A DNA stretch of 43,972 nucleotides from Sulfurimonas sp. (GTDB lineage: Bacteria; Campylobacterota; Campylobacteria; Campylobacterales; Sulfurimonadaceae): the NCBI RefSeq assembly GCF_026196735.1, contig NZ_JAPHUF010000017.1, positions 1 to 43,972 on the forward strand. Direction: 5' to 3'. Under the pieces are notes generated by a model. The model was not told where the DNA came from and searched no databases. It worked only from the letters and a program-made list of their open reading frames with translations. The translations under genes were made by a program, and so were the position numbers. Shown here piece by piece: positions 1-43,972 of the stretch. The first letter of the stretch is position 1, and each line of letters starts with the position of its first letter.

Positions 1-1
1 A

Positions 2-663
2 GCAGAAGACACAATAGACGATGTTGTTCACACTCCGGCAAGCGATGAATCAACAACAGATGAAAATACTATAGATGCGGTTGATGAAGACACAACAGCG
101 GAAAATACTACAGATGCAGTAGCGGAAGATACAGTTGATGAAGATACAACTGACGCAGTTGCTGAGAGTACAATAGATGCAGTAGAAAATGTTGCTGCTT
201 CAGCAGAAGAAACAACAGATGAAGATACTGTTGATGCACAAACGATTATAAATGGAAGTTCTGGTGATGACACAATAGCGTTTGATGCAAGTGCTACTAT
301 TCATGGGCTGAAGGTTATGATACATTGTTAATAACTGAAGACATGAATATTGATATGAGTGCAATAAGTGAAAATATATCAAATATAGAGTCTATAAACT
401 TAGCTGATGGTTCACAACATATAACTTCAATTTCAATAGAAGATGTTATGAATATAACAGATGTAGATAATTTACTTCGTATAGACGGTGATAATAGCGA
501 TACTATAAATTTAAATACGCAAGGCCCTGATGCTGAGTGGAGTTTAGGTAATTTTAAAACAGATGCTGAGACGGGACAAGGATATCAAGAGTATACCGCT
601 GGAGAAGGTGACAGTACAGTTACTTTAGAAATAAGTACGGATGTAGATATTAACGAAGTTTAA
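2..663 (+). CDS. 3' end of a large type I-secreted, adhesin-like protein; partial and apparently frameshifted
   Basis: The 5' end lies outside the window. From base 2 the frame encodes an acidic Thr/Asp/Ala-rich stretch followed by GSSGDDTIAFDASATIHG, then runs into TAA at 329-331. The neighbouring frame continues as AEGYDTLLITEDMNIDM and stays open to TAA at 661-663. Joining the two frames at about base 306 restores one continuous, family-like sequence, so one base seems to be missing in the GGG at 305-307. The C-terminus (about 118 residues after the join, no Cys, Asp/Thr-rich) fits the terminal region and secretion signal of RTX-like adhesins exported by LapBC-type systems; this is family knowledge. 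The type I secretion genes lie directly downstream in convergent orientation. Either the gene is genuinely broken or there is a base-call error. A separate small gene starting with TTG at 325 is possible but has no convincing ribosome binding site. Confidence 0.6.
50..240 (+). repeat. Degenerate acidic repeat region in the secreted protein
   Basis: In the frame starting at base 2, variations of T-x-DAV-x-E-x-T recur: TIDAVDEDT, TTDAVAEDT, TTDAVAEST, TIDAVENV, TVDAQ. At DNA level gatgcagt(a/t) and gaagatac(t/a) recur with drift. The repeats contain almost no basic or aromatic residues, so the stretch is probably an unstructured, highly acidic linker before the C-terminal export domain. Confidence 0.6.
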
Positions 664-672
664 TATCTTTGT

Positions 673-1278
673 TTATTTTAAAAGTAAGACCAAAGAGAGT
701 CTGTCATTAACATGTAGCTTTGAAAATATCGAGCTGATATGTGCTTTTACGGTTCTAGTAGTAATATCGAGTGCTGACGCTATTGCGTCGTTTGTTAAGC
801 CATCGAGTATCAGGTAAACTACCTCTAACTCTTTAGATGATAATCTATTTTCTAAAAGTGCCAATGAATCAGTGCTTAAAGAGTTGTTTTTATTTATTTT
901 AGCAAGTTGGGCTGTTAACTCAGGGTATGTCCAGATATTGCCATTTTTAACCGTTTCAATCATTTGAGTATAGTGATGTGTTAGCATTCTAGAGTTTGCA
1001 TAAGCTTTGGCTCCACGAAATATCAAAATTTTCCCAGTTGCAATTGCAGGTTCTTTTTCTAAAACTATCAGGTTATTGGGAATAGAGCCTGAAGATATTA
1101 GGGAGTTTACTTCATGAGCAACACTATCGTAATCAGCGATTAAGATAGTGTTCTTGTCTTCTTGCAGCTCTATCGTCAAAGATTCCAAGTCATGACATGT
1201 AGCATATTTTTCTATACCATGTCTTTCTTTCCACTCATCAATCATATTCATGTCTGTACTAAAAAATATAATGCTCAT
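673..1278 (-). CDS. LuxR-type transcriptional regulator with degenerate receiver-like N-terminus
   Basis: About 201 residues. The C-terminal 60 form a GerE/LuxR helix-turn-helix (LSSKELEVVYLILDG, then TNDAIASALDITTRTVKAH). The N-terminal part resembles a response-regulator fold (ILIADYDSV beta strand with an Asp, later LIVLEKE and GKILIFRGAKAY) but lacks a clear acidic pocket and the usual Lys, so phosphorylation is doubtful. The ATG at 1278 was chosen because GGAGAGA (1289-1283 on this strand) lies about 5 nt upstream. It begins one base after the TAA of the HlyD gene, so it is the last gene of the secretion operon. It probably regulates secretion or the adhesin gene, which is convergent and ends only 9 bp away; that role is inferred from position. 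Confidence 0.75.
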   Translation of the reverse strand: MSIIFFSTDMNMIDEWKERHGIEKYATCHDLESLTIELQEDKNTILIADYDSVAHEVNSLISSGSIPNNLIVLEKEPAIATGKILIFRGAKAYANSRMLTHHYTQMIETVKNGNIWTYPELTAQLAKINKNNSLSTDSLALLENRLSSKELEVVYLILDGLTNDAIASALDITTRTVKAHISSIFSKLHVNDRLSLVLLLK

Positions 1279-1279
1279 T

Positions 1280-2620
1280 TTATCTCTCCGAAAAAACATA
1301 TTGTTTAGATTTAAGTATAGGTTTTAAAATATACTGCATTACAGTTTTTTGTCCTGTTACTATATCTACATTTACAGTCATTCCCGGAATAATCTTTAGG
1401 GGATGTTCTTTTGTGCCTAAATAATTTTTCTCAGTCACTACATGTATAAGATAAAAGGTATTCTCTTTTTTGTCTGTAATAGTATCGGGAGATATATTTA
1501 CAACTTTACCTACGAGCCCACCGTGAATAGCAAAATCATATGCAGATACCTTTACCTTCGCTTCTGCTCCTGGATGGATGAAAGCAATGTCGCTAGGTTT
1601 GATTTTGATCTCTAAAAAAAGTTTTTTATTTGTCGGAACAATCTCTACAAGATCGGCACCTGGCTTGATAACTCCGCCTACAGTGTTTACAAATAGTTTT
1701 TGAACAATGCCCTCAACCGGTGATTTAACCATCGTTCTGTTTACTTGGTCACTAAATGCAATTTGTTGAGTTTGGAGTCTGGATATCTCAGCTAGCACTT
1801 CGCTTAACTCTTCTTTGGCAGTATTTATAAAAAGCTGGCGTGATTCTTTTCTTTTATTTTTAAACTCATCAATAGTAGCTTGTAGTCTAGGCAGAGAAAG
1901 TTTTGCAGCTTCTATATCATTTTCTATGCTGTTTGCTTCTCTTTTGAGCTTTAAAAAATCAACTTTAGACTTGATACCTTCTCTTACCATTGGTGCAGTC
2001 ATCTGTATCTCTTCTGTTACAAACTCCAAAGATTTTTGCAGAGACTTAACTCTTGCACTTGCTTCTTTAAATGCTTGCGTTTTTTGCTTAATCTGATTTA
2101 TATATGAGTTATCTTTGGCATCAAACTCTTTTTTGTTTGAATTATATATATTTTCTGAGAGTTTTATCTGTCTTGCAAATTCTTTATCTTCTACTGTTGG
2201 AGCTTTGAAAGGTGTTTGATTGGCTTGTGCGCGGAGTCTTAAGCTTTTGGCTTCGAGCTCATAGTATTTCATCTCATTTGTACGAGATTCAGATGTTGAT
2301 TTGGCATTATTGATTTTTAAAATCACTTCGCCGGCTTTAACTACCTGACCCTCTTCAACTAATATAGATTCAACAATACCACCTTCAAGATTTTGAATGA
2401 TTTGATTTTGACCATAAGGGATAACATCACCGTCTCCTCTGGTTATCTCATCTATTTCAGCTAATGATGCCCAGATTAAAAAAGCCGCAACAGTAAATAG
2501 CCATACTTTAAGTACTCTGCTCATCCTAGTAGGTGTCTGCTCTAAAACAGCAGCACTTAGACTATTCATAAAATTATAGTCGTTTTTGGTATATTCTATA
2601 GGTTTATTATTTTTTTTCAA
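1280..2620 (-). CDS. HlyD-family type I secretion periplasmic adaptor (LapC-like)
   Basis: 446 residues. A short cytoplasmic N-terminus is followed by one membrane span (about residues 37-55, VWLFTVAAFLIWASLAEI), then the first lipoyl half-motif (GQNQIIQNLEGGIVESILVEEGQVV), a long coiled-coil hairpin (about 110-290), the second lipoyl half (VKSPVEGIVQKLFV) and the C-terminal beta domain (PGMTVNVDIVTG), the classic HlyD order. It would bridge the inner-membrane ABC transporter and the outer-membrane TolC-like protein. The start is TTG at 2620, supported by GGAGG 8 nt upstream; it overlaps the 3' end of the ABC gene by 14 nt, implying translational coupling. The first ATG would be residue 17 and would remove part of the cytoplasmic tail. 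Confidence 0.88.
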   Translation of the reverse strand: MKKNNKPIEYTKNDYNFMNSLSAAVLEQTPTRMSRVLKVWLFTVAAFLIWASLAEIDEITRGDGDVIPYGQNQIIQNLEGGIVESILVEEGQVVKAGEVILKINNAKSTSESRTNEMKYYELEAKSLRLRAQANQTPFKAPTVEDKEFARQIKLSENIYNSNKKEFDAKDNSYINQIKQKTQAFKEASARVKSLQKSLEFVTEEIQMTAPMVREGIKSKVDFLKLKREANSIENDIEAAKLSLPRLQATIDEFKNKRKESRQLFINTAKEELSEVLAEISRLQTQQIAFSDQVNRTMVKSPVEGIVQKLFVNTVGGVIKPGADLVEIVPTNKKLFLEIKIKPSDIAFIHPGAEAKVKVSAYDFAIHGGLVGKVVNISPDTITDKKENTFYLIHVVTEKNYLGTKEHPLKIIPGMTVNVDIVTGQKTVMQYILKPILKSKQYVFSER

Positions 2621-4778
2621 TATTTTTTCCTCCGCTTTGGAGTTTTTTTAATGCTTCTGCTTTTGGAGCATCAATAAAAATTTTACCTTCATTAATAACA
2701 ATAACTCTATCTACAATACTAAGCAGAGTCATTTTTTGAGTTACTAGTATGGAAGTCTTTCCTTTTAAAGCTTTTTTGAGATTTTCTAAAAGTTTAGCTT
2801 CGGTAATCTGATCCATTGCATTACTAGGTTCATCCATTAGCATAATAGGAGCATCAAGTAAAAAAGCACGAGCAATACCAATACTCTGTCTTTGACCACC
2901 AGAAAGTCCTTGTCCACGCTCTCCAATTGGCATCTCGTAACCTTTTGGATGTCTTTTGATAAACTCAGAAGTTCCACTTATCTGTGCGGCTCTAATCATA
3001 GCGGCATCATTTGCGTGAGTGGCACGGTATGTAATATTATCTTTTACTGTTCCACGAAAGAGCATTATGTCTTGAGAAACATAACCTACATGTTTTCGTA
3101 AGTCTGCCGGATCAATTTGTTTTATATCTATCCCATCAATTAAAATTTGACCGGAACTAGGCTCATACAAACCGAGGATGAGTTTTTCTATTGTACTTTT
3201 ACCTGAACCTATACGACCAATAATTGCCACTTGTTCACCTGGTTCTATAGTAAAAGAAACATTTTTTAGTGCCGGAACATCTGTCCCTGGGTACGAGAAA
3301 GTAACATCAACAAACTCTATATGACCACTGAATTCAGGTCTTTGGACAAATTTTTTGCCACTTGGTCTTTCACTTGCTTGAGATATTATCTCATTGAGTG
3401 TTTCATAAGATGTTTTTGTATCTTCGTAGTTAGTGAGCAGTGCCGCTACTTGACCCATTGGTGCCAATGTTCTTGAGGTAAGAATAACTATGGCAATAAG
3501 ACCACCCATAGATAACTCAAACTCTTGGATGAGATATACACCATAAACAATCACCATAACAGTATTTAGCTGGATTAGCAGTTGAGTAATAGTTGGAATA
3601 GAAGCTGAAAGAAGACGAGATTTTAGACTTTTACCTGCTATTTCGCCTGTAGATTCTTCCCATTTCCATTGTACTTGATTTAGTGTGCCTAGTGTTTTTA
3701 ATGTTTCAATATTGTTTAGGCTCTCAATAAGAATAGAACTTTTTTTAGCACTAGCTTCATGCGTACTCTCAATACTTGAACGAAGAGGTTTTTTTATAAT
3801 AAACGCATAAGTCAAAATCAATAACATAGTTATCATAGGAATGATAACAAGTGCTCCACCTATATACCAAATAACTGCCAAAAATATCACAGCAAAAGGA
3901 AGATCGATAATAGCAGCCATCGTCGCATTTGTTAAAAAGCTTCGTATAGAGTCAAAATCTTTAAGATTACTGGCAAACGAGCCTACGGATGCCGGATGGT
4001 TTTCCATTTTTAAGTCTAAGACTTTTTCAAAAATAATTGAGGACATAATGATGTCACTCTTTTTTGCGGCACTCTCAAGCAGGTAGGTTCTTGTAAACTT
4101 TAAAAAAGTATCTATAACATAAACTATACTTACACCTATAGCAAATACCCAGAGAGTCTCAATGGCATTATTTGGAACAACTCTGTCATAGACATTCATG
4201 GTAAAGAGAGGCGAGGCGAGAACAAAGAGGTTAATAAGCAAAGAAGCATATAAAACATCTTTATATGTAGATGCAGACAATTTTATAGTGCTCCAAAACC
4301 AGTGTTTTTGGTCTAGGTTTAGAGTTCTTTTATTTTCATCACTATACTCATAAGCCTTTTTAATCATAAAACCAAAACCGATATACTCATCTTTAAGCAA
4401 GTCCATATCAACCCACTGCTCGATAGCTTCTTCAGCAGGCATAATAATTTTAGCTTGAGTACCATCTTCGCTAAATCTATCTAAAATACAAGCACCCTGA
4501 TTGGAGAGAAGTATAATCATTGGAAGTTGAAGCGGAGATATTTGAGCAAGCGGCCTTCTGATTAGGGATGATTTGAGACCGGCTCTCTCAGCAGCACGAG
4601 AGAAAAGACCTTTTGCATTATTAATTGAGAAAAGCTCAGGTGCATCTGCTCCAGGCTCTATCGGCAGTCCGGCAGTTAGTGCTTCTGCAGAGAATGGTTT
4701 GTGATAAAGTTTTGTAAAGAGAACCAAGCAGTCGAGCAAGGCGTCCATTCTTAAGTTTTCAGCACTTGTTAAAAGCAT
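2607..4778 (-). CDS. Type I secretion ABC transporter, LapB/HlyB-like, permease and ATPase
   Basis: 723 residues. The N-terminal 130 residues form a C39 peptidase-like domain; in the region where the catalytic Cys would be expected there is only LTAGLPIEPG, so it is a non-cleaving C39-like domain as in HlyB and LapB, meaning export without a GG leader. Five to six membrane spans lie at about 165-440, then the nucleotide-binding domain: Walker A GRIGSGKST (about 516-524), Q-loop GYVSQDIMLF, signature LSGGQRQ, Walker B PIMLMDEPS and the switch region (VTQK in place of the usual His). The missing H-loop His is unusual although seen in LapB-like exporters. The ATG at 4778 has a weak AGGG upstream. 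It lies 14 nt after the TolC-OmpA gene. Likely substrate: the acidic protein ending at 663. Confidence 0.88.
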   Translation of the reverse strand: MLLTSAENLRMDALLDCLVLFTKLYHKPFSAEALTAGLPIEPGADAPELFSINNAKGLFSRAAERAGLKSSLIRRPLAQISPLQLPMIILLSNQGACILDRFSEDGTQAKIIMPAEEAIEQWVDMDLLKDEYIGFGFMIKKAYEYSDENKRTLNLDQKHWFWSTIKLSASTYKDVLYASLLINLFVLASPLFTMNVYDRVVPNNAIETLWVFAIGVSIVYVIDTFLKFTRTYLLESAAKKSDIIMSSIIFEKVLDLKMENHPASVGSFASNLKDFDSIRSFLTNATMAAIIDLPFAVIFLAVIWYIGGALVIIPMITMLLILTYAFIIKKPLRSSIESTHEASAKKSSILIESLNNIETLKTLGTLNQVQWKWEESTGEIAGKSLKSRLLSASIPTITQLLIQLNTVMVIVYGVYLIQEFELSMGGLIAIVILTSRTLAPMGQVAALLTNYEDTKTSYETLNEIISQASERPSGKKFVQRPEFSGHIEFVDVTFSYPGTDVPALKNVSFTIEPGEQVAIIGRIGSGKSTIEKLILGLYEPSSGQILIDGIDIKQIDPADLRKHVGYVSQDIMLFRGTVKDNITYRATHANDAAMIRAAQISGTSEFIKRHPKGYEMPIGERGQGLSGGQRQSIGIARAFLLDAPIMLMDEPSNAMDQITEAKLLENLKKALKGKTSILVTQKMTLLSIVDRVIVINEGKIFIDAPKAEALKKLQSGGKNIEKK

Positions 4779-4792
4779 TTACAACCCTTTTT

Positions 4793-6592
4793 TTATTTTT
4801 TTAATTTTCTTACTATTATGTCAGCTCTATTATTTAAATTTGATGATTGATTACTCTCTTTGCTAAACATAGGAGCTTTGTCTTCTTGAGCATGGATTAC
4901 AATATTTACATCAATGGCACCTGCCAAAATCAGTTTGTCTTTGATTGCTTGAGCTCTTTGTTTTGATAAGTTATGCATCTCTTCTTTTGTCATATCTTGG
5001 CTATCAACATTACCAAGTATATCAAATTTCAAATTTTCCCAACCGTAAGGTTTCATTTGTTTTATTAAGTCGTTTAGTCTATCTGTGCCATCATCTGTTA
5101 ACTCATAGCTTTCATTATTAAATAAAAAACCACTGTATCTTTCAATGCGCTGAGTGTCATTAAAGGTAAATTCGCAGCCATATAAGTTTCTCATCTTATC
5201 AGAAAGAGAATTGTTACATATATCCATCTCATCAACAATTAAATCATTGTCATTATCATAAGAGATAGGCAATGAGTCCATATTTTCAGGTGTTTTTCCG
5301 GCTAGTCCTACATTTGAGTATATAGTATCGGTATCTTCGTTGATTGTTGAAACCAAAGTACCCATCGCATCTAAAATTCTATATTTTGCAAAAAGCATGC
5401 TGTATTCAGTATTAATTATTTGAGCCTTTGCAGCAATGAAGTCATTTTGAGCAGATAAAAGATCTAAAAGAGAACGGCGACCCAGATCATACTCTTTAGA
5501 GTAGAGCGTTAAAGTTTTTATCGAAAAATTCTTATAGTCTTTTAAATGTTCAAGTTGTTTTGAGAGCTTTTCATTTGCTGCCCAAGAGAGACTAAGTCCT
5601 TCAATAACTTCTCGTCTTAGTTGATTTTTTGTTTGTACTTCTTGGTGGATAGTGCTTACACTTTTTTGTAGTGTTGCCTTGTCTGCGAAGCCGTTAAAAA
5701 AGTTGTATCTTAGGTATGCCATAGCTCTAAGGTTGTCATACTCGCCAGGGATACCGCTTAAGTTTTTGTTCATATTTTGAGATACTTCTATATCTACTGA
5801 TGGATAAAATGGTGATTTTTTCTCTTGATATGTTGCTTGAGCCAGTTTTACATTATGTTTGCCAACCAATAATGAGGGATTGTTTTGCATTGCAAAAAGC
5901 GTTGCTTCTTCCAAGCTTGCAGGAAGTGCTACATTTAGTACCGGTCTGCTCATCTCGTCAGGGTCTATATATCTGCCGAGGACTCTTTGCATATTGTATT
6001 TAACATCAAGCATGGTGTTTTCTTGAACAATATAGTTTGATTTTGCAAGAGAGAGAGAAGACTCGATTTTATTTACCTCAGAAAGAGTCGTTAATCCAGA
6101 ATCATAAAGTTTTTGTACTTTTGCAAGTATTTCGGCATTAATTTCAATGTTTTCCCTCTCAATGTTGAGAAGTTCTTTGTTTTTCATGACTTGCAGATAA
6201 GTATTTACCATTTCAAAAGAGGTGTCATTTACTTTTTCAATGTAGCTGTAAGCTGCTGATGCAGTTCTGCTTTCTTGCTGTTTAACTCTGTAGGTTGTCT
6301 CAAAACCTTTAAAAATGTTGTGAGTATATGTTAGTGAGTTTTGATATACACTATAGTCAAAATCTTGACCTGCCGCTGTTTCACCATCTTCCCTACCAAC
6401 GCCGATAGATAAGTCTAGTTTAGGATAGTAGCCTGCTTTTGCAGTTGTTATATCTTCTTTTGTAGCATTGTAGTTTTTAAGTCTTTCTAAAATAATAGGG
6501 TTTGTCGATAGGACTTCGTTCACAGTCGTCTTTAAGTCTTGCGCGTTTATTGCAGTTGCTAGTAATACAGCCAGAAGTATGGTTTTGTTCAT
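4793..6592 (-). CDS. TolC-family outer-membrane channel fused to a C-terminal OmpA-like domain
   Basis: 599 residues, against about 450 for ordinary TolC proteins. A signal peptide (cleavage near AINA-QD) precedes two TolC repeats (about 20-430) with the typical helical barrel sequence. A short Asp-rich segment (about 455-475, DNDNDLIVDEMDICNN) resembles a thrombospondin type 3-like calcium-binding linker. The last 110 residues are an OmpA-type peptidoglycan-binding domain (FDILGNVDSQD, LSKQRAQAIKDKL, NNRADIIV). The fusion would tie the secretion channel to the cell wall. It is the first gene of the secretion operon; TAGGAAT lies upstream of the ATG. Similar TolC-OmpA fusions are known in LapBCE-type loci of this phylum, so the fusion is probably ancestral and not an assembly artefact. 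Confidence 0.85.
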   Translation of the reverse strand: MNKTILLAVLLATAINAQDLKTTVNEVLSTNPIILERLKNYNATKEDITTAKAGYYPKLDLSIGVGREDGETAAGQDFDYSVYQNSLTYTHNIFKGFETTYRVKQQESRTASAAYSYIEKVNDTSFEMVNTYLQVMKNKELLNIERENIEINAEILAKVQKLYDSGLTTLSEVNKIESSLSLAKSNYIVQENTMLDVKYNMQRVLGRYIDPDEMSRPVLNVALPASLEEATLFAMQNNPSLLVGKHNVKLAQATYQEKKSPFYPSVDIEVSQNMNKNLSGIPGEYDNLRAMAYLRYNFFNGFADKATLQKSVSTIHQEVQTKNQLRREVIEGLSLSWAANEKLSKQLEHLKDYKNFSIKTLTLYSKEYDLGRRSLLDLLSAQNDFIAAKAQIINTEYSMLFAKYRILDAMGTLVSTINEDTDTIYSNVGLAGKTPENMDSLPISYDNDNDLIVDEMDICNNSLSDKMRNLYGCEFTFNDTQRIERYSGFLFNNESYELTDDGTDRLNDLIKQMKPYGWENLKFDILGNVDSQDMTKEEMHNLSKQRAQAIKDKLILAGAIDVNIVIHAQEDKAPMFSKESNQSSNLNNRADIIVRKLKK

Positions 6593-6728
6593 AAAATTAT
6601 ATTCCTAATTTGTTTTATACTCCAGCAATTTTACCGCGATAATATTAAAATAAGCTATAATTATGATTACTGCTAATGTTTTTTTAGTTTTTATAAGTAA
6701 TTTATGCTTATTTTGTGACAATAATTTT

Positions 6729-9113
6729 CTACATGTCATCTTTTTCCAGTTCACTTACAATCTTATGCATTTTATATAATGAGTCGGGATTAAGTGAAAT
6801 TGAGTCAATATTGTTTTGTACTAAAAACTTGGTTATCTCTGGATAATCAGATGGTGCCTGTCCACAAATACCTATGTATTTACCTTTTGCATTACAAGCC
6901 TCTATGGCCATTTTCAGCATCCGCTTTACAGCTTCATCCCTCTCATCAAATATATGAGCAATTTTTGCACTCTCACGGTCAACCCCAAGTGTTAGTTGCG
7001 TTAAATCATTTGAGCCTATGGAATATCCGTTAAATATTTCTAAAAACTTATCTGCTAATATTACATTTGCAGGTATCTCACACATCGCATAAATCTCAAG
7101 ACTATTTTTACCTTGAATAAGCCCTTGTGTATTCATAATCTCTATGACTTTTTTGCCCTCATTCGGAGTACGCACAAACGGGAGCATTATTTTTATGTTA
7201 GTTAGTCCCATATCATCGCGAACTCTCTTTAGTGCTTCACACTCCCACTCAAATGCTTCTTTATAGCTCTCATCGTAGTAGCGGCTAGCTCCTCTAAAAC
7301 CTAGCATAGGATTCTCTTCAACTGCTTCATAATCAAGACCGCCGGGCATATTTCTATACTCATTGCTTTTAAAATCACTTGTTCTTATAATTACGGGTTT
7401 TGGATAAAAAGCTGCTGCAATTGTTGCGACTCCCTCGCTTAATTTTTGCAAGAAAAATTCTTTTGCGTTAGTGTGAGGAGTCATAAACGAGCGAATTTTA
7501 TTTTCATTTTTGACATTTTTTTCTTTGTACATGTCAACGAGTGCCATTGGATGAGCGTTGATGGAGTTGTTCATGATAAACTCCATTCTTGCAAGACCTA
7601 CACCGTCATTTGGCATTTTAGCAAGCTTAAAAGCTTCTGCCGGGTTTCCAATATTCATAAAAAGTTTTGTTTTTGTTGGTGCAAGCTCACTCAAATCTAC
7701 AGTTTTTACAGAGTATGAAAGTTCGCCTTCATAAATGTACCCCTCATCTCCCTCTGCACAACTAACAGTTGCAATTTCACCGTTATTAAGTACTTTGCTT
7801 GCATTATTGCACCCAACAACAGCAGGCACACCAATCTCACGCGCGACTATTGCTGCATGACATGTACGGCTGCCGCGGTTTGTTACAACTGCTGAAGCCT
7901 TTTTCATGATAGGTTCCCAGTCTGGATTTGTTGTGTCCGTTACAAGAATCTCACCATCTTTGAAGCGCTCAAACTCAGAAGTAGAGTTAATGATATTTAC
8001 CACACCGTGACCAATTTTGTCTCCGATAGCCCGTCCTGATGTTAGTATTTTTGCATCTTGGACATCATTAAGCGAAAATTGCTCTATCGTCATACTTTGG
8101 TTTTGTTTGCTCTGCACGGTTTCCGGTCGCGCTTGGACTATATATAATTTAGAGTCATGTCCATCTTTTGCCCACTCTATGTCCATCGGCCGATTATAAT
8201 GATCTTCAATTATAAGGGCTTGGGAAGCTAATTCTATTACTTCATCATCAGTAATAGAAAAACTTTTTTGCTCTTTTTCAGTGGTATGAACATTGACAGT
8301 ATTTTTGGAGTCCCCGCTATAAAGCATCTTCTCTTTTTTACTCCCCAAAGAGCGTTTTAAAATAGTATTTATCCCCATTTTTAGAGTAGGTTTAAAGATG
8401 AAAAATTCATCAGCATTTACTTTTCCGCTCACAACATTCTCGCCTAAACCCCATATTGAGTTGATTAGTATCAAATTCTCTGAGCCGCTCTCTGTATCGA
8501 TGCTAAACATGATACCGCTTGAGGATATATCACTTCGTACCATTTTTTGTACACCTACTGAGAGAGCAACTTTGAAATGATTAAACCCGCGACTTGTTCT
8601 ATAACTGATAGCACGGTCTGTAAAGAGTGATGCAAAGCAGTGGTGAACACTTCTTAGCAGAGATTCAGGAGAGCTTATGTTCAAGTAAGTCTCTTGCTGT
8701 CCTGCAAAACTAGCTTCGGGTAAATCTTCTGCAGTTCCAGAAGAACGCACAGCTACATCAACCATTTCACAATCATACTCTAAAGAGAGAGTTTTATATG
8801 CCTGGAGTATTTCATCTTCTAGTATTTTTGGAAGTTTTGAATTAAGTATCAGGTTACGAACAGCTAGTCCTCGTTTTTGAAGATTGTTGGTGTCTGAAAT
8901 ATCCAAATCTTGAAGTATATCTTGTATCTTGTCTTTGATATTGTTTTCTTGAAGCAGCAGCCAATATGCATCTGCTGTTGTTGCAAAACCGTTAGGTATA
9001 TTTATGCCTTTTGGAGTCAGAATTTGGTACATCTCTCCAAGAGAAGCATTCTTGCCGCCGACTGTAGAAACATCGTTGATATTAAGTTCACTAAAAAAGC
9101 GTATATATTTCAT
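6729..9113 (-). CDS. ppsA: Phosphoenolpyruvate synthase (pyruvate, water dikinase)
   Basis: 794 residues, the normal length. Makes PEP from pyruvate, ATP and water, the gluconeogenic entry step in an autotroph using the reductive TCA cycle. An N-terminal ATP-grasp domain (VGGKNASLGEM near residue 18; DVAVRSSGTAEDLPEASFAGQQ with the conserved Arg) is followed by the swivelling phosphohistidine domain (GSRTCHAAIVAREIG, His about 419) and the C-terminal PEP/pyruvate barrel (IMLPFVRTPNEG; GSNDLTQLTLGVDR; GICGQAPSD with the catalytic Cys). The ATG at 9113 has GGAG 8 nt upstream. Monocistronic, divergent from the MutS7 gene with a 91 bp gap that must hold both promoters. Confidence 0.95.
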   Translation of the reverse strand: MKYIRFFSELNINDVSTVGGKNASLGEMYQILTPKGINIPNGFATTADAYWLLLQENNIKDKIQDILQDLDISDTNNLQKRGLAVRNLILNSKLPKILEDEILQAYKTLSLEYDCEMVDVAVRSSGTAEDLPEASFAGQQETYLNISSPESLLRSVHHCFASLFTDRAISYRTSRGFNHFKVALSVGVQKMVRSDISSSGIMFSIDTESGSENLILINSIWGLGENVVSGKVNADEFFIFKPTLKMGINTILKRSLGSKKEKMLYSGDSKNTVNVHTTEKEQKSFSITDDEVIELASQALIIEDHYNRPMDIEWAKDGHDSKLYIVQARPETVQSKQNQSMTIEQFSLNDVQDAKILTSGRAIGDKIGHGVVNIINSTSEFERFKDGEILVTDTTNPDWEPIMKKASAVVTNRGSRTCHAAIVAREIGVPAVVGCNNASKVLNNGEIATVSCAEGDEGYIYEGELSYSVKTVDLSELAPTKTKLFMNIGNPAEAFKLAKMPNDGVGLARMEFIMNNSINAHPMALVDMYKEKNVKNENKIRSFMTPHTNAKEFFLQKLSEGVATIAAAFYPKPVIIRTSDFKSNEYRNMPGGLDYEAVEENPMLGFRGASRYYDESYKEAFEWECEALKRVRDDMGLTNIKIMLPFVRTPNEGKKVIEIMNTQGLIQGKNSLEIYAMCEIPANVILADKFLEIFNGYSIGSNDLTQLTLGVDRESAKIAHIFDERDEAVKRMLKMAIEACNAKGKYIGICGQAPSDYPEITKFLVQNNIDSISLNPDSLYKMHKIVSELEKDDM

Positions 9114-9164
9114 AATCTATACTCCAAAATAAAAGTTATTTGTATATCTTAGCATAAAGTTTGA

Positions 9165-9170
9165 TATAAT
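9165..9170 (+). promoter_or_regulatory. Putative -10 box of the MutS7 gene
   Basis: TATAAT lies 34 nt before the ATG at 9205 in the pps/MutS7 divergent gap. A -35 match is poor, which is usual in this phylum. The ribosome binding site is also weak (only AAAAGTGG). Confidence 0.45.
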
Positions 9171-9204
9171 CTCAATAATAAAAAAGACTATAGAAAAGTG
9201 GTAT

Positions 9205-12200
9205 ATGCGTTCATCAGATGTAAGCTCTATTTTAGATAATAAAGACAGATTGTTGACTCAAACATATTTCGATTTGCAGAGATATTTTGAAGATAAGTAT
9301 GGCAACGATACCGTAGTTTTTATGGAGATAGGAACTTTTTTTGAAGTCTATGAAGTAAACAACGATGAAGAACAGATTGGTAAAGCAAAAGAGATTGCTG
9401 AACTTTTAAATATACAACTTACAAAAAAAAATAAAAATATCATTGAAAATAGTGATAAAAACCCGCTTTTAGCTGGAGTTCCTGCTGTCTCTTTTGAGCG
9501 CTACTTAAGCCGTCTTATCTCAGAGCAAAAATATACCGTCATCGTAGTAAAGCAAAAAGGCAATCCTCCAAAAATAAGCAGATATATTGCACAAATTGTC
9601 TCTCCAGGTACAAACTTTGACCACATAGTAGACAATGATGATAATTATATAGTTTCGCTTTTAGTAGATTGTCACAAAGATATCTATACAGTCGGATACT
9701 CTGCAATAGATGTTACAACAGGAAAGACTTGGCTTTATGAAGGTCATGGAACAAGTGAAGACCCTTCTTATGCACTAGATGAAATCTTTAACCTTCTCAA
9801 TATTTACAGAACTAGTGAGGTTGTTGTTACATTTTTAGATGGCATTACAGACCAGCGACATGTCATACAGTACCTTGAGATACAAGAGCATTACCACTAT
9901 AGCGTGAACAACCAAAGACCTCGTATTGAGTTTCAAAACGAGCTTTTTCGCGAAGTTTATCAGATTCGATCGCTTCTTTCTCCCATAGAGCATTTAGACC
10001 TAGAGAGAAGTCCGATGATTACCGAGTCATTGGCAATACTTATTCACTTTGTAATAGAGCATGACATACATATAGTTCAAAAATTAGACCATCCAAATAT
10101 CATAGATAACCGCCGTTTTATGTATCTTGGCAACAATGCGTTAGAGCAGATGGGTGTAGTCTCTAAAGATAAAAAAGAGTTCACACTTTTAAAAATGATG
10201 GACAAAAGTGCAACAGCTATAGGTCGTCGCCTTTTAAAAGAGAGACTTCTAAACCCGATTATGGAAAAAGATGAGCTTGAACGCAGATACAACCTGATAG
10301 AGAGAGTTTCATCTCATACGAGATATTTAGATGAGACTATGCGAGGAGTCTATGACCTAGAGAGGCTATCGCGCAGACTTGATTTAGGAAGGTTGCATCC
10401 TTTTGAGATGAACCACATATATGAGTCAATGCTTAGTGTGAAAGAATTGATGCTCTATGTCAAAAAGCACAAAATCCAAAAGACTCCTTTTCATGAGAGT
10501 GAAGTAGATGAGTTTTTAAGGGATATAAGCAAAAGCATAGACCTTGATGTATCCCGCCGTTTTACAAATGCAACGGTGGATGAGAATTTTTTAATGAGGG
10601 GTGTTGATGAGACTATAGATACTCTTGTTAAAGAAAACTCCACTATGCTTATAGCTTTTGAAGATATCATGGCTAAGATTGAGATACTGTTAGAGAGCGC
10701 TAATGCCGGTAGCTCAAGCCGCTTAGTTACACTTGGTTTGCTGGAAAAAGAGGGTTATTATATCTCTCTTAGCAAAAATAGATTCACTATGATAGAAGAT
10801 GAGTTTAAAAAGAGCGAGGATTTTAAAGAGTTCACTGTTAAAAAGCTTACAAACTCTGTGAAAATCACATCAGATTTTACAGATAATCTCTCAGATAAGA
10901 TTATGAAAAACCGCCGCAAGATAATCTCTCTGGTTAGAGATAGATATATACAGCTTCAAGGTATTTATGAGAGGCGATACTCTCTGCTGTTTGACCGTGT
11001 AATAGGTTATGTTGCAGACTTGGATGTTGGGGTAAGCTCATCAAAAGTTGCCGACATGTATAAACACTCAAGACCAATGATAGTTGATGTTGAAGAAGAT
11101 GAAAACTTTATGCAGGTTATGCAGCTTCGTCATCCGCTTATAGAGGTTCAAGAACGCGGCGGAATATATGTCCCAAATGATATAGTCATGGGAAACCGCT
11201 CTTATATGGATCTGCCTCATCCTGAGACAGTTATGACTGAAGTTAGTGTGCATGACGGACATGATGTAAACGGTGTACTTTTGTATGGAATAAACTCAAG
11301 TGGAAAATCATCACTTATGAAAAGTATAGGAATAGCTACTCTTATGGCGCAGTCAGGCTTTTTTGTAAGCGCTGCTGTTATGAAATTTTCTCTGTTTGAT
11401 TCACTTTTTACTCGTATTGTCTCTAAAGATAATCTCGCAAAAGGACTTTCGACTTTTGCGGTTGAGATGTTGGAGATGAAAAATATATTTAACCGAGCCA
11501 CAGTTGGTTCACTTATACTTGGTGATGAGATAAGCCACGGAACAGAAACACTCTCTGGAGTAGCGATAGTATCAAGTGCTATTATCAAGTTAGCAAAACT
11601 TCGTTCACTATTTTTGTTTGCTACACATCTCCACCAACTCTCAACTATGAAAGAGATTACTTCACTGAACAATGTTGTAGATTTACATCTAAGTGTTGAA
11701 TATGATGAAGAAAAAGATACTCTACTTTTCAATAGAGTCTTGCAAGCTGGAAGTGGAAGCAGTATATATGGTTTAGAATTTGCAAAATCACTTCATATGG
11801 ATAGTGAGTTCTTAGATACTGCCAATAAAATCAGGAAACGACTCGCAAAAGATTTTGATGAGTTAGAACTTCTTGTGAAGAAAAAAACAAGTAAGTATAA
11901 CAAAGACCTCTATGTAACCAAGTGCGTAATTTGTGGCAGTTTAGCTGAAGATGTTCACCATATTAACCATAAGTCTTTAGCTGACTCTGCTGGGTTTATA
12001 GGGCATTTTCATAAAGATTCAAAGCATAACCTTGTTCCACTATGTAAGGATCATCACAAAGAGATACATGATGGTAAAATAAGAGTTGATGGTTTTGTTA
12101 TGACTTCAAATGGTTTAGAGTTAAAGTTCCAAGAGCAGATGAGTAAGCCTAAAGAAGTTAAAATAGAAGAACCTGAAATCAATGAAGTAAAACAAAAAGA

Positions 12201-12237
12201 TGAGTCTGATGGCTTTGTGTTGGATGACTGGGATTAA
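9205..12237 (+). CDS. MutS7-type mismatch-binding ATPase with C-terminal HNH endonuclease domain
   Basis: 1010 residues. The N-terminal mismatch-recognition domain carries GTFFEVYEV (about 47-55), the counterpart of the Phe-x-Glu wedge of MutS (here FFE), so mismatch binding is plausible. Connector, lever and clamp regions follow (about 130-640). The ATPase has Walker A GINSSGKSSL (about 695), Walker B LILGDEISHGTET and ATHLHQL. The C-terminus (about 906-965) is an HNH nuclease: CVICG, VHHINHK, HNLVPLCKDHHKEIH, with two Cys pairs for zinc. This MutS plus HNH architecture is that of the MutS7 subfamily, described in epsilonproteobacteria, octocoral mitochondria and giant viruses. It could recognise and nick in one polypeptide, since no mutL or mutH is seen here. 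Monocistronic. Function beyond the family is inferred. Confidence 0.9.
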   Translation: MRSSDVSSILDNKDRLLTQTYFDLQRYFEDKYGNDTVVFMEIGTFFEVYEVNNDEEQIGKAKEIAELLNIQLTKKNKNIIENSDKNPLLAGVPAVSFERYLSRLISEQKYTVIVVKQKGNPPKISRYIAQIVSPGTNFDHIVDNDDNYIVSLLVDCHKDIYTVGYSAIDVTTGKTWLYEGHGTSEDPSYALDEIFNLLNIYRTSEVVVTFLDGITDQRHVIQYLEIQEHYHYSVNNQRPRIEFQNELFREVYQIRSLLSPIEHLDLERSPMITESLAILIHFVIEHDIHIVQKLDHPNIIDNRRFMYLGNNALEQMGVVSKDKKEFTLLKMMDKSATAIGRRLLKERLLNPIMEKDELERRYNLIERVSSHTRYLDETMRGVYDLERLSRRLDLGRLHPFEMNHIYESMLSVKELMLYVKKHKIQKTPFHESEVDEFLRDISKSIDLDVSRRFTNATVDENFLMRGVDETIDTLVKENSTMLIAFEDIMAKIEILLESANAGSSSRLVTLGLLEKEGYYISLSKNRFTMIEDEFKKSEDFKEFTVKKLTNSVKITSDFTDNLSDKIMKNRRKIISLVRDRYIQLQGIYERRYSLLFDRVIGYVADLDVGVSSSKVADMYKHSRPMIVDVEEDENFMQVMQLRHPLIEVQERGGIYVPNDIVMGNRSYMDLPHPETVMTEVSVHDGHDVNGVLLYGINSSGKSSLMKSIGIATLMAQSGFFVSAAVMKFSLFDSLFTRIVSKDNLAKGLSTFAVEMLEMKNIFNRATVGSLILGDEISHGTETLSGVAIVSSAIIKLAKLRSLFLFATHLHQLSTMKEITSLNNVVDLHLSVEYDEEKDTLLFNRVLQAGSGSSIYGLEFAKSLHMDSEFLDTANKIRKRLAKDFDELELLVKKKTSKYNKDLYVTKCVICGSLAEDVHHINHKSLADSAGFIGHFHKDSKHNLVPLCKDHHKEIHDGKIRVDGFVMTSNGLELKFQEQMSKPKEVKIEEPEINEVKQKDESDGFVLDDWD

Positions 12238-12250
12238 ATAATCACCCTGC

Positions 12251-12290
12251 TGTTAATACTTCGTTAAACCTCTATTAAAATGTTGTTAAG
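12251..12290 (+). promoter_or_regulatory. Four direct repeats at 11 bp spacing, probable response-regulator binding array
   Basis: GTTAA occurs at 12252, 12263 and 12285, and ATTAA at 12274, so four TTAA-cored half-sites are spaced exactly 11 bp apart on one face of the helix. This is the usual layout for head-to-tail binding by OmpR-family regulators. The array ends 11 bp before the TATACT box, and the last two sites flank the expected -35 position. The OmpR-type regulator encoded at 12791-13468 is the obvious candidate, implying autoregulation. Confidence 0.65.
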
Positions 12291-12300
12291 CCACTTAGCC

Positions 12301-12306
12301 TATACT
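12301..12306 (+). promoter_or_regulatory. Putative -10 box for the spy-like/two-component operon
   Basis: TATACT lies 28 bp before the ATG at 12334, immediately downstream of the 11-bp-spaced repeat array. No good -35 is visible, consistent with an activator-dependent promoter. Confidence 0.45.
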
Positions 12307-12333
12307 TTGAGTATCTAAAGTAAGGAGTTCATT

Positions 12334-12819
12334 ATGAACACAAAAATAATTTTAAGTTTAGGTGCTACAGCACTTTTAGCATCATCACTGTTAGCATTTT
12401 CTCCTCAAAGTGGTAAAGGACAAGGAAATAACGCTGGATGTAATCAACAAAAGATGATGAAAGGTCAAGGACATAGAGGAAATAAGGGTTTGGTAAAAAT
12501 GTTTATGAAACTTGATTTAAGTGATAAACAAAGAGCTGAGGTTAAAGCTATCGTCAAGGCTAGTATGGAAAGTATGCCAAAACCGCATAGTGCATTTAGT
12601 GATGATTCTTTTGATAAAAAAGCGTTCATTAAATTGGCAAAAGAGAAAAGAGATGGTAAAATAAAAAGAAGAGCTGAAATGATTGAAAAAATTTATAAAG
12701 TACTAGACTCTTCTCAAAAGAAAGATTTTAAAACTATGCTCGATATGAGACAGCTTATGAAAAAAAACATGATGCTAGGCGGAGGCCAAAATGCTAAAAA
12801 TTGCAATGGTAGAAGATGA
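12334..12819 (+). CDS. Spy/CpxP-like small periplasmic protein
   Basis: 161 residues, with signal peptide (Lys, hydrophobic stretch, cleavage near residue 21). The mature protein is very basic and Met/Lys/Gln-rich. It has two helical motifs of the Spy/CpxP type (LDLSDKQRAEVKAIV at about 60 and VLDSSQKKDFKTML at about 128), which fit the LTxxQ-like repeats of this chaperone family only loosely. The start is supported by AAGGAG 7 nt upstream. The 3' end overlaps the response-regulator gene by 29 nt in another frame. The usual role of such proteins is periplasmic stress sensing with feedback on the partner sensor kinase; that is inferred from family and operon. Confidence 0.7.
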   Translation: MNTKIILSLGATALLASSLLAFSPQSGKGQGNNAGCNQQKMMKGQGHRGNKGLVKMFMKLDLSDKQRAEVKAIVKASMESMPKPHSAFSDDSFDKKAFIKLAKEKRDGKIKRRAEMIEKIYKVLDSSQKKDFKTMLDMRQLMKKNMMLGGGQNAKNCNGRR

Positions 12820-13468
12820 CAGAGAGTTAGCAGATGTCTTGACTCAGTATTTGTCAAAATTTAATATCTCGGTAACAAACTATGAAGACCCGTTTTTAGC
12901 ACTTAGTGCCATAGCTTTAGAGGAGTTTGATCTAATCATTTTAGATCTTACTCTTCCTGGTATGGATGGACTGGAAGTTTGTAAAGAGCTTGTTAGCAAG
13001 CATGATATTCCCATTATAATTTCAAGTGCTAGAAGTGATATAACAGATAAAGTCATAGCATTAGAACTTGGTGCGGATGACTACTTAGCAAAGCCGTATG
13101 AGCCTAGAGAACTTGAAGTTAGAATCAAGACTATACTTAGACGCTTTAACAAAAGTATGCCAAAAGTAGTTGAAGATAAAAAAGAGATATTTGTTTTAGA
13201 TGAAGAAAAACAAGAGATAAAAAAAGACGGTAAGTTTATAAAGTTCACTCCTGCAGAGTTTCAAATAATGTCTTTAATGTGCAAAAGAAAAGGTTTTGTA
13301 GTTTCAAGATATGATATTTTAGATAGTTGTGACCTTTTTAACAGTGATGAGGATAGTGGAAGTATAGCGGTAATCATAAACAGAATAAGACATAAAATAG
13401 AAGAAGATCCAAAAAAACCAAATTATTTTTTAACTATCAGAGGTGCGGGGTATAAATTAGTAGAATGA
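12791..13468 (+). CDS. OmpR-family response regulator (ArsR/HP0166-like)
   Basis: 225 residues. Receiver domain 1-120: acidic pair E8/D9-D10, phospho-acceptor D52 in LDLTLPGMDG, conserved Ser in IISSARSD and Lys in LAKPYEP. The winged-helix DNA-binding domain occupies about 130-225 (FTPAEFQIMSLMCKRKGFVVSRYDIL, INRIRHKIEEDP, RGAGYKLVE). The ATG at 12791 has GGAGG about 5 nt upstream, inside the spy-like gene. It overlaps the kinase gene by 4 nt (ATGA). In Helicobacter the related ArsRS pair responds to acid; the signal here is unknown. The 11-bp-spaced repeats at 12251-12290 are its probable site. Confidence 0.9.
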   Translation: MLKIAMVEDDRELADVLTQYLSKFNISVTNYEDPFLALSAIALEEFDLIILDLTLPGMDGLEVCKELVSKHDIPIIISSARSDITDKVIALELGADDYLAKPYEPRELEVRIKTILRRFNKSMPKVVEDKKEIFVLDEEKQEIKKDGKFIKFTPAEFQIMSLMCKRKGFVVSRYDILDSCDLFNSDEDSGSIAVIINRIRHKIEEDPKKPNYFLTIRGAGYKLVE

Positions 13469-14694
13469 AAAAAGATTCCATACTGTTTGCAATAACCGTA
13501 ACTTTTGTAACATCGTTAATATTGATTTTAATCAGCTTTGTTGTGCTCTATGTAGGCTCTCAAAAAAGAGAAGAGCACTTTATGCAAAAGATTAACAGCG
13601 ATACAACTCAAATGTTTTTTAGAGAGTATAGACATAATGGCTTGAGTAAAGAGCTAGAAGAAGAGTTGCAAATTATGAACTTTTCAATTATAAGTGACAC
13701 ACAAGAGCAAAACAAAATACTCAGTGATAAAAAATTATTACATGTAGATGAAAGAACCACCAGAAGAGCCAGATTTGAGCAGTTAAAACTCAATGGTAAG
13801 TATTATGTATATATTCAGACACCAAGAGGCAGTGTACTATTAGCTAACAACAACAAAAGCACAAATCATCAAAGTACAATTTTAGTTATATTTTCAGTTA
13901 TATTTTTAGCATTTATTTTTTTATATATAACCACATTAAAAAAGTTAAAACCGCTTAAAGCTTTAAGAAAGAAAGTTCAAAGATTGGCAAATGAAGATTT
14001 TGAGATAGATTGTGCAACAACAAAACAAGATGAGATATCGCTTCTTGCAAATGAGTTTAGTAAATCTGCCAAAAAACTAAAAAATCTAAAAGAATCAAGA
14101 AATATTTTCATCAGAAATATTATGCATGAGTTAAAAACACCCATTACTAAAGGAAAGTTTCTAACTCAACTAGAACAAACAGAAGAAAATAGTGAAAAAA
14201 TGCAAAAAGTCTTTTACAGGCTTGAAGCACTGATTAATGAATTTGCCTCTATTGAAGAGTTGATATCTAGTAAAAAAGTATTGGACAAAAAAGAGTACTA
14301 TTTAGCAGATGTCATTGACAATGCGGTTGACCTTTTGATGTGCGATGAGAATAGTGTAATTCAGGAGTATGAAAATATTAAAATCAATATTGACTTCAAA
14401 CTGTTCTCAATTGCTATTAAAAATCTAATCGACAATGGCATAAAGTACTCTGAGGACAGTAGGGTAGTTGTAAAAACAGATGCAAACAAGATAATATTTG
14501 AAAACAGAGGCAAAGAACTACTATATGAATTAGATGCGTATTATGAACCGTTTTTTAAGGGGGATAATGTGCAATCAAATCAAAGTTTTGGACTTGGTTT
14601 ATATATTGTAAAGAATATACTAAATGCTAATGAATATAGCTTAAAATACGAGTATACTGATGGGGTAAACAGCTTTATATTAGAGAAAAATTAA
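13465..14694 (+). CDS. ArsS-family sensor histidine kinase
   Basis: 409 residues. TM1 at about 7-29, a periplasmic sensor region of about 105 residues, TM2 at about 138-157, then a HAMP-like linker (LKPLKALRKKVQRLANEDF). The dimerisation/phospho-acceptor box has His about 221 in NIMHELKTPITKGK, the form typical of Campylobacterota ArsS kinases. The catalytic domain shows the N box (IKNLIDNGIKYS) and the late glycine motif (SFGLGLYIVKNI); the G1 box is degenerate (FENRGKEL), also usual for this family. The periplasmic region has one possible acid-titratable His (RHNG). Its stop codon overlaps that of the convergent small gene by 4 bp. Confidence 0.9.
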   Translation: MKKDSILFAITVTFVTSLILILISFVVLYVGSQKREEHFMQKINSDTTQMFFREYRHNGLSKELEEELQIMNFSIISDTQEQNKILSDKKLLHVDERTTRRARFEQLKLNGKYYVYIQTPRGSVLLANNNKSTNHQSTILVIFSVIFLAFIFLYITTLKKLKPLKALRKKVQRLANEDFEIDCATTKQDEISLLANEFSKSAKKLKNLKESRNIFIRNIMHELKTPITKGKFLTQLEQTEENSEKMQKVFYRLEALINEFASIEELISSKKVLDKKEYYLADVIDNAVDLLMCDENSVIQEYENIKINIDFKLFSIAIKNLIDNGIKYSEDSRVVVKTDANKIIFENRGKELLYELDAYYEPFFKGDNVQSNQSFGLGLYIVKNILNANEYSLKYEYTDGVNSFILEKN

Positions 14695-15134
14695 CGGTTT
14701 TGAAGTAACATCTGACTCTTGTCAATAACAATATTGTCCATATTGTTAGATATAGAATACTCTAAGACATAGAAAAGATCTTTTATCATATTTTCATTAT
14801 TTTCATAATCTTCTGAAAAGACTACACTTGTGTATAATTTTTTGCCAAAGTTTTTATTTTGGAATGCAGTTTGTAAGTTTGAAGTGGCTTTAATGGCATT
14901 TTGGGAAGTTGTTGAATCCAGAATGATGCAACAGAGATTTTTCTCTAGTTCAATAAACATGTCTGTTTTTCTTTTGTGATCGATAAAATCTTTAAAGTTA
15001 ACATTATTGTCAGATAACCAAAGTGTTAGTGAATATTCAACACCATATCTTTTTTCTCTGTATGAGTACTCTTCCAAATTATCCATAATAAGTTTATAGT
15101 ACTTCTGAAAATTGTCTTTTATGAGATTTTGCAT
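14691..15134 (-). CDS. Hypothetical protein, possibly a degenerate GGDEF-fold domain
   Basis: 147 residues from the ATG at 15134, which has GGAG 6 nt upstream; an upstream TTG at 15146 overlaps that ribosome binding site and is rejected. No signal peptide or membrane span. The pattern YGVEYSLTLWLSDN ... FKDFID ... LEKNLCCIILDST ... ATSNLQTAF ... YTSVVFSED has the strand/helix rhythm of a diguanylate cyclase fold, but there is no GGDEF motif or nucleotide pocket, so it could at most be a non-catalytic relative. I do not recognise the family. It is convergent with the ArsS gene, sharing TTAA as overlapping stops, and divergent from a lipoprotein gene. Confidence 0.7.
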   Translation of the reverse strand: MQNLIKDNFQKYYKLIMDNLEEYSYREKRYGVEYSLTLWLSDNNVNFKDFIDHKRKTDMFIELEKNLCCIILDSTTSQNAIKATSNLQTAFQNKNFGKKLYTSVVFSEDYENNENMIKDLFYVLEYSISNNMDNIVIDKSQMLLQNR

Positions 15135-15238
15135 GCATATCTCCAAATTTTATTTAGAAGTATAATAACATTGTCTAACTAACGACTATATTAAAAAACA
15201 GATAATTTTACTAAAAGAAAGTTATAATTTAAAAACTG

Positions 15239-15244
15239 TATAAT
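15239..15244 (+). promoter_or_regulatory. Putative -10 box upstream of the lipoprotein gene
   Basis: TATAAT lies 26 bp before the ATG at 15270 within a 135 bp AT-rich divergent gap. On the opposite strand TATACT at 15164-15159 is a candidate -10 for the 14691-15134 gene. Both lack clear -35 boxes. Confidence 0.4.
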
Positions 15245-15269
15245 TCATCATTGGATAATTGGAGAAAAT

Positions 15270-15617
15270 ATGAAAAAATTAGCAATAACTATAGGCATAC
15301 TTTTTAGCATTATGATTTCTGGATGTACTCAAGAGACTCAGAATAAGATGGGAAGAACTATACAAAACTGGACCGGAACAAATGGTGTTTTAGATATTTA
15401 TATGGGTGAAAAACTTGTAAAAAGATTCATAAAGATAGATAAACTATCAACGGCAGAGGCTACCCAAGGAGGTTCCCCAAGAACTTATCGTTACGGATAC
15501 GGTTATTTGGATTTAAACTACAATTACAAAGTAGATGATGGAGAGAAAAAGCTATATTTTGAGATAAGTGACTATGCTACTCCATATATTTTTTATGACA
15601 ATCCAGGTACTAAATAG
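15270..15617 (+). CDS. Small lipoprotein of unknown function
   Basis: 115 residues. A short signal peptide ends in a lipobox (SIMISGC, Cys at 19), so the mature protein is lipid-anchored. The remainder (about 96 residues) is rich in Tyr and Lys with a YRYGYGYLDLNYNYKVD segment that looks beta-rich; it carries no other Cys. GGAG lies 7 nt before the ATG. The stop codon TAG shares its last base with the GTG start of dapE, so the two are co-translated, although no functional link is evident. I do not recognise the family beyond its lipoprotein nature. Confidence 0.8.
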   Translation: MKKLAITIGILFSIMISGCTQETQNKMGRTIQNWTGTNGVLDIYMGEKLVKRFIKIDKLSTAEATQGGSPRTYRYGYGYLDLNYNYKVDDGEKKLYFEISDYATPYIFYDNPGTK

Positions 15618-16714
15618 TGCAGATAATAGAACTTTTTAAATATATGATAGCTCAAAAGAGCGAGACTCCTGATGATGGAGGACTTCTGGATTTTATAGAG
15701 AGCTATCTGCCGGATTTTACAGCCGTTCGTGTTGATGTAGAAGATGTCAAAAATCTCTTTATTTATAAGAAATTTGCAGATGGTGATCACCTCTGCTTTG
15801 CAGGACATGTAGATGTTGTTCCAGCTGGCCGAGGATGGGACACAAATCCTTATGAAGCAGTTGAGAAAGACGGCTTTGTATTTGGTCGCGGTACTCAAGA
15901 TATGAAAAGCGGTGTGGCTGCCTTTACTCAGGCTGTAAAAGAAGCTCAAAACTTCAAAGGTACACTTTCTCTTTTGCTTACTTCAGATGAAGAGGGTGAA
16001 GCGACATATGGGACTGTAAAAGTTTTAGAGTTTTTAGAGAATAACGAGATGCTTCCCGATGCTGTAGTCGTTGCAGAACCTACATGTGAAGATAATTTTG
16101 GCGATGCCATAAAAGTAGGGCGCCGCGGTTCTATAAACGGCTACATTACTTTAAAAGGCAAACAGGGTCATGCAGCATATCCTGAAAAAGCCATAAATCC
16201 CATACATAATATAGCTCAGGTCCTCTCAGATATGGCAGGAGTTGATTTAGATAAGGGTGATGAGTTTTTTAGTCCAAGCAAATTTGTAATAACAGATATA
16301 CGCTCTGGCATGCAGGTGACAAATGTAACACCAAGTCATCTTGATATGATGTTTAATGTTAGAAACACGACTTTGACTACTCAAAAAGAAGTTACCGCAT
16401 TTGTTGCAAAAAATCTTAATGGACTTGATTATGAATTAAGGTTGACACAGGGTTCATATCCGTTTAGAACAAATACTGATACAAAACTTGTAAAAAATAT
16501 TGACTCCTCAATTGAAAAAATAACGGGTATTAAACCAAAACACTCAACCGCAGGCGGTACTTCAGATGCAAGATTTATAGCTGCTGCTGGCATAGATGTT
16601 ATAGAGTTTGGTGTTAAAAACGATACAATACATAGTATAAATGAGAGAACAACTAAAAAAGAAGTTCAAGATCTTTATGAAGTATTTAAAGATTTAATTA
16701 AGACATGGAAATAG
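15617..16714 (+). CDS. dapE: Succinyl-diaminopimelate desuccinylase
   Basis: 365 residues, M20 metallopeptidase family. Removes succinate from N-succinyl-LL-diaminopimelate in lysine and peptidoglycan synthesis. Visible motifs: FAGHVDVVPAG (first zinc His and Asp), GRGTQDMKSG (bridging Asp), TSDEEGEA (catalytic and zinc Glu), VVAEPT, the dimerisation-domain GQGHAA-like KGKQGHAAYPEKA, and TAGGTSDARF. The last zinc His is expected near IHSINERT. The start is GTG at 15617, overlapping the preceding stop by one base; the first residues QIIELFKYMIAQKSETPDDGG match the family N-terminus. The thioredoxin-like gene follows after 7 nt. Confidence 0.94.
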   Translation: MQIIELFKYMIAQKSETPDDGGLLDFIESYLPDFTAVRVDVEDVKNLFIYKKFADGDHLCFAGHVDVVPAGRGWDTNPYEAVEKDGFVFGRGTQDMKSGVAAFTQAVKEAQNFKGTLSLLLTSDEEGEATYGTVKVLEFLENNEMLPDAVVVAEPTCEDNFGDAIKVGRRGSINGYITLKGKQGHAAYPEKAINPIHNIAQVLSDMAGVDLDKGDEFFSPSKFVITDIRSGMQVTNVTPSHLDMMFNVRNTTLTTQKEVTAFVAKNLNGLDYELRLTQGSYPFRTNTDTKLVKNIDSSIEKITGIKPKHSTAGGTSDARFIAAAGIDVIEFGVKNDTIHSINERTTKKEVQDLYEVFKDLIKTWK

Positions 16715-16721
16715 GAGCTAG

Positions 16722-17114
16722 ATGATGAGGTATTTAATTTTAACAATCGCACTAATATCAACTCTTTGTGCTGTTGACTGGCCGAGTGATTACGATGAAG
16801 CTAAAGAGCAGGCAAAAAAAGAGAAGAAAAACATTTACATGTTGATAGGGTCCGAGTATTGTCCATGGTGTGAAAAGTTTGAGAAAAAAGTTTTATCTCA
16901 AAAAGAGGTAATTGAAAAATTAGAAAAAGACTATGTTCTAATCTATCTTTCAAGAGAGATAGATGATATACCAACTCATTTAGAGAAAACTCCTGTTCCT
17001 AGGCATTACTTCTTAACTGAAAATGGCGAAATAATATATACAATAGTCGGCTATAGAAGTGTTGAAGCTTTATATGAAGTCTTAAATGATGTTAAGGAAG
17101 AAAACGAAGATTAA
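16722..17114 (+). CDS. Periplasmic thioredoxin-fold protein with CPWC motif
   Basis: 130 residues. Signal peptide (MMRYLILTIALISTLCA, cleavage before VDW). The mature domain is a compact thioredoxin fold (Thioredoxin_7/SoxW-like): redox-active EYCPWCEKFEKKVL at about 46-59 and the cis-Pro segment KTPVPRHYFLTENGE. The CPWC active site is unlike the CGPC of thioredoxin and is found in periplasmic reductants. It is likely to act in extracytoplasmic disulfide or c-type cytochrome handling; the substrate is not apparent. AGGAG precedes the ATG-ATG start. It is probably co-transcribed with dapE. Confidence 0.8.
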   Translation: MMRYLILTIALISTLCAVDWPSDYDEAKEQAKKEKKNIYMLIGSEYCPWCEKFEKKVLSQKEVIEKLEKDYVLIYLSREIDDIPTHLEKTPVPRHYFLTENGEIIYTIVGYRSVEALYEVLNDVKEENED

Positions 17115-17193
17115 TCTTGTTCAGCTAAGCATTAATAAAATTAAAATAAGTAAAAACTTAGTAGAATTCTACAGAATATTTTAAAGGAATTAG

Positions 17194-17568
17194 ATGAAAT
17201 TTGTACAAACGAGCAAAGCGCCATCGGCAATAGGACCATATTCCCAAGCAGTAGTAGCTAATAAAATGGTGTATACATCAGGACAGATCGCTCTTACTCC
17301 CGAGGGTGTTATGCTCGAGAATGATGTGGTCGTTCAGACAAAACAGGTACTGAAAAATCTTCAGGCAGTTTTAGAAGAGGCGGGCGCTTCAATGCAAAGC
17401 GTTATTAAAACTACTATATTTCTGGACTCTATGGATGATTTTGCAACGGTCAATGAGATATATGCTCAGGCTTTTGGTTCTCACAAACCCGCACGCTCAA
17501 CGGTCGCAGTTAAGACGCTTCCAAAAAATGCACTTGTAGAGATCGATGCAGTAGCGCTGGTAAAATGA
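17194..17568 (+). CDS. ridA: RidA family enamine/imine deaminase
   Basis: 124 residues, full family length. Hydrolyses reactive 2-aminoacrylate-type enamines released by PLP enzymes. Signature elements: APSAIGPYSQAV at the N-terminus, YTSGQIALTPEG, the catalytic Arg in ARSTVAV and Glu in LVEIDAVAL. AAAGGAAT lies upstream of the ATG. Its TGA overlaps the ATG of the TolC gene by 4 nt, so an enamine deaminase is translationally coupled to an efflux system, which is odd in function. A perfect 12 bp palindrome (GTAGAATTCTAC, 17161-17172) lies in the promoter gap. Confidence 0.92.
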   Translation: MKFVQTSKAPSAIGPYSQAVVANKMVYTSGQIALTPEGVMLENDVVVQTKQVLKNLQAVLEEAGASMQSVIKTTIFLDSMDDFATVNEIYAQAFGSHKPARSTVAVKTLPKNALVEIDAVALVK

Positions 17569-18791
17569 TAAAACTCCTCTTTTTGATGCTGCCTTTTCTT
17601 TTGGCGGCAGAGAGCCTGCAATCTATTTTAGAGTATGCTTATCAAAATAACAACAATATAAAATCTTCAAAATATATAAAAGAGTCAAAACTCCAAGAGG
17701 TCGAATCACAAAAGAGCGGCTATCTCCCTGCCGTAGATATCGGTGCCTCCTACACTAATACAAGTAATAGAACAGTTTTTCAGATAAAAGATGTCTATGC
17801 AGGATATGCCAGAGCAGAGTTTGATATTTATGACGGCGGAGCAAGATCGGCACTAGTGCAAAAAGCCAAAGATGAGTTCTCATCAAGCCTTCATGATGAA
17901 GAGAGTCTAAAACAAGAGCTCTCTTTGGAGATAGTCGGAGATTTTTACGCAATACTCAGTCTAAAAGCGAGCCTCAAAGCAAAAGAGGACGCTAAAAGAT
18001 CACTGCAAGAACAGCTTGAGAGAGTAAGGCAGTTTCGAGGCGCGGGACTGGCAACAGAGGATGACGTAGAGAGGCTTAGGGCATCTTATGAGAGAGCTCT
18101 TTATGAGATAGAGTCGCTTAAGTATAAGCTCCTTGAGCGTAAAAGCTCTCTGGAGCTAAAAGTCGGCAGAGAGATAGAGAGCTTTGATAACTCCTATTTT
18201 AAAGAGGCTGATATTGGCGATATTGAGACCCAAGATGCCGTAAAGTCGCTTATATACAAAGAGAGAGCGCTTAAAAAGAGCGCAGATGCCATTGAGAGCA
18301 TCTACTATCCAAACATAAAAGCCGAGGATGTCTATACGGTCTATGAGTATGGAGATATAGCCGAGGATCATTTTGCAAAGATAGATAAGCAAAACGTCTT
18401 TATGCTTACTCTCAATATGAGGATCTTTGACTATGGCGCTACAAGGGAGGCAAGAGAGTCCATGCTTCTGAGTGCTAAGGCTCTGAATGAGAAGATAAAA
18501 TATATGTCAAAAGAGCAGAAGCTCCGTTATAAGCTCTCCATCGACAGGATAAAGAGTGTAAAGGTTAAGATAAAGAGCGCAAAAAGTGCTTTGGTCGCCG
18601 CATCAAGCGCCTTTGAGACCATAAACGAGAAGTACAATGCAGGCTTGGTCGACTATGTTATCTATCTGGACGCGCTAAGTGCTAAAACAGATGCTACCTC
18701 CCTTTATGAGAGCTCATTGAATGAGTTGCAGACAGCATATGCCATGTACTACTTCTACAGCGGAAGAGATTTAGAGGAGTTTATAGAATGA
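17565..18791 (+). CDS. TolC-family outer-membrane efflux protein
   Basis: 408 residues. Signal peptide MIKLLFLMLPFLLAA, then a TolC-type duplicated helical-barrel sequence without an OmpA extension, unlike the 4793-6592 protein. Features: YLPAVDIGASYTNTSN (first beta strand), FDIYDGGARSALVQKAKDE, and the second repeat with FDYGATREARESM and YNAGLVDYVIYLDALSA. It overlaps ridA by 4 nt and the adaptor gene by 4 nt, so it is the outer-membrane component of the RND pump that follows. Compared with the secretion operon, this gene looks richer in G/C and uses codons such as GAG and AGC more freely. Confidence 0.9.
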   Translation: MIKLLFLMLPFLLAAESLQSILEYAYQNNNNIKSSKYIKESKLQEVESQKSGYLPAVDIGASYTNTSNRTVFQIKDVYAGYARAEFDIYDGGARSALVQKAKDEFSSSLHDEESLKQELSLEIVGDFYAILSLKASLKAKEDAKRSLQEQLERVRQFRGAGLATEDDVERLRASYERALYEIESLKYKLLERKSSLELKVGREIESFDNSYFKEADIGDIETQDAVKSLIYKERALKKSADAIESIYYPNIKAEDVYTVYEYGDIAEDHFAKIDKQNVFMLTLNMRIFDYGATREARESMLLSAKALNEKIKYMSKEQKLRYKLSIDRIKSVKVKIKSAKSALVAASSAFETINEKYNAGLVDYVIYLDALSAKTDATSLYESSLNELQTAYAMYYFYSGRDLEEFIE

Positions 18792-19534
18792 TGAAGATAT
18801 TTTTTGGCGTGCTTTTTAGCATCTTTAGCCTTAGTGCCGAGGATGTTTATGCAAACTTTTTCGTAGAGCCTCTTAAAGATGCGGCTTTGGCGTTTCATGC
18901 AGGCGGTATTGTCAAAGAGGTACGTGCAGAGGTCTCTAGCAGCGTTAAAAAAGGAGATTTGCTTGCGACTTTGGCAAACGATGATATAAAAGCGCTCTTG
19001 GATGTTGCAAAAGCAGAGTTGGCAAATGCGGAGGTTGAGTATAAGTATGCCGCAAGAGATTATGAGAGACAACAAAAAGTCCGCCATCTGATCGATGAAG
19101 CAAGGTTTGATATCTACGCTCTTGCCTATGAGAAGTCAAAATCAGCTTTAGAGCTTGCAAAAGCAAATCTTGCCTACCAAGAGGCGCTTTATAAAAAAAC
19201 CATGCTTTATGCTCCCTTTGACGGTGTTATATATGAAAAGAGCGTAGAAACTGGGGATGTCGTGACCGAGATGTCGCCAAAGGTCATCTTAAAACTCCAA
19301 AGCATAGAAAAACAGAAGCTTGTTTTGGAGTTTGACCAGAAGTATTGGCAGGATGTAAAGATAGGAGAGAGTTTCAGATACAAGGTTGACGGGGATGAGA
19401 AAGAGCACAGAGGCATTATTTCAAAACTCTACCCGCAGGTAGACAAACAGAGCAGAAAACTACGCGCTGAGGTCGAGGTAAAGGGTTTTGCCACAGGACT
19501 CTTCGGTGACGGCTATATTGAAACTAAAAAGTAG
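18788..19534 (+). CDS. Short RND efflux periplasmic adaptor (HlyD/AcrA-like)
   Basis: 248 residues, well below the 350-400 usual for AcrA-type adaptors. Signal peptide (MMKIFFGVLFSIFSLSAED); lipoyl half GGIVKEVRAEVSSSVKKGDLLATL; a short coiled-coil (about 70-125); second half KTMLYAPFDGVIYEKSVETGDVV; then a beta-barrel domain ending with LRAEVEVKGFATGLFGDGYI. The full membrane-proximal domain appears to be missing, but no frameshift is visible, so this is a short adaptor as in other small RND systems. It links the TolC protein (4 nt overlap) and the RND permease (6 nt gap). Confidence 0.85.
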   Translation: MMKIFFGVLFSIFSLSAEDVYANFFVEPLKDAALAFHAGGIVKEVRAEVSSSVKKGDLLATLANDDIKALLDVAKAELANAEVEYKYAARDYERQQKVRHLIDEARFDIYALAYEKSKSALELAKANLAYQEALYKKTMLYAPFDGVIYEKSVETGDVVTEMSPKVILKLQSIEKQKLVLEFDQKYWQDVKIGESFRYKVDGDEKEHRGIISKLYPQVDKQSRKLRAEVEVKGFATGLFGDGYIETKK

Positions 19535-19540
19535 CATGAC

Positions 19541-22500
19541 ATGTATAAACTAGCCATAAAAAGACCGATCGCGACTCTTATGTATGTAGTTACATTGGTG
19601 ATATTCGGCTTTATGAGCTACAAGTCAATGCCCTCGGCACTCTTTCCAAATGTCGATTTTCCAATAGTTACAATCCAGACAAACTATCCGGGTGCCGAAG
19701 CGGGCACGATAGAGTCGCAGGTCACCGATAAGATAGAGGATGCCATATCGAGGATCGGCGGAATAGACAGCATAATATCAAGCAGCAGCGACGGTGTGAG
19801 CGTAGTCACGGTAAAGTTTTTTCTAGAGCGTGATATTGATGAAGCGACAAATGACGTAAGAGACAAGGTCTCAGCCGTAAAACTACCAAATGATGCGCAG
19901 ACTCCGCTTGTAAGCAAGCTGGATATCGGCTCAGCGCCCATTATCAACATATTTTTAACCGCAAAGGGCGATACTCTTCAAAATCTTATGCTCTTTGCTG
20001 ATGAGAAAGTAAAACCCTCCGTTCAAAAGATAAACGGTGTGGGTGCGATCAATATCGTCGGCTACAAAGATAGAGAGATCAAGATATTTCCAAATACAAA
20101 AGAGTTGAACAAATACGCTATAACTATCTCGGAGCTAAACTCGGCGGTAGCCAGAGAGAATGTAAAGATAGGAGGTGCAAAGCTTATAACAAAAGAGCAG
20201 GAGCTTACACTTAAAACAAAAGCGGATGCGCTAAGCATTGAAGAGCTAAAGAACATAAAGATAAAAGACAACATTAGATTAAGAGATATCGCCGAGGTCA
20301 AAGACTCTCTAAGCGATGCAAAAAGCTACGCTTCGTACAACGGTGTGGAGGGTGTTATGCTTGAGGTTCAAAAGATCTCGGGTACAAATACTCTCGGCAT
20401 TGTAGAGCGCGTAAAAAGTGTAGTTCCGCAGCTTGAAGCAATGGCTGCAGATAGATTTGAGGTAAAGGTTTTAAATGACACCTCGCCATTTATCGTCAAC
20501 TCATTAAAAGATGTAGAGTTTGACCTTATATACGGTGCGATCTTAGCCGCGGTCATAGTTTTTGTCTTTTTAAGAAATTTCACAATCACCTTTGTCTCTG
20601 CCCTCTCCATACCATCCTCTATTTTAGGCACTTTTGCGCTTATGAACTACATGGGATTCGATCTCAACAAAATGACTCTTATCGGGCTTACACTTGCAAT
20701 AGGCATCATTATAGATGACGCTATCGTGGTTATTGAAAACATCTACAAAAAGATGGAAGCTGGCATGAGCAAGTTTGAGGCGGCTTACGAGGGTACAAAA
20801 GAGATGGCTTTTACCATTTTGGCTATCTCTGCAATGCTTTTGGCGGTCTTTATCCCAGTCTCGTTCATGAGCGGCATAGTAGGCAAGTTTTTCGAGAGCT
20901 TTGCCATGACCGTCGGGTTTGCCATCATCATCTCCTACACGATTGCTCTTAGTTTCATCCCGAGTCTGAGTGCGAGGGTTTTAAAGGGAGGCGAGAGCAG
21001 GTTCTATGACATGACGGAGCCTATTTTCAGATCTCTGGAGCGCATCTATGAGGCGATGCTCAAAATTGTTCTCAGGTTTAAAACGATTACCCTGATCTTT
21101 ATGTTTATACTCTTTTTTGGTTCGCTCTCTCTCTTTCCAAAGATCGGTATGGATTTCATACCAAAAGAGGATAAGTCTGAGTTTGAGATAAAGATAAAAG
21201 CAGATGCCGGAATCTCGCTTGAAGAGATGGTTAAAAAATCCAAAAAGGTGGAGGAGTTGGTGCGAGCAAATCCTCATGTGGAGTACACGACCTTAAATGT
21301 AGGGTACAACACAAACCAAGAGAAGCATAAAGCGCTCATATATGTAAAACTAAGCGCAAAAGATAAAAGAGAGCAGAGCCAAGAGGAGATTATTCAGGAT
21401 CTTAGGCAGAAGCTTGAGCTCTTTAAAAAGGATATGTTTATAACCGCTTCGGCAATTCCCGACATAAAAGGCGCAGGCGTATCGGTTCCTTATCAGATAG
21501 TTTTAAAGTCCGACTCGTTTGAAGATTTGCAGAGTGCGAAGAAAAATCTTGTTGAGTATCTCTCAAAAAAAGAGGGGTTTGTTGATATTGACACGGATTT
21601 GGATGAGCCAAAACCGCAGATAGATATAAATATTTTAAGAGAAAATGCTTCTAGCCTTGGCGTTTCAGCATCGGATATAGCAGAGGCGATAGCAATAGCC
21701 TTCTCAAGCGATTTGGAGATCTCATATTTTGAAGAGGATGGAAAACAGTACAATATCACGCTGAGATTTAGCGATGAAGAGAGAGTCTCTTTGGATGATG
21801 TCAAAAAACTTCAAGTCAGATCAAAAGAGGGCAGGCTCGTCTATCTTGATGGCTTGGTTACTTTTACAAAGAGCCAAACGTTTGCGACGATAAATCACTT
21901 TGACAGAGAAAGGGAAGTCACTATTTTTGCAGACCTTTTCGGACTAGATCTCGGCGGCGCGGTCTCCTACACTGAAGAGGAGATTGAAAAACTGTTGCCA
22001 AAAGGGGTGACATATAGATTTACGGGATTTGCCGAAGAGATGGTGAAGACGGCGGATGCTTTTGCGGCTGCAATAGCCTTGAGTGTTATTTTGATGTTTA
22101 TTATTTTGGCGATTTTGTATGAGTCGCTTATTCAGCCCATTATCATAATGGTCGCGCTCCCTCTTAGCATAATCGGCGTCATGCTCGCACTCTACATGTC
22201 GGGGCTGCAGTTTAGTCTTTTTGTTATGATCGGGTTTATGCTTCTGATGGGAATGGTTGGAAAAAATGCGGTCTTGCTTGTTGATTTTGCAAACCATGCG
22301 GTGCAAAACGGCAAAAATGCGGATGAGGCACTTATAGAAGCGGGAGAGAAGAGACTTCGCCCGATACTGATGACCACCATTGCGATGGTCTTTGCCATGC
22401 TTCCGCTCGCAATTGGAGAGGGTCTTGGTAGCGAGACAAAAGCGCCGATGGCAATCTCAATCATCGGAGGACTTTTAAGCTCAATGGTTCTCACTCTTCT

Positions 22501-22585
22501 TGTCGTACCGGTTATATACAGGGTTATAGCTCCGCTGGATTTGTGGTTAAAGAAGTTTTATGAGAGAAGAGTAGAACTTAAGTAG
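19541..22585 (+). CDS. RND efflux permease (AcrB/MdtB-like, HAE-1 type)
   Basis: 1014 residues, normal RND length with 12 predicted spans in two homologous halves. TM1 follows AIKRPIATLMYVV; porter domain sequences ALFPNVDFPIVTIQTNYPGA and FFLERDIDEATNDVRDKVS are typical. TM4 carries the proton-relay Asp pair in LAIGIIIDDAIVVIENIY, and TM10 has MVGKNAVLLVDFAN. Absence of heavy-metal CusA motifs suggests a drug, bile or solvent exporter. Third gene of the efflux set after the adaptor; only 70 bp precede the TetR gene. Sampled lines reach about 50% G+C, against about 35-42% in nearby genes. Confidence 0.93.
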   Translation: MYKLAIKRPIATLMYVVTLVIFGFMSYKSMPSALFPNVDFPIVTIQTNYPGAEAGTIESQVTDKIEDAISRIGGIDSIISSSSDGVSVVTVKFFLERDIDEATNDVRDKVSAVKLPNDAQTPLVSKLDIGSAPIINIFLTAKGDTLQNLMLFADEKVKPSVQKINGVGAINIVGYKDREIKIFPNTKELNKYAITISELNSAVARENVKIGGAKLITKEQELTLKTKADALSIEELKNIKIKDNIRLRDIAEVKDSLSDAKSYASYNGVEGVMLEVQKISGTNTLGIVERVKSVVPQLEAMAADRFEVKVLNDTSPFIVNSLKDVEFDLIYGAILAAVIVFVFLRNFTITFVSALSIPSSILGTFALMNYMGFDLNKMTLIGLTLAIGIIIDDAIVVIENIYKKMEAGMSKFEAAYEGTKEMAFTILAISAMLLAVFIPVSFMSGIVGKFFESFAMTVGFAIIISYTIALSFIPSLSARVLKGGESRFYDMTEPIFRSLERIYEAMLKIVLRFKTITLIFMFILFFGSLSLFPKIGMDFIPKEDKSEFEIKIKADAGISLEEMVKKSKKVEELVRANPHVEYTTLNVGYNTNQEKHKALIYVKLSAKDKREQSQEEIIQDLRQKLELFKKDMFITASAIPDIKGAGVSVPYQIVLKSDSFEDLQSAKKNLVEYLSKKEGFVDIDTDLDEPKPQIDINILRENASSLGVSASDIAEAIAIAFSSDLEISYFEEDGKQYNITLRFSDEERVSLDDVKKLQVRSKEGRLVYLDGLVTFTKSQTFATINHFDREREVTIFADLFGLDLGGAVSYTEEEIEKLLPKGVTYRFTGFAEEMVKTADAFAAAIALSVILMFIILAILYESLIQPIIIMVALPLSIIGVMLALYMSGLQFSLFVMIGFMLLMGMVGKNAVLLVDFANHAVQNGKNADEALIEAGEKRLRPILMTTIAMVFAMLPLAIGEGLGSETKAPMAISIIGGLLSSMVLTLLVVPVIYRVIAPLDLWLKKFYERRVELK

Positions 22586-22597
22586 CAGATGATGCAG

Positions 22598-22625
22598 TTG
22601 AATTGAGAAGGCTTTATAGTATAAT
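22598..22625 (+). promoter_or_regulatory. Putative promoter of the TetR/cytoplasmic hydrogenase operon
   Basis: TTGAAT (22598-22603) and TATAAT (22620-22625) are separated by 16 bp, one of the best sigma-70-type promoters in the window. It indicates that the TetR gene starts a new transcript separate from the RND operon. No TGAAT-N4-ATTCA palindrome is present here. Confidence 0.5.
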
Positions 22626-22655
22626 TTTGTTACGCAAAGATAGTAGGAGAGTATT

Positions 22656-23246
22656 TTGTTAGATAAAAAGCAGTTAAAAAAAGAGCAGATAATACAAGCG
22701 GCTCTAGAATTATTTGCCTCAAAAGGGTTTTATAGCACTACAATCCCCGACATTGCCCTTTCGCTAAAGATGAGTGTAGGCAACATGTATAACTACTTTA
22801 AATCTAAAGATGTTTTAGCGATAGAAATCATCAAATATATCTCTGCTTATTTAGGCGAAAAGTTAAAAGAGATAAATGAAGAAGAGATATCCACTAAAGA
22901 AAAAACAAGAAGAATAGTAGAGATGTATTTTAAAACAGCCTCTTTAAAACCTGAGATGATAGACTACTTTTTAAGAATATATCTCTCAAACCGTGAGGTT
23001 TTTAAAGAGAGCTGTGAGGGAATGCTCTGCGTAAATGAATTTGTTACAGAGATAATGATTTACTTTGAAGAGGGCGTTAAATGCGGAGATTTGAGAGAAC
23101 AGGATTTTTTCAGCGCATTTGGCCTCTTTATGGGCTATTTAGGCGGTATGGTTTTCTTAAAAGGTGAAAATATTTTGCCCAACGATTTAAACGACTATGT
23201 AGATGATATATCGTTTAATATCTACAAAACACTCAGCACAGAGTAG
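22656..23246 (+). CDS. TetR/AcrR-family transcriptional regulator, candidate hydrogenase-island regulator
   Basis: 196 residues. The N-terminal TetR helix-turn-helix (about 8-55: IIQAALELFASKGFYSTTIPDIA, then MSVGNMYNYFKSKD) is intact; the C-terminal ligand and dimerisation part is not recognisable to a specific subgroup and contains two Cys (ESCEGMLC). Start TTG at 22656, with GGAGAG upstream. It lies 70 bp after the RND permease and 2 bp before the small subunit of the cytoplasmic hydrogenase. By position it could control either, but a TetR-like palindrome was found only upstream of hydA and of the nickel permease/hyp operon. Its effector is unknown. Confidence 0.85.
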   Translation: MLDKKQLKKEQIIQAALELFASKGFYSTTIPDIALSLKMSVGNMYNYFKSKDVLAIEIIKYISAYLGEKLKEINEEEISTKEKTRRIVEMYFKTASLKPEMIDYFLRIYLSNREVFKESCEGMLCVNEFVTEIMIYFEEGVKCGDLREQDFFSAFGLFMGYLGGMVFLKGENILPNDLNDYVDDISFNIYKTLSTE

Positions 23247-23248
23247 TT

Positions 23249-24130
23249 ATGAAAAAGAAAATGAGAGTATTATGGCTTAGCGCAATCGCTTGCAACGGCA
23301 ATACTCACTCATTTTTAAACTATCCGTACATGGAACAATTTTTAGATGATTTTGAGTTTATTTATCATCCCGTTATAGATTCTGAATATTCTCTTGAAGA
23401 TATAGTCTCAAAAGAGATTGCATGTGATATTTTGCTAATAGAAGGCGCAATCTCCAAAGAGTTTAAAAGAGCCGACGTGTCGGTTGTGGAAATAATCGAA
23501 AAATATTCCAAAATAGTTAAAAAAATAGTTACAGTCGGTACATGTGCAACTTTTGGCGGTATCTTTAGAGAAAGCGGTTATGAAGAGACTTCAGGTCTGC
23601 ATTTTGACCAAGAAGAACCGCTAAAAACACATCAAGATTTGCTGGATAAAACCATCTCGGTTTCAGGGTGTCCCGTTCATCCCGAAGTTTTGGTAAACAC
23701 TCTTTATGCAATCAAAAAAAGCGTCGCGTTAAAACTGGATAATTTTCTTAGACCAAAAGAGTTTTACGCTTATACCGTCCATAACGGCTGTACGAGAAAC
23801 GAATATTTTGAGTATAAAGTAGATAATCACCGTTTTGGAGAACTAGAGGGGTGTATGTTTTACGACCACGGCTGTCAAGCGCCCTTTACCCACGGAAGCT
23901 GTAACAAAATACTGTGGAATGAAGTAAACTCAAAAACAAGAGCGGGACTTCCTTGCATGGGTTGTACAGAACCTGCCTTTCCAAGACAAAATCTCTTCAG
24001 TACGAAAAAAAATATGGCAATACCAGAAAATCTCCCCGTTGGTGTGGGTAAAAGAGTCTATCTTACTCTCGCAGGTATTTCAAAAGCATTTAAAATTGAT
24101 AGACTAGAAAAGAAGCTCTTTGATGATTAA
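23249..24130 (+). CDS. Cytoplasmic [NiFe] hydrogenase small subunit, group 2-like (HupS/HupU-like)
   Basis: 293 residues. No Tat signal and no C-terminal membrane anchor, so cytoplasmic. The proximal-cluster motif, normally CxGC, is CNGN here (C15, N18), as in cyanobacterial HupS. Further ligands: VGTCATFGG, SGCPVHPEV, the distal-cluster VHNGCTRNEYF (His-x2-Cys), GCMFYDHGCQAPF and GLPCMGCTEPAFP. Three clusters are therefore likely, with one unusual ligand. The gene follows TetR by 2 bp and overlaps the large subunit by 8 bp. Either an H2 sensor or a soluble uptake enzyme feeding a cytoplasmic carrier (Aquifex-type group 2d); no PAS kinase partner is nearby. Confidence 0.85.
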   Translation: MKKKMRVLWLSAIACNGNTHSFLNYPYMEQFLDDFEFIYHPVIDSEYSLEDIVSKEIACDILLIEGAISKEFKRADVSVVEIIEKYSKIVKKIVTVGTCATFGGIFRESGYEETSGLHFDQEEPLKTHQDLLDKTISVSGCPVHPEVLVNTLYAIKKSVALKLDNFLRPKEFYAYTVHNGCTRNEYFEYKVDNHRFGELEGCMFYDHGCQAPFTHGSCNKILWNEVNSKTRAGLPCMGCTEPAFPRQNLFSTKKNMAIPENLPVGVGKRVYLTLAGISKAFKIDRLEKKLFDD

Positions 24131-25382
24131 ACTAATAGAGAAGATAGAGGGCGAGGCGAAACTCAACTTTAATTTTAAAGAGGGCAGGATTGATTTTGTT
24201 GATATAGAGTTTATGTCAACGAGAAATATTGAAAATATTTTAAGAGGCAAAAATGCTTTTGATGCACTTGTCATAAATCCCAGAGTCTGCGGAATCTGCG
24301 GACATGCCCACTTAATAGCTACAGTTCAAGCCTTAGAGAGCTGCTATAGTAATTTGAAGCTTTCAAACAAGGCGAAGATTATAAGGGAGTTGACTCTTAA
24401 TTTCGAGCTTATCCAAAACCACTTTAAATGGTTTTATCTCACAATGCTGCCGCTGTTCGGACATAAGCAAGAGATTTTAAAAGCTACCTATCCGTCTCAG
24501 CTTATGGGAAAAGCCATTGCAATATTCGGCGGGCAGTATCCTCATACCTCTTATGCAGTTGTCGGCGGAGTGGTTTGTGAAATAACGCAGATGGATATCG
24601 TAAAACTAGAGCACTATATATCTCAGACTTCTAAGTTCGTAGAAGAGAATCTGGTAAAAACAGATAGTGAGATTTTTTTAACATGTAAGGATGCAGATGC
24701 TCTTTTGGATTATGAGGGAGATTTGCCCGACATACTAAGAGAGATAAAAAAAGAGGGGTTTTTAGAGCATGGAAAAAGCTATGACAGATTTATCTCTTTT
24801 GGAGAGAACAGCTACTTTAAAAAGGGCAAATCGCTAAAGGCAAAAGTAACTCATAATATCTCCGTATTACATGTCAAAGAGTCTGAAATGCCTTCATCGT
24901 TTGCAAAAAACGTAAGCTTTAAAGATAAGTATTATGAAGTAGGTCCGCTTGCCCGCGCCATGGTGAACAAAACTCCGCTTATAGCAGATGCCCATAAAAA
25001 ATACGGCGACAGTATCTTTAGCAGAATACTGGCAAGGGTTTGTGAAATATCTCAACTTTTACAACACTCAAAAGAGTTGATTAAAGATTTGGATTTGAGT
25101 GAAAAGTCATATATTGAACCCTCAATTGATATATCAAAACTAAGTTCCAGCGGATATTCTGCCGTAGAAGCTGCGCGCGGCACGCTTATTCATAAAGTTG
25201 AGATAGAAAACGGAATGATAAAAAACTATGAGATTATCACGCCGACACAATGGAACTTAAGTGGCGGAACAAAAGATAAACAGGGAGTTTCGCAAAAAGC
25301 CATGATTGGTTTAAGCGATGTTAAAACTGCCGAACTTGTTTTTAAATCGTTTGATGTCTGCTCAGTTTGTACTACCCATTAA
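24123..25382 (+). CDS. Cytoplasmic [NiFe] hydrogenase large subunit, group 2-like, without maturation peptide
   Basis: 419 residues from the ATG at 24123 (a TTG one codon earlier is less likely). The N-terminal nickel ligands are in RVCGICGHAH (about 54-63) and the C-terminal ones in DVCSVCTTH (411-419). The protein stops directly after the final His, so there is no C-terminal extension for an endopeptidase to remove, as in sensory HoxC/HupV. The usual DPC is DVC. About 150 residues shorter than HydB. Overlaps the small subunit gene by 8 nt. The stop is followed by a long A run, but that lies after the TAA, so the end is not an indel artefact. Confidence 0.87.
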   Translation: MIKLIEKIEGEAKLNFNFKEGRIDFVDIEFMSTRNIENILRGKNAFDALVINPRVCGICGHAHLIATVQALESCYSNLKLSNKAKIIRELTLNFELIQNHFKWFYLTMLPLFGHKQEILKATYPSQLMGKAIAIFGGQYPHTSYAVVGGVVCEITQMDIVKLEHYISQTSKFVEENLVKTDSEIFLTCKDADALLDYEGDLPDILREIKKEGFLEHGKSYDRFISFGENSYFKKGKSLKAKVTHNISVLHVKESEMPSSFAKNVSFKDKYYEVGPLARAMVNKTPLIADAHKKYGDSIFSRILARVCEISQLLQHSKELIKDLDLSEKSYIEPSIDISKLSSSGYSAVEAARGTLIHKVEIENGMIKNYEIITPTQWNLSGGTKDKQGVSQKAMIGLSDVKTAELVFKSFDVCSVCTTH

Positions 25383-25487
25383 AAAAAAAATATAATCTTT
25401 TTTTAAGCCAAGAAGAGTATATTTGTATAAATAATAGTTATATGAACTAGATTAATTTTAGTTTAAGTTTTTTTCATATACTATTAC

Positions 25488-25501
25488 TGAATGAATATTC
25501 A
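25488..25501 (+). promoter_or_regulatory. TGAAT-N4-ATTCA palindrome (putative TetR operator) at the hyd promoter
   Basis: TGAAT-GAAT-ATTCA; the inner 14 bp AATGAATATTCATT (25490-25503) is perfectly self-complementary, and a further TGAAT half-site follows at 25507. It lies where a -35 box would be for the TATAAT at 25511, so a bound protein would block RNA polymerase. The same pattern recurs at 33668-33681. Confidence 0.6.
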
Positions 25502-25510
25502 TTTTTTGAA

Positions 25511-25516
25511 TATAAT
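25511..25516 (+). promoter_or_regulatory. Putative -10 box of the hydABCDE-hypF operon
   Basis: TATAAT, 22 bp before the hydA ATG at 25539, in the 156 bp AT-rich gap between the two hydrogenases. The position of the -35 region is occupied by the palindrome at 25488-25501. Confidence 0.5.
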
Positions 25517-25538
25517 TAAAATTGAATGGGAGTATATC

Positions 25539-26690
25539 ATGGAGAAAAATAGTCTGTTTAACAAATTGTCTTCTAGATTGGATGAGTTGTCAAATTTACC
25601 GAAACTTGATGATGAGGTATCGATATCAAAGTTGATTGAAGAGAAAGGCTTTTCAAGAAGAGAGTTTATGAGTTGGGCGGGAGCTATGACAGCCATGTTG
25701 ATGCTCCCTGCTAGTTTTACCCCTCTTGTTGCAAAAGCTGCTGAACTAGCAGATAGACTTCCTTTGGTTTGGCTTCATATGGCGGAGTGTACGGGATGCA
25801 GTGAATCACTGCTTAGGTCTGCAACACCGAGCATAGATAGTCTGATATTTGATTATATTTCACTAGAGTATCATGAAACGATTATGGCAGCGGCGGGTTG
25901 GCAGGCTGAACACAATCTTGAACATGCCATGGAAAAATATAAAGGCAGATACATCTTAATGGTTGAAGGCGGTATTCCGCACGCTCAGAGTGATTACTTC
26001 TTAACTATCGGCGCTCACGGTAAAACGGGAGAACAGAGTGCAAGGGAAGCTTCGGAAAATGCTGCGGCTATTTTTGCAATCGGTTCCTGTTCATCTTTTG
26101 GCGGTGTTCAAGCGGCATATCCAAATCCTACAAATGCAACGGCACTTAGCAATGTTACGGACAAACCTGTTATAAATGTACCGGGGTGTCCGCCGAGCGA
26201 GAGCAATATTGTCGGAACGCTGCTTCACTTTATTCTTTACGGAACGCTTCCTGCGCTTGATGTTTTTAACAGACCAAAATGGGCTTACGGACTTAGAATC
26301 CATGACTCTTGTGAGAGAAGAGGCAGATTTGATGCAGGTGAATTTGTAGAGGAGTTTGGAGACGAGGGCGCAAAAGATGGTTACTGTCTTTATAAAGTAG
26401 GCTGTAAAGGACCGTACACTTTTAACAACTGTTCAAAACAGAAGTTCAATCAAGGTACTTCTTGGCCTATTCAGGCAGGACATGGTTGCATGGGTTGTAG
26501 CGAGCCAGATTTCTGGGATAAAATGGGAATTGTTCACGAGCCTCTCGGCGATAGACTTTATCATACGGTCTTTGGCGGTCTTGGTGCAGATGCAACGGCG
26601 GATAAAATCGGTGTTGGAATTTTAACGGTTACTGCAATAGGTATAGCGGCACATGCGGCGATTTCGCTAATTAAAAACCCAAAAGAATAA
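25539..26690 (+). CDS. hydA: [NiFe] uptake hydrogenase small subunit, membrane-bound (group 1)
   Basis: 383 residues from the ATG at 25539, chosen for GGGAG 6 nt upstream; the in-frame ATG at 25491 falls within the operator and -10 region. Twin-arginine signal SRREFMSWAG (R40-R41) with hydrophobic core, so exported folded with HydB. The proximal cluster is intact (ECTGCSESLL), with further Cys in GSCSSFGG, PGCPPSE, the distal-cluster HDSCERRGRF, and YKVGCKGPYTFNNC and HGCMGCSEPDF. A C-terminal membrane anchor (about 355-378, VGILTVTAIGIAAHAAISLI) holds the enzyme to HydC. Oxidises periplasmic H2, passing electrons to cytochrome b and quinone. First gene of hydABCDE-hypF. Confidence 0.96.
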   Translation: MEKNSLFNKLSSRLDELSNLPKLDDEVSISKLIEEKGFSRREFMSWAGAMTAMLMLPASFTPLVAKAAELADRLPLVWLHMAECTGCSESLLRSATPSIDSLIFDYISLEYHETIMAAAGWQAEHNLEHAMEKYKGRYILMVEGGIPHAQSDYFLTIGAHGKTGEQSAREASENAAAIFAIGSCSSFGGVQAAYPNPTNATALSNVTDKPVINVPGCPPSESNIVGTLLHFILYGTLPALDVFNRPKWAYGLRIHDSCERRGRFDAGEFVEEFGDEGAKDGYCLYKVGCKGPYTFNNCSKQKFNQGTSWPIQAGHGCMGCSEPDFWDKMGIVHEPLGDRLYHTVFGGLGADATADKIGVGILTVTAIGIAAHAAISLIKNPKE

Positions 26691-26705
26691 TCAAGGAGTA
26701 TAGAT

Positions 26706-28439
26706 ATGTCAAAAAGAGTAATAGTTGACCCCATAACAAGAATAGAGGGACATTTAAGAGCCGAAGTAATAGTAGGGGATGACGGAGTAGTTCAAGACGC
26801 TTTTGTCTCTTCTACTCTTTGGAGAGGATTAGAAGTAATAGCAAAAGGGAGAGACCCTAGAAATATACCTTTGATGATGCAAAGAATTTGCGGCGTTTGT
26901 ACATATTCGCACTATTTAAAAAGTACGATTGCCGTTGAAGATGCACTCGGAATTAAGATTCCTTATAATGCGGAGCTTGTAAGAACGCTTATGAATGCGG
27001 CTCTGTTTTTACATGACCATGTCGTTCATTTTTATCATCTGCACGGAGTTGACTGGGTCGATATCGTTTCTGCACTCTCAGCTGATGAGGCAAAAGCTAG
27101 TAAATTGGCTTTTAAATATACGGACAATCCTATAGGAACAGGCGAAAATGAGCTTAAAAAAGTAAAAGAAAAAGTGGCAAAATTTGCTAAAAATCCTCAA
27201 GGACTAGGACCCTTTGCAAATGCATACTGGGGGCATAAAACATATAGACTCACGCCTGAGCAAAATCTTATAGCGCTTTCACACTATTTAAAGGCACTTG
27301 AGATTCAAAGAACGGCGGCGCAGATAATGGCAATATTTGGCGGTAAAAATCCACACCCTCAGAGTTTGGCGGTAGGCGGCGTTACATGTGTTATGGATCT
27401 TCTTAATCCCGCTAGAATGGGCGAATATTTAGTGAAGTATCAAATAATAGCAGATTTTGTAAACAACGCTTACTATGCAGATATCGTAATGGCTGCAGAG
27501 ATGTATAAAACAGAGCCTTCGGTTATGAAGCCTATGGGTGTTAAAAACTTTATGGCGCATAAAGAGTTTATGATAGGCAGAGAAGAGTATCTTTTTGATA
27601 GCGGAATCATTATGAACGGAGATTTGAGTAAGGTTTTTGAGATTGATGAAGATAAGATAACGGAAGAAGCTACCCACTCTTGGTATAAAGACGATGCTCC
27701 ACAACACCCATACGAGGGAACTACAAACCCAAACTATACGGGTTTTATAGACGGTCAATCAGTCGGGCCTGACGGCAAAATGACAGATTCTAAGATGATT
27801 AACGAAAAAGAGAAGTACAGCTGGATAAAATCGCCTAGATATAACGGCGAACCTATGGAAGTCGGTCCGTTGGCATCTATACTGGTCGGTTACGCAAAAG
27901 GGAACAAAAAAGTACAAGCAGTTGTAAATGAGTTCTTGGCTAAAACAGGCGTTCCTGCGGCTGCTCTGTTTTCAACCCTGGGAAGAACCGCAGGACGAAT
28001 GCTGCAGGCAAAACTTGTTGCAGATAATGCGCTTGTTGCTTTTAACAATCTGATAGAAAACCTTAAAGTTGATCAAGAGACTTGCGCTACTTATGTAATA
28101 GATAAAGATAAAGAGTATAAAGGCAGAGGCATAGGCGATGTACCACGCGGGATGTTAAGCCACTGGATTAGAATCAAAAACGGCGTTGTCGAAAACTATC
28201 AAGCCGTAGTTCCTTCAACATGGAATGCGGGACCGATGGACTCTAAAGGTGCAAAAGGACCTTACGAGGCGGACTTAATCGGACTAAAGATAGAGGATTT
28301 AACGCAACCGCTTGAGATAATCAGAATCATTCACTCTTATGACCCGTGTATAGCATGTGCAGTACATGTAATGGATACAAAAGGCAAAACGTTAAGCCAG
28401 TATAAAATCGACCCGCTTTACGGCGGATGCACTATTTAA
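26706..28439 (+). CDS. hydB: [NiFe] uptake hydrogenase large subunit, membrane-bound (group 1)
   Basis: 577 residues, standard size. N-terminal ligands RICGVCTYSH and C-terminal DPCIACAVH (546-554), followed by a 23-residue tail (VMDTKGKTLSQYK...) that must be removed after His554 by HydD once nickel is inserted. This contrasts with the tail-less large subunit at 24123-25382. No signal peptide; it is co-exported with HydA by its Tat leader. AAGGAG lies upstream of the ATG; 15 nt follow hydA. Resembles the Wolinella/Helicobacter enzymes (group 1b). Confidence 0.97.
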   Translation: MSKRVIVDPITRIEGHLRAEVIVGDDGVVQDAFVSSTLWRGLEVIAKGRDPRNIPLMMQRICGVCTYSHYLKSTIAVEDALGIKIPYNAELVRTLMNAALFLHDHVVHFYHLHGVDWVDIVSALSADEAKASKLAFKYTDNPIGTGENELKKVKEKVAKFAKNPQGLGPFANAYWGHKTYRLTPEQNLIALSHYLKALEIQRTAAQIMAIFGGKNPHPQSLAVGGVTCVMDLLNPARMGEYLVKYQIIADFVNNAYYADIVMAAEMYKTEPSVMKPMGVKNFMAHKEFMIGREEYLFDSGIIMNGDLSKVFEIDEDKITEEATHSWYKDDAPQHPYEGTTNPNYTGFIDGQSVGPDGKMTDSKMINEKEKYSWIKSPRYNGEPMEVGPLASILVGYAKGNKKVQAVVNEFLAKTGVPAAALFSTLGRTAGRMLQAKLVADNALVAFNNLIENLKVDQETCATYVIDKDKEYKGRGIGDVPRGMLSHWIRIKNGVVENYQAVVPSTWNAGPMDSKGAKGPYEADLIGLKIEDLTQPLEIIRIIHSYDPCIACAVHVMDTKGKTLSQYKIDPLYGGCTI

Positions 28440-28449
28440 GGGAGTCATT

Positions 28450-29163
28450 ATGCAAAGTGTTGATACATTAGAAAAAAATTCTCTTAATCATGCCGATGAA
28501 ACTATTGAGAGAGAGCTAGAGTTTACTTCGTTTTATAGATGGCACCACTGGATTAGGGTGTTTAGTATAATTATATTAACGGTTACGGGGTTTTATCTCT
28601 CTGTTCCTTTTATAATTCCTGCAGTAAATGCAGAGCCGACAAACTTTTTAAATGCAGAGTTTAGAGGTGTACATGAGATATTTGGATTTATTATGATTTC
28701 TATGTTTATAGGAAAGACATACTACTTCTTCTTTTCGGTAAAAGATAAGATTGAAATCAACTCTTTTAAGGATGTTTTGAGCCTTAAAAATTGGCTTAGT
28801 CAGATAGGTTATTATCTGCTTTTAACAAAGCATCCAAAGCTAAGCGGAGCGTACAATGTTATACAGCTTTTGGCTTATTTTGTCTTTTACATTGCTATTA
28901 CAGGTTTGATTATAACAGGGCTTATTCTTTATGTTCATAGTTTTCATCTTGGAATGGGCGGTGTATTGTATGATAGTATGAGAGCCATTGAAGCAATGAT
29001 AGGCGGTCTTGCTGCAGTTAGAGAGCTGCATCATCTTCTTATGTGGGGAGTAATCTTTTTTGTAGTCGGACATGTTTACATGGTAGTTTTTAATGCCGTT
29101 CACGGAAAAGAGGGAACAGTTGATTCTATATTTAGCGGATATAGATGGAAAAGAAAACATTAA
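28450..29163 (+). CDS. hydC: Hydrogenase cytochrome b subunit
   Basis: 237 residues, four membrane spans (about 38-60, 75-95, 140-163, 194-215). Candidate haem ligands: His in RWHHWIR at the start of TM1, HEIFGF in TM2, and HHLLMWG plus GHVYM in the last span, the expected di-haem b pattern. Transfers electrons from HydA to menaquinone. GGGAG precedes the ATG, 10 nt after hydB. Confidence 0.94.
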   Translation: MQSVDTLEKNSLNHADETIERELEFTSFYRWHHWIRVFSIIILTVTGFYLSVPFIIPAVNAEPTNFLNAEFRGVHEIFGFIMISMFIGKTYYFFFSVKDKIEINSFKDVLSLKNWLSQIGYYLLLTKHPKLSGAYNVIQLLAYFVFYIAITGLIITGLILYVHSFHLGMGGVLYDSMRAIEAMIGGLAAVRELHHLLMWGVIFFVVGHVYMVVFNAVHGKEGTVDSIFSGYRWKRKH

Positions 29164-29172
29164 GGGTTTATA

Positions 29173-29718
29173 TTGAAAATTTTAATTCTTGGTATCGGTA
29201 ATATTCTATTTGGAGATGAGGGCATAGGTCCTCATCTTGCAAATTTAATAGATGAAAAGTATGAGTTTGTGTCAAATGAACATGTTGTAGATGTTCTTGA
29301 CGGCGGTACTTTGGCTCAGAGACTTATCCCGATTATCACCGATTATGACAACGTTTTACTTATAGATTGTGTTAACGTAACAGATGGAAAAGTCGGAGAT
29401 GTTTACAGTTTTAACTTTAATGACGTGCCTGATTTTATAACATGGAATGGGAGCGCTCATGAGGTCGAAATGCTGCAAACCCTACAGATGATTGAGATGC
29501 TCGGCGACCTCCCTACCACTAAAATTGTGGGTGTTATCCCGCATGTAATCGGGGAAAACAGTACATTTTCAATGACTGAAGAGGTTTTAAAAGCAAGCTT
29601 AACTATGGAGAGAGTTGTCACAAAACATATAGAAGATTTTGGAGTTAAAGTTCTTATCAGAAAAAAAGTGACCTTGGAAGAGGTCTCAAAATATACATAC
29701 TTAAAAGGCACACAATGA
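29173..29718 (+). CDS. hydD: Hydrogenase maturation endopeptidase
   Basis: 181 residues, HybD/HyaD family. Start TTG at 29173, with AAGGG 7 nt upstream. The N-terminal GIGNILFGDEGIGPHLA contains the family Glu/Asp nickel-binding motif (DEGIG), a second Asp is in VLLIDCVNV, and the His is expected in AHEVEM. Cleaves the HydB C-terminal tail. It is the only such protease in the window, consistent with the cytoplasmic large subunit needing none. Overlaps hydE by 4 nt (ATGA). Confidence 0.92.
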   Translation: MKILILGIGNILFGDEGIGPHLANLIDEKYEFVSNEHVVDVLDGGTLAQRLIPIITDYDNVLLIDCVNVTDGKVGDVYSFNFNDVPDFITWNGSAHEVEMLQTLQMIEMLGDLPTTKIVGVIPHVIGENSTFSMTEEVLKASLTMERVVTKHIEDFGVKVLIRKKVTLEEVSKYTYLKGTQ

Positions 29719-31385
29719 TATTGGAGTTTTCATTTAACTATCTCTCATCATCTTTGATTTATGAAAAAATAATTTTAAATACGCTTGGAATATTTTTCTT
29801 TGAATCAAAAATTATAAAAAGCGCAGATAATCTATTTTTGTATGTAAAATCAGATGATAGCAATGAGTTGGAGAGTTTTGCAAACAGACTCTCACTTGAG
29901 TTGCCTCACTCGATTTTTTTACATGAAACAGATGTCAAAGTCGTAGATGAGATGCCGCAAGAGAGTTCTGTTTTACCTCAATTACAAAAACTTCCTATGG
30001 CATTTTGCCCTAAGTGTTTGCGTGAAGTTATGGATGAGTCAAACGAGAACTATTACAATATTTTTCATGAGTGTGAAGTCTGCGGATACGATGTTCATGG
30101 CGAAAAAAAGAGCTATAAAGATGATTTTGTAAATCTTGCAAAATCAATAAGCAGTGGTTTGGTAGTTGAAGTAAATACGTTTTACGGGAAATATTTCATT
30201 GGTAAATTAGGTAAAAAATGTAATGAGGTTGATTTTGATATTATCAGTTATGATTTAGGTACGATTGCACACTACACAAATGGTACAAACAGCGAAATGG
30301 CGGCACTTGGAGCCATTGAGAAACCTTTTGTAAAGTTAAAAACAAACATCAAATTTAAAATGGATTTTGAAGATGTCGCAGATGAACTTATCCGTTTTAA
30401 ACTCCCTGATGATTTAGTTTTGCATCTTTTACTACATGAGCTTCATAAATTGGGGATTAATCTAATCTTTATTACAAAAGAGAAGCTTCCTTTTGATGTC
30501 AAGTTTGATTTAGCGGAGTATGAAAAAGAGCTAGAGCCTATCGAAGTTGTCGTCGGCGATAATCATATCGCCATAGTAAGAGGAGAAAAAGGTCTGCCAT
30601 ATCAAAATCTAAGTAACAGCAATGATTTAATCCCTCATGTAGGAGCTTTTTTCTCGGTTATAAAAGAGCACTCTTTGTTTGATAACACGGTTGTTGGAGT
30701 AAACATCTCCAAAATGTATCACAATAATATTTTAGTCTATTGTAAAAAATTCGGAACTATAGAGTATCTCTCATTTGCGTTTAAATTTGACTCTGTTAAA
30801 GATGTGTTTGATTCTATCATGAGTTCAAATGAAAGCGGCAAGAAGCTGGTAGAGAACTTTAAAAACAAATTTCCAGAGCATTTTGAGGCAATATCTGCCA
30901 TAACATTTAATGAAGAAGAGTTTAACGTTTACAAACTCTGGGGTATAGTTTCCATAGTTTTAGGTTACTCAAAAGATAAAAATATTTTTGCATCTGCAAA
31001 AGTGCTTGAAGATAGTGCGAGTTCATTTTTTGGAACAAAAGGTCCAAGAATTGACTATAAACTAAAAAGAGTTGACTCTAAGGTTTACTTAGACCCATTG
31101 ATGACGATTAGAACCGCTATGAGTTTCAAGCTGGCGGATGTTGATAGACTTACGCTTAGTTACGGGGTTATTGAGAGTTTTGTGGAGTTTGTCTCAACTC
31201 AATTGGATGAGATAAAAGAGGAGATGAAAAGCGATGCTGTGGTTGTAACGGGTTCACTTTTACAAAATAGACATCTTTTTAGTAAACTTAGCAAAGAAGT
31301 TTCTATAAATCATAAGCTATACTTCAATAAAGAGTTGCCGATAGACGGAAAAAATATTTTATACGGCGGAAATGAATTGTTTTGA
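29715..31385 (+). CDS. hydE: Hydrogenase accessory protein HydE, a reduced HypF paralogue
   Basis: 556 residues. In Helicobacter pylori the hydE product at this locus is needed for hydrogenase activity, but its mechanism is unclear. Comparison with the HypF encoded next shows shared features: one zinc finger at 98-123 (CPKCLREVMDE ... CEVCG) that lines up with the HypF finger CQECLADIKDE ... CTNCG; a YrdC-like strand (SGLVVEVNTFYGKYFIGKL against EGNILAIKGIGGFHII); and a C-terminus at 509-556 (TGSLLQNRHL, YFNKELPIDGKN, GGNELF) aligning with HypF SGGVFQNKTL, YFQQETATNDGG, LGQLYCVF. The second zinc finger and the HxxxH metal motif are not visible, so it is probably not a full carbamoyltransferase. 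Not to be confused with the [FeFe] HydE. Confidence 0.82.
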   Translation: MILEFSFNYLSSSLIYEKIILNTLGIFFFESKIIKSADNLFLYVKSDDSNELESFANRLSLELPHSIFLHETDVKVVDEMPQESSVLPQLQKLPMAFCPKCLREVMDESNENYYNIFHECEVCGYDVHGEKKSYKDDFVNLAKSISSGLVVEVNTFYGKYFIGKLGKKCNEVDFDIISYDLGTIAHYTNGTNSEMAALGAIEKPFVKLKTNIKFKMDFEDVADELIRFKLPDDLVLHLLLHELHKLGINLIFITKEKLPFDVKFDLAEYEKELEPIEVVVGDNHIAIVRGEKGLPYQNLSNSNDLIPHVGAFFSVIKEHSLFDNTVVGVNISKMYHNNILVYCKKFGTIEYLSFAFKFDSVKDVFDSIMSSNESGKKLVENFKNKFPEHFEAISAITFNEEEFNVYKLWGIVSIVLGYSKDKNIFASAKVLEDSASSFFGTKGPRIDYKLKRVDSKVYLDPLMTIRTAMSFKLADVDRLTLSYGVIESFVEFVSTQLDEIKEEMKSDAVVVTGSLLQNRHLFSKLSKEVSINHKLYFNKELPIDGKNILYGGNELF

Positions 31386-33619
31386 AAAGATATAGATATT
31401 TTATAAAAGGACAGGTTCAAGGTGTCGGATTTCGTCCTTTTATATATAAGTCGGCACTCGATTTCAAACTCGCAGGTTTTGTCAAAAACGACATAAACGG
31501 AGTGGAAATTGAAGCAGAAGCACAGCAGAAAGATATAGAGCTTTTTGAAGAGTCGCTCCGCTTCAAACTCCCGCCGCTTGCAAGAATAGACGATATACAA
31601 AAAACAGAGATAGAACCGCTTTTAAAAAAAGGCTTTGCGATTATACAAAGCTCTGATGACTCAAAAACCTCATACAAATCTGCTCTTATTCCTCCCGATA
31701 CTGCTACATGTCAAGAGTGTTTGGCAGATATAAAAGATGAGAAAAACAGAAAATATCATAACTATTTTGCCACAAACTGTACAAACTGCGGACCTAGATA
31801 CTCAATTATAAAAACAGTTCCCTATGACAGAAAAAATACATCCATGCAGAAGTTTAAGATGTGCAGATCGTGCGAAGAAGAGTACAATAATCCCTTAAAC
31901 AGAAGATACCATGCACAGCCGATTTCATGCAACAATTGCGGACCTGCGTTGTCTCTTTTTAGAGGCGATAAAAAAGTAGATATTGCTCAAAAAGAGATTA
32001 TCCAAAAAGTCGCTTCTCTCATAGAAGAGGGAAATATTTTAGCCATAAAAGGCATAGGCGGATTTCATATAATCTGCGATGCAACGAATGATGAGGCGGT
32101 AAAAAAGTTAAGAGAGTTTAAACACAGACCCACAAAACCTTTTGCCATCATGTGCAAAGATTTGGAGCAGATAAAGGCTTTGGCGTATGTAAACGAGAAA
32201 GAAGAACAACTACTGACATGTAAAGAAGCGCCCATCGTCATACTGAAAAAGCTTACATGTCAAAACAATGTCAAAATATCACACTTTTTAGCTCCAAATA
32301 TTGACAGGATAGGCTGCTTTTTGCCTTACACCGCCCTTCATCATCTTCTCTTTGTACATCTGCAAAATCCCATAGTCGCCACAAGCGCAAATCTCGGCGA
32401 CGAGCCTATCATCATAAACGCAGAAAACATTTTTAAAAAGCTTCCTTTTGTTGATTTTACTCTTGATTTTGACAGAGATATTATAAACGGAGTTGACGAC
32501 TCGCTCGTTCAGGTCGTAGAGGGTAAAACGCAGATACTAAGACTCGCTCGCGGATACGCTCCAAAGGTAATAAAACTCCCATTTAAAAGCGAGAAAAAAA
32601 TCTTGGCAGTCGGAGCAAATGCAAAAAATTCCATAGCTTTTGCGATGGACGATAATATTATATTCTCTCCGCATATCGGAGATTTGGACTCTATGGAAGC
32701 TTTTGGATTTTTTGAGAGAACCATCGAGACTTTTAAACGCTTTTACGATTTTGAACCTGACATCATAGTGCATGACAGACATCCAAACTATGAAACGACC
32801 AAATGGGCGAAAAAACAGAACAAAGAGCTTGTAGAAGTACAGCACCATTTGGCACACATCTACGCCTGCAAAGCGGAGTTCGGACTTAGGGGTGATTATC
32901 TTGGATTCAGTTTTGACGGCACGGGTTACGGAGATGAGGGCACACTTTGGGGCGGAGAGGTTTTTGTAGGAGACAAACGCAAATACAGTTTCAAGCCGGT
33001 AAAACTTCTGGGCGGCGAAAAGGCCATAAAAGAGCCGAGACGCGTTGCTCTAAGTATGCTTTTTGACAAACTCTCTTTAGAAGAGGTTTTAAAGCTTGAA
33101 CTAGACCTTGTAAAATCCTTTTTGCTTGTAGAAATTAAAATGCTTCATCAAAGCTACGTAAAAAATCTAAACGCACCAAAAAGCAGCTCAGTGGGAAGAC
33201 TTTTTGATGCCGTTGCTTCATTTTCAGGCATTGCCCAGAGAGTAAGCTATGAGGGCGAGAGCGGACTTTTGTGTGAGAGTTTTTATGACAAGAACATAGA
33301 AAAATGCTTCGACTACACAATAGACAACGGCGTGATAGATATTAAAATAGCAGAGTACATGTTAAAAAATAAGCCGGATAAAAAAGAGCTAAACTCCATG
33401 TTCATAAACACGCTTGTAAAAATCATCGTAGATATCTCAAAAAGAGAAAAACTTGAAGTGATTTTAAGCGGCGGAGTTTTTCAAAACAAAACTCTGCTTG
33501 AGCTTACATGTCAAGAGTTGAAACAAGAGAAAATCAAATACTACTTTCAGCAAGAAACGGCTACCAATGACGGCGGAATTGCTTTGGGGCAGCTTTATTG
33601 TGTTTTTCAAAAAGAGTAA
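31382..33619 (+). CDS. hypF: Carbamoyltransferase HypF
   Basis: 745 residues, full length. Acylphosphatase domain (1-90, QGVGFRPFIYKSA), two zinc fingers (about 108-190: CQECLADIKDE, CTNCG; CRSCEEEYNNP, CNNCG), YrdC domain (about 205-390, KRPTKPFAIM-like HRPTKPFAIMCKD) and Kae1-like carbamoyltransferase domain (about 400-745) with VQHHLAHIYA and SGGVFQNKTL. Makes the thiocarbamate on HypE from carbamoyl phosphate. Start TTG at 31382, overlapping the hydE stop by 4 nt. Last gene of the hyd transcript. Confidence 0.95.
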   Translation: MKRYRYFIKGQVQGVGFRPFIYKSALDFKLAGFVKNDINGVEIEAEAQQKDIELFEESLRFKLPPLARIDDIQKTEIEPLLKKGFAIIQSSDDSKTSYKSALIPPDTATCQECLADIKDEKNRKYHNYFATNCTNCGPRYSIIKTVPYDRKNTSMQKFKMCRSCEEEYNNPLNRRYHAQPISCNNCGPALSLFRGDKKVDIAQKEIIQKVASLIEEGNILAIKGIGGFHIICDATNDEAVKKLREFKHRPTKPFAIMCKDLEQIKALAYVNEKEEQLLTCKEAPIVILKKLTCQNNVKISHFLAPNIDRIGCFLPYTALHHLLFVHLQNPIVATSANLGDEPIIINAENIFKKLPFVDFTLDFDRDIINGVDDSLVQVVEGKTQILRLARGYAPKVIKLPFKSEKKILAVGANAKNSIAFAMDDNIIFSPHIGDLDSMEAFGFFERTIETFKRFYDFEPDIIVHDRHPNYETTKWAKKQNKELVEVQHHLAHIYACKAEFGLRGDYLGFSFDGTGYGDEGTLWGGEVFVGDKRKYSFKPVKLLGGEKAIKEPRRVALSMLFDKLSLEEVLKLELDLVKSFLLVEIKMLHQSYVKNLNAPKSSSVGRLFDAVASFSGIAQRVSYEGESGLLCESFYDKNIEKCFDYTIDNGVIDIKIAEYMLKNKPDKKELNSMFINTLVKIIVDISKREKLEVILSGGVFQNKTLLELTCQELKQEKIKYYFQQETATNDGGIALGQLYCVFQKE

Positions 33620-33660
33620 TAATAAAATATAAAATTTATTTTAAATTTATTTAAAAAATA

Positions 33661-33666
33661 TATAAT
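33661..33666 (+). promoter_or_regulatory. Putative -10 box of the nickel permease/hyp operon
   Basis: TATAAT directly upstream of the palindrome, 33 bp before the ATG at 33699. The upstream 40 bp are an A/T tract with the repeated AAATTTATTT, which may act as an UP-like element. Confidence 0.5.
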
Positions 33667-33667
33667 A

Positions 33668-33681
33668 TGAATACCTATTCA
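33668..33681 (+). promoter_or_regulatory. TGAAT-N4-ATTCA palindrome (putative TetR operator) at the permease/hyp promoter
   Basis: TGAAT-ACCT-ATTCA, with TGAATA/TATTCA arms. It begins one base after the TATAAT box and covers the expected transcription start. The arms and spacing match the palindrome at 25488-25501, which sits at the other hydrogenase promoter. Confidence 0.6.
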
Positions 33682-33698
33682 GTCTAAGAGGAGAGCGT

Positions 33699-34340
33699 AT
33701 GGAAAATGTCGGATTGTTGCTTATTTTTTGGTACGGGGTATTGCATGCTTTTGGACCTGACCATCTTACGGCTATTGCAGATTTTTCAATCGGTAAAAAC
33801 AAAAAGAAAACTATGCTCATTACTACTCTTTTTGCGCTCGGACACGGATTGTCTCTTTTTGTATTTGCAAAAATATTAGAGAGTTATCATGTAAGCGAGG
33901 CTATTTTAGGATACGGAGACCTTATCTCCTCATTGGTGATTCTAAGCATCGGTATATATCTTTTGTTTATGGTTTTTACAGATAGAATAGGTTTAAAAAA
34001 ACATACGCATGACGGCAGAGAGCATCTTCATGTGTTTTTTGGAAAAGAGCATACTCATGACAGCAGGGACACCGCTTCCGCATTTACCATAGGAGCATTG
34101 ATGGGCATAGGCGGAGTTCGCGGAATGCTTATAACGCTTGGAGTAATTGAGGGACAGAGTGTTGATTTTGTAATGGTTTTGGCTTTTACACTTGGAGTTA
34201 TGAGTATATTTGTAGGTTTCGGGTTAGTCATACTCTATATTAATAAAAATCTACTAAACTCAAAACAGAACTTAAGAAGAGTTTTTGCAACTGCCGGAGT
34301 CGTCTCCGTTGTCGTCGGCTCTAACATGCTAGTCGGATAA
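33699..34340 (+). CDS. NicO-type nickel/cobalt permease
   Basis: 213 residues with about six membrane spans. The N-terminal HAFGPDHLTAIADFSIG carries the HxxxxDH nickel-binding motif of nickel/cobalt permeases, and GHGLSLFVFA follows in TM2. A His-rich cytoplasmic or loop segment (about 104-126: KKHTHDGREHLHVFFGKEHTHD) separates the two halves. C-terminal half: GALMGIGGVRGMLITLG. GAGGAG lies upstream of the ATG. Leads directly into hypB, so nickel supply for hydrogenase is the likely task; a sulfite or metal efflux role is less likely. Family-level call. Confidence 0.8.
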   Translation: MENVGLLLIFWYGVLHAFGPDHLTAIADFSIGKNKKKTMLITTLFALGHGLSLFVFAKILESYHVSEAILGYGDLISSLVILSIGIYLLFMVFTDRIGLKKHTHDGREHLHVFFGKEHTHDSRDTASAFTIGALMGIGGVRGMLITLGVIEGQSVDFVMVLAFTLGVMSIFVGFGLVILYINKNLLNSKQNLRRVFATAGVVSVVVGSNMLVG

Positions 34341-34378
34341 AAAAATAGAAAGAAAGAAATAAAATTAAGGATATAAAT

Positions 34379-35149
34379 ATGTGTAAAGATTGCGGCTGCA
34401 GCGTTGTAGAACATAGCCATTCACACGAACATCATCATGGGGATTCGCATGAACACCAGAGTGCTCATAAGCATCTACATGACAATCCACAGTTAAATGA
34501 CCCTAAAACCATCTCGATTATTACGAAGATTTTAGATAAAAATGACAAAGAGGCACAGCATAATCGTGAGCATTTTAACTCTCACGGCGTTTTGTGCATA
34601 AACCTTATGAGCAGTCCCGGAAGTGGAAAAACTGCACTTTTGGAGAGTTTGTCGGATTTGGCTGATTTTAAATTTGGTGTTGTTGAGGGCGACTTGGAGA
34701 CAAGCAGGGATGCGGACAGACTAAAAGCAAAAGGGATACAGGCTCATCAGATTCAAACGGGTTCGGCTTGTCATCTGGACGCGTTTATGGTTCATAAAGC
34801 TCTGCATCACATGGATTTGGACAATATGGACGTATGTTTTATAGAGAATGTCGGAAACCTCGTCTGCCCTGCAAGTTATGACGTGGGGAGCCACTTAAAC
34901 ATAGTGCTTGTCAGTGTTCCCGAGGGCGAAGACAAGATAGCCAAATATCCCGTTATGTTTCGTCAAGCAGATTTGATTCTTTTTACTAAAACAGACCTGC
35001 TCCCGTACTTTGAGTATGATATTGAGAAAGAGAAAGACTCGGCGAGAAAGTTAAAGCCGGGTGTTGACATACTTGAAGTCAGCACCAAAGAAGTGAACTC
35101 AATAAAAAAAGTTTCCCAGTGGATAAAGTTTAAAATGGAGATGAGATAA
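34379..35149 (+). CDS. hypB: Nickel-inserting GTPase HypB
   Basis: 256 residues. The N-terminus has a CxxCxC-type nickel site (CKDCGC) and a His-rich stretch of about 30 residues for nickel storage. G domain: P-loop SSPGSGKTAL (about 79), EGDLETSRDADR, then the metal-site GSACHLD, IENVGNLVCPA, and TKTDLLPY (specificity). Delivers nickel to the large subunits with HypA. AAGGA precedes the ATG. Its TAA overlaps the hypC ATG by one base. Confidence 0.96.
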   Translation: MCKDCGCSVVEHSHSHEHHHGDSHEHQSAHKHLHDNPQLNDPKTISIITKILDKNDKEAQHNREHFNSHGVLCINLMSSPGSGKTALLESLSDLADFKFGVVEGDLETSRDADRLKAKGIQAHQIQTGSACHLDAFMVHKALHHMDLDNMDVCFIENVGNLVCPASYDVGSHLNIVLVSVPEGEDKIAKYPVMFRQADLILFTKTDLLPYFEYDIEKEKDSARKLKPGVDILEVSTKEVNSIKKVSQWIKFKMEMR

Positions 35150-35439
35150 TGTGCCTTTCAATACCCTCAAAAGTAGTAAAAATAGACAAAGAGAATGAGA
35201 TAGCAACGGTAGATACTATGGGCGTGCAAAGAGAAGCCTCTTTATCTTTGATGAGCGAAGAAGATATACATGTAGGCGATTATGTGCTTCTGCATATCGG
35301 ATTTGTGATGAACAAAATCGATGAAAAAGAGGCACTGGAGAGTTTGGAGCTTTATAGAGAGATTATAGATGCTATGAACGAAGAGGATAGGCAGCTGGCG
35401 ATTTTAGAAGCAGATGAGTGTTCAAATCAAGGAGACTGA
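35149..35439 (+). CDS. hypC: Hydrogenase maturation chaperone HypC
   Basis: 96 residues. MCLSIPSKV start with the essential Cys2 that holds the Fe(CN)2CO group with HypD; GDYVLLHIGFVMNKIDEKEA is the family core. The single HypC presumably serves both hydrogenases, although a dedicated HybG-like paralogue is not seen here. TAATG junction with hypB; hypD starts 1 bp after its stop. Confidence 0.95.
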   Translation: MCLSIPSKVVKIDKENEIATVDTMGVQREASLSLMSEEDIHVGDYVLLHIGFVMNKIDEKEALESLELYREIIDAMNEEDRQLAILEADECSNQGD

Positions 35440-35440
35440 G

Positions 35441-36583
35441 ATGGAGCTAGAACTAAAAAATCTGTATGATGACTTTAGAGATGCAGACACCATAAAAGCT
35501 TATGCAAAAATCATAAAAGTGGATGCGGCAAAGCTGAAAAATTCTATAAACATCATGGAAGTCTGCGGCGGACATACGCATACCATCATGAAGTACGGTC
35601 TTCCTCAGCTTCTGCCCTCAAACATCAAGTTTATCCACGGTCCGGGCTGTCCGGTTTGCATCATGCCAAAAGAGCGCATTGATCATGCCTATGTTTTAAG
35701 TATGCAGCCGAACGTTATACTCGTAACTCTAGGCGACATGATAAAAGTACCCGGAAGCAACGGCAGTCTGCAAACTGCAAGAAGCAAAGGTGCAGATGTC
35801 CGTTTTGTCTATTCTCCTCTTGAATGTCTAAAAATCGCAAAAGAGAATCCGACTAAAAAAGTCATCTTTTTCGCTATAGGATTTGAGACTACGACACCGA
35901 TGAGTGCCGCACTTTTAGACGCGGTTATAAAGCAGAACATCAAAAACGTCTTCTTTCACATAAACCATGTAACCGTTCCCGAAGTTATGCGTGAACTTAT
36001 AGACTCCAGAGACATACATGTTGACAGTTACAACAACAAAATAGATGCATTTTTAGGACCCTCCCATGTAAGTGTAATCAGTGGAAGTAAAATCTATGAA
36101 GAGTTCCCAAGGGACTACAACCGTCCCGTAGTCGTTTCTGGTTTTGAGCCGGTTGATGTCATGCAGGCAATCAGCATGATAGTAAAACAGTTTATAGAGG
36201 GCAGATGCTCTCTTGAAGTGGAATACAAACGACTTGTGACTTATGATGGAAATGTCAAAGCGCAAGAACTTGTAAATAGATACTTTGACAAAGCAGACCT
36301 CTTTAAATGGCGAGGTTTAGGAAACATACCAAAAAGCGGACTAAAACTAAAGTTAGAGTTTAAAGAGTATGACGCAGAGGATATCTACAAAGATATTTTG
36401 CCAATTGGCGAGATAGAAGACCATAAACTCTGCATCTGCGGAAATATCTTAAGAGGCATGGCAAATCCACCAGAATGTACTATTTTTGGCACTGCATGTA
36501 AACCAACTTCACCCATAGGAAGCTGTATGGTAAGCTCTGAGGGAGCGTGTGCGGCTTATTATAAGTATGGGAATTTGGTATGA
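35441..36583 (+). CDS. hypD: Hydrogenase maturation protein HypD
   Basis: 380 residues from the ATG at 35441, which has AAGGAG 7 nt upstream; the ATG at 35414 inside hypC is rejected. Conserved motifs: EVCGGHTHTIMKYG, HGPGCPVCIMP, FAIGFETTTP, and the [4Fe-4S] region near the C-terminus (LCICGNILRGMANPPEC, FGTACKP, SEGACAAYYKY). Scaffold for assembling Fe(CN)2CO with HypC. Its TGA overlaps hypE by 4 nt. Confidence 0.96.
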   Translation: MELELKNLYDDFRDADTIKAYAKIIKVDAAKLKNSINIMEVCGGHTHTIMKYGLPQLLPSNIKFIHGPGCPVCIMPKERIDHAYVLSMQPNVILVTLGDMIKVPGSNGSLQTARSKGADVRFVYSPLECLKIAKENPTKKVIFFAIGFETTTPMSAALLDAVIKQNIKNVFFHINHVTVPEVMRELIDSRDIHVDSYNNKIDAFLGPSHVSVISGSKIYEEFPRDYNRPVVVSGFEPVDVMQAISMIVKQFIEGRCSLEVEYKRLVTYDGNVKAQELVNRYFDKADLFKWRGLGNIPKSGLKLKLEFKEYDAEDIYKDILPIGEIEDHKLCICGNILRGMANPPECTIFGTACKPTSPIGSCMVSSEGACAAYYKYGNLV

Positions 36584-37578
36584 ACAAAACAATAAGCCTA
36601 GCTTGTGGAAACGGTGGAGAAGAGAATAACGAACTTATCTCTCAGGTTTTTTACAAAGCCTTTAAAAATGAGATACTTGACAAAAGTGAAGATGCAGCAA
36701 TTATTCATAACGGAGAGTTGGCATTTTCAACGGATAGTTTTACGGTTTCGCCTCTTTTTTTTGCGGGAGCGGACATTGGTAAGCTTGCGGTTTGTGGTAC
36801 ATGTAACGATTTGGCTATGATGGGTGCTGCTCCGAAGTATTTGACATGTAGCGTAATTATAGAAGAGGGTTTTGAGACTAGAGAGCTTGAGCGAATCGTG
36901 CGGAGTATGAAAAAAGAGCTTGAGATTAACGGGGCTATTGTCGTAAGCGGAGACACTAAAGTTGTACCTCGTGGGAGTGTTGATAAGATTTTTATAAACA
37001 CTACGGGAATCGGTAAAGTTTTAAAAAAAGGTATCAGCTCAAACAACATAAGTAAGGATGATGTCATCATTGTAAACCGTGATATTGGGTGTCATGGGGC
37101 GGCTATTTTTGTGGCGCGCGAAGGCATTGAGATGAGCAGTTCGCTTAAAAGTGACTGTGAATCACTCTTTCCTCAGGTAGAAGCCCTTTTGGATGCAAAC
37201 ATAAAGATAACTGCCATGAGAGATGCGACAAGAGGCGGAGTGAGTGCGGTTTTAAACGAGTGGTCGAGGCAGTCAAATATCTGCATCGAGGTTGAGGAAG
37301 AGATCATTCCCGTCAGTGATGAGGTAAAAGGTATCTGCGAGATGCTCGGTTTTGAAGCGACTGCTTTGGCGAATGAGGGTACCTTTGTGTTGGCGGTAAA
37401 TCATGAAGATGCACCAAGAGCAGTTGAGATTTTAAAAACTTTTGAGAGTTGCAAAAATGCAGCGATTATCGCCAAAGTAACAGACACTCATCTAAAAAAG
37501 GTTATTTTAAAGAGTAGTTGGGGAACTTCACGGTTTTTAGATACGCCAAGCGGTGAACTGCTTCCAAGGATTTGCTAA
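36580..37578 (+). CDS. hypE: Cyanide-forming maturation protein HypE
   Basis: 332 residues, PurM/AIR-synthase fold. LACGNGGEENNELI near the N-terminus (Ser/His replaced by Cys/Asn relative to the usual GSGG), TDSFTVSPLFFAGADIG, GTCNDLAMMGA, SGDTKVVPRG, MRDATRGG. Ends in PRIC with the C-terminal Cys332 that HypF carbamoylates and HypE dehydrates to thiocyanate. Overlaps hypD by 4 nt; hypX starts 4 bp after its stop. Confidence 0.96.
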   Translation: MNKTISLACGNGGEENNELISQVFYKAFKNEILDKSEDAAIIHNGELAFSTDSFTVSPLFFAGADIGKLAVCGTCNDLAMMGAAPKYLTCSVIIEEGFETRELERIVRSMKKELEINGAIVVSGDTKVVPRGSVDKIFINTTGIGKVLKKGISSNNISKDDVIIVNRDIGCHGAAIFVAREGIEMSSSLKSDCESLFPQVEALLDANIKITAMRDATRGGVSAVLNEWSRQSNICIEVEEEIIPVSDEVKGICEMLGFEATALANEGTFVLAVNHEDAPRAVEILKTFESCKNAAIIAKVTDTHLKKVILKSSWGTSRFLDTPSGELLPRIC

Positions 37579-37582
37579 AGTT

Positions 37583-39238
37583 ATGAAAATACTTCTTATT
37601 GTTTCGGCTTTTAACTCTCTTACACAAAGAGTTTTTTGTGAGCTTCAAGATATGAATCACACAGTGTCGGTGCAGTATGCCATAAGCAATGAGGCGATGA
37701 TGCAGAGTGTTGATGAGTTTAAACCAGATATCGTATTTTGCCCGTACCTAAAAAAGTATCTCCCAAGTGAGATATTTCTAAAAACTCCCACTTTTATTCT
37801 CCATCCCGGCATAAGAGGAGACAGAGGACACAATGCGCTCGACCATGCCATAAGGGAAGATAAAAAAGAGTGGGGCGTTGTCATACTTAGAGCAAACGAA
37901 GAGTTTGACGGCGGAGATATATACGCCGAGGTCAGATTCGAGATGAGAGATGCTACAAAGGCTTCCATATATAGAAACGAAGTAGCTGATGCCGCTTCAA
38001 AAGCCTTAAAAGAGCTGCTTAAAAATTTGGATGACAAAGAGTTTAAACCCACTCCTCAACTCAAAATGCCGATGCATAATTACTTAACGCAAAAAGAGAG
38101 AGCTATTGATTGGCAAAAAGATACGACAAAAGAGATTATAAAAAAGATACATGTAAGCGATAGTTTTCCCGGTGTAAAAGATGAGTTTTTTGGGATAGAG
38201 TGTTATCTCTTTGGAGCGTGGAGAGAAGATAAACTCAAAGGCAATCCAAAAGAGATAATCGCAAAAAGAGACGGTGCTGTTTGTGTCGGAACCATTGATG
38301 GCGCTTTATGGATAAGCCACTTGCAAGAAGTCGGCAGGTTTAAACTTCCCTCAACTTATGTTTTAAAAGATAAAATCAAAGGCGTTAAAGAAGAGCGGCT
38401 TCCTCTTATTTTTGACATGAGTTATAAAACATTTTACGAAATCAGCTCCCATAAAGACGGCGATGTGGCGTATTTGTGTTTTAACTTTCACAACGGCGCT
38501 ATGCATTCTGAACAGTGCATCAGGCTAAAGTATGCGTTTGAGCATTTAAAAGAGAGTGCAAAAGTCATTGTGCTTATCGGCGCGCAGGATTTTTTTAGCA
38601 ACGGCATACATCTAAATATTCTTGAAGACTCTAAAAAACAGGGAGAGGATGGATGGAGCAACATAAATGCCATGAATGATGTTGTAAAATCAATACTTTT
38701 TGCAGATGATGTCATCACGGTTGCATCTCTGCATAAAAATGCAGGAGCAGGCGGAGTGTTTTTGGCTCTTGCTTGTGATTATGTTGTGACATGTAAAGAT
38801 GTTGTTTTAAATCCGCACTATAAAACTTTGGGTCTTAGCGGAAGCGAGTATCACACATTTACACTGCCAAAAAGAGTAGGAGAAGAAAAAGCCGAAGAAC
38901 TTTTAAATAAGTGTCTGCCAATCAGTGCAAACAATGCTTTTGGGATTGGCATGATTGATGAAGTTTTTGAAGCTGATGGTTATTTTGACTCTTTAAATGA
39001 ATTTTCTCAAAAACTATGTGAAGATGAAGATGAATATAGCGATTTTTTATATGATAAAGAGGAGTTTTTATCCAAAAACCTTCATATAATTGAGCAAAAA
39101 AAAGAGGAAGAATTAAAAGTGATGCATTCTGAGTTTTGGGATAAAGATAGCTCTTTCCATAAACTAAGATATGAGTTTGTGTATAAAGTGTGTGCATTAC
39201 AAACACCTCAAAGATTAAAAGGAAATTTAGATGCATGA
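37583..39238 (+). CDS. hypX: HypX (HoxX), CO-ligand-forming maturation enzyme
   Basis: 551 residues from the ATG at 37583 (an upstream in-frame start at 37553 is inside hypE). N-terminal formyltransferase-like domain (FILHPGIRGDRGHNALDHAI; LRANEEFDGGDIYA), middle domain to about 270, then an enoyl-CoA hydratase-like domain (about 290-540: LIGAQDFFSNGIHLN, HKNAGAGGVFLALACDYVV, NPHYKTLGLSGSEYH). In Ralstonia and Aquifex, HypX makes the active-site CO from a formyl group via formyl-CoA and is important under oxygen. Its presence between hypE and hypA suggests hydrogenase assembly at microaerobic or higher oxygen. It overlaps hypA by 8 nt. Confidence 0.92.
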   Translation: MKILLIVSAFNSLTQRVFCELQDMNHTVSVQYAISNEAMMQSVDEFKPDIVFCPYLKKYLPSEIFLKTPTFILHPGIRGDRGHNALDHAIREDKKEWGVVILRANEEFDGGDIYAEVRFEMRDATKASIYRNEVADAASKALKELLKNLDDKEFKPTPQLKMPMHNYLTQKERAIDWQKDTTKEIIKKIHVSDSFPGVKDEFFGIECYLFGAWREDKLKGNPKEIIAKRDGAVCVGTIDGALWISHLQEVGRFKLPSTYVLKDKIKGVKEERLPLIFDMSYKTFYEISSHKDGDVAYLCFNFHNGAMHSEQCIRLKYAFEHLKESAKVIVLIGAQDFFSNGIHLNILEDSKKQGEDGWSNINAMNDVVKSILFADDVITVASLHKNAGAGGVFLALACDYVVTCKDVVLNPHYKTLGLSGSEYHTFTLPKRVGEEKAEELLNKCLPISANNAFGIGMIDEVFEADGYFDSLNEFSQKLCEDEDEYSDFLYDKEEFLSKNLHIIEQKKEEELKVMHSEFWDKDSSFHKLRYEFVYKVCALQTPQRLKGNLDA

Positions 39239-39572
39239 ATATAGTATAGTCCAGTCGCTTTTAGACTCATGTGAAGAGAATGCCGTAAAAAACAGTGCTA
39301 CAAAAGTAACAAAAGTTGTTATAAAAATAGGCGTTATGAGTGGGGTTGAACCCGAACTCTTGAAAACTGCCTTTGATGTATTTAAAGAAAAAACTATCTG
39401 CGAGGATGCCGAGTTCATAATAAACATTCAAAATGTTGTTATAAGGTGCAATAAGTGCCTAAATGAAGAAGTTTTAGATAGTATAGAGTATTATTGTCCT
39501 AAATGCAAAAGTACAGATCTTAATATTCTTGACGGTGAAGATATGTATCTGATGCAGTTAGAACTTGAGTAG
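39231..39572 (+). CDS. hypA: Nickel chaperone HypA
   Basis: 113 residues. MHEYSIVQSLL (His2-Glu3 nickel site), and the zinc site CNKC ... CPKC at about 72-91. GVEPELLKTAFDVF is the family core. Start at 39231 overlaps the hypX 3' end by 8 nt; GGAAATTTAG upstream is a weak ribosome binding site. Last gene of the hydrogenase island; a 155 bp gap follows with no clear terminator. Confidence 0.95.
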   Translation: MHEYSIVQSLLDSCEENAVKNSATKVTKVVIKIGVMSGVEPELLKTAFDVFKEKTICEDAEFIINIQNVVIRCNKCLNEEVLDSIEYYCPKCKSTDLNILDGEDMYLMQLELE

Positions 39573-39727
39573 ATAAGTAAAATAAAGCTAATTTTCTTTA
39601 ATAATTAAACAAGACTTAAAGCTTCATTAGATACAATTCCAGACTTTTTGTAGAAATGATACTTTTGAATTTATGATATTTGATATATTCAAGAGAATTA
39701 ATTATTAAAGATTTTAAGGAATTGTAC

Positions 39728-40036
39728 ATGTACGCAATTATCAAAAACGGTGGTAAGCAGTATAAAGTTCAAGAGGGCGATATTTTATTATTTGATAAAA
39801 TGTCTCTTGAGCCTAAAGCTACTATCGAAATTAAAGAAGTTCTAGCAGTAAATGCAGGCGAACTTAAAATGGGAGCACCATTCGTAGAAGGTGCTGTTGT
39901 AACTGCTGAAGTTATTAATGAAGGTCGTGATAAAAAAGTTATAACTTTTAAAAAGCGTCGTCGTAAAGACTCTAAAGTAAAAAGAGGCTTTAGAAGAGAT
40001 TATACGCGTGTTCGTATTACAAATATAGCAGCATAA
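39728..40036 (+). CDS. rplU: 50S ribosomal protein L21
   Basis: 102 residues from the ATG at 39728 (AAGGA about 7 nt upstream); an upstream in-frame start at 39680 adds a non-family extension. [17 protein letters not shown], and the C-terminal [21 protein letters not shown]-binding region. First gene of the rplU-rpmA-obgE set; its promoter lies in the 39573-39727 gap, perhaps at TTGATATATTC, but no firm box can be named. Confidence 0.96.
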
Positions 40037-40062
40037 GCTAAAAAAACTTAAGGAGATTTAAG

Positions 40063-40320
40063 ATGGCACATAAGAAAGGTCAAGGTAGTACACAGAATAA
40101 TCGTGACTCAGCTGGTAGAAGACTTGGTGTAAAGAAGTATGGAGGAGAGGCTGTAGTAGCAGGTAATATCATTATCCGTCAAAGAGGAACTAAAGTTCAT
40201 CCTGGAAAAAATGTCGGTATGGGAAAAGACCATACGATTTTTGCTTTGGTTGATGGAGTTGTATCATTTCATAGAAAAGATAAAAAACGTCAACAAGTTT
40301 CAATTATCCCCGCTGCATAA
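40063..40320 (+). CDS. rpmA: 50S ribosomal protein L27
   Basis: 85 residues. [42 protein letters not shown] and [12 protein letters not shown] are invariant in L27. The N-terminus starts directly with the mature MAHKKG form, without the cleaved extension found in Firmicutes. AAGGAG upstream. Confidence 0.97.
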
Positions 40321-40326
40321 TTCTAC

Positions 40327-40352
40327 AATATTTGAGCCTTGGCTCAAATATT
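40327..40352 (+). terminator. Hairpin after rpmA, probable rho-independent terminator
   Basis: AATATTTGAGCC and GGCTCAAATATT are perfectly complementary around TT, giving an 11-12 bp stem starting 7 nt after the rpmA stop. The following tract (TTCTACTTC) is only moderately U-rich, so it may attenuate transcription into obgE instead of fully ending it. Confidence 0.65.
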
Positions 40353-40364
40353 TCTACTTCAAAT

Positions 40365-40381
40365 TTAGACTTCTTGTCTAA
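40365..40381 (+). terminator. Second small hairpin downstream of rpmA
   Basis: TTAGAC-TTCTT-GTCTAA, 6 bp stem with 5 nt loop, followed by CAAAATTTT. It may reinforce the hairpin at 40327-40352. Confidence 0.35.
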
Positions 40382-40449
40382 CAAAATTTTAAATATTTAA
40401 CAGTTTACTTTTTATTATTAGTAGTAAATTCTTAAGTATTAACTGACCG

Positions 40450-40473
40450 CTAAAATGGACGAGTTCGTTTTAG
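40450..40473 (+). other. Imperfect inverted repeat upstream of obgE
   Basis: CTAAAATGGA-CGAG-TTCGTTTTAG folds into a 10-pair stem with two G-U pairs, ending 37 bp before the obgE ATG. It lies in the 190 bp rpmA-obgE gap, which otherwise shows only AT-rich sequence and the two hairpins. Could be an obgE leader structure or an operator; no function can be named. Confidence 0.4.
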
Positions 40474-40510
40474 TTTGTAACATCAGGTATTTAAACATCA
40501 AGGAAAATAT

Positions 40511-41611
40511 ATGTTTACTGATAGCGTAGAATTAACAGTCTCTTCTGGAAAAGGTGGGCAAGGATGTGTTGCATTTCGTCGTGAAAAATTTGTCGTAAAC
40601 GGTGGACCAAACGGCGGAGACGGCGGTAAGGGCGGCGACATCTGGTTTAAATGTGATAACAACACTCACACGCTCTCTCACTTTCAAAAAAAGATGCATA
40701 TAAAAGCAGATAACGGTGCTCCGGGTGAAGGTTCTAATATGACCGGAAAATCAGGCGTTAAAAAGACTATTATTGTGCCGCCGGGAACACAGATAATAGA
40801 TTTAGAGAGTGGTGAAGTTCTTTTTGACATGTTAAAACATGGAGAAGAAGTAAAGTTTCTTGAAGGCGGAAAAGGCGGACTTGGAAATGTTCATTTTAAA
40901 TCATCGACAAACCAAAGACCAACATATGCTCAGCCTGGTGAAAAAGGTGAGACGAGGCACATAAAACTAGATTTAAAACTTATTGCAGATGTTGGTTTAG
41001 TCGGTTTTCCTAATGTTGGAAAATCAACTCTTATTTCAACTGTCTCAAATGCTCGCCCAGAGATAGCAAACTATGAGTTCACAACACTTACGCCAAAACT
41101 AGGTCAAGTAAATATTGGTGATTTTGAATCATTTGTTATGGCGGATATTCCTGGAATCATCGGTGGAGCACACGAAGGTAAAGGTCTTGGAATTGAATTT
41201 TTAAGACACATAGAGAGAACCAAAATTCTTTTATATATGGTTGACTTGGCTTCATACAGAGATTTAAAAGAACAAATAGAAGTATTAAAAGATGAAATTT
41301 CTTCTTTTTCTGAAAAACTGGGCAATAGCAAGTATGCTATTGCATTAACGCGCGTTGATGTTGTTCCGCCAGACGAACTTCAAGATTTGGTTCTTGGCTT
41401 TTTTGAACTACTAGGCATAGAGCAAAGCAAAACAAATGAATTTAATTTTGATGAATCAATGCCATATTATGTTCAAAGTACTGCAGATGAGACGCTAGGA
41501 TTTGATAGAAAATTGCCATATTTAGTTGCTCCAATATCATCTGCAACTAATAAAAATATAGAAGCACTTAAGTATGCTCTGTTTAATTTAGTGCAGTCTG
41601 ATAGGGTTTAA
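40511..41611 (+). CDS. obgE: GTPase ObgE/CgtA
   Basis: 366 residues. Glycine-rich Obg fold (1-158, [30 protein letters not shown]), G domain with P-loop [10 protein letters not shown], switch [26 protein letters not shown] and the SAT-like SSATNKN at the end. The NKxD element is degenerate (ALTRVDV), a known variation in this phylum. Involved in 50S assembly and stringent control. AAGGAAAA precedes the ATG. Directly downstream of L21 and L27, a conserved bacterial order. Confidence 0.96.
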
Positions 41612-41696
41612 TAAAAACAATATTTATAGTTGGGATGATATAAGATGTATTATGTCAAAATACGCTAACAATCATCAAAAGACTGAGAAGAAAAAT

Positions 41697-42464
41697 ATGA
41701 AAAGAGTAGTTGTAAAAGTTGGAAGTGCTGTTTTAACTGACAATGATGAAATAGCATTAAACAGAATGATGGCTTTAGTTAATTTTTTAGCAGAGTTAAG
41801 AAAAACAAATGAAGTTATTTTAGTCTCATCAGGTGCGGTTGCAGCAGGATATACAGCTTTAGAACTTGATAGAAGTGTCATCCAAAATAAGCAGGCTTTG
41901 GCATCTATAGGTCAGCCAATACTTATGAATAAATATAGTAAAAAATTTGCAATTCACGGTATTATTACTGCACAAGTTTTAGTTACTTCTGCTAACTTTA
42001 ACAAAGAAGATGACATAAAAAGAGTAAAAAATACAATCGATACTCTTCTTTGTAATGGCGTTATCCCGATTATAAATGAAAATGATGCAACATCAACACT
42101 AGAGCTTGTTGTCGGAGATAATGATCAACTTTCAGCTTATGTTACAAAACATACAGGTTCTGACATGTTGATTATACTTTCAGATATAGATGCTTATTAT
42201 GATGATGATCCACGAAAAAATCCAGATGCTAAAGTTCTTAAAGTTGTAAACTCTATAAATCAAGAAGACCTTGAAAAAGAGGCAACACCCCATGGTGTTT
42301 TTGCTACAGGTGGAATCCTTACAAAATTAAAAGCAGCTGACTACCTCCTAAAACATAATCTTGATATGGTATTGTCAAGCGGATATGACTTGAGTGATAT
42401 CAAAGATTTTATGTTACATGACAAACATACCGGTGGAACACTTTTTACAAAGGTAAATAGCTAA
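41697..42464 (+). CDS. proB: Glutamate 5-kinase, short form without PUA domain
   Basis: 255 residues from the ATG at 41697 (MKRVVVKVGSAVLTD, matching the family start); an in-frame ATG at 41652 would add 15 polar residues and has a weaker site. Amino-acid kinase domain: VSSGAVAAGY, QALASIGQ, NENDA, VGDNDQLSA, LSDIDAYY, GTGGILTK-like ATGGILTKLKAA. The C-terminal PUA domain of E. coli ProB is missing, as is normal in Campylobacterota. First step of proline synthesis. TAATG junction with fmt. Confidence 0.94.
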   Translation: MKRVVVKVGSAVLTDNDEIALNRMMALVNFLAELRKTNEVILVSSGAVAAGYTALELDRSVIQNKQALASIGQPILMNKYSKKFAIHGIITAQVLVTSANFNKEDDIKRVKNTIDTLLCNGVIPIINENDATSTLELVVGDNDQLSAYVTKHTGSDMLIILSDIDAYYDDDPRKNPDAKVLKVVNSINQEDLEKEATPHGVFATGGILTKLKAADYLLKHNLDMVLSSGYDLSDIKDFMLHDKHTGGTLFTKVNS

Positions 42465-43372
42465 TGCGTATTATCTTTATGGGTACACCTGATTATGCAG
42501 AGGCTATTTTAAAAAGAATTATAGCAACTCCTGATATGGAAGTTGTTGCAGTTTATACTCAGCCTGATAAGCCTGTTGGGCGAAAAAAAGTTTTAACTCC
42601 TCCGATTGTTAAAACACTTGCACTTGAAAATAATATTGATGTATATCAGCCAAATAGACTTCGTGATGAAGATACGGTACAAGAGCTTTTACAGATAGAA
42701 TGTGACTTTATAGTTGTAGCAGCATATGGTCAAATATTGCCACTTGAAGTTTTGCAACATGCCCCATGCATAAATTTACATGCTTCTATTCTCCCTCAAT
42801 ATAGAGGTGCCAGCCCGATTCAGCAAACTCTTTTAAATGGAGACTCTAAAACCGGTGTTACTGCTATGCTTATGGATATTGGCCTTGATACTGGAGATAT
42901 AATTAAAATTAAAGAGATTGATGTTCCACAAGATGAGATGGTTGAATCTCTGTTTGAGAGACTTACAGAAGTTGCGTCAGACTTAACTATTGAAGTGCTT
43001 GAGAATTTTTCTTCATACACTCCTGTCAAGCAAGATGATTCAAAAGCTACTCACTGTGCAAAGATAAGTAAAAAAGATGGCGAAGTAGAGTTTAAAGATG
43101 CAACAACTTTATATAATAAATATCGTGCCTTTACTCCTTGGCCGGCTGTATATCTAAACAGCGGTTTGAAGATAACACAGATGGAACTTGTAGATAAAAA
43201 GAGTAAAAACAAGATTGGCGAGATTCTACATGTAGATAAAAACAGTATAGTTGTTGGCTGCGAAGAGGGCAGTGTTAGAATCTTGAGAGTTCAACCTCAA
43301 TCTAAAAAAGAGATGGATATAATCTCTTATATAAACGGTAAAAGATTAAATATTGCAGACACTCTATCTTGA
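42464..43372 (+). CDS. fmt: Methionyl-tRNA formyltransferase
   Basis: 302 residues. MRIIFMGTPDYAEAIL start, TQPDKPVGRKK, VVAAYGQILP, HASILPQYRGASPIQQTLL (catalytic Asn/His/Asp region with GDSKTGVTAMLMDIGLDTGDII) and C-terminal OB-like domain YNKYRAFTPWPAVYL. Formylates initiator Met-tRNA. Overlaps proB by one base and birA by about 20. Confidence 0.96.
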   Translation: MRIIFMGTPDYAEAILKRIIATPDMEVVAVYTQPDKPVGRKKVLTPPIVKTLALENNIDVYQPNRLRDEDTVQELLQIECDFIVVAAYGQILPLEVLQHAPCINLHASILPQYRGASPIQQTLLNGDSKTGVTAMLMDIGLDTGDIIKIKEIDVPQDEMVESLFERLTEVASDLTIEVLENFSSYTPVKQDDSKATHCAKISKKDGEVEFKDATTLYNKYRAFTPWPAVYLNSGLKITQMELVDKKSKNKIGEILHVDKNSIVVGCEEGSVRILRVQPQSKKEMDIISYINGKRLNIADTLS

Positions 43373-43972
43373 TACTCTAAGCTCAACACAAAAATACTTA
43401 AAAGAGTTAATAAAAGAAAAAAAAATATCACTGCCATATGCTGTTGTTGCAAACTCTCAAACAGATGGGATAGGCAGTAGAGAAAATTCTTGGAAGGGCC
43501 TGGACGGAAATCTGTTTTTATCCTTTGCAATTGCATTGGAAGATTTGCCAAAAGATTTGAAATTAGAGTCCGCATCTATATATTTTTCTTATATCTTAAA
43601 AGAGACGCTAGAAGAGTTAAATTCACAGGTTTGGATTAAATGGCCAAATGATTTTTACATAGATAATAAAAAAATCGGTGGAATGATTACAAATATAGTC
43701 GAAGATAAGCTTGTTTGCGGGGTTGGTTTAAATATAGCAAATGCACCTGAATATTTTGCCAAGTTAGACATAGAAGTAAGTAGAGATGAACTTGTTGAAA
43801 TATATTTAAAAAGAATTGAAAAAAATGTTTCATGGAAGCAAGTTTTTAGTAAGTTTAAGTTAGAATTTTACAAGAATCAAAACTTTTTTACACATAACGA
43901 AAGTTTAAGAATTTCTTTAGAAGATGCTTGTCTAAAAGACGATGGATCTATAGTAATTAATGGCAAGAGGAT
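43353..43972 (+). CDS. birA: Biotin-[acetyl-CoA-carboxylase] ligase, HTH-less, 3' end outside window
   Basis: The frame is open from TTG at 43353 to the window edge, about 206 residues. LDTLSSTQKYLKELI, then NSQTDGIGSRENSWKG (the GRGRxxxxW biotinyl-AMP loop, here with G-I-G-S-R-E-N-S-W), GNLFLSFAI, WIKWPNDFYIDNKKIGGMI, GVGLNIA. It begins with the catalytic domain, so it is a group I enzyme without DNA-binding domain and not a biotin repressor. The start is not certain: TTG-CAG-ACA overlaps the fmt end by 20 nt and the site upstream is weak, but no better start precedes LYLDT. Confidence 0.87.
   Translation, partial: MQTLYLDTLSSTQKYLKELIKEKKISLPYAVVANSQTDGIGSRENSWKGLDGNLFLSFAIALEDLPKDLKLESASIYFSYILKETLEELNSQVWIKWPNDFYIDNKKIGGMITNIVEDKLVCGVGLNIANAPEYFAKLDIEVSRDELVEIYLKRIEKNVSWKQVFSKFKLEFYKNQNFFTHNESLRISLEDACLKDDGSIVINGKR

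Follow-up and report, generated by a model that had tools for sequence, protein, structure and literature searches.

HydE of the hydABCDE hydrogenase operon is a paralogue of HypF and may be a dedicated, non-catalytic assembly factor in Campylobacterota

In Helicobacter pylori, hydE is required for hydrogenase activity, and the passages available to us give its role as unknown or as membrane localisation, while excerpts of two papers call HydE function unknown or not fully understood (PMC7695850, PMC5557546). What kind of protein is HydE, and what could it contribute to a NiFe hydrogenase? We addressed this in a Sulfurimonas contig, the 43,972-nucleotide stretch called here the window, which holds the following genes.

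25491..26690, forward strand: hydA, hydrogenase small subunit (TIGR00391, 2.8e-156)
26706..28439, forward strand: hydB, NiFe hydrogenase large subunit (PF00374, 1.9e-211)
28450..29163, forward strand: hydC, hydrogenase cytochrome b (TIGR02125, 8.9e-64)
29173..29718, forward strand: hydD, HyaD/HybD-type maturation protease (PF01750, 1.4e-27; TIGR00140, 1.6e-42, slightly below its cut-off)
29715..31385, forward strand: hydE, 556 aa, apparent HypF-derived pseudoenzyme (profile and BLASTP homology to HypF)
31382..33619, forward strand: hypF, 745 aa, complete (TIGR00143, 2.6e-230)
32843..32857, forward strand: HHLAH site of HypF (aa 488-492), presumably its metal/active site, gone in HydE
34379..37578, forward strand: hypB, hypC, hypD and hypE (profile matches)

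The hydE gene lies directly after hydD of a cytochrome-b-linked hydrogenase operon and overlaps both hydD upstream and hypF downstream by 4 nt (ATGA and TTGA). A Pfam scan of HypF finds acylphosphatase, two zinc fingers, YrdC, HypF_C and HypF_C_2, and the products of hypB, hypC, hypD and hypE would be the maturation machinery for HydE to work with. A HypX-like gene is also present in the window.

The preliminary description had taken HydE for a degenerate relative of the HypF encoded beside it, and profile comparison upheld this with high significance. A profile of 95 HydE sequences matched one of 69 HypF sequences with an E-value of 1.5e-31 and a score of 263 (hhalign), the opposite of the missing match that would speak against kinship, and the nine nulls for this comparison scored 13-23 (9-23 across all nulls of this analysis). 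An earlier profile comparison scored about 190 against nulls of 12-24, obtained from reversed and column-shuffled HypF profiles and from 13 unrelated window proteins; since domain-level nulls were low too, chance similarity was rejected. Four HydE segments each match their own HypF counterpart separately and in collinear order (hhalign), and the finger-free ones do so by themselves, which excludes unrelated proteins with a zinc finger alone in common. Profiles of single HydE classes matched HypF less strongly: the window's class A scored 68 (E 1.2e-7), classes B and D 45 and 46 (hhalign probabilities 52 and 64%) and the long class C 191. The window HydE itself is recognised by TIGR00143 at 4.6e-9, best over aa 53-124, with 35 bits against a curated cut-off of 466, below the HypF family threshold. 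We therefore hold homology to HypF to be practically certain, and HydE is a paralogue of HypF; the literature passages on HydE available to us contain no statement of this relationship. The matching segments are these.

29715..29984, forward strand: HydE aa 1-90, acylphosphatase-like but degenerate domain (b-a-b-b-a-b), its GxVQGVGFR loop missing (hhalign match to HypF 22-71 at E 3e-7; model secondary structure; residue loss)
30006..30086, forward strand: HydE aa 98-124, zinc finger 1 with all four Cys (BLASTP 1e-4; zf-HYPF 0.031, below cut-off; hhalign 4.6e-10)
30105..30608, forward strand: HydE aa 131-298, YrdC-like domain, shortened and without KRPxKP or TSAN (hhalign E 2e-11 to HypF 204-394; Foldseek matches to 1k7j, TsaC2/Sua5)
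30609..31382, forward strand: HydE aa 299-556, second Kae1-like subdomain, HHxAH site lost and first Kae1 subdomain absent (hhalign E 9.8e-11 to HypF 485-743; Pfam HypF_C_2)

The acylphosphatase match of aa 1-90 was absent from the preliminary description. Its match of finger 1 to HypF is real, but "position by position" was a slight overstatement, because the BLASTP alignment of HydE 96-124 with HypF 108-137 (E 1e-4) contains one single-residue gap. The YrdC likeness likewise stood but not its extent, since what had been called a YrdC-like strand is a whole shortened domain. For the last ~48 residues, the proposed similarity to HypF was recovered by profiles, but BLASTP against the neighbouring HypF gave no match. 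Pfam HypF_C_2 matches aa 431-548 at 7.2e-6 with 26.4 bits, slightly under the cut-off of 27, and a profile search relates aa 438-548 to the solved HypF 3vth (2.1e-4), so that the C-terminal part is predicted to be Kae1-like. The first Kae1 subdomain gave no Pfam HypF_C match in the window HydE, and the C-terminal alignment begins at HypF 485.

Structure models add some support. An AlphaFold (AF2) model of HydE, built from ten close rows and no HypF rows, is weak (pLDDT 49), and a Foldseek search of the PDB with it placed HypF chains at ranks 1-7; this ranking is support, not proof, because the TM-scores are low (0.19-0.32 of the query at ranks 1-9) and sequence similarity contributes to Foldseek results. 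The AF2 model of the C-terminal part was unusable (pLDDT 47) and was set aside. The expected HypF-like fold is therefore backed by fold search for the N-terminal and YrdC parts, and by sequence profiles for the Kae1-like part.

In trees, HydE is one clan apart from HypF (support 1.0; 100/100 in a second tree). It falls on the Campylobacterota side of HypF (98/99), on a very long branch (4.2) and with odd composition in 12 of the 31 rows, and the alternative topology, with HydE outside all Campylobacterota HypF, was not rejected (AU p = 0.2). HydE frames shorter than 450 aa, including fragments in L051 and L156, and an interrupted Acaryochloris HypF (longest frame 484 aa) were left out of the alignment rows. 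HypF would have been duplicated, and the copy, having lost the carbamoyl-transfer signature residues, would have become dedicated to one kind of hydrogenase.

The loss of these residues is extensive. HydE retains 14 of 115 near-invariant HypF positions, mostly Cys, Gly and Pro. Across the 95 HydE sequences, the acylphosphatase loop GxVQGVGFR and its Asn persist as R18 in 3% and N36 in 1%, the YrdC signature (KRPxKP, TSAN) as R249 in 1%, K252 in 5%, S335 in 2% and N337 in 8%, and the Kae1-like HHxAH as H488 in 1%, H489 in 13% and H492 in 3%. The earlier claim that finger 2 and the HxxxH site had disappeared holds for the window HydE, which has finger 1 alone of the two C4 zinc fingers and a single His still aligned to HypF H489. 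Four CxxC motifs occur in 23 of the 95 family members and finger 1 is absent from 39, so no finger-based contact can be universal. A decaying pseudogene was rejected, as dN/dS of hydE is 0.12-0.19 in 7 comparisons, indicating purifying selection. To judge from its residues, HydE looks like a pseudoenzyme and is probably a non-catalytic HypF relative, and a role in passing on the carbamoyl group, one of three that the preliminary description had offered, becomes less likely with the HypF signature residues missing.

The longer HydE class found in relatives has all eight zinc cysteines and keeps HypF K223 and R390 in 18 of 18 sequences, D373 in 17 and D512 in 15; "inactive" is therefore a safer word for the window's class than for the long one. 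We considered whether frames of 629-754 aa in some genomes might be HypF and rejected this, because the HydE model gives them 149-201 bits and the HypF search did not list them. The longer two-finger relatives, entered as "hypothetical protein" in both plasmid records examined, can now be named. A plasmid search for HydE returned two records, both from Campylobacterota, a single-sequence scan of genome contigs returned 9 close relatives, and a scan of viral contigs found none.

The residues kept in the long class also bear on whether HydE could still catalyse a reaction on the old fold, be it new or residual, supplying for example a ligand or iron to HydB. S66, E202, D447 and S470, which are 98-100% conserved in the 95 HydE sequences and lie outside the near-invariant columns of HypF, would suit such a family-specific activity, and according to a passage of PMC12134894 it is unresolved where the CO ligand comes from when oxygen is absent. 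We nevertheless think this very improbable, as the acylphosphatase loop, KRPxKP, TSAN and HHxAH are all lost, the fused-type hydrogenase of the same phylum dispenses with HydE, and the window has its HypX-like gene.

HydE was detected in 273 of 277 HydB-bearing Campylobacterota genomes; the sole hydrogenase of the remaining 4 is a type with a small subunit of ~805 aa, fused to diaphorase in the one genome scanned. A limited number of candidates was scored per genome (four in some searches), which makes the HydE copy numbers minimum values. Among 78 loci selected for having HydE, 82 of 85 HydB ORFs have it downstream. In 7 of 7 genomes with two hydABC operons, the HydE sequences cluster according to hydrogenase type, sharing 21-24% identity inside one genome and 46-79% with their own type in other genomes. 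HydE is thus retained with HydABC hydrogenases and not with NiFe maturation in general. Being HypF-like with its active site mostly lost, yet kept with nearly every HydABC, HydE is probably a dedicated assembly helper. More precisely, we slightly favour, over all other readings together, a non-catalytic maturation scaffold or chaperone dedicated to the exported, cytochrome-b-linked HydABC enzyme. HydE distances correlate to a similar extent with those of HydA, HydB, HydC and HydD (rho 0.72-0.76), which co-inheritance would also give and which counts against a scaffold; within type II, rho is 0.79 for HydA and 0.74 for HydB against 0.44 for HydC and 0.51 for HydD, and within type I HydE distances also track HypF (0.68).

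A 593-aa fusion joins a HydA homologue to the HydE C-terminal domain in three close relatives (G411, G414 and G419), with no others known, and no plasmid record covered 80% of it. The HydA part (345-350 bits) has its Fe-S cysteines and misses the RR signal, the HydE domain matches with i-E 6e-20 to 9e-18, and the same genomes hold an ordinary HydA with RRDFMK in hydABCD plus a separate HydE. Sequence fusion of this kind points to hydrogenase subunits as the partner of HydE, and with the genomic data it fits the earlier proposal of a group-1-specific helper. Such a helper may bind immature HydB and/or HydA and perhaps meet the Hyp machinery through its HypF-derived surface, by which Fe(CN)2CO insertion, HydD cleavage, HydA-HydB pairing and Tat export could be ordered on the right enzyme.

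As HydE accompanies exported enzymes, it could also act in Tat export or in membrane assembly. HydE would then be a small-subunit/Tat or membrane-assembly chaperone like HyaE/HupG, holding HydA-HydB until HydC docks, a possibility that we rate well behind the dedicated scaffold. Its association with cytochrome-b-linked HydABC, its absence beside the fused-type enzyme and the fusion protein that combines its C-terminal domain with a Tat-less HydA homologue speak for it, but descent from HypF suggests the cofactor pathway, and hydE away from hydAB can adjoin hypF or hyp genes (L117, L123, L192, L193), a placement that suits a maturation factor. In favour of the dedicated scaffold, HupH/HyaF-type factors were not found in any of 101 genomes (E. 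coli control positive). A HyaE family search gave matches in 97 of the 101, 93 above cut-off, at best 32 bits and in frames of ~100-190 aa, read as putative thioredoxin-like cross-hits; that of the window's genome sits on another contig.

The preliminary description had named holding HypE as a further role. HydE might also bind HypE in place of HypF and steer cyanated HypE to a HydB-specific scaffold. The HypF architecture of HydE and the stable HypF-HypE complex described in a passage of PMC12134894 would allow this, which we find unlikely given that just 14 of the 115 near-invariant HypF positions remain and that the fusion partner of HydE is a hydrogenase subunit. A bolder extension of the scaffold reading is doubtful to a similar degree, if marginally less so: HydE would be the first case of a pseudo-carbamoyltransferase that has become an assembly platform for a specific hydrogenase, as a rule with one copy for each HydABC across the phylum. 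Its domain would replace or grip the small subunit, as the fusion with HydA suggests, and a new site (S66, E202, D447, S470) would carry out a step foreign to all Hyp proteins, for instance to hold Fe(CN)2CO or deliver it to HydB.

HydE as a HypF without signature active-site residues offers a concrete hypothesis with HydA, HydB, HypE and HypC-HypD as candidate partners. It would explain the inability of hypF to replace hydE and make HydE a case in which an enzyme was taken over as a maturation factor for one particular client.

Among known systems, H. pylori HydE (HP0635, hydABCDE) has the same operon position, A-B-C-D-E, and the window HydE is linked to the H. pylori and Wolinella proteins through synteny and through homologues from families of their taxonomic order. 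The radical SAM HydE of [FeFe]-hydrogenases is unrelated and has the name alone in common with the HydE described here. That shared name can mislead searches, as excerpts such as that of PMC4794192 illustrate. HypF (carbamoyl-HypE ligase, TIGR00143; solved as 3vth/3vti, 4g9i and 3tsp) has its acylphosphatase-like, zinc-finger, YrdC and Kae1-like segments in the same sequence as HydE, with homology across almost all of HydE, but the window HydE is ~190 aa shorter and lacks finger 2, the first Kae1 subdomain and the signature motifs. HupK derives from the hydrogenase large subunit and not from HypF. As the dedicated scaffold of one hydrogenase, HupK/HoxV is nonetheless a precedent for the way in which HydE is proposed to work, and a title in the reference list of PMC12134894 terms HupK a scaffolding protein.

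HydE (556 aa) is encoded on contig C9 of a Sulfurimonas-like genome, in what appears to be a hydrogenase operon, where it overlaps both neighbours by 4 nt (ATGA at the hydD-hydE junction, TTGA at hydE-hypF).

Genes in and around the operon
25491-29718: hydA, hydB, hydC and hydD, in this order upstream of hydE
29715-31385, forward strand: hydE, between hydD and hypF
31382-33619: hypF, directly after hydE
33699-34340: 213-aa apparently membrane protein
downstream of hypF: hypB, hypC, hypD and hypE
37553-39238: formyl-transferase/enoyl-CoA-hydratase fusion, immediately 3' of hypE

The last of these is presumably HypX, given its HypX/HoxX architecture; the role of HypX/HoxX is supply of the CO ligand. 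The 213-aa protein is conserved next to hypF/hypB in many loci, gave no Pfam or NCBIfam match at 1e-5 and is possibly a nickel transporter. The genome carries a second complete HypF, 47-48% identical to that of the window, within a second hypB, hypC, hypD, hypE and hypF set on contig C13 (locus L067).

The preliminary description had proposed that HydE is a relative of HypF, with a zinc finger, a YrdC-like strand and the C-terminus matching the neighbouring protein position by position. By BLASTP against that neighbour the first finger was the only convincing match (E 1e-4), and the YrdC and C-terminal matches became visible with profiles. In single-sequence profile searches, window HydE was matched by the HypF family model TIGR00143 (4.6e-9) and by solved HypF 3vth (2e-4), while Pfam HypF_C_2 nearly reaches the kinship for this protein (7.2e-6, slightly under its cut-off) and exceeded the cut-off in two of the three relatives that were scanned. 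A profile of 24 HydE-family proteins found solved HypF at 8.6e-34, 4e-19 and 1.2e-10, and matched a HypF profile over 592 columns (E 1.8e-23). Comparison of 95 HydE with 69 HypF gave a full-length profile-profile match (E 1.5e-31) that upholds the proposed relationship, and each HydE segment alone matched its collinear HypF counterpart.

HydE segments and their HypF counterparts (profile-profile matches)
aa 1-90: acylphosphatase domain, 3e-7
aa 91-130: finger 1, 4.6e-10
aa 131-298: YrdC, 2e-11
aa 299-556: Kae1-like part (HypF 485 onward), 9.8e-11

Null scores were 9-23 with shuffled and reversed profiles at segment level, and 12-24 in an earlier set that included 13 unrelated window proteins. 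The match was uneven by class: the long class alone scored 191 and the window's class reached 68 (E 1.2e-7), with 45 and 46 for the two others. Strong class-to-class matches within HydE (E 3e-64 to 3e-32) link these two to the family. An AlphaFold2 model built from HydE rows only (window plus nine relatives) was poor overall (pLDDT 49), with a clear b-a-b-b-a-b N-terminus; a separate model of the C-terminal part (pLDDT 47) was left out of the analysis. When this low-confidence model was compared by Foldseek with 350,542 PDB chains, HypF chains took ranks 1-7 (best 3.4e-8), followed by 1k7j, a YrdC-family protein, and E. coli HypF at ranks 8 and 9, all with low TM-scores.

HydE formed one clan separate from HypF (support 1.0, branch 1.8; 100/100 in a tree with ten long-class rows), placed on the Campylobacterota side of the HypF tree (98/99). 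Since a tree holding all Campylobacterota HypF together with HydE outside was not rejected (p-AU 0.2), the sequences are best read as those of a paralogue whose origin either within or before Campylobacterota HypF would fit, and not of a recent copy of the neighbouring HypF.

Among 115 columns at least 95% invariant in HypF, 14 are kept in half or more of the HydE sequences (acylphosphatase 2/16, fingers 5/27, YrdC 2/34, first Kae1 part 0/12, second 5/26), with Cys, Gly or Pro at 10 of them. HydE lacks the catalytic motifs of HypF, namely the GxVQGVGFR loop, KRPxKP, TSAN and HHxAH; the suspected loss of the HxxxH site is thus borne out, with one His left in the window protein. The HypF reaction is described in PMC12134894. 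The long class (641-650 aa, 18 members) likewise lacks the four motifs and retains 32 of the 115 columns, with all eight zinc cysteines, K223 and R390 in 18/18 members, D373 in 17/18 and D512 in 15/18. When motifs were counted across the 95 HydE, four CxxC were present in 23, finger 1 alone in 33, a single CxxC in 14, two CxxC at other spacing in one and no CxxC in 24. On the FastTree topology with HypF as outgroup, finger 2 appears to have been lost at least three times; unrooted parsimony gives 2. In the 95 sequences, identity of 98-100% was seen at S66, E202, P204, G443, D447, S470 and G513, of which P204, G513 and probably G443 are common to HypF, and S66, E202, D447 and S470 lie outside its near-invariant columns. 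A decaying gene is ruled out by dN/dS of 0.12-0.19 against seven relatives (HypF 0.09-0.15, n=4; HydD 0.06-0.08, n=6; HydB 0.02-0.05, n=6).

In 298 Campylobacterota genomes of at least 90% completeness, HydB was found in 277 and a HydE profile match in 284. This profile also catches HypF, so matches were sorted by score (69 HypF at or below 96 bits, 95 HydE at or above 194). Scores above about 107 bits occurred in 253 of the 277 HydB genomes. Of the 24 weakest, 19 show HydE as a frame that runs from beginning to end (471-754 aa), 15 confirmed by separate HydE and HypF models (149-321 bits) and G188, G307, G349 and G387 assigned from position beside HydB; G355 has a 380-aa form inside its operon, and HydE is absent from the other four (G047, G053, G079, G412). 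HydE thus accompanies HydB in 273 of 277 genomes. The sole HydB of the four exceptions is of a 47-48% type beside a small subunit of ~805 aa, and all 14 genomes without a HydE profile match (G418 included) lack HydB.

In G047 (L166 2714-5125), the one locus scanned with Pfam, this small subunit forms a single protein with an N-terminal pyridine-nucleotide-disulphide oxidoreductase and a BFD-like [2Fe-2S] domain. Frames of 805-811 aa also occur in L013, L060, L167, L168 and L169; the accompanying HydB is of a 45-48% type, and in L060 and L166-L169 no HydE lies beside it. The enzyme seems to be soluble and NAD(P)-linked.

Among HydB-less genomes, weak matches in G069, G071, G081 and G282 are taken as candidate HypF cross-hits. 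G346 (L163 5230-8328) has hydC-hydD-hydE without hydAB, no HydB being found in the genome, and RecJ-like and pseudouridine-synthase genes lie upstream; G331 retains short pieces of HydE and HydD, and in G316 a HydE stretch is interrupted by several stops. HydE is also split into three frames in G030 (L156 4064-6000) and two in G006 (L051 2548-4473), alongside open copies elsewhere in G030 and, of the window's class, in G006.

In 78 loci chosen for containing HydE, it lies at most 4.5 kb downstream of 82 of 85 HydB frames. The remaining HydB frames are in L051, a locus split between contigs, in the second operon of L060, which is of the fused type, and at the edge of L142, where the frame is partial. 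Of 85 HydE frames of at least 370 aa, 81 come after HydC/HydD, and for 57 HypF is the next gene. In the 19 weak-scoring genomes HydE is within about 5 kb of HydB in ten and not in nine; away from HydB, it adjoins HypF in G389 and G409 and lies with hypF and hypBCDE in L117 and L123. Within each of seven genomes that have two hydrogenase operons, identity between the HydE copies is 21-24%; compared with another genome's HydE located beside the same hydrogenase type, each copy reaches 46-79% (7/7). Both HydE classes are present in G127 and G149, where the long-class HydE is apart from its hydAB and a type II HydB (53-54%) is elsewhere on the same contig. Over 58 operons in which HydE, HydB and HypF are all present, HydE distances track those of HydB (rho 0.72; partial 0.69 given HypF; 0/500 permutations) more closely than those of HypF (0.43); HydA, HydC and HydD equal HydB, and so does HypF within type I (0.68). 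In type II operons L052, L053, L063, L148, L149 and L156, a HydD-like protease gene lies downstream of hypF, with a second protease-like gene nearby on the opposite strand.

A natural 593-aa HydA-HydE fusion occurs in three close relatives of one genus.

HydA-HydE fusion frames
L187 1957-3738 (G411)
L188 1891-3672 (G419)
L189 1929-3710 (G414)

Residues 36-331 form a HydA homologue that scores 345-350 bits, and residues 324-586 match the HydE C-terminal domain over positions 293-534 of the HydE model (i-E 6e-20 to 9e-18); Pfam reported small-subunit domains only in the two fusions scanned. The Fe-S cysteine motifs are kept and the RR (Tat) signal is missing, and the same genomes have an ordinary HydA (RRDFMK) in a hydABCD operon elsewhere and a separate full-length HydE. 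These were the sole frames matched by both HydA and HydE models among 3,016 frames of 202 loci, a set made up largely of hyd operons that does not amount to a survey. Since the HydE domain is joined to a HydA homologue, the fusion suggests that the two work together and points to hydrogenase subunits as the partner of HydE. The C. jejuni annotation includes a stand-alone hydA2, which might be related to this Tat-less fusion.

A search of the open-access literature, with subscription papers mostly outside it, found no statement in the accessible text that HydE derives from HypF, and the kinship is therefore probably unreported so far; long-class proteins are labelled 'hypothetical protein' in the records examined. 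The functions of HydD and HydE are called not fully understood (PMC5557546), both are said to localise the complex to the membrane (PMC4992972), and H. pylori hydE, which is needed for hydrogenase activity, is reported on, citing Benoit 2004 (PMC7695850). Together with these reports, several features of HydE argue for a client-specific maturation scaffold: its signature motifs are lost, it is dedicated to cytochrome-b-linked HydABC, and it occurs fused to HydA. The step served may be Fe(CN)2CO insertion, proteolysis, subunit pairing or export. A search of 101 sampled genomes, with a positive E. coli control, detected no HupH/HyaF-type factors, which leaves room in these bacteria for a helper such as HydE.
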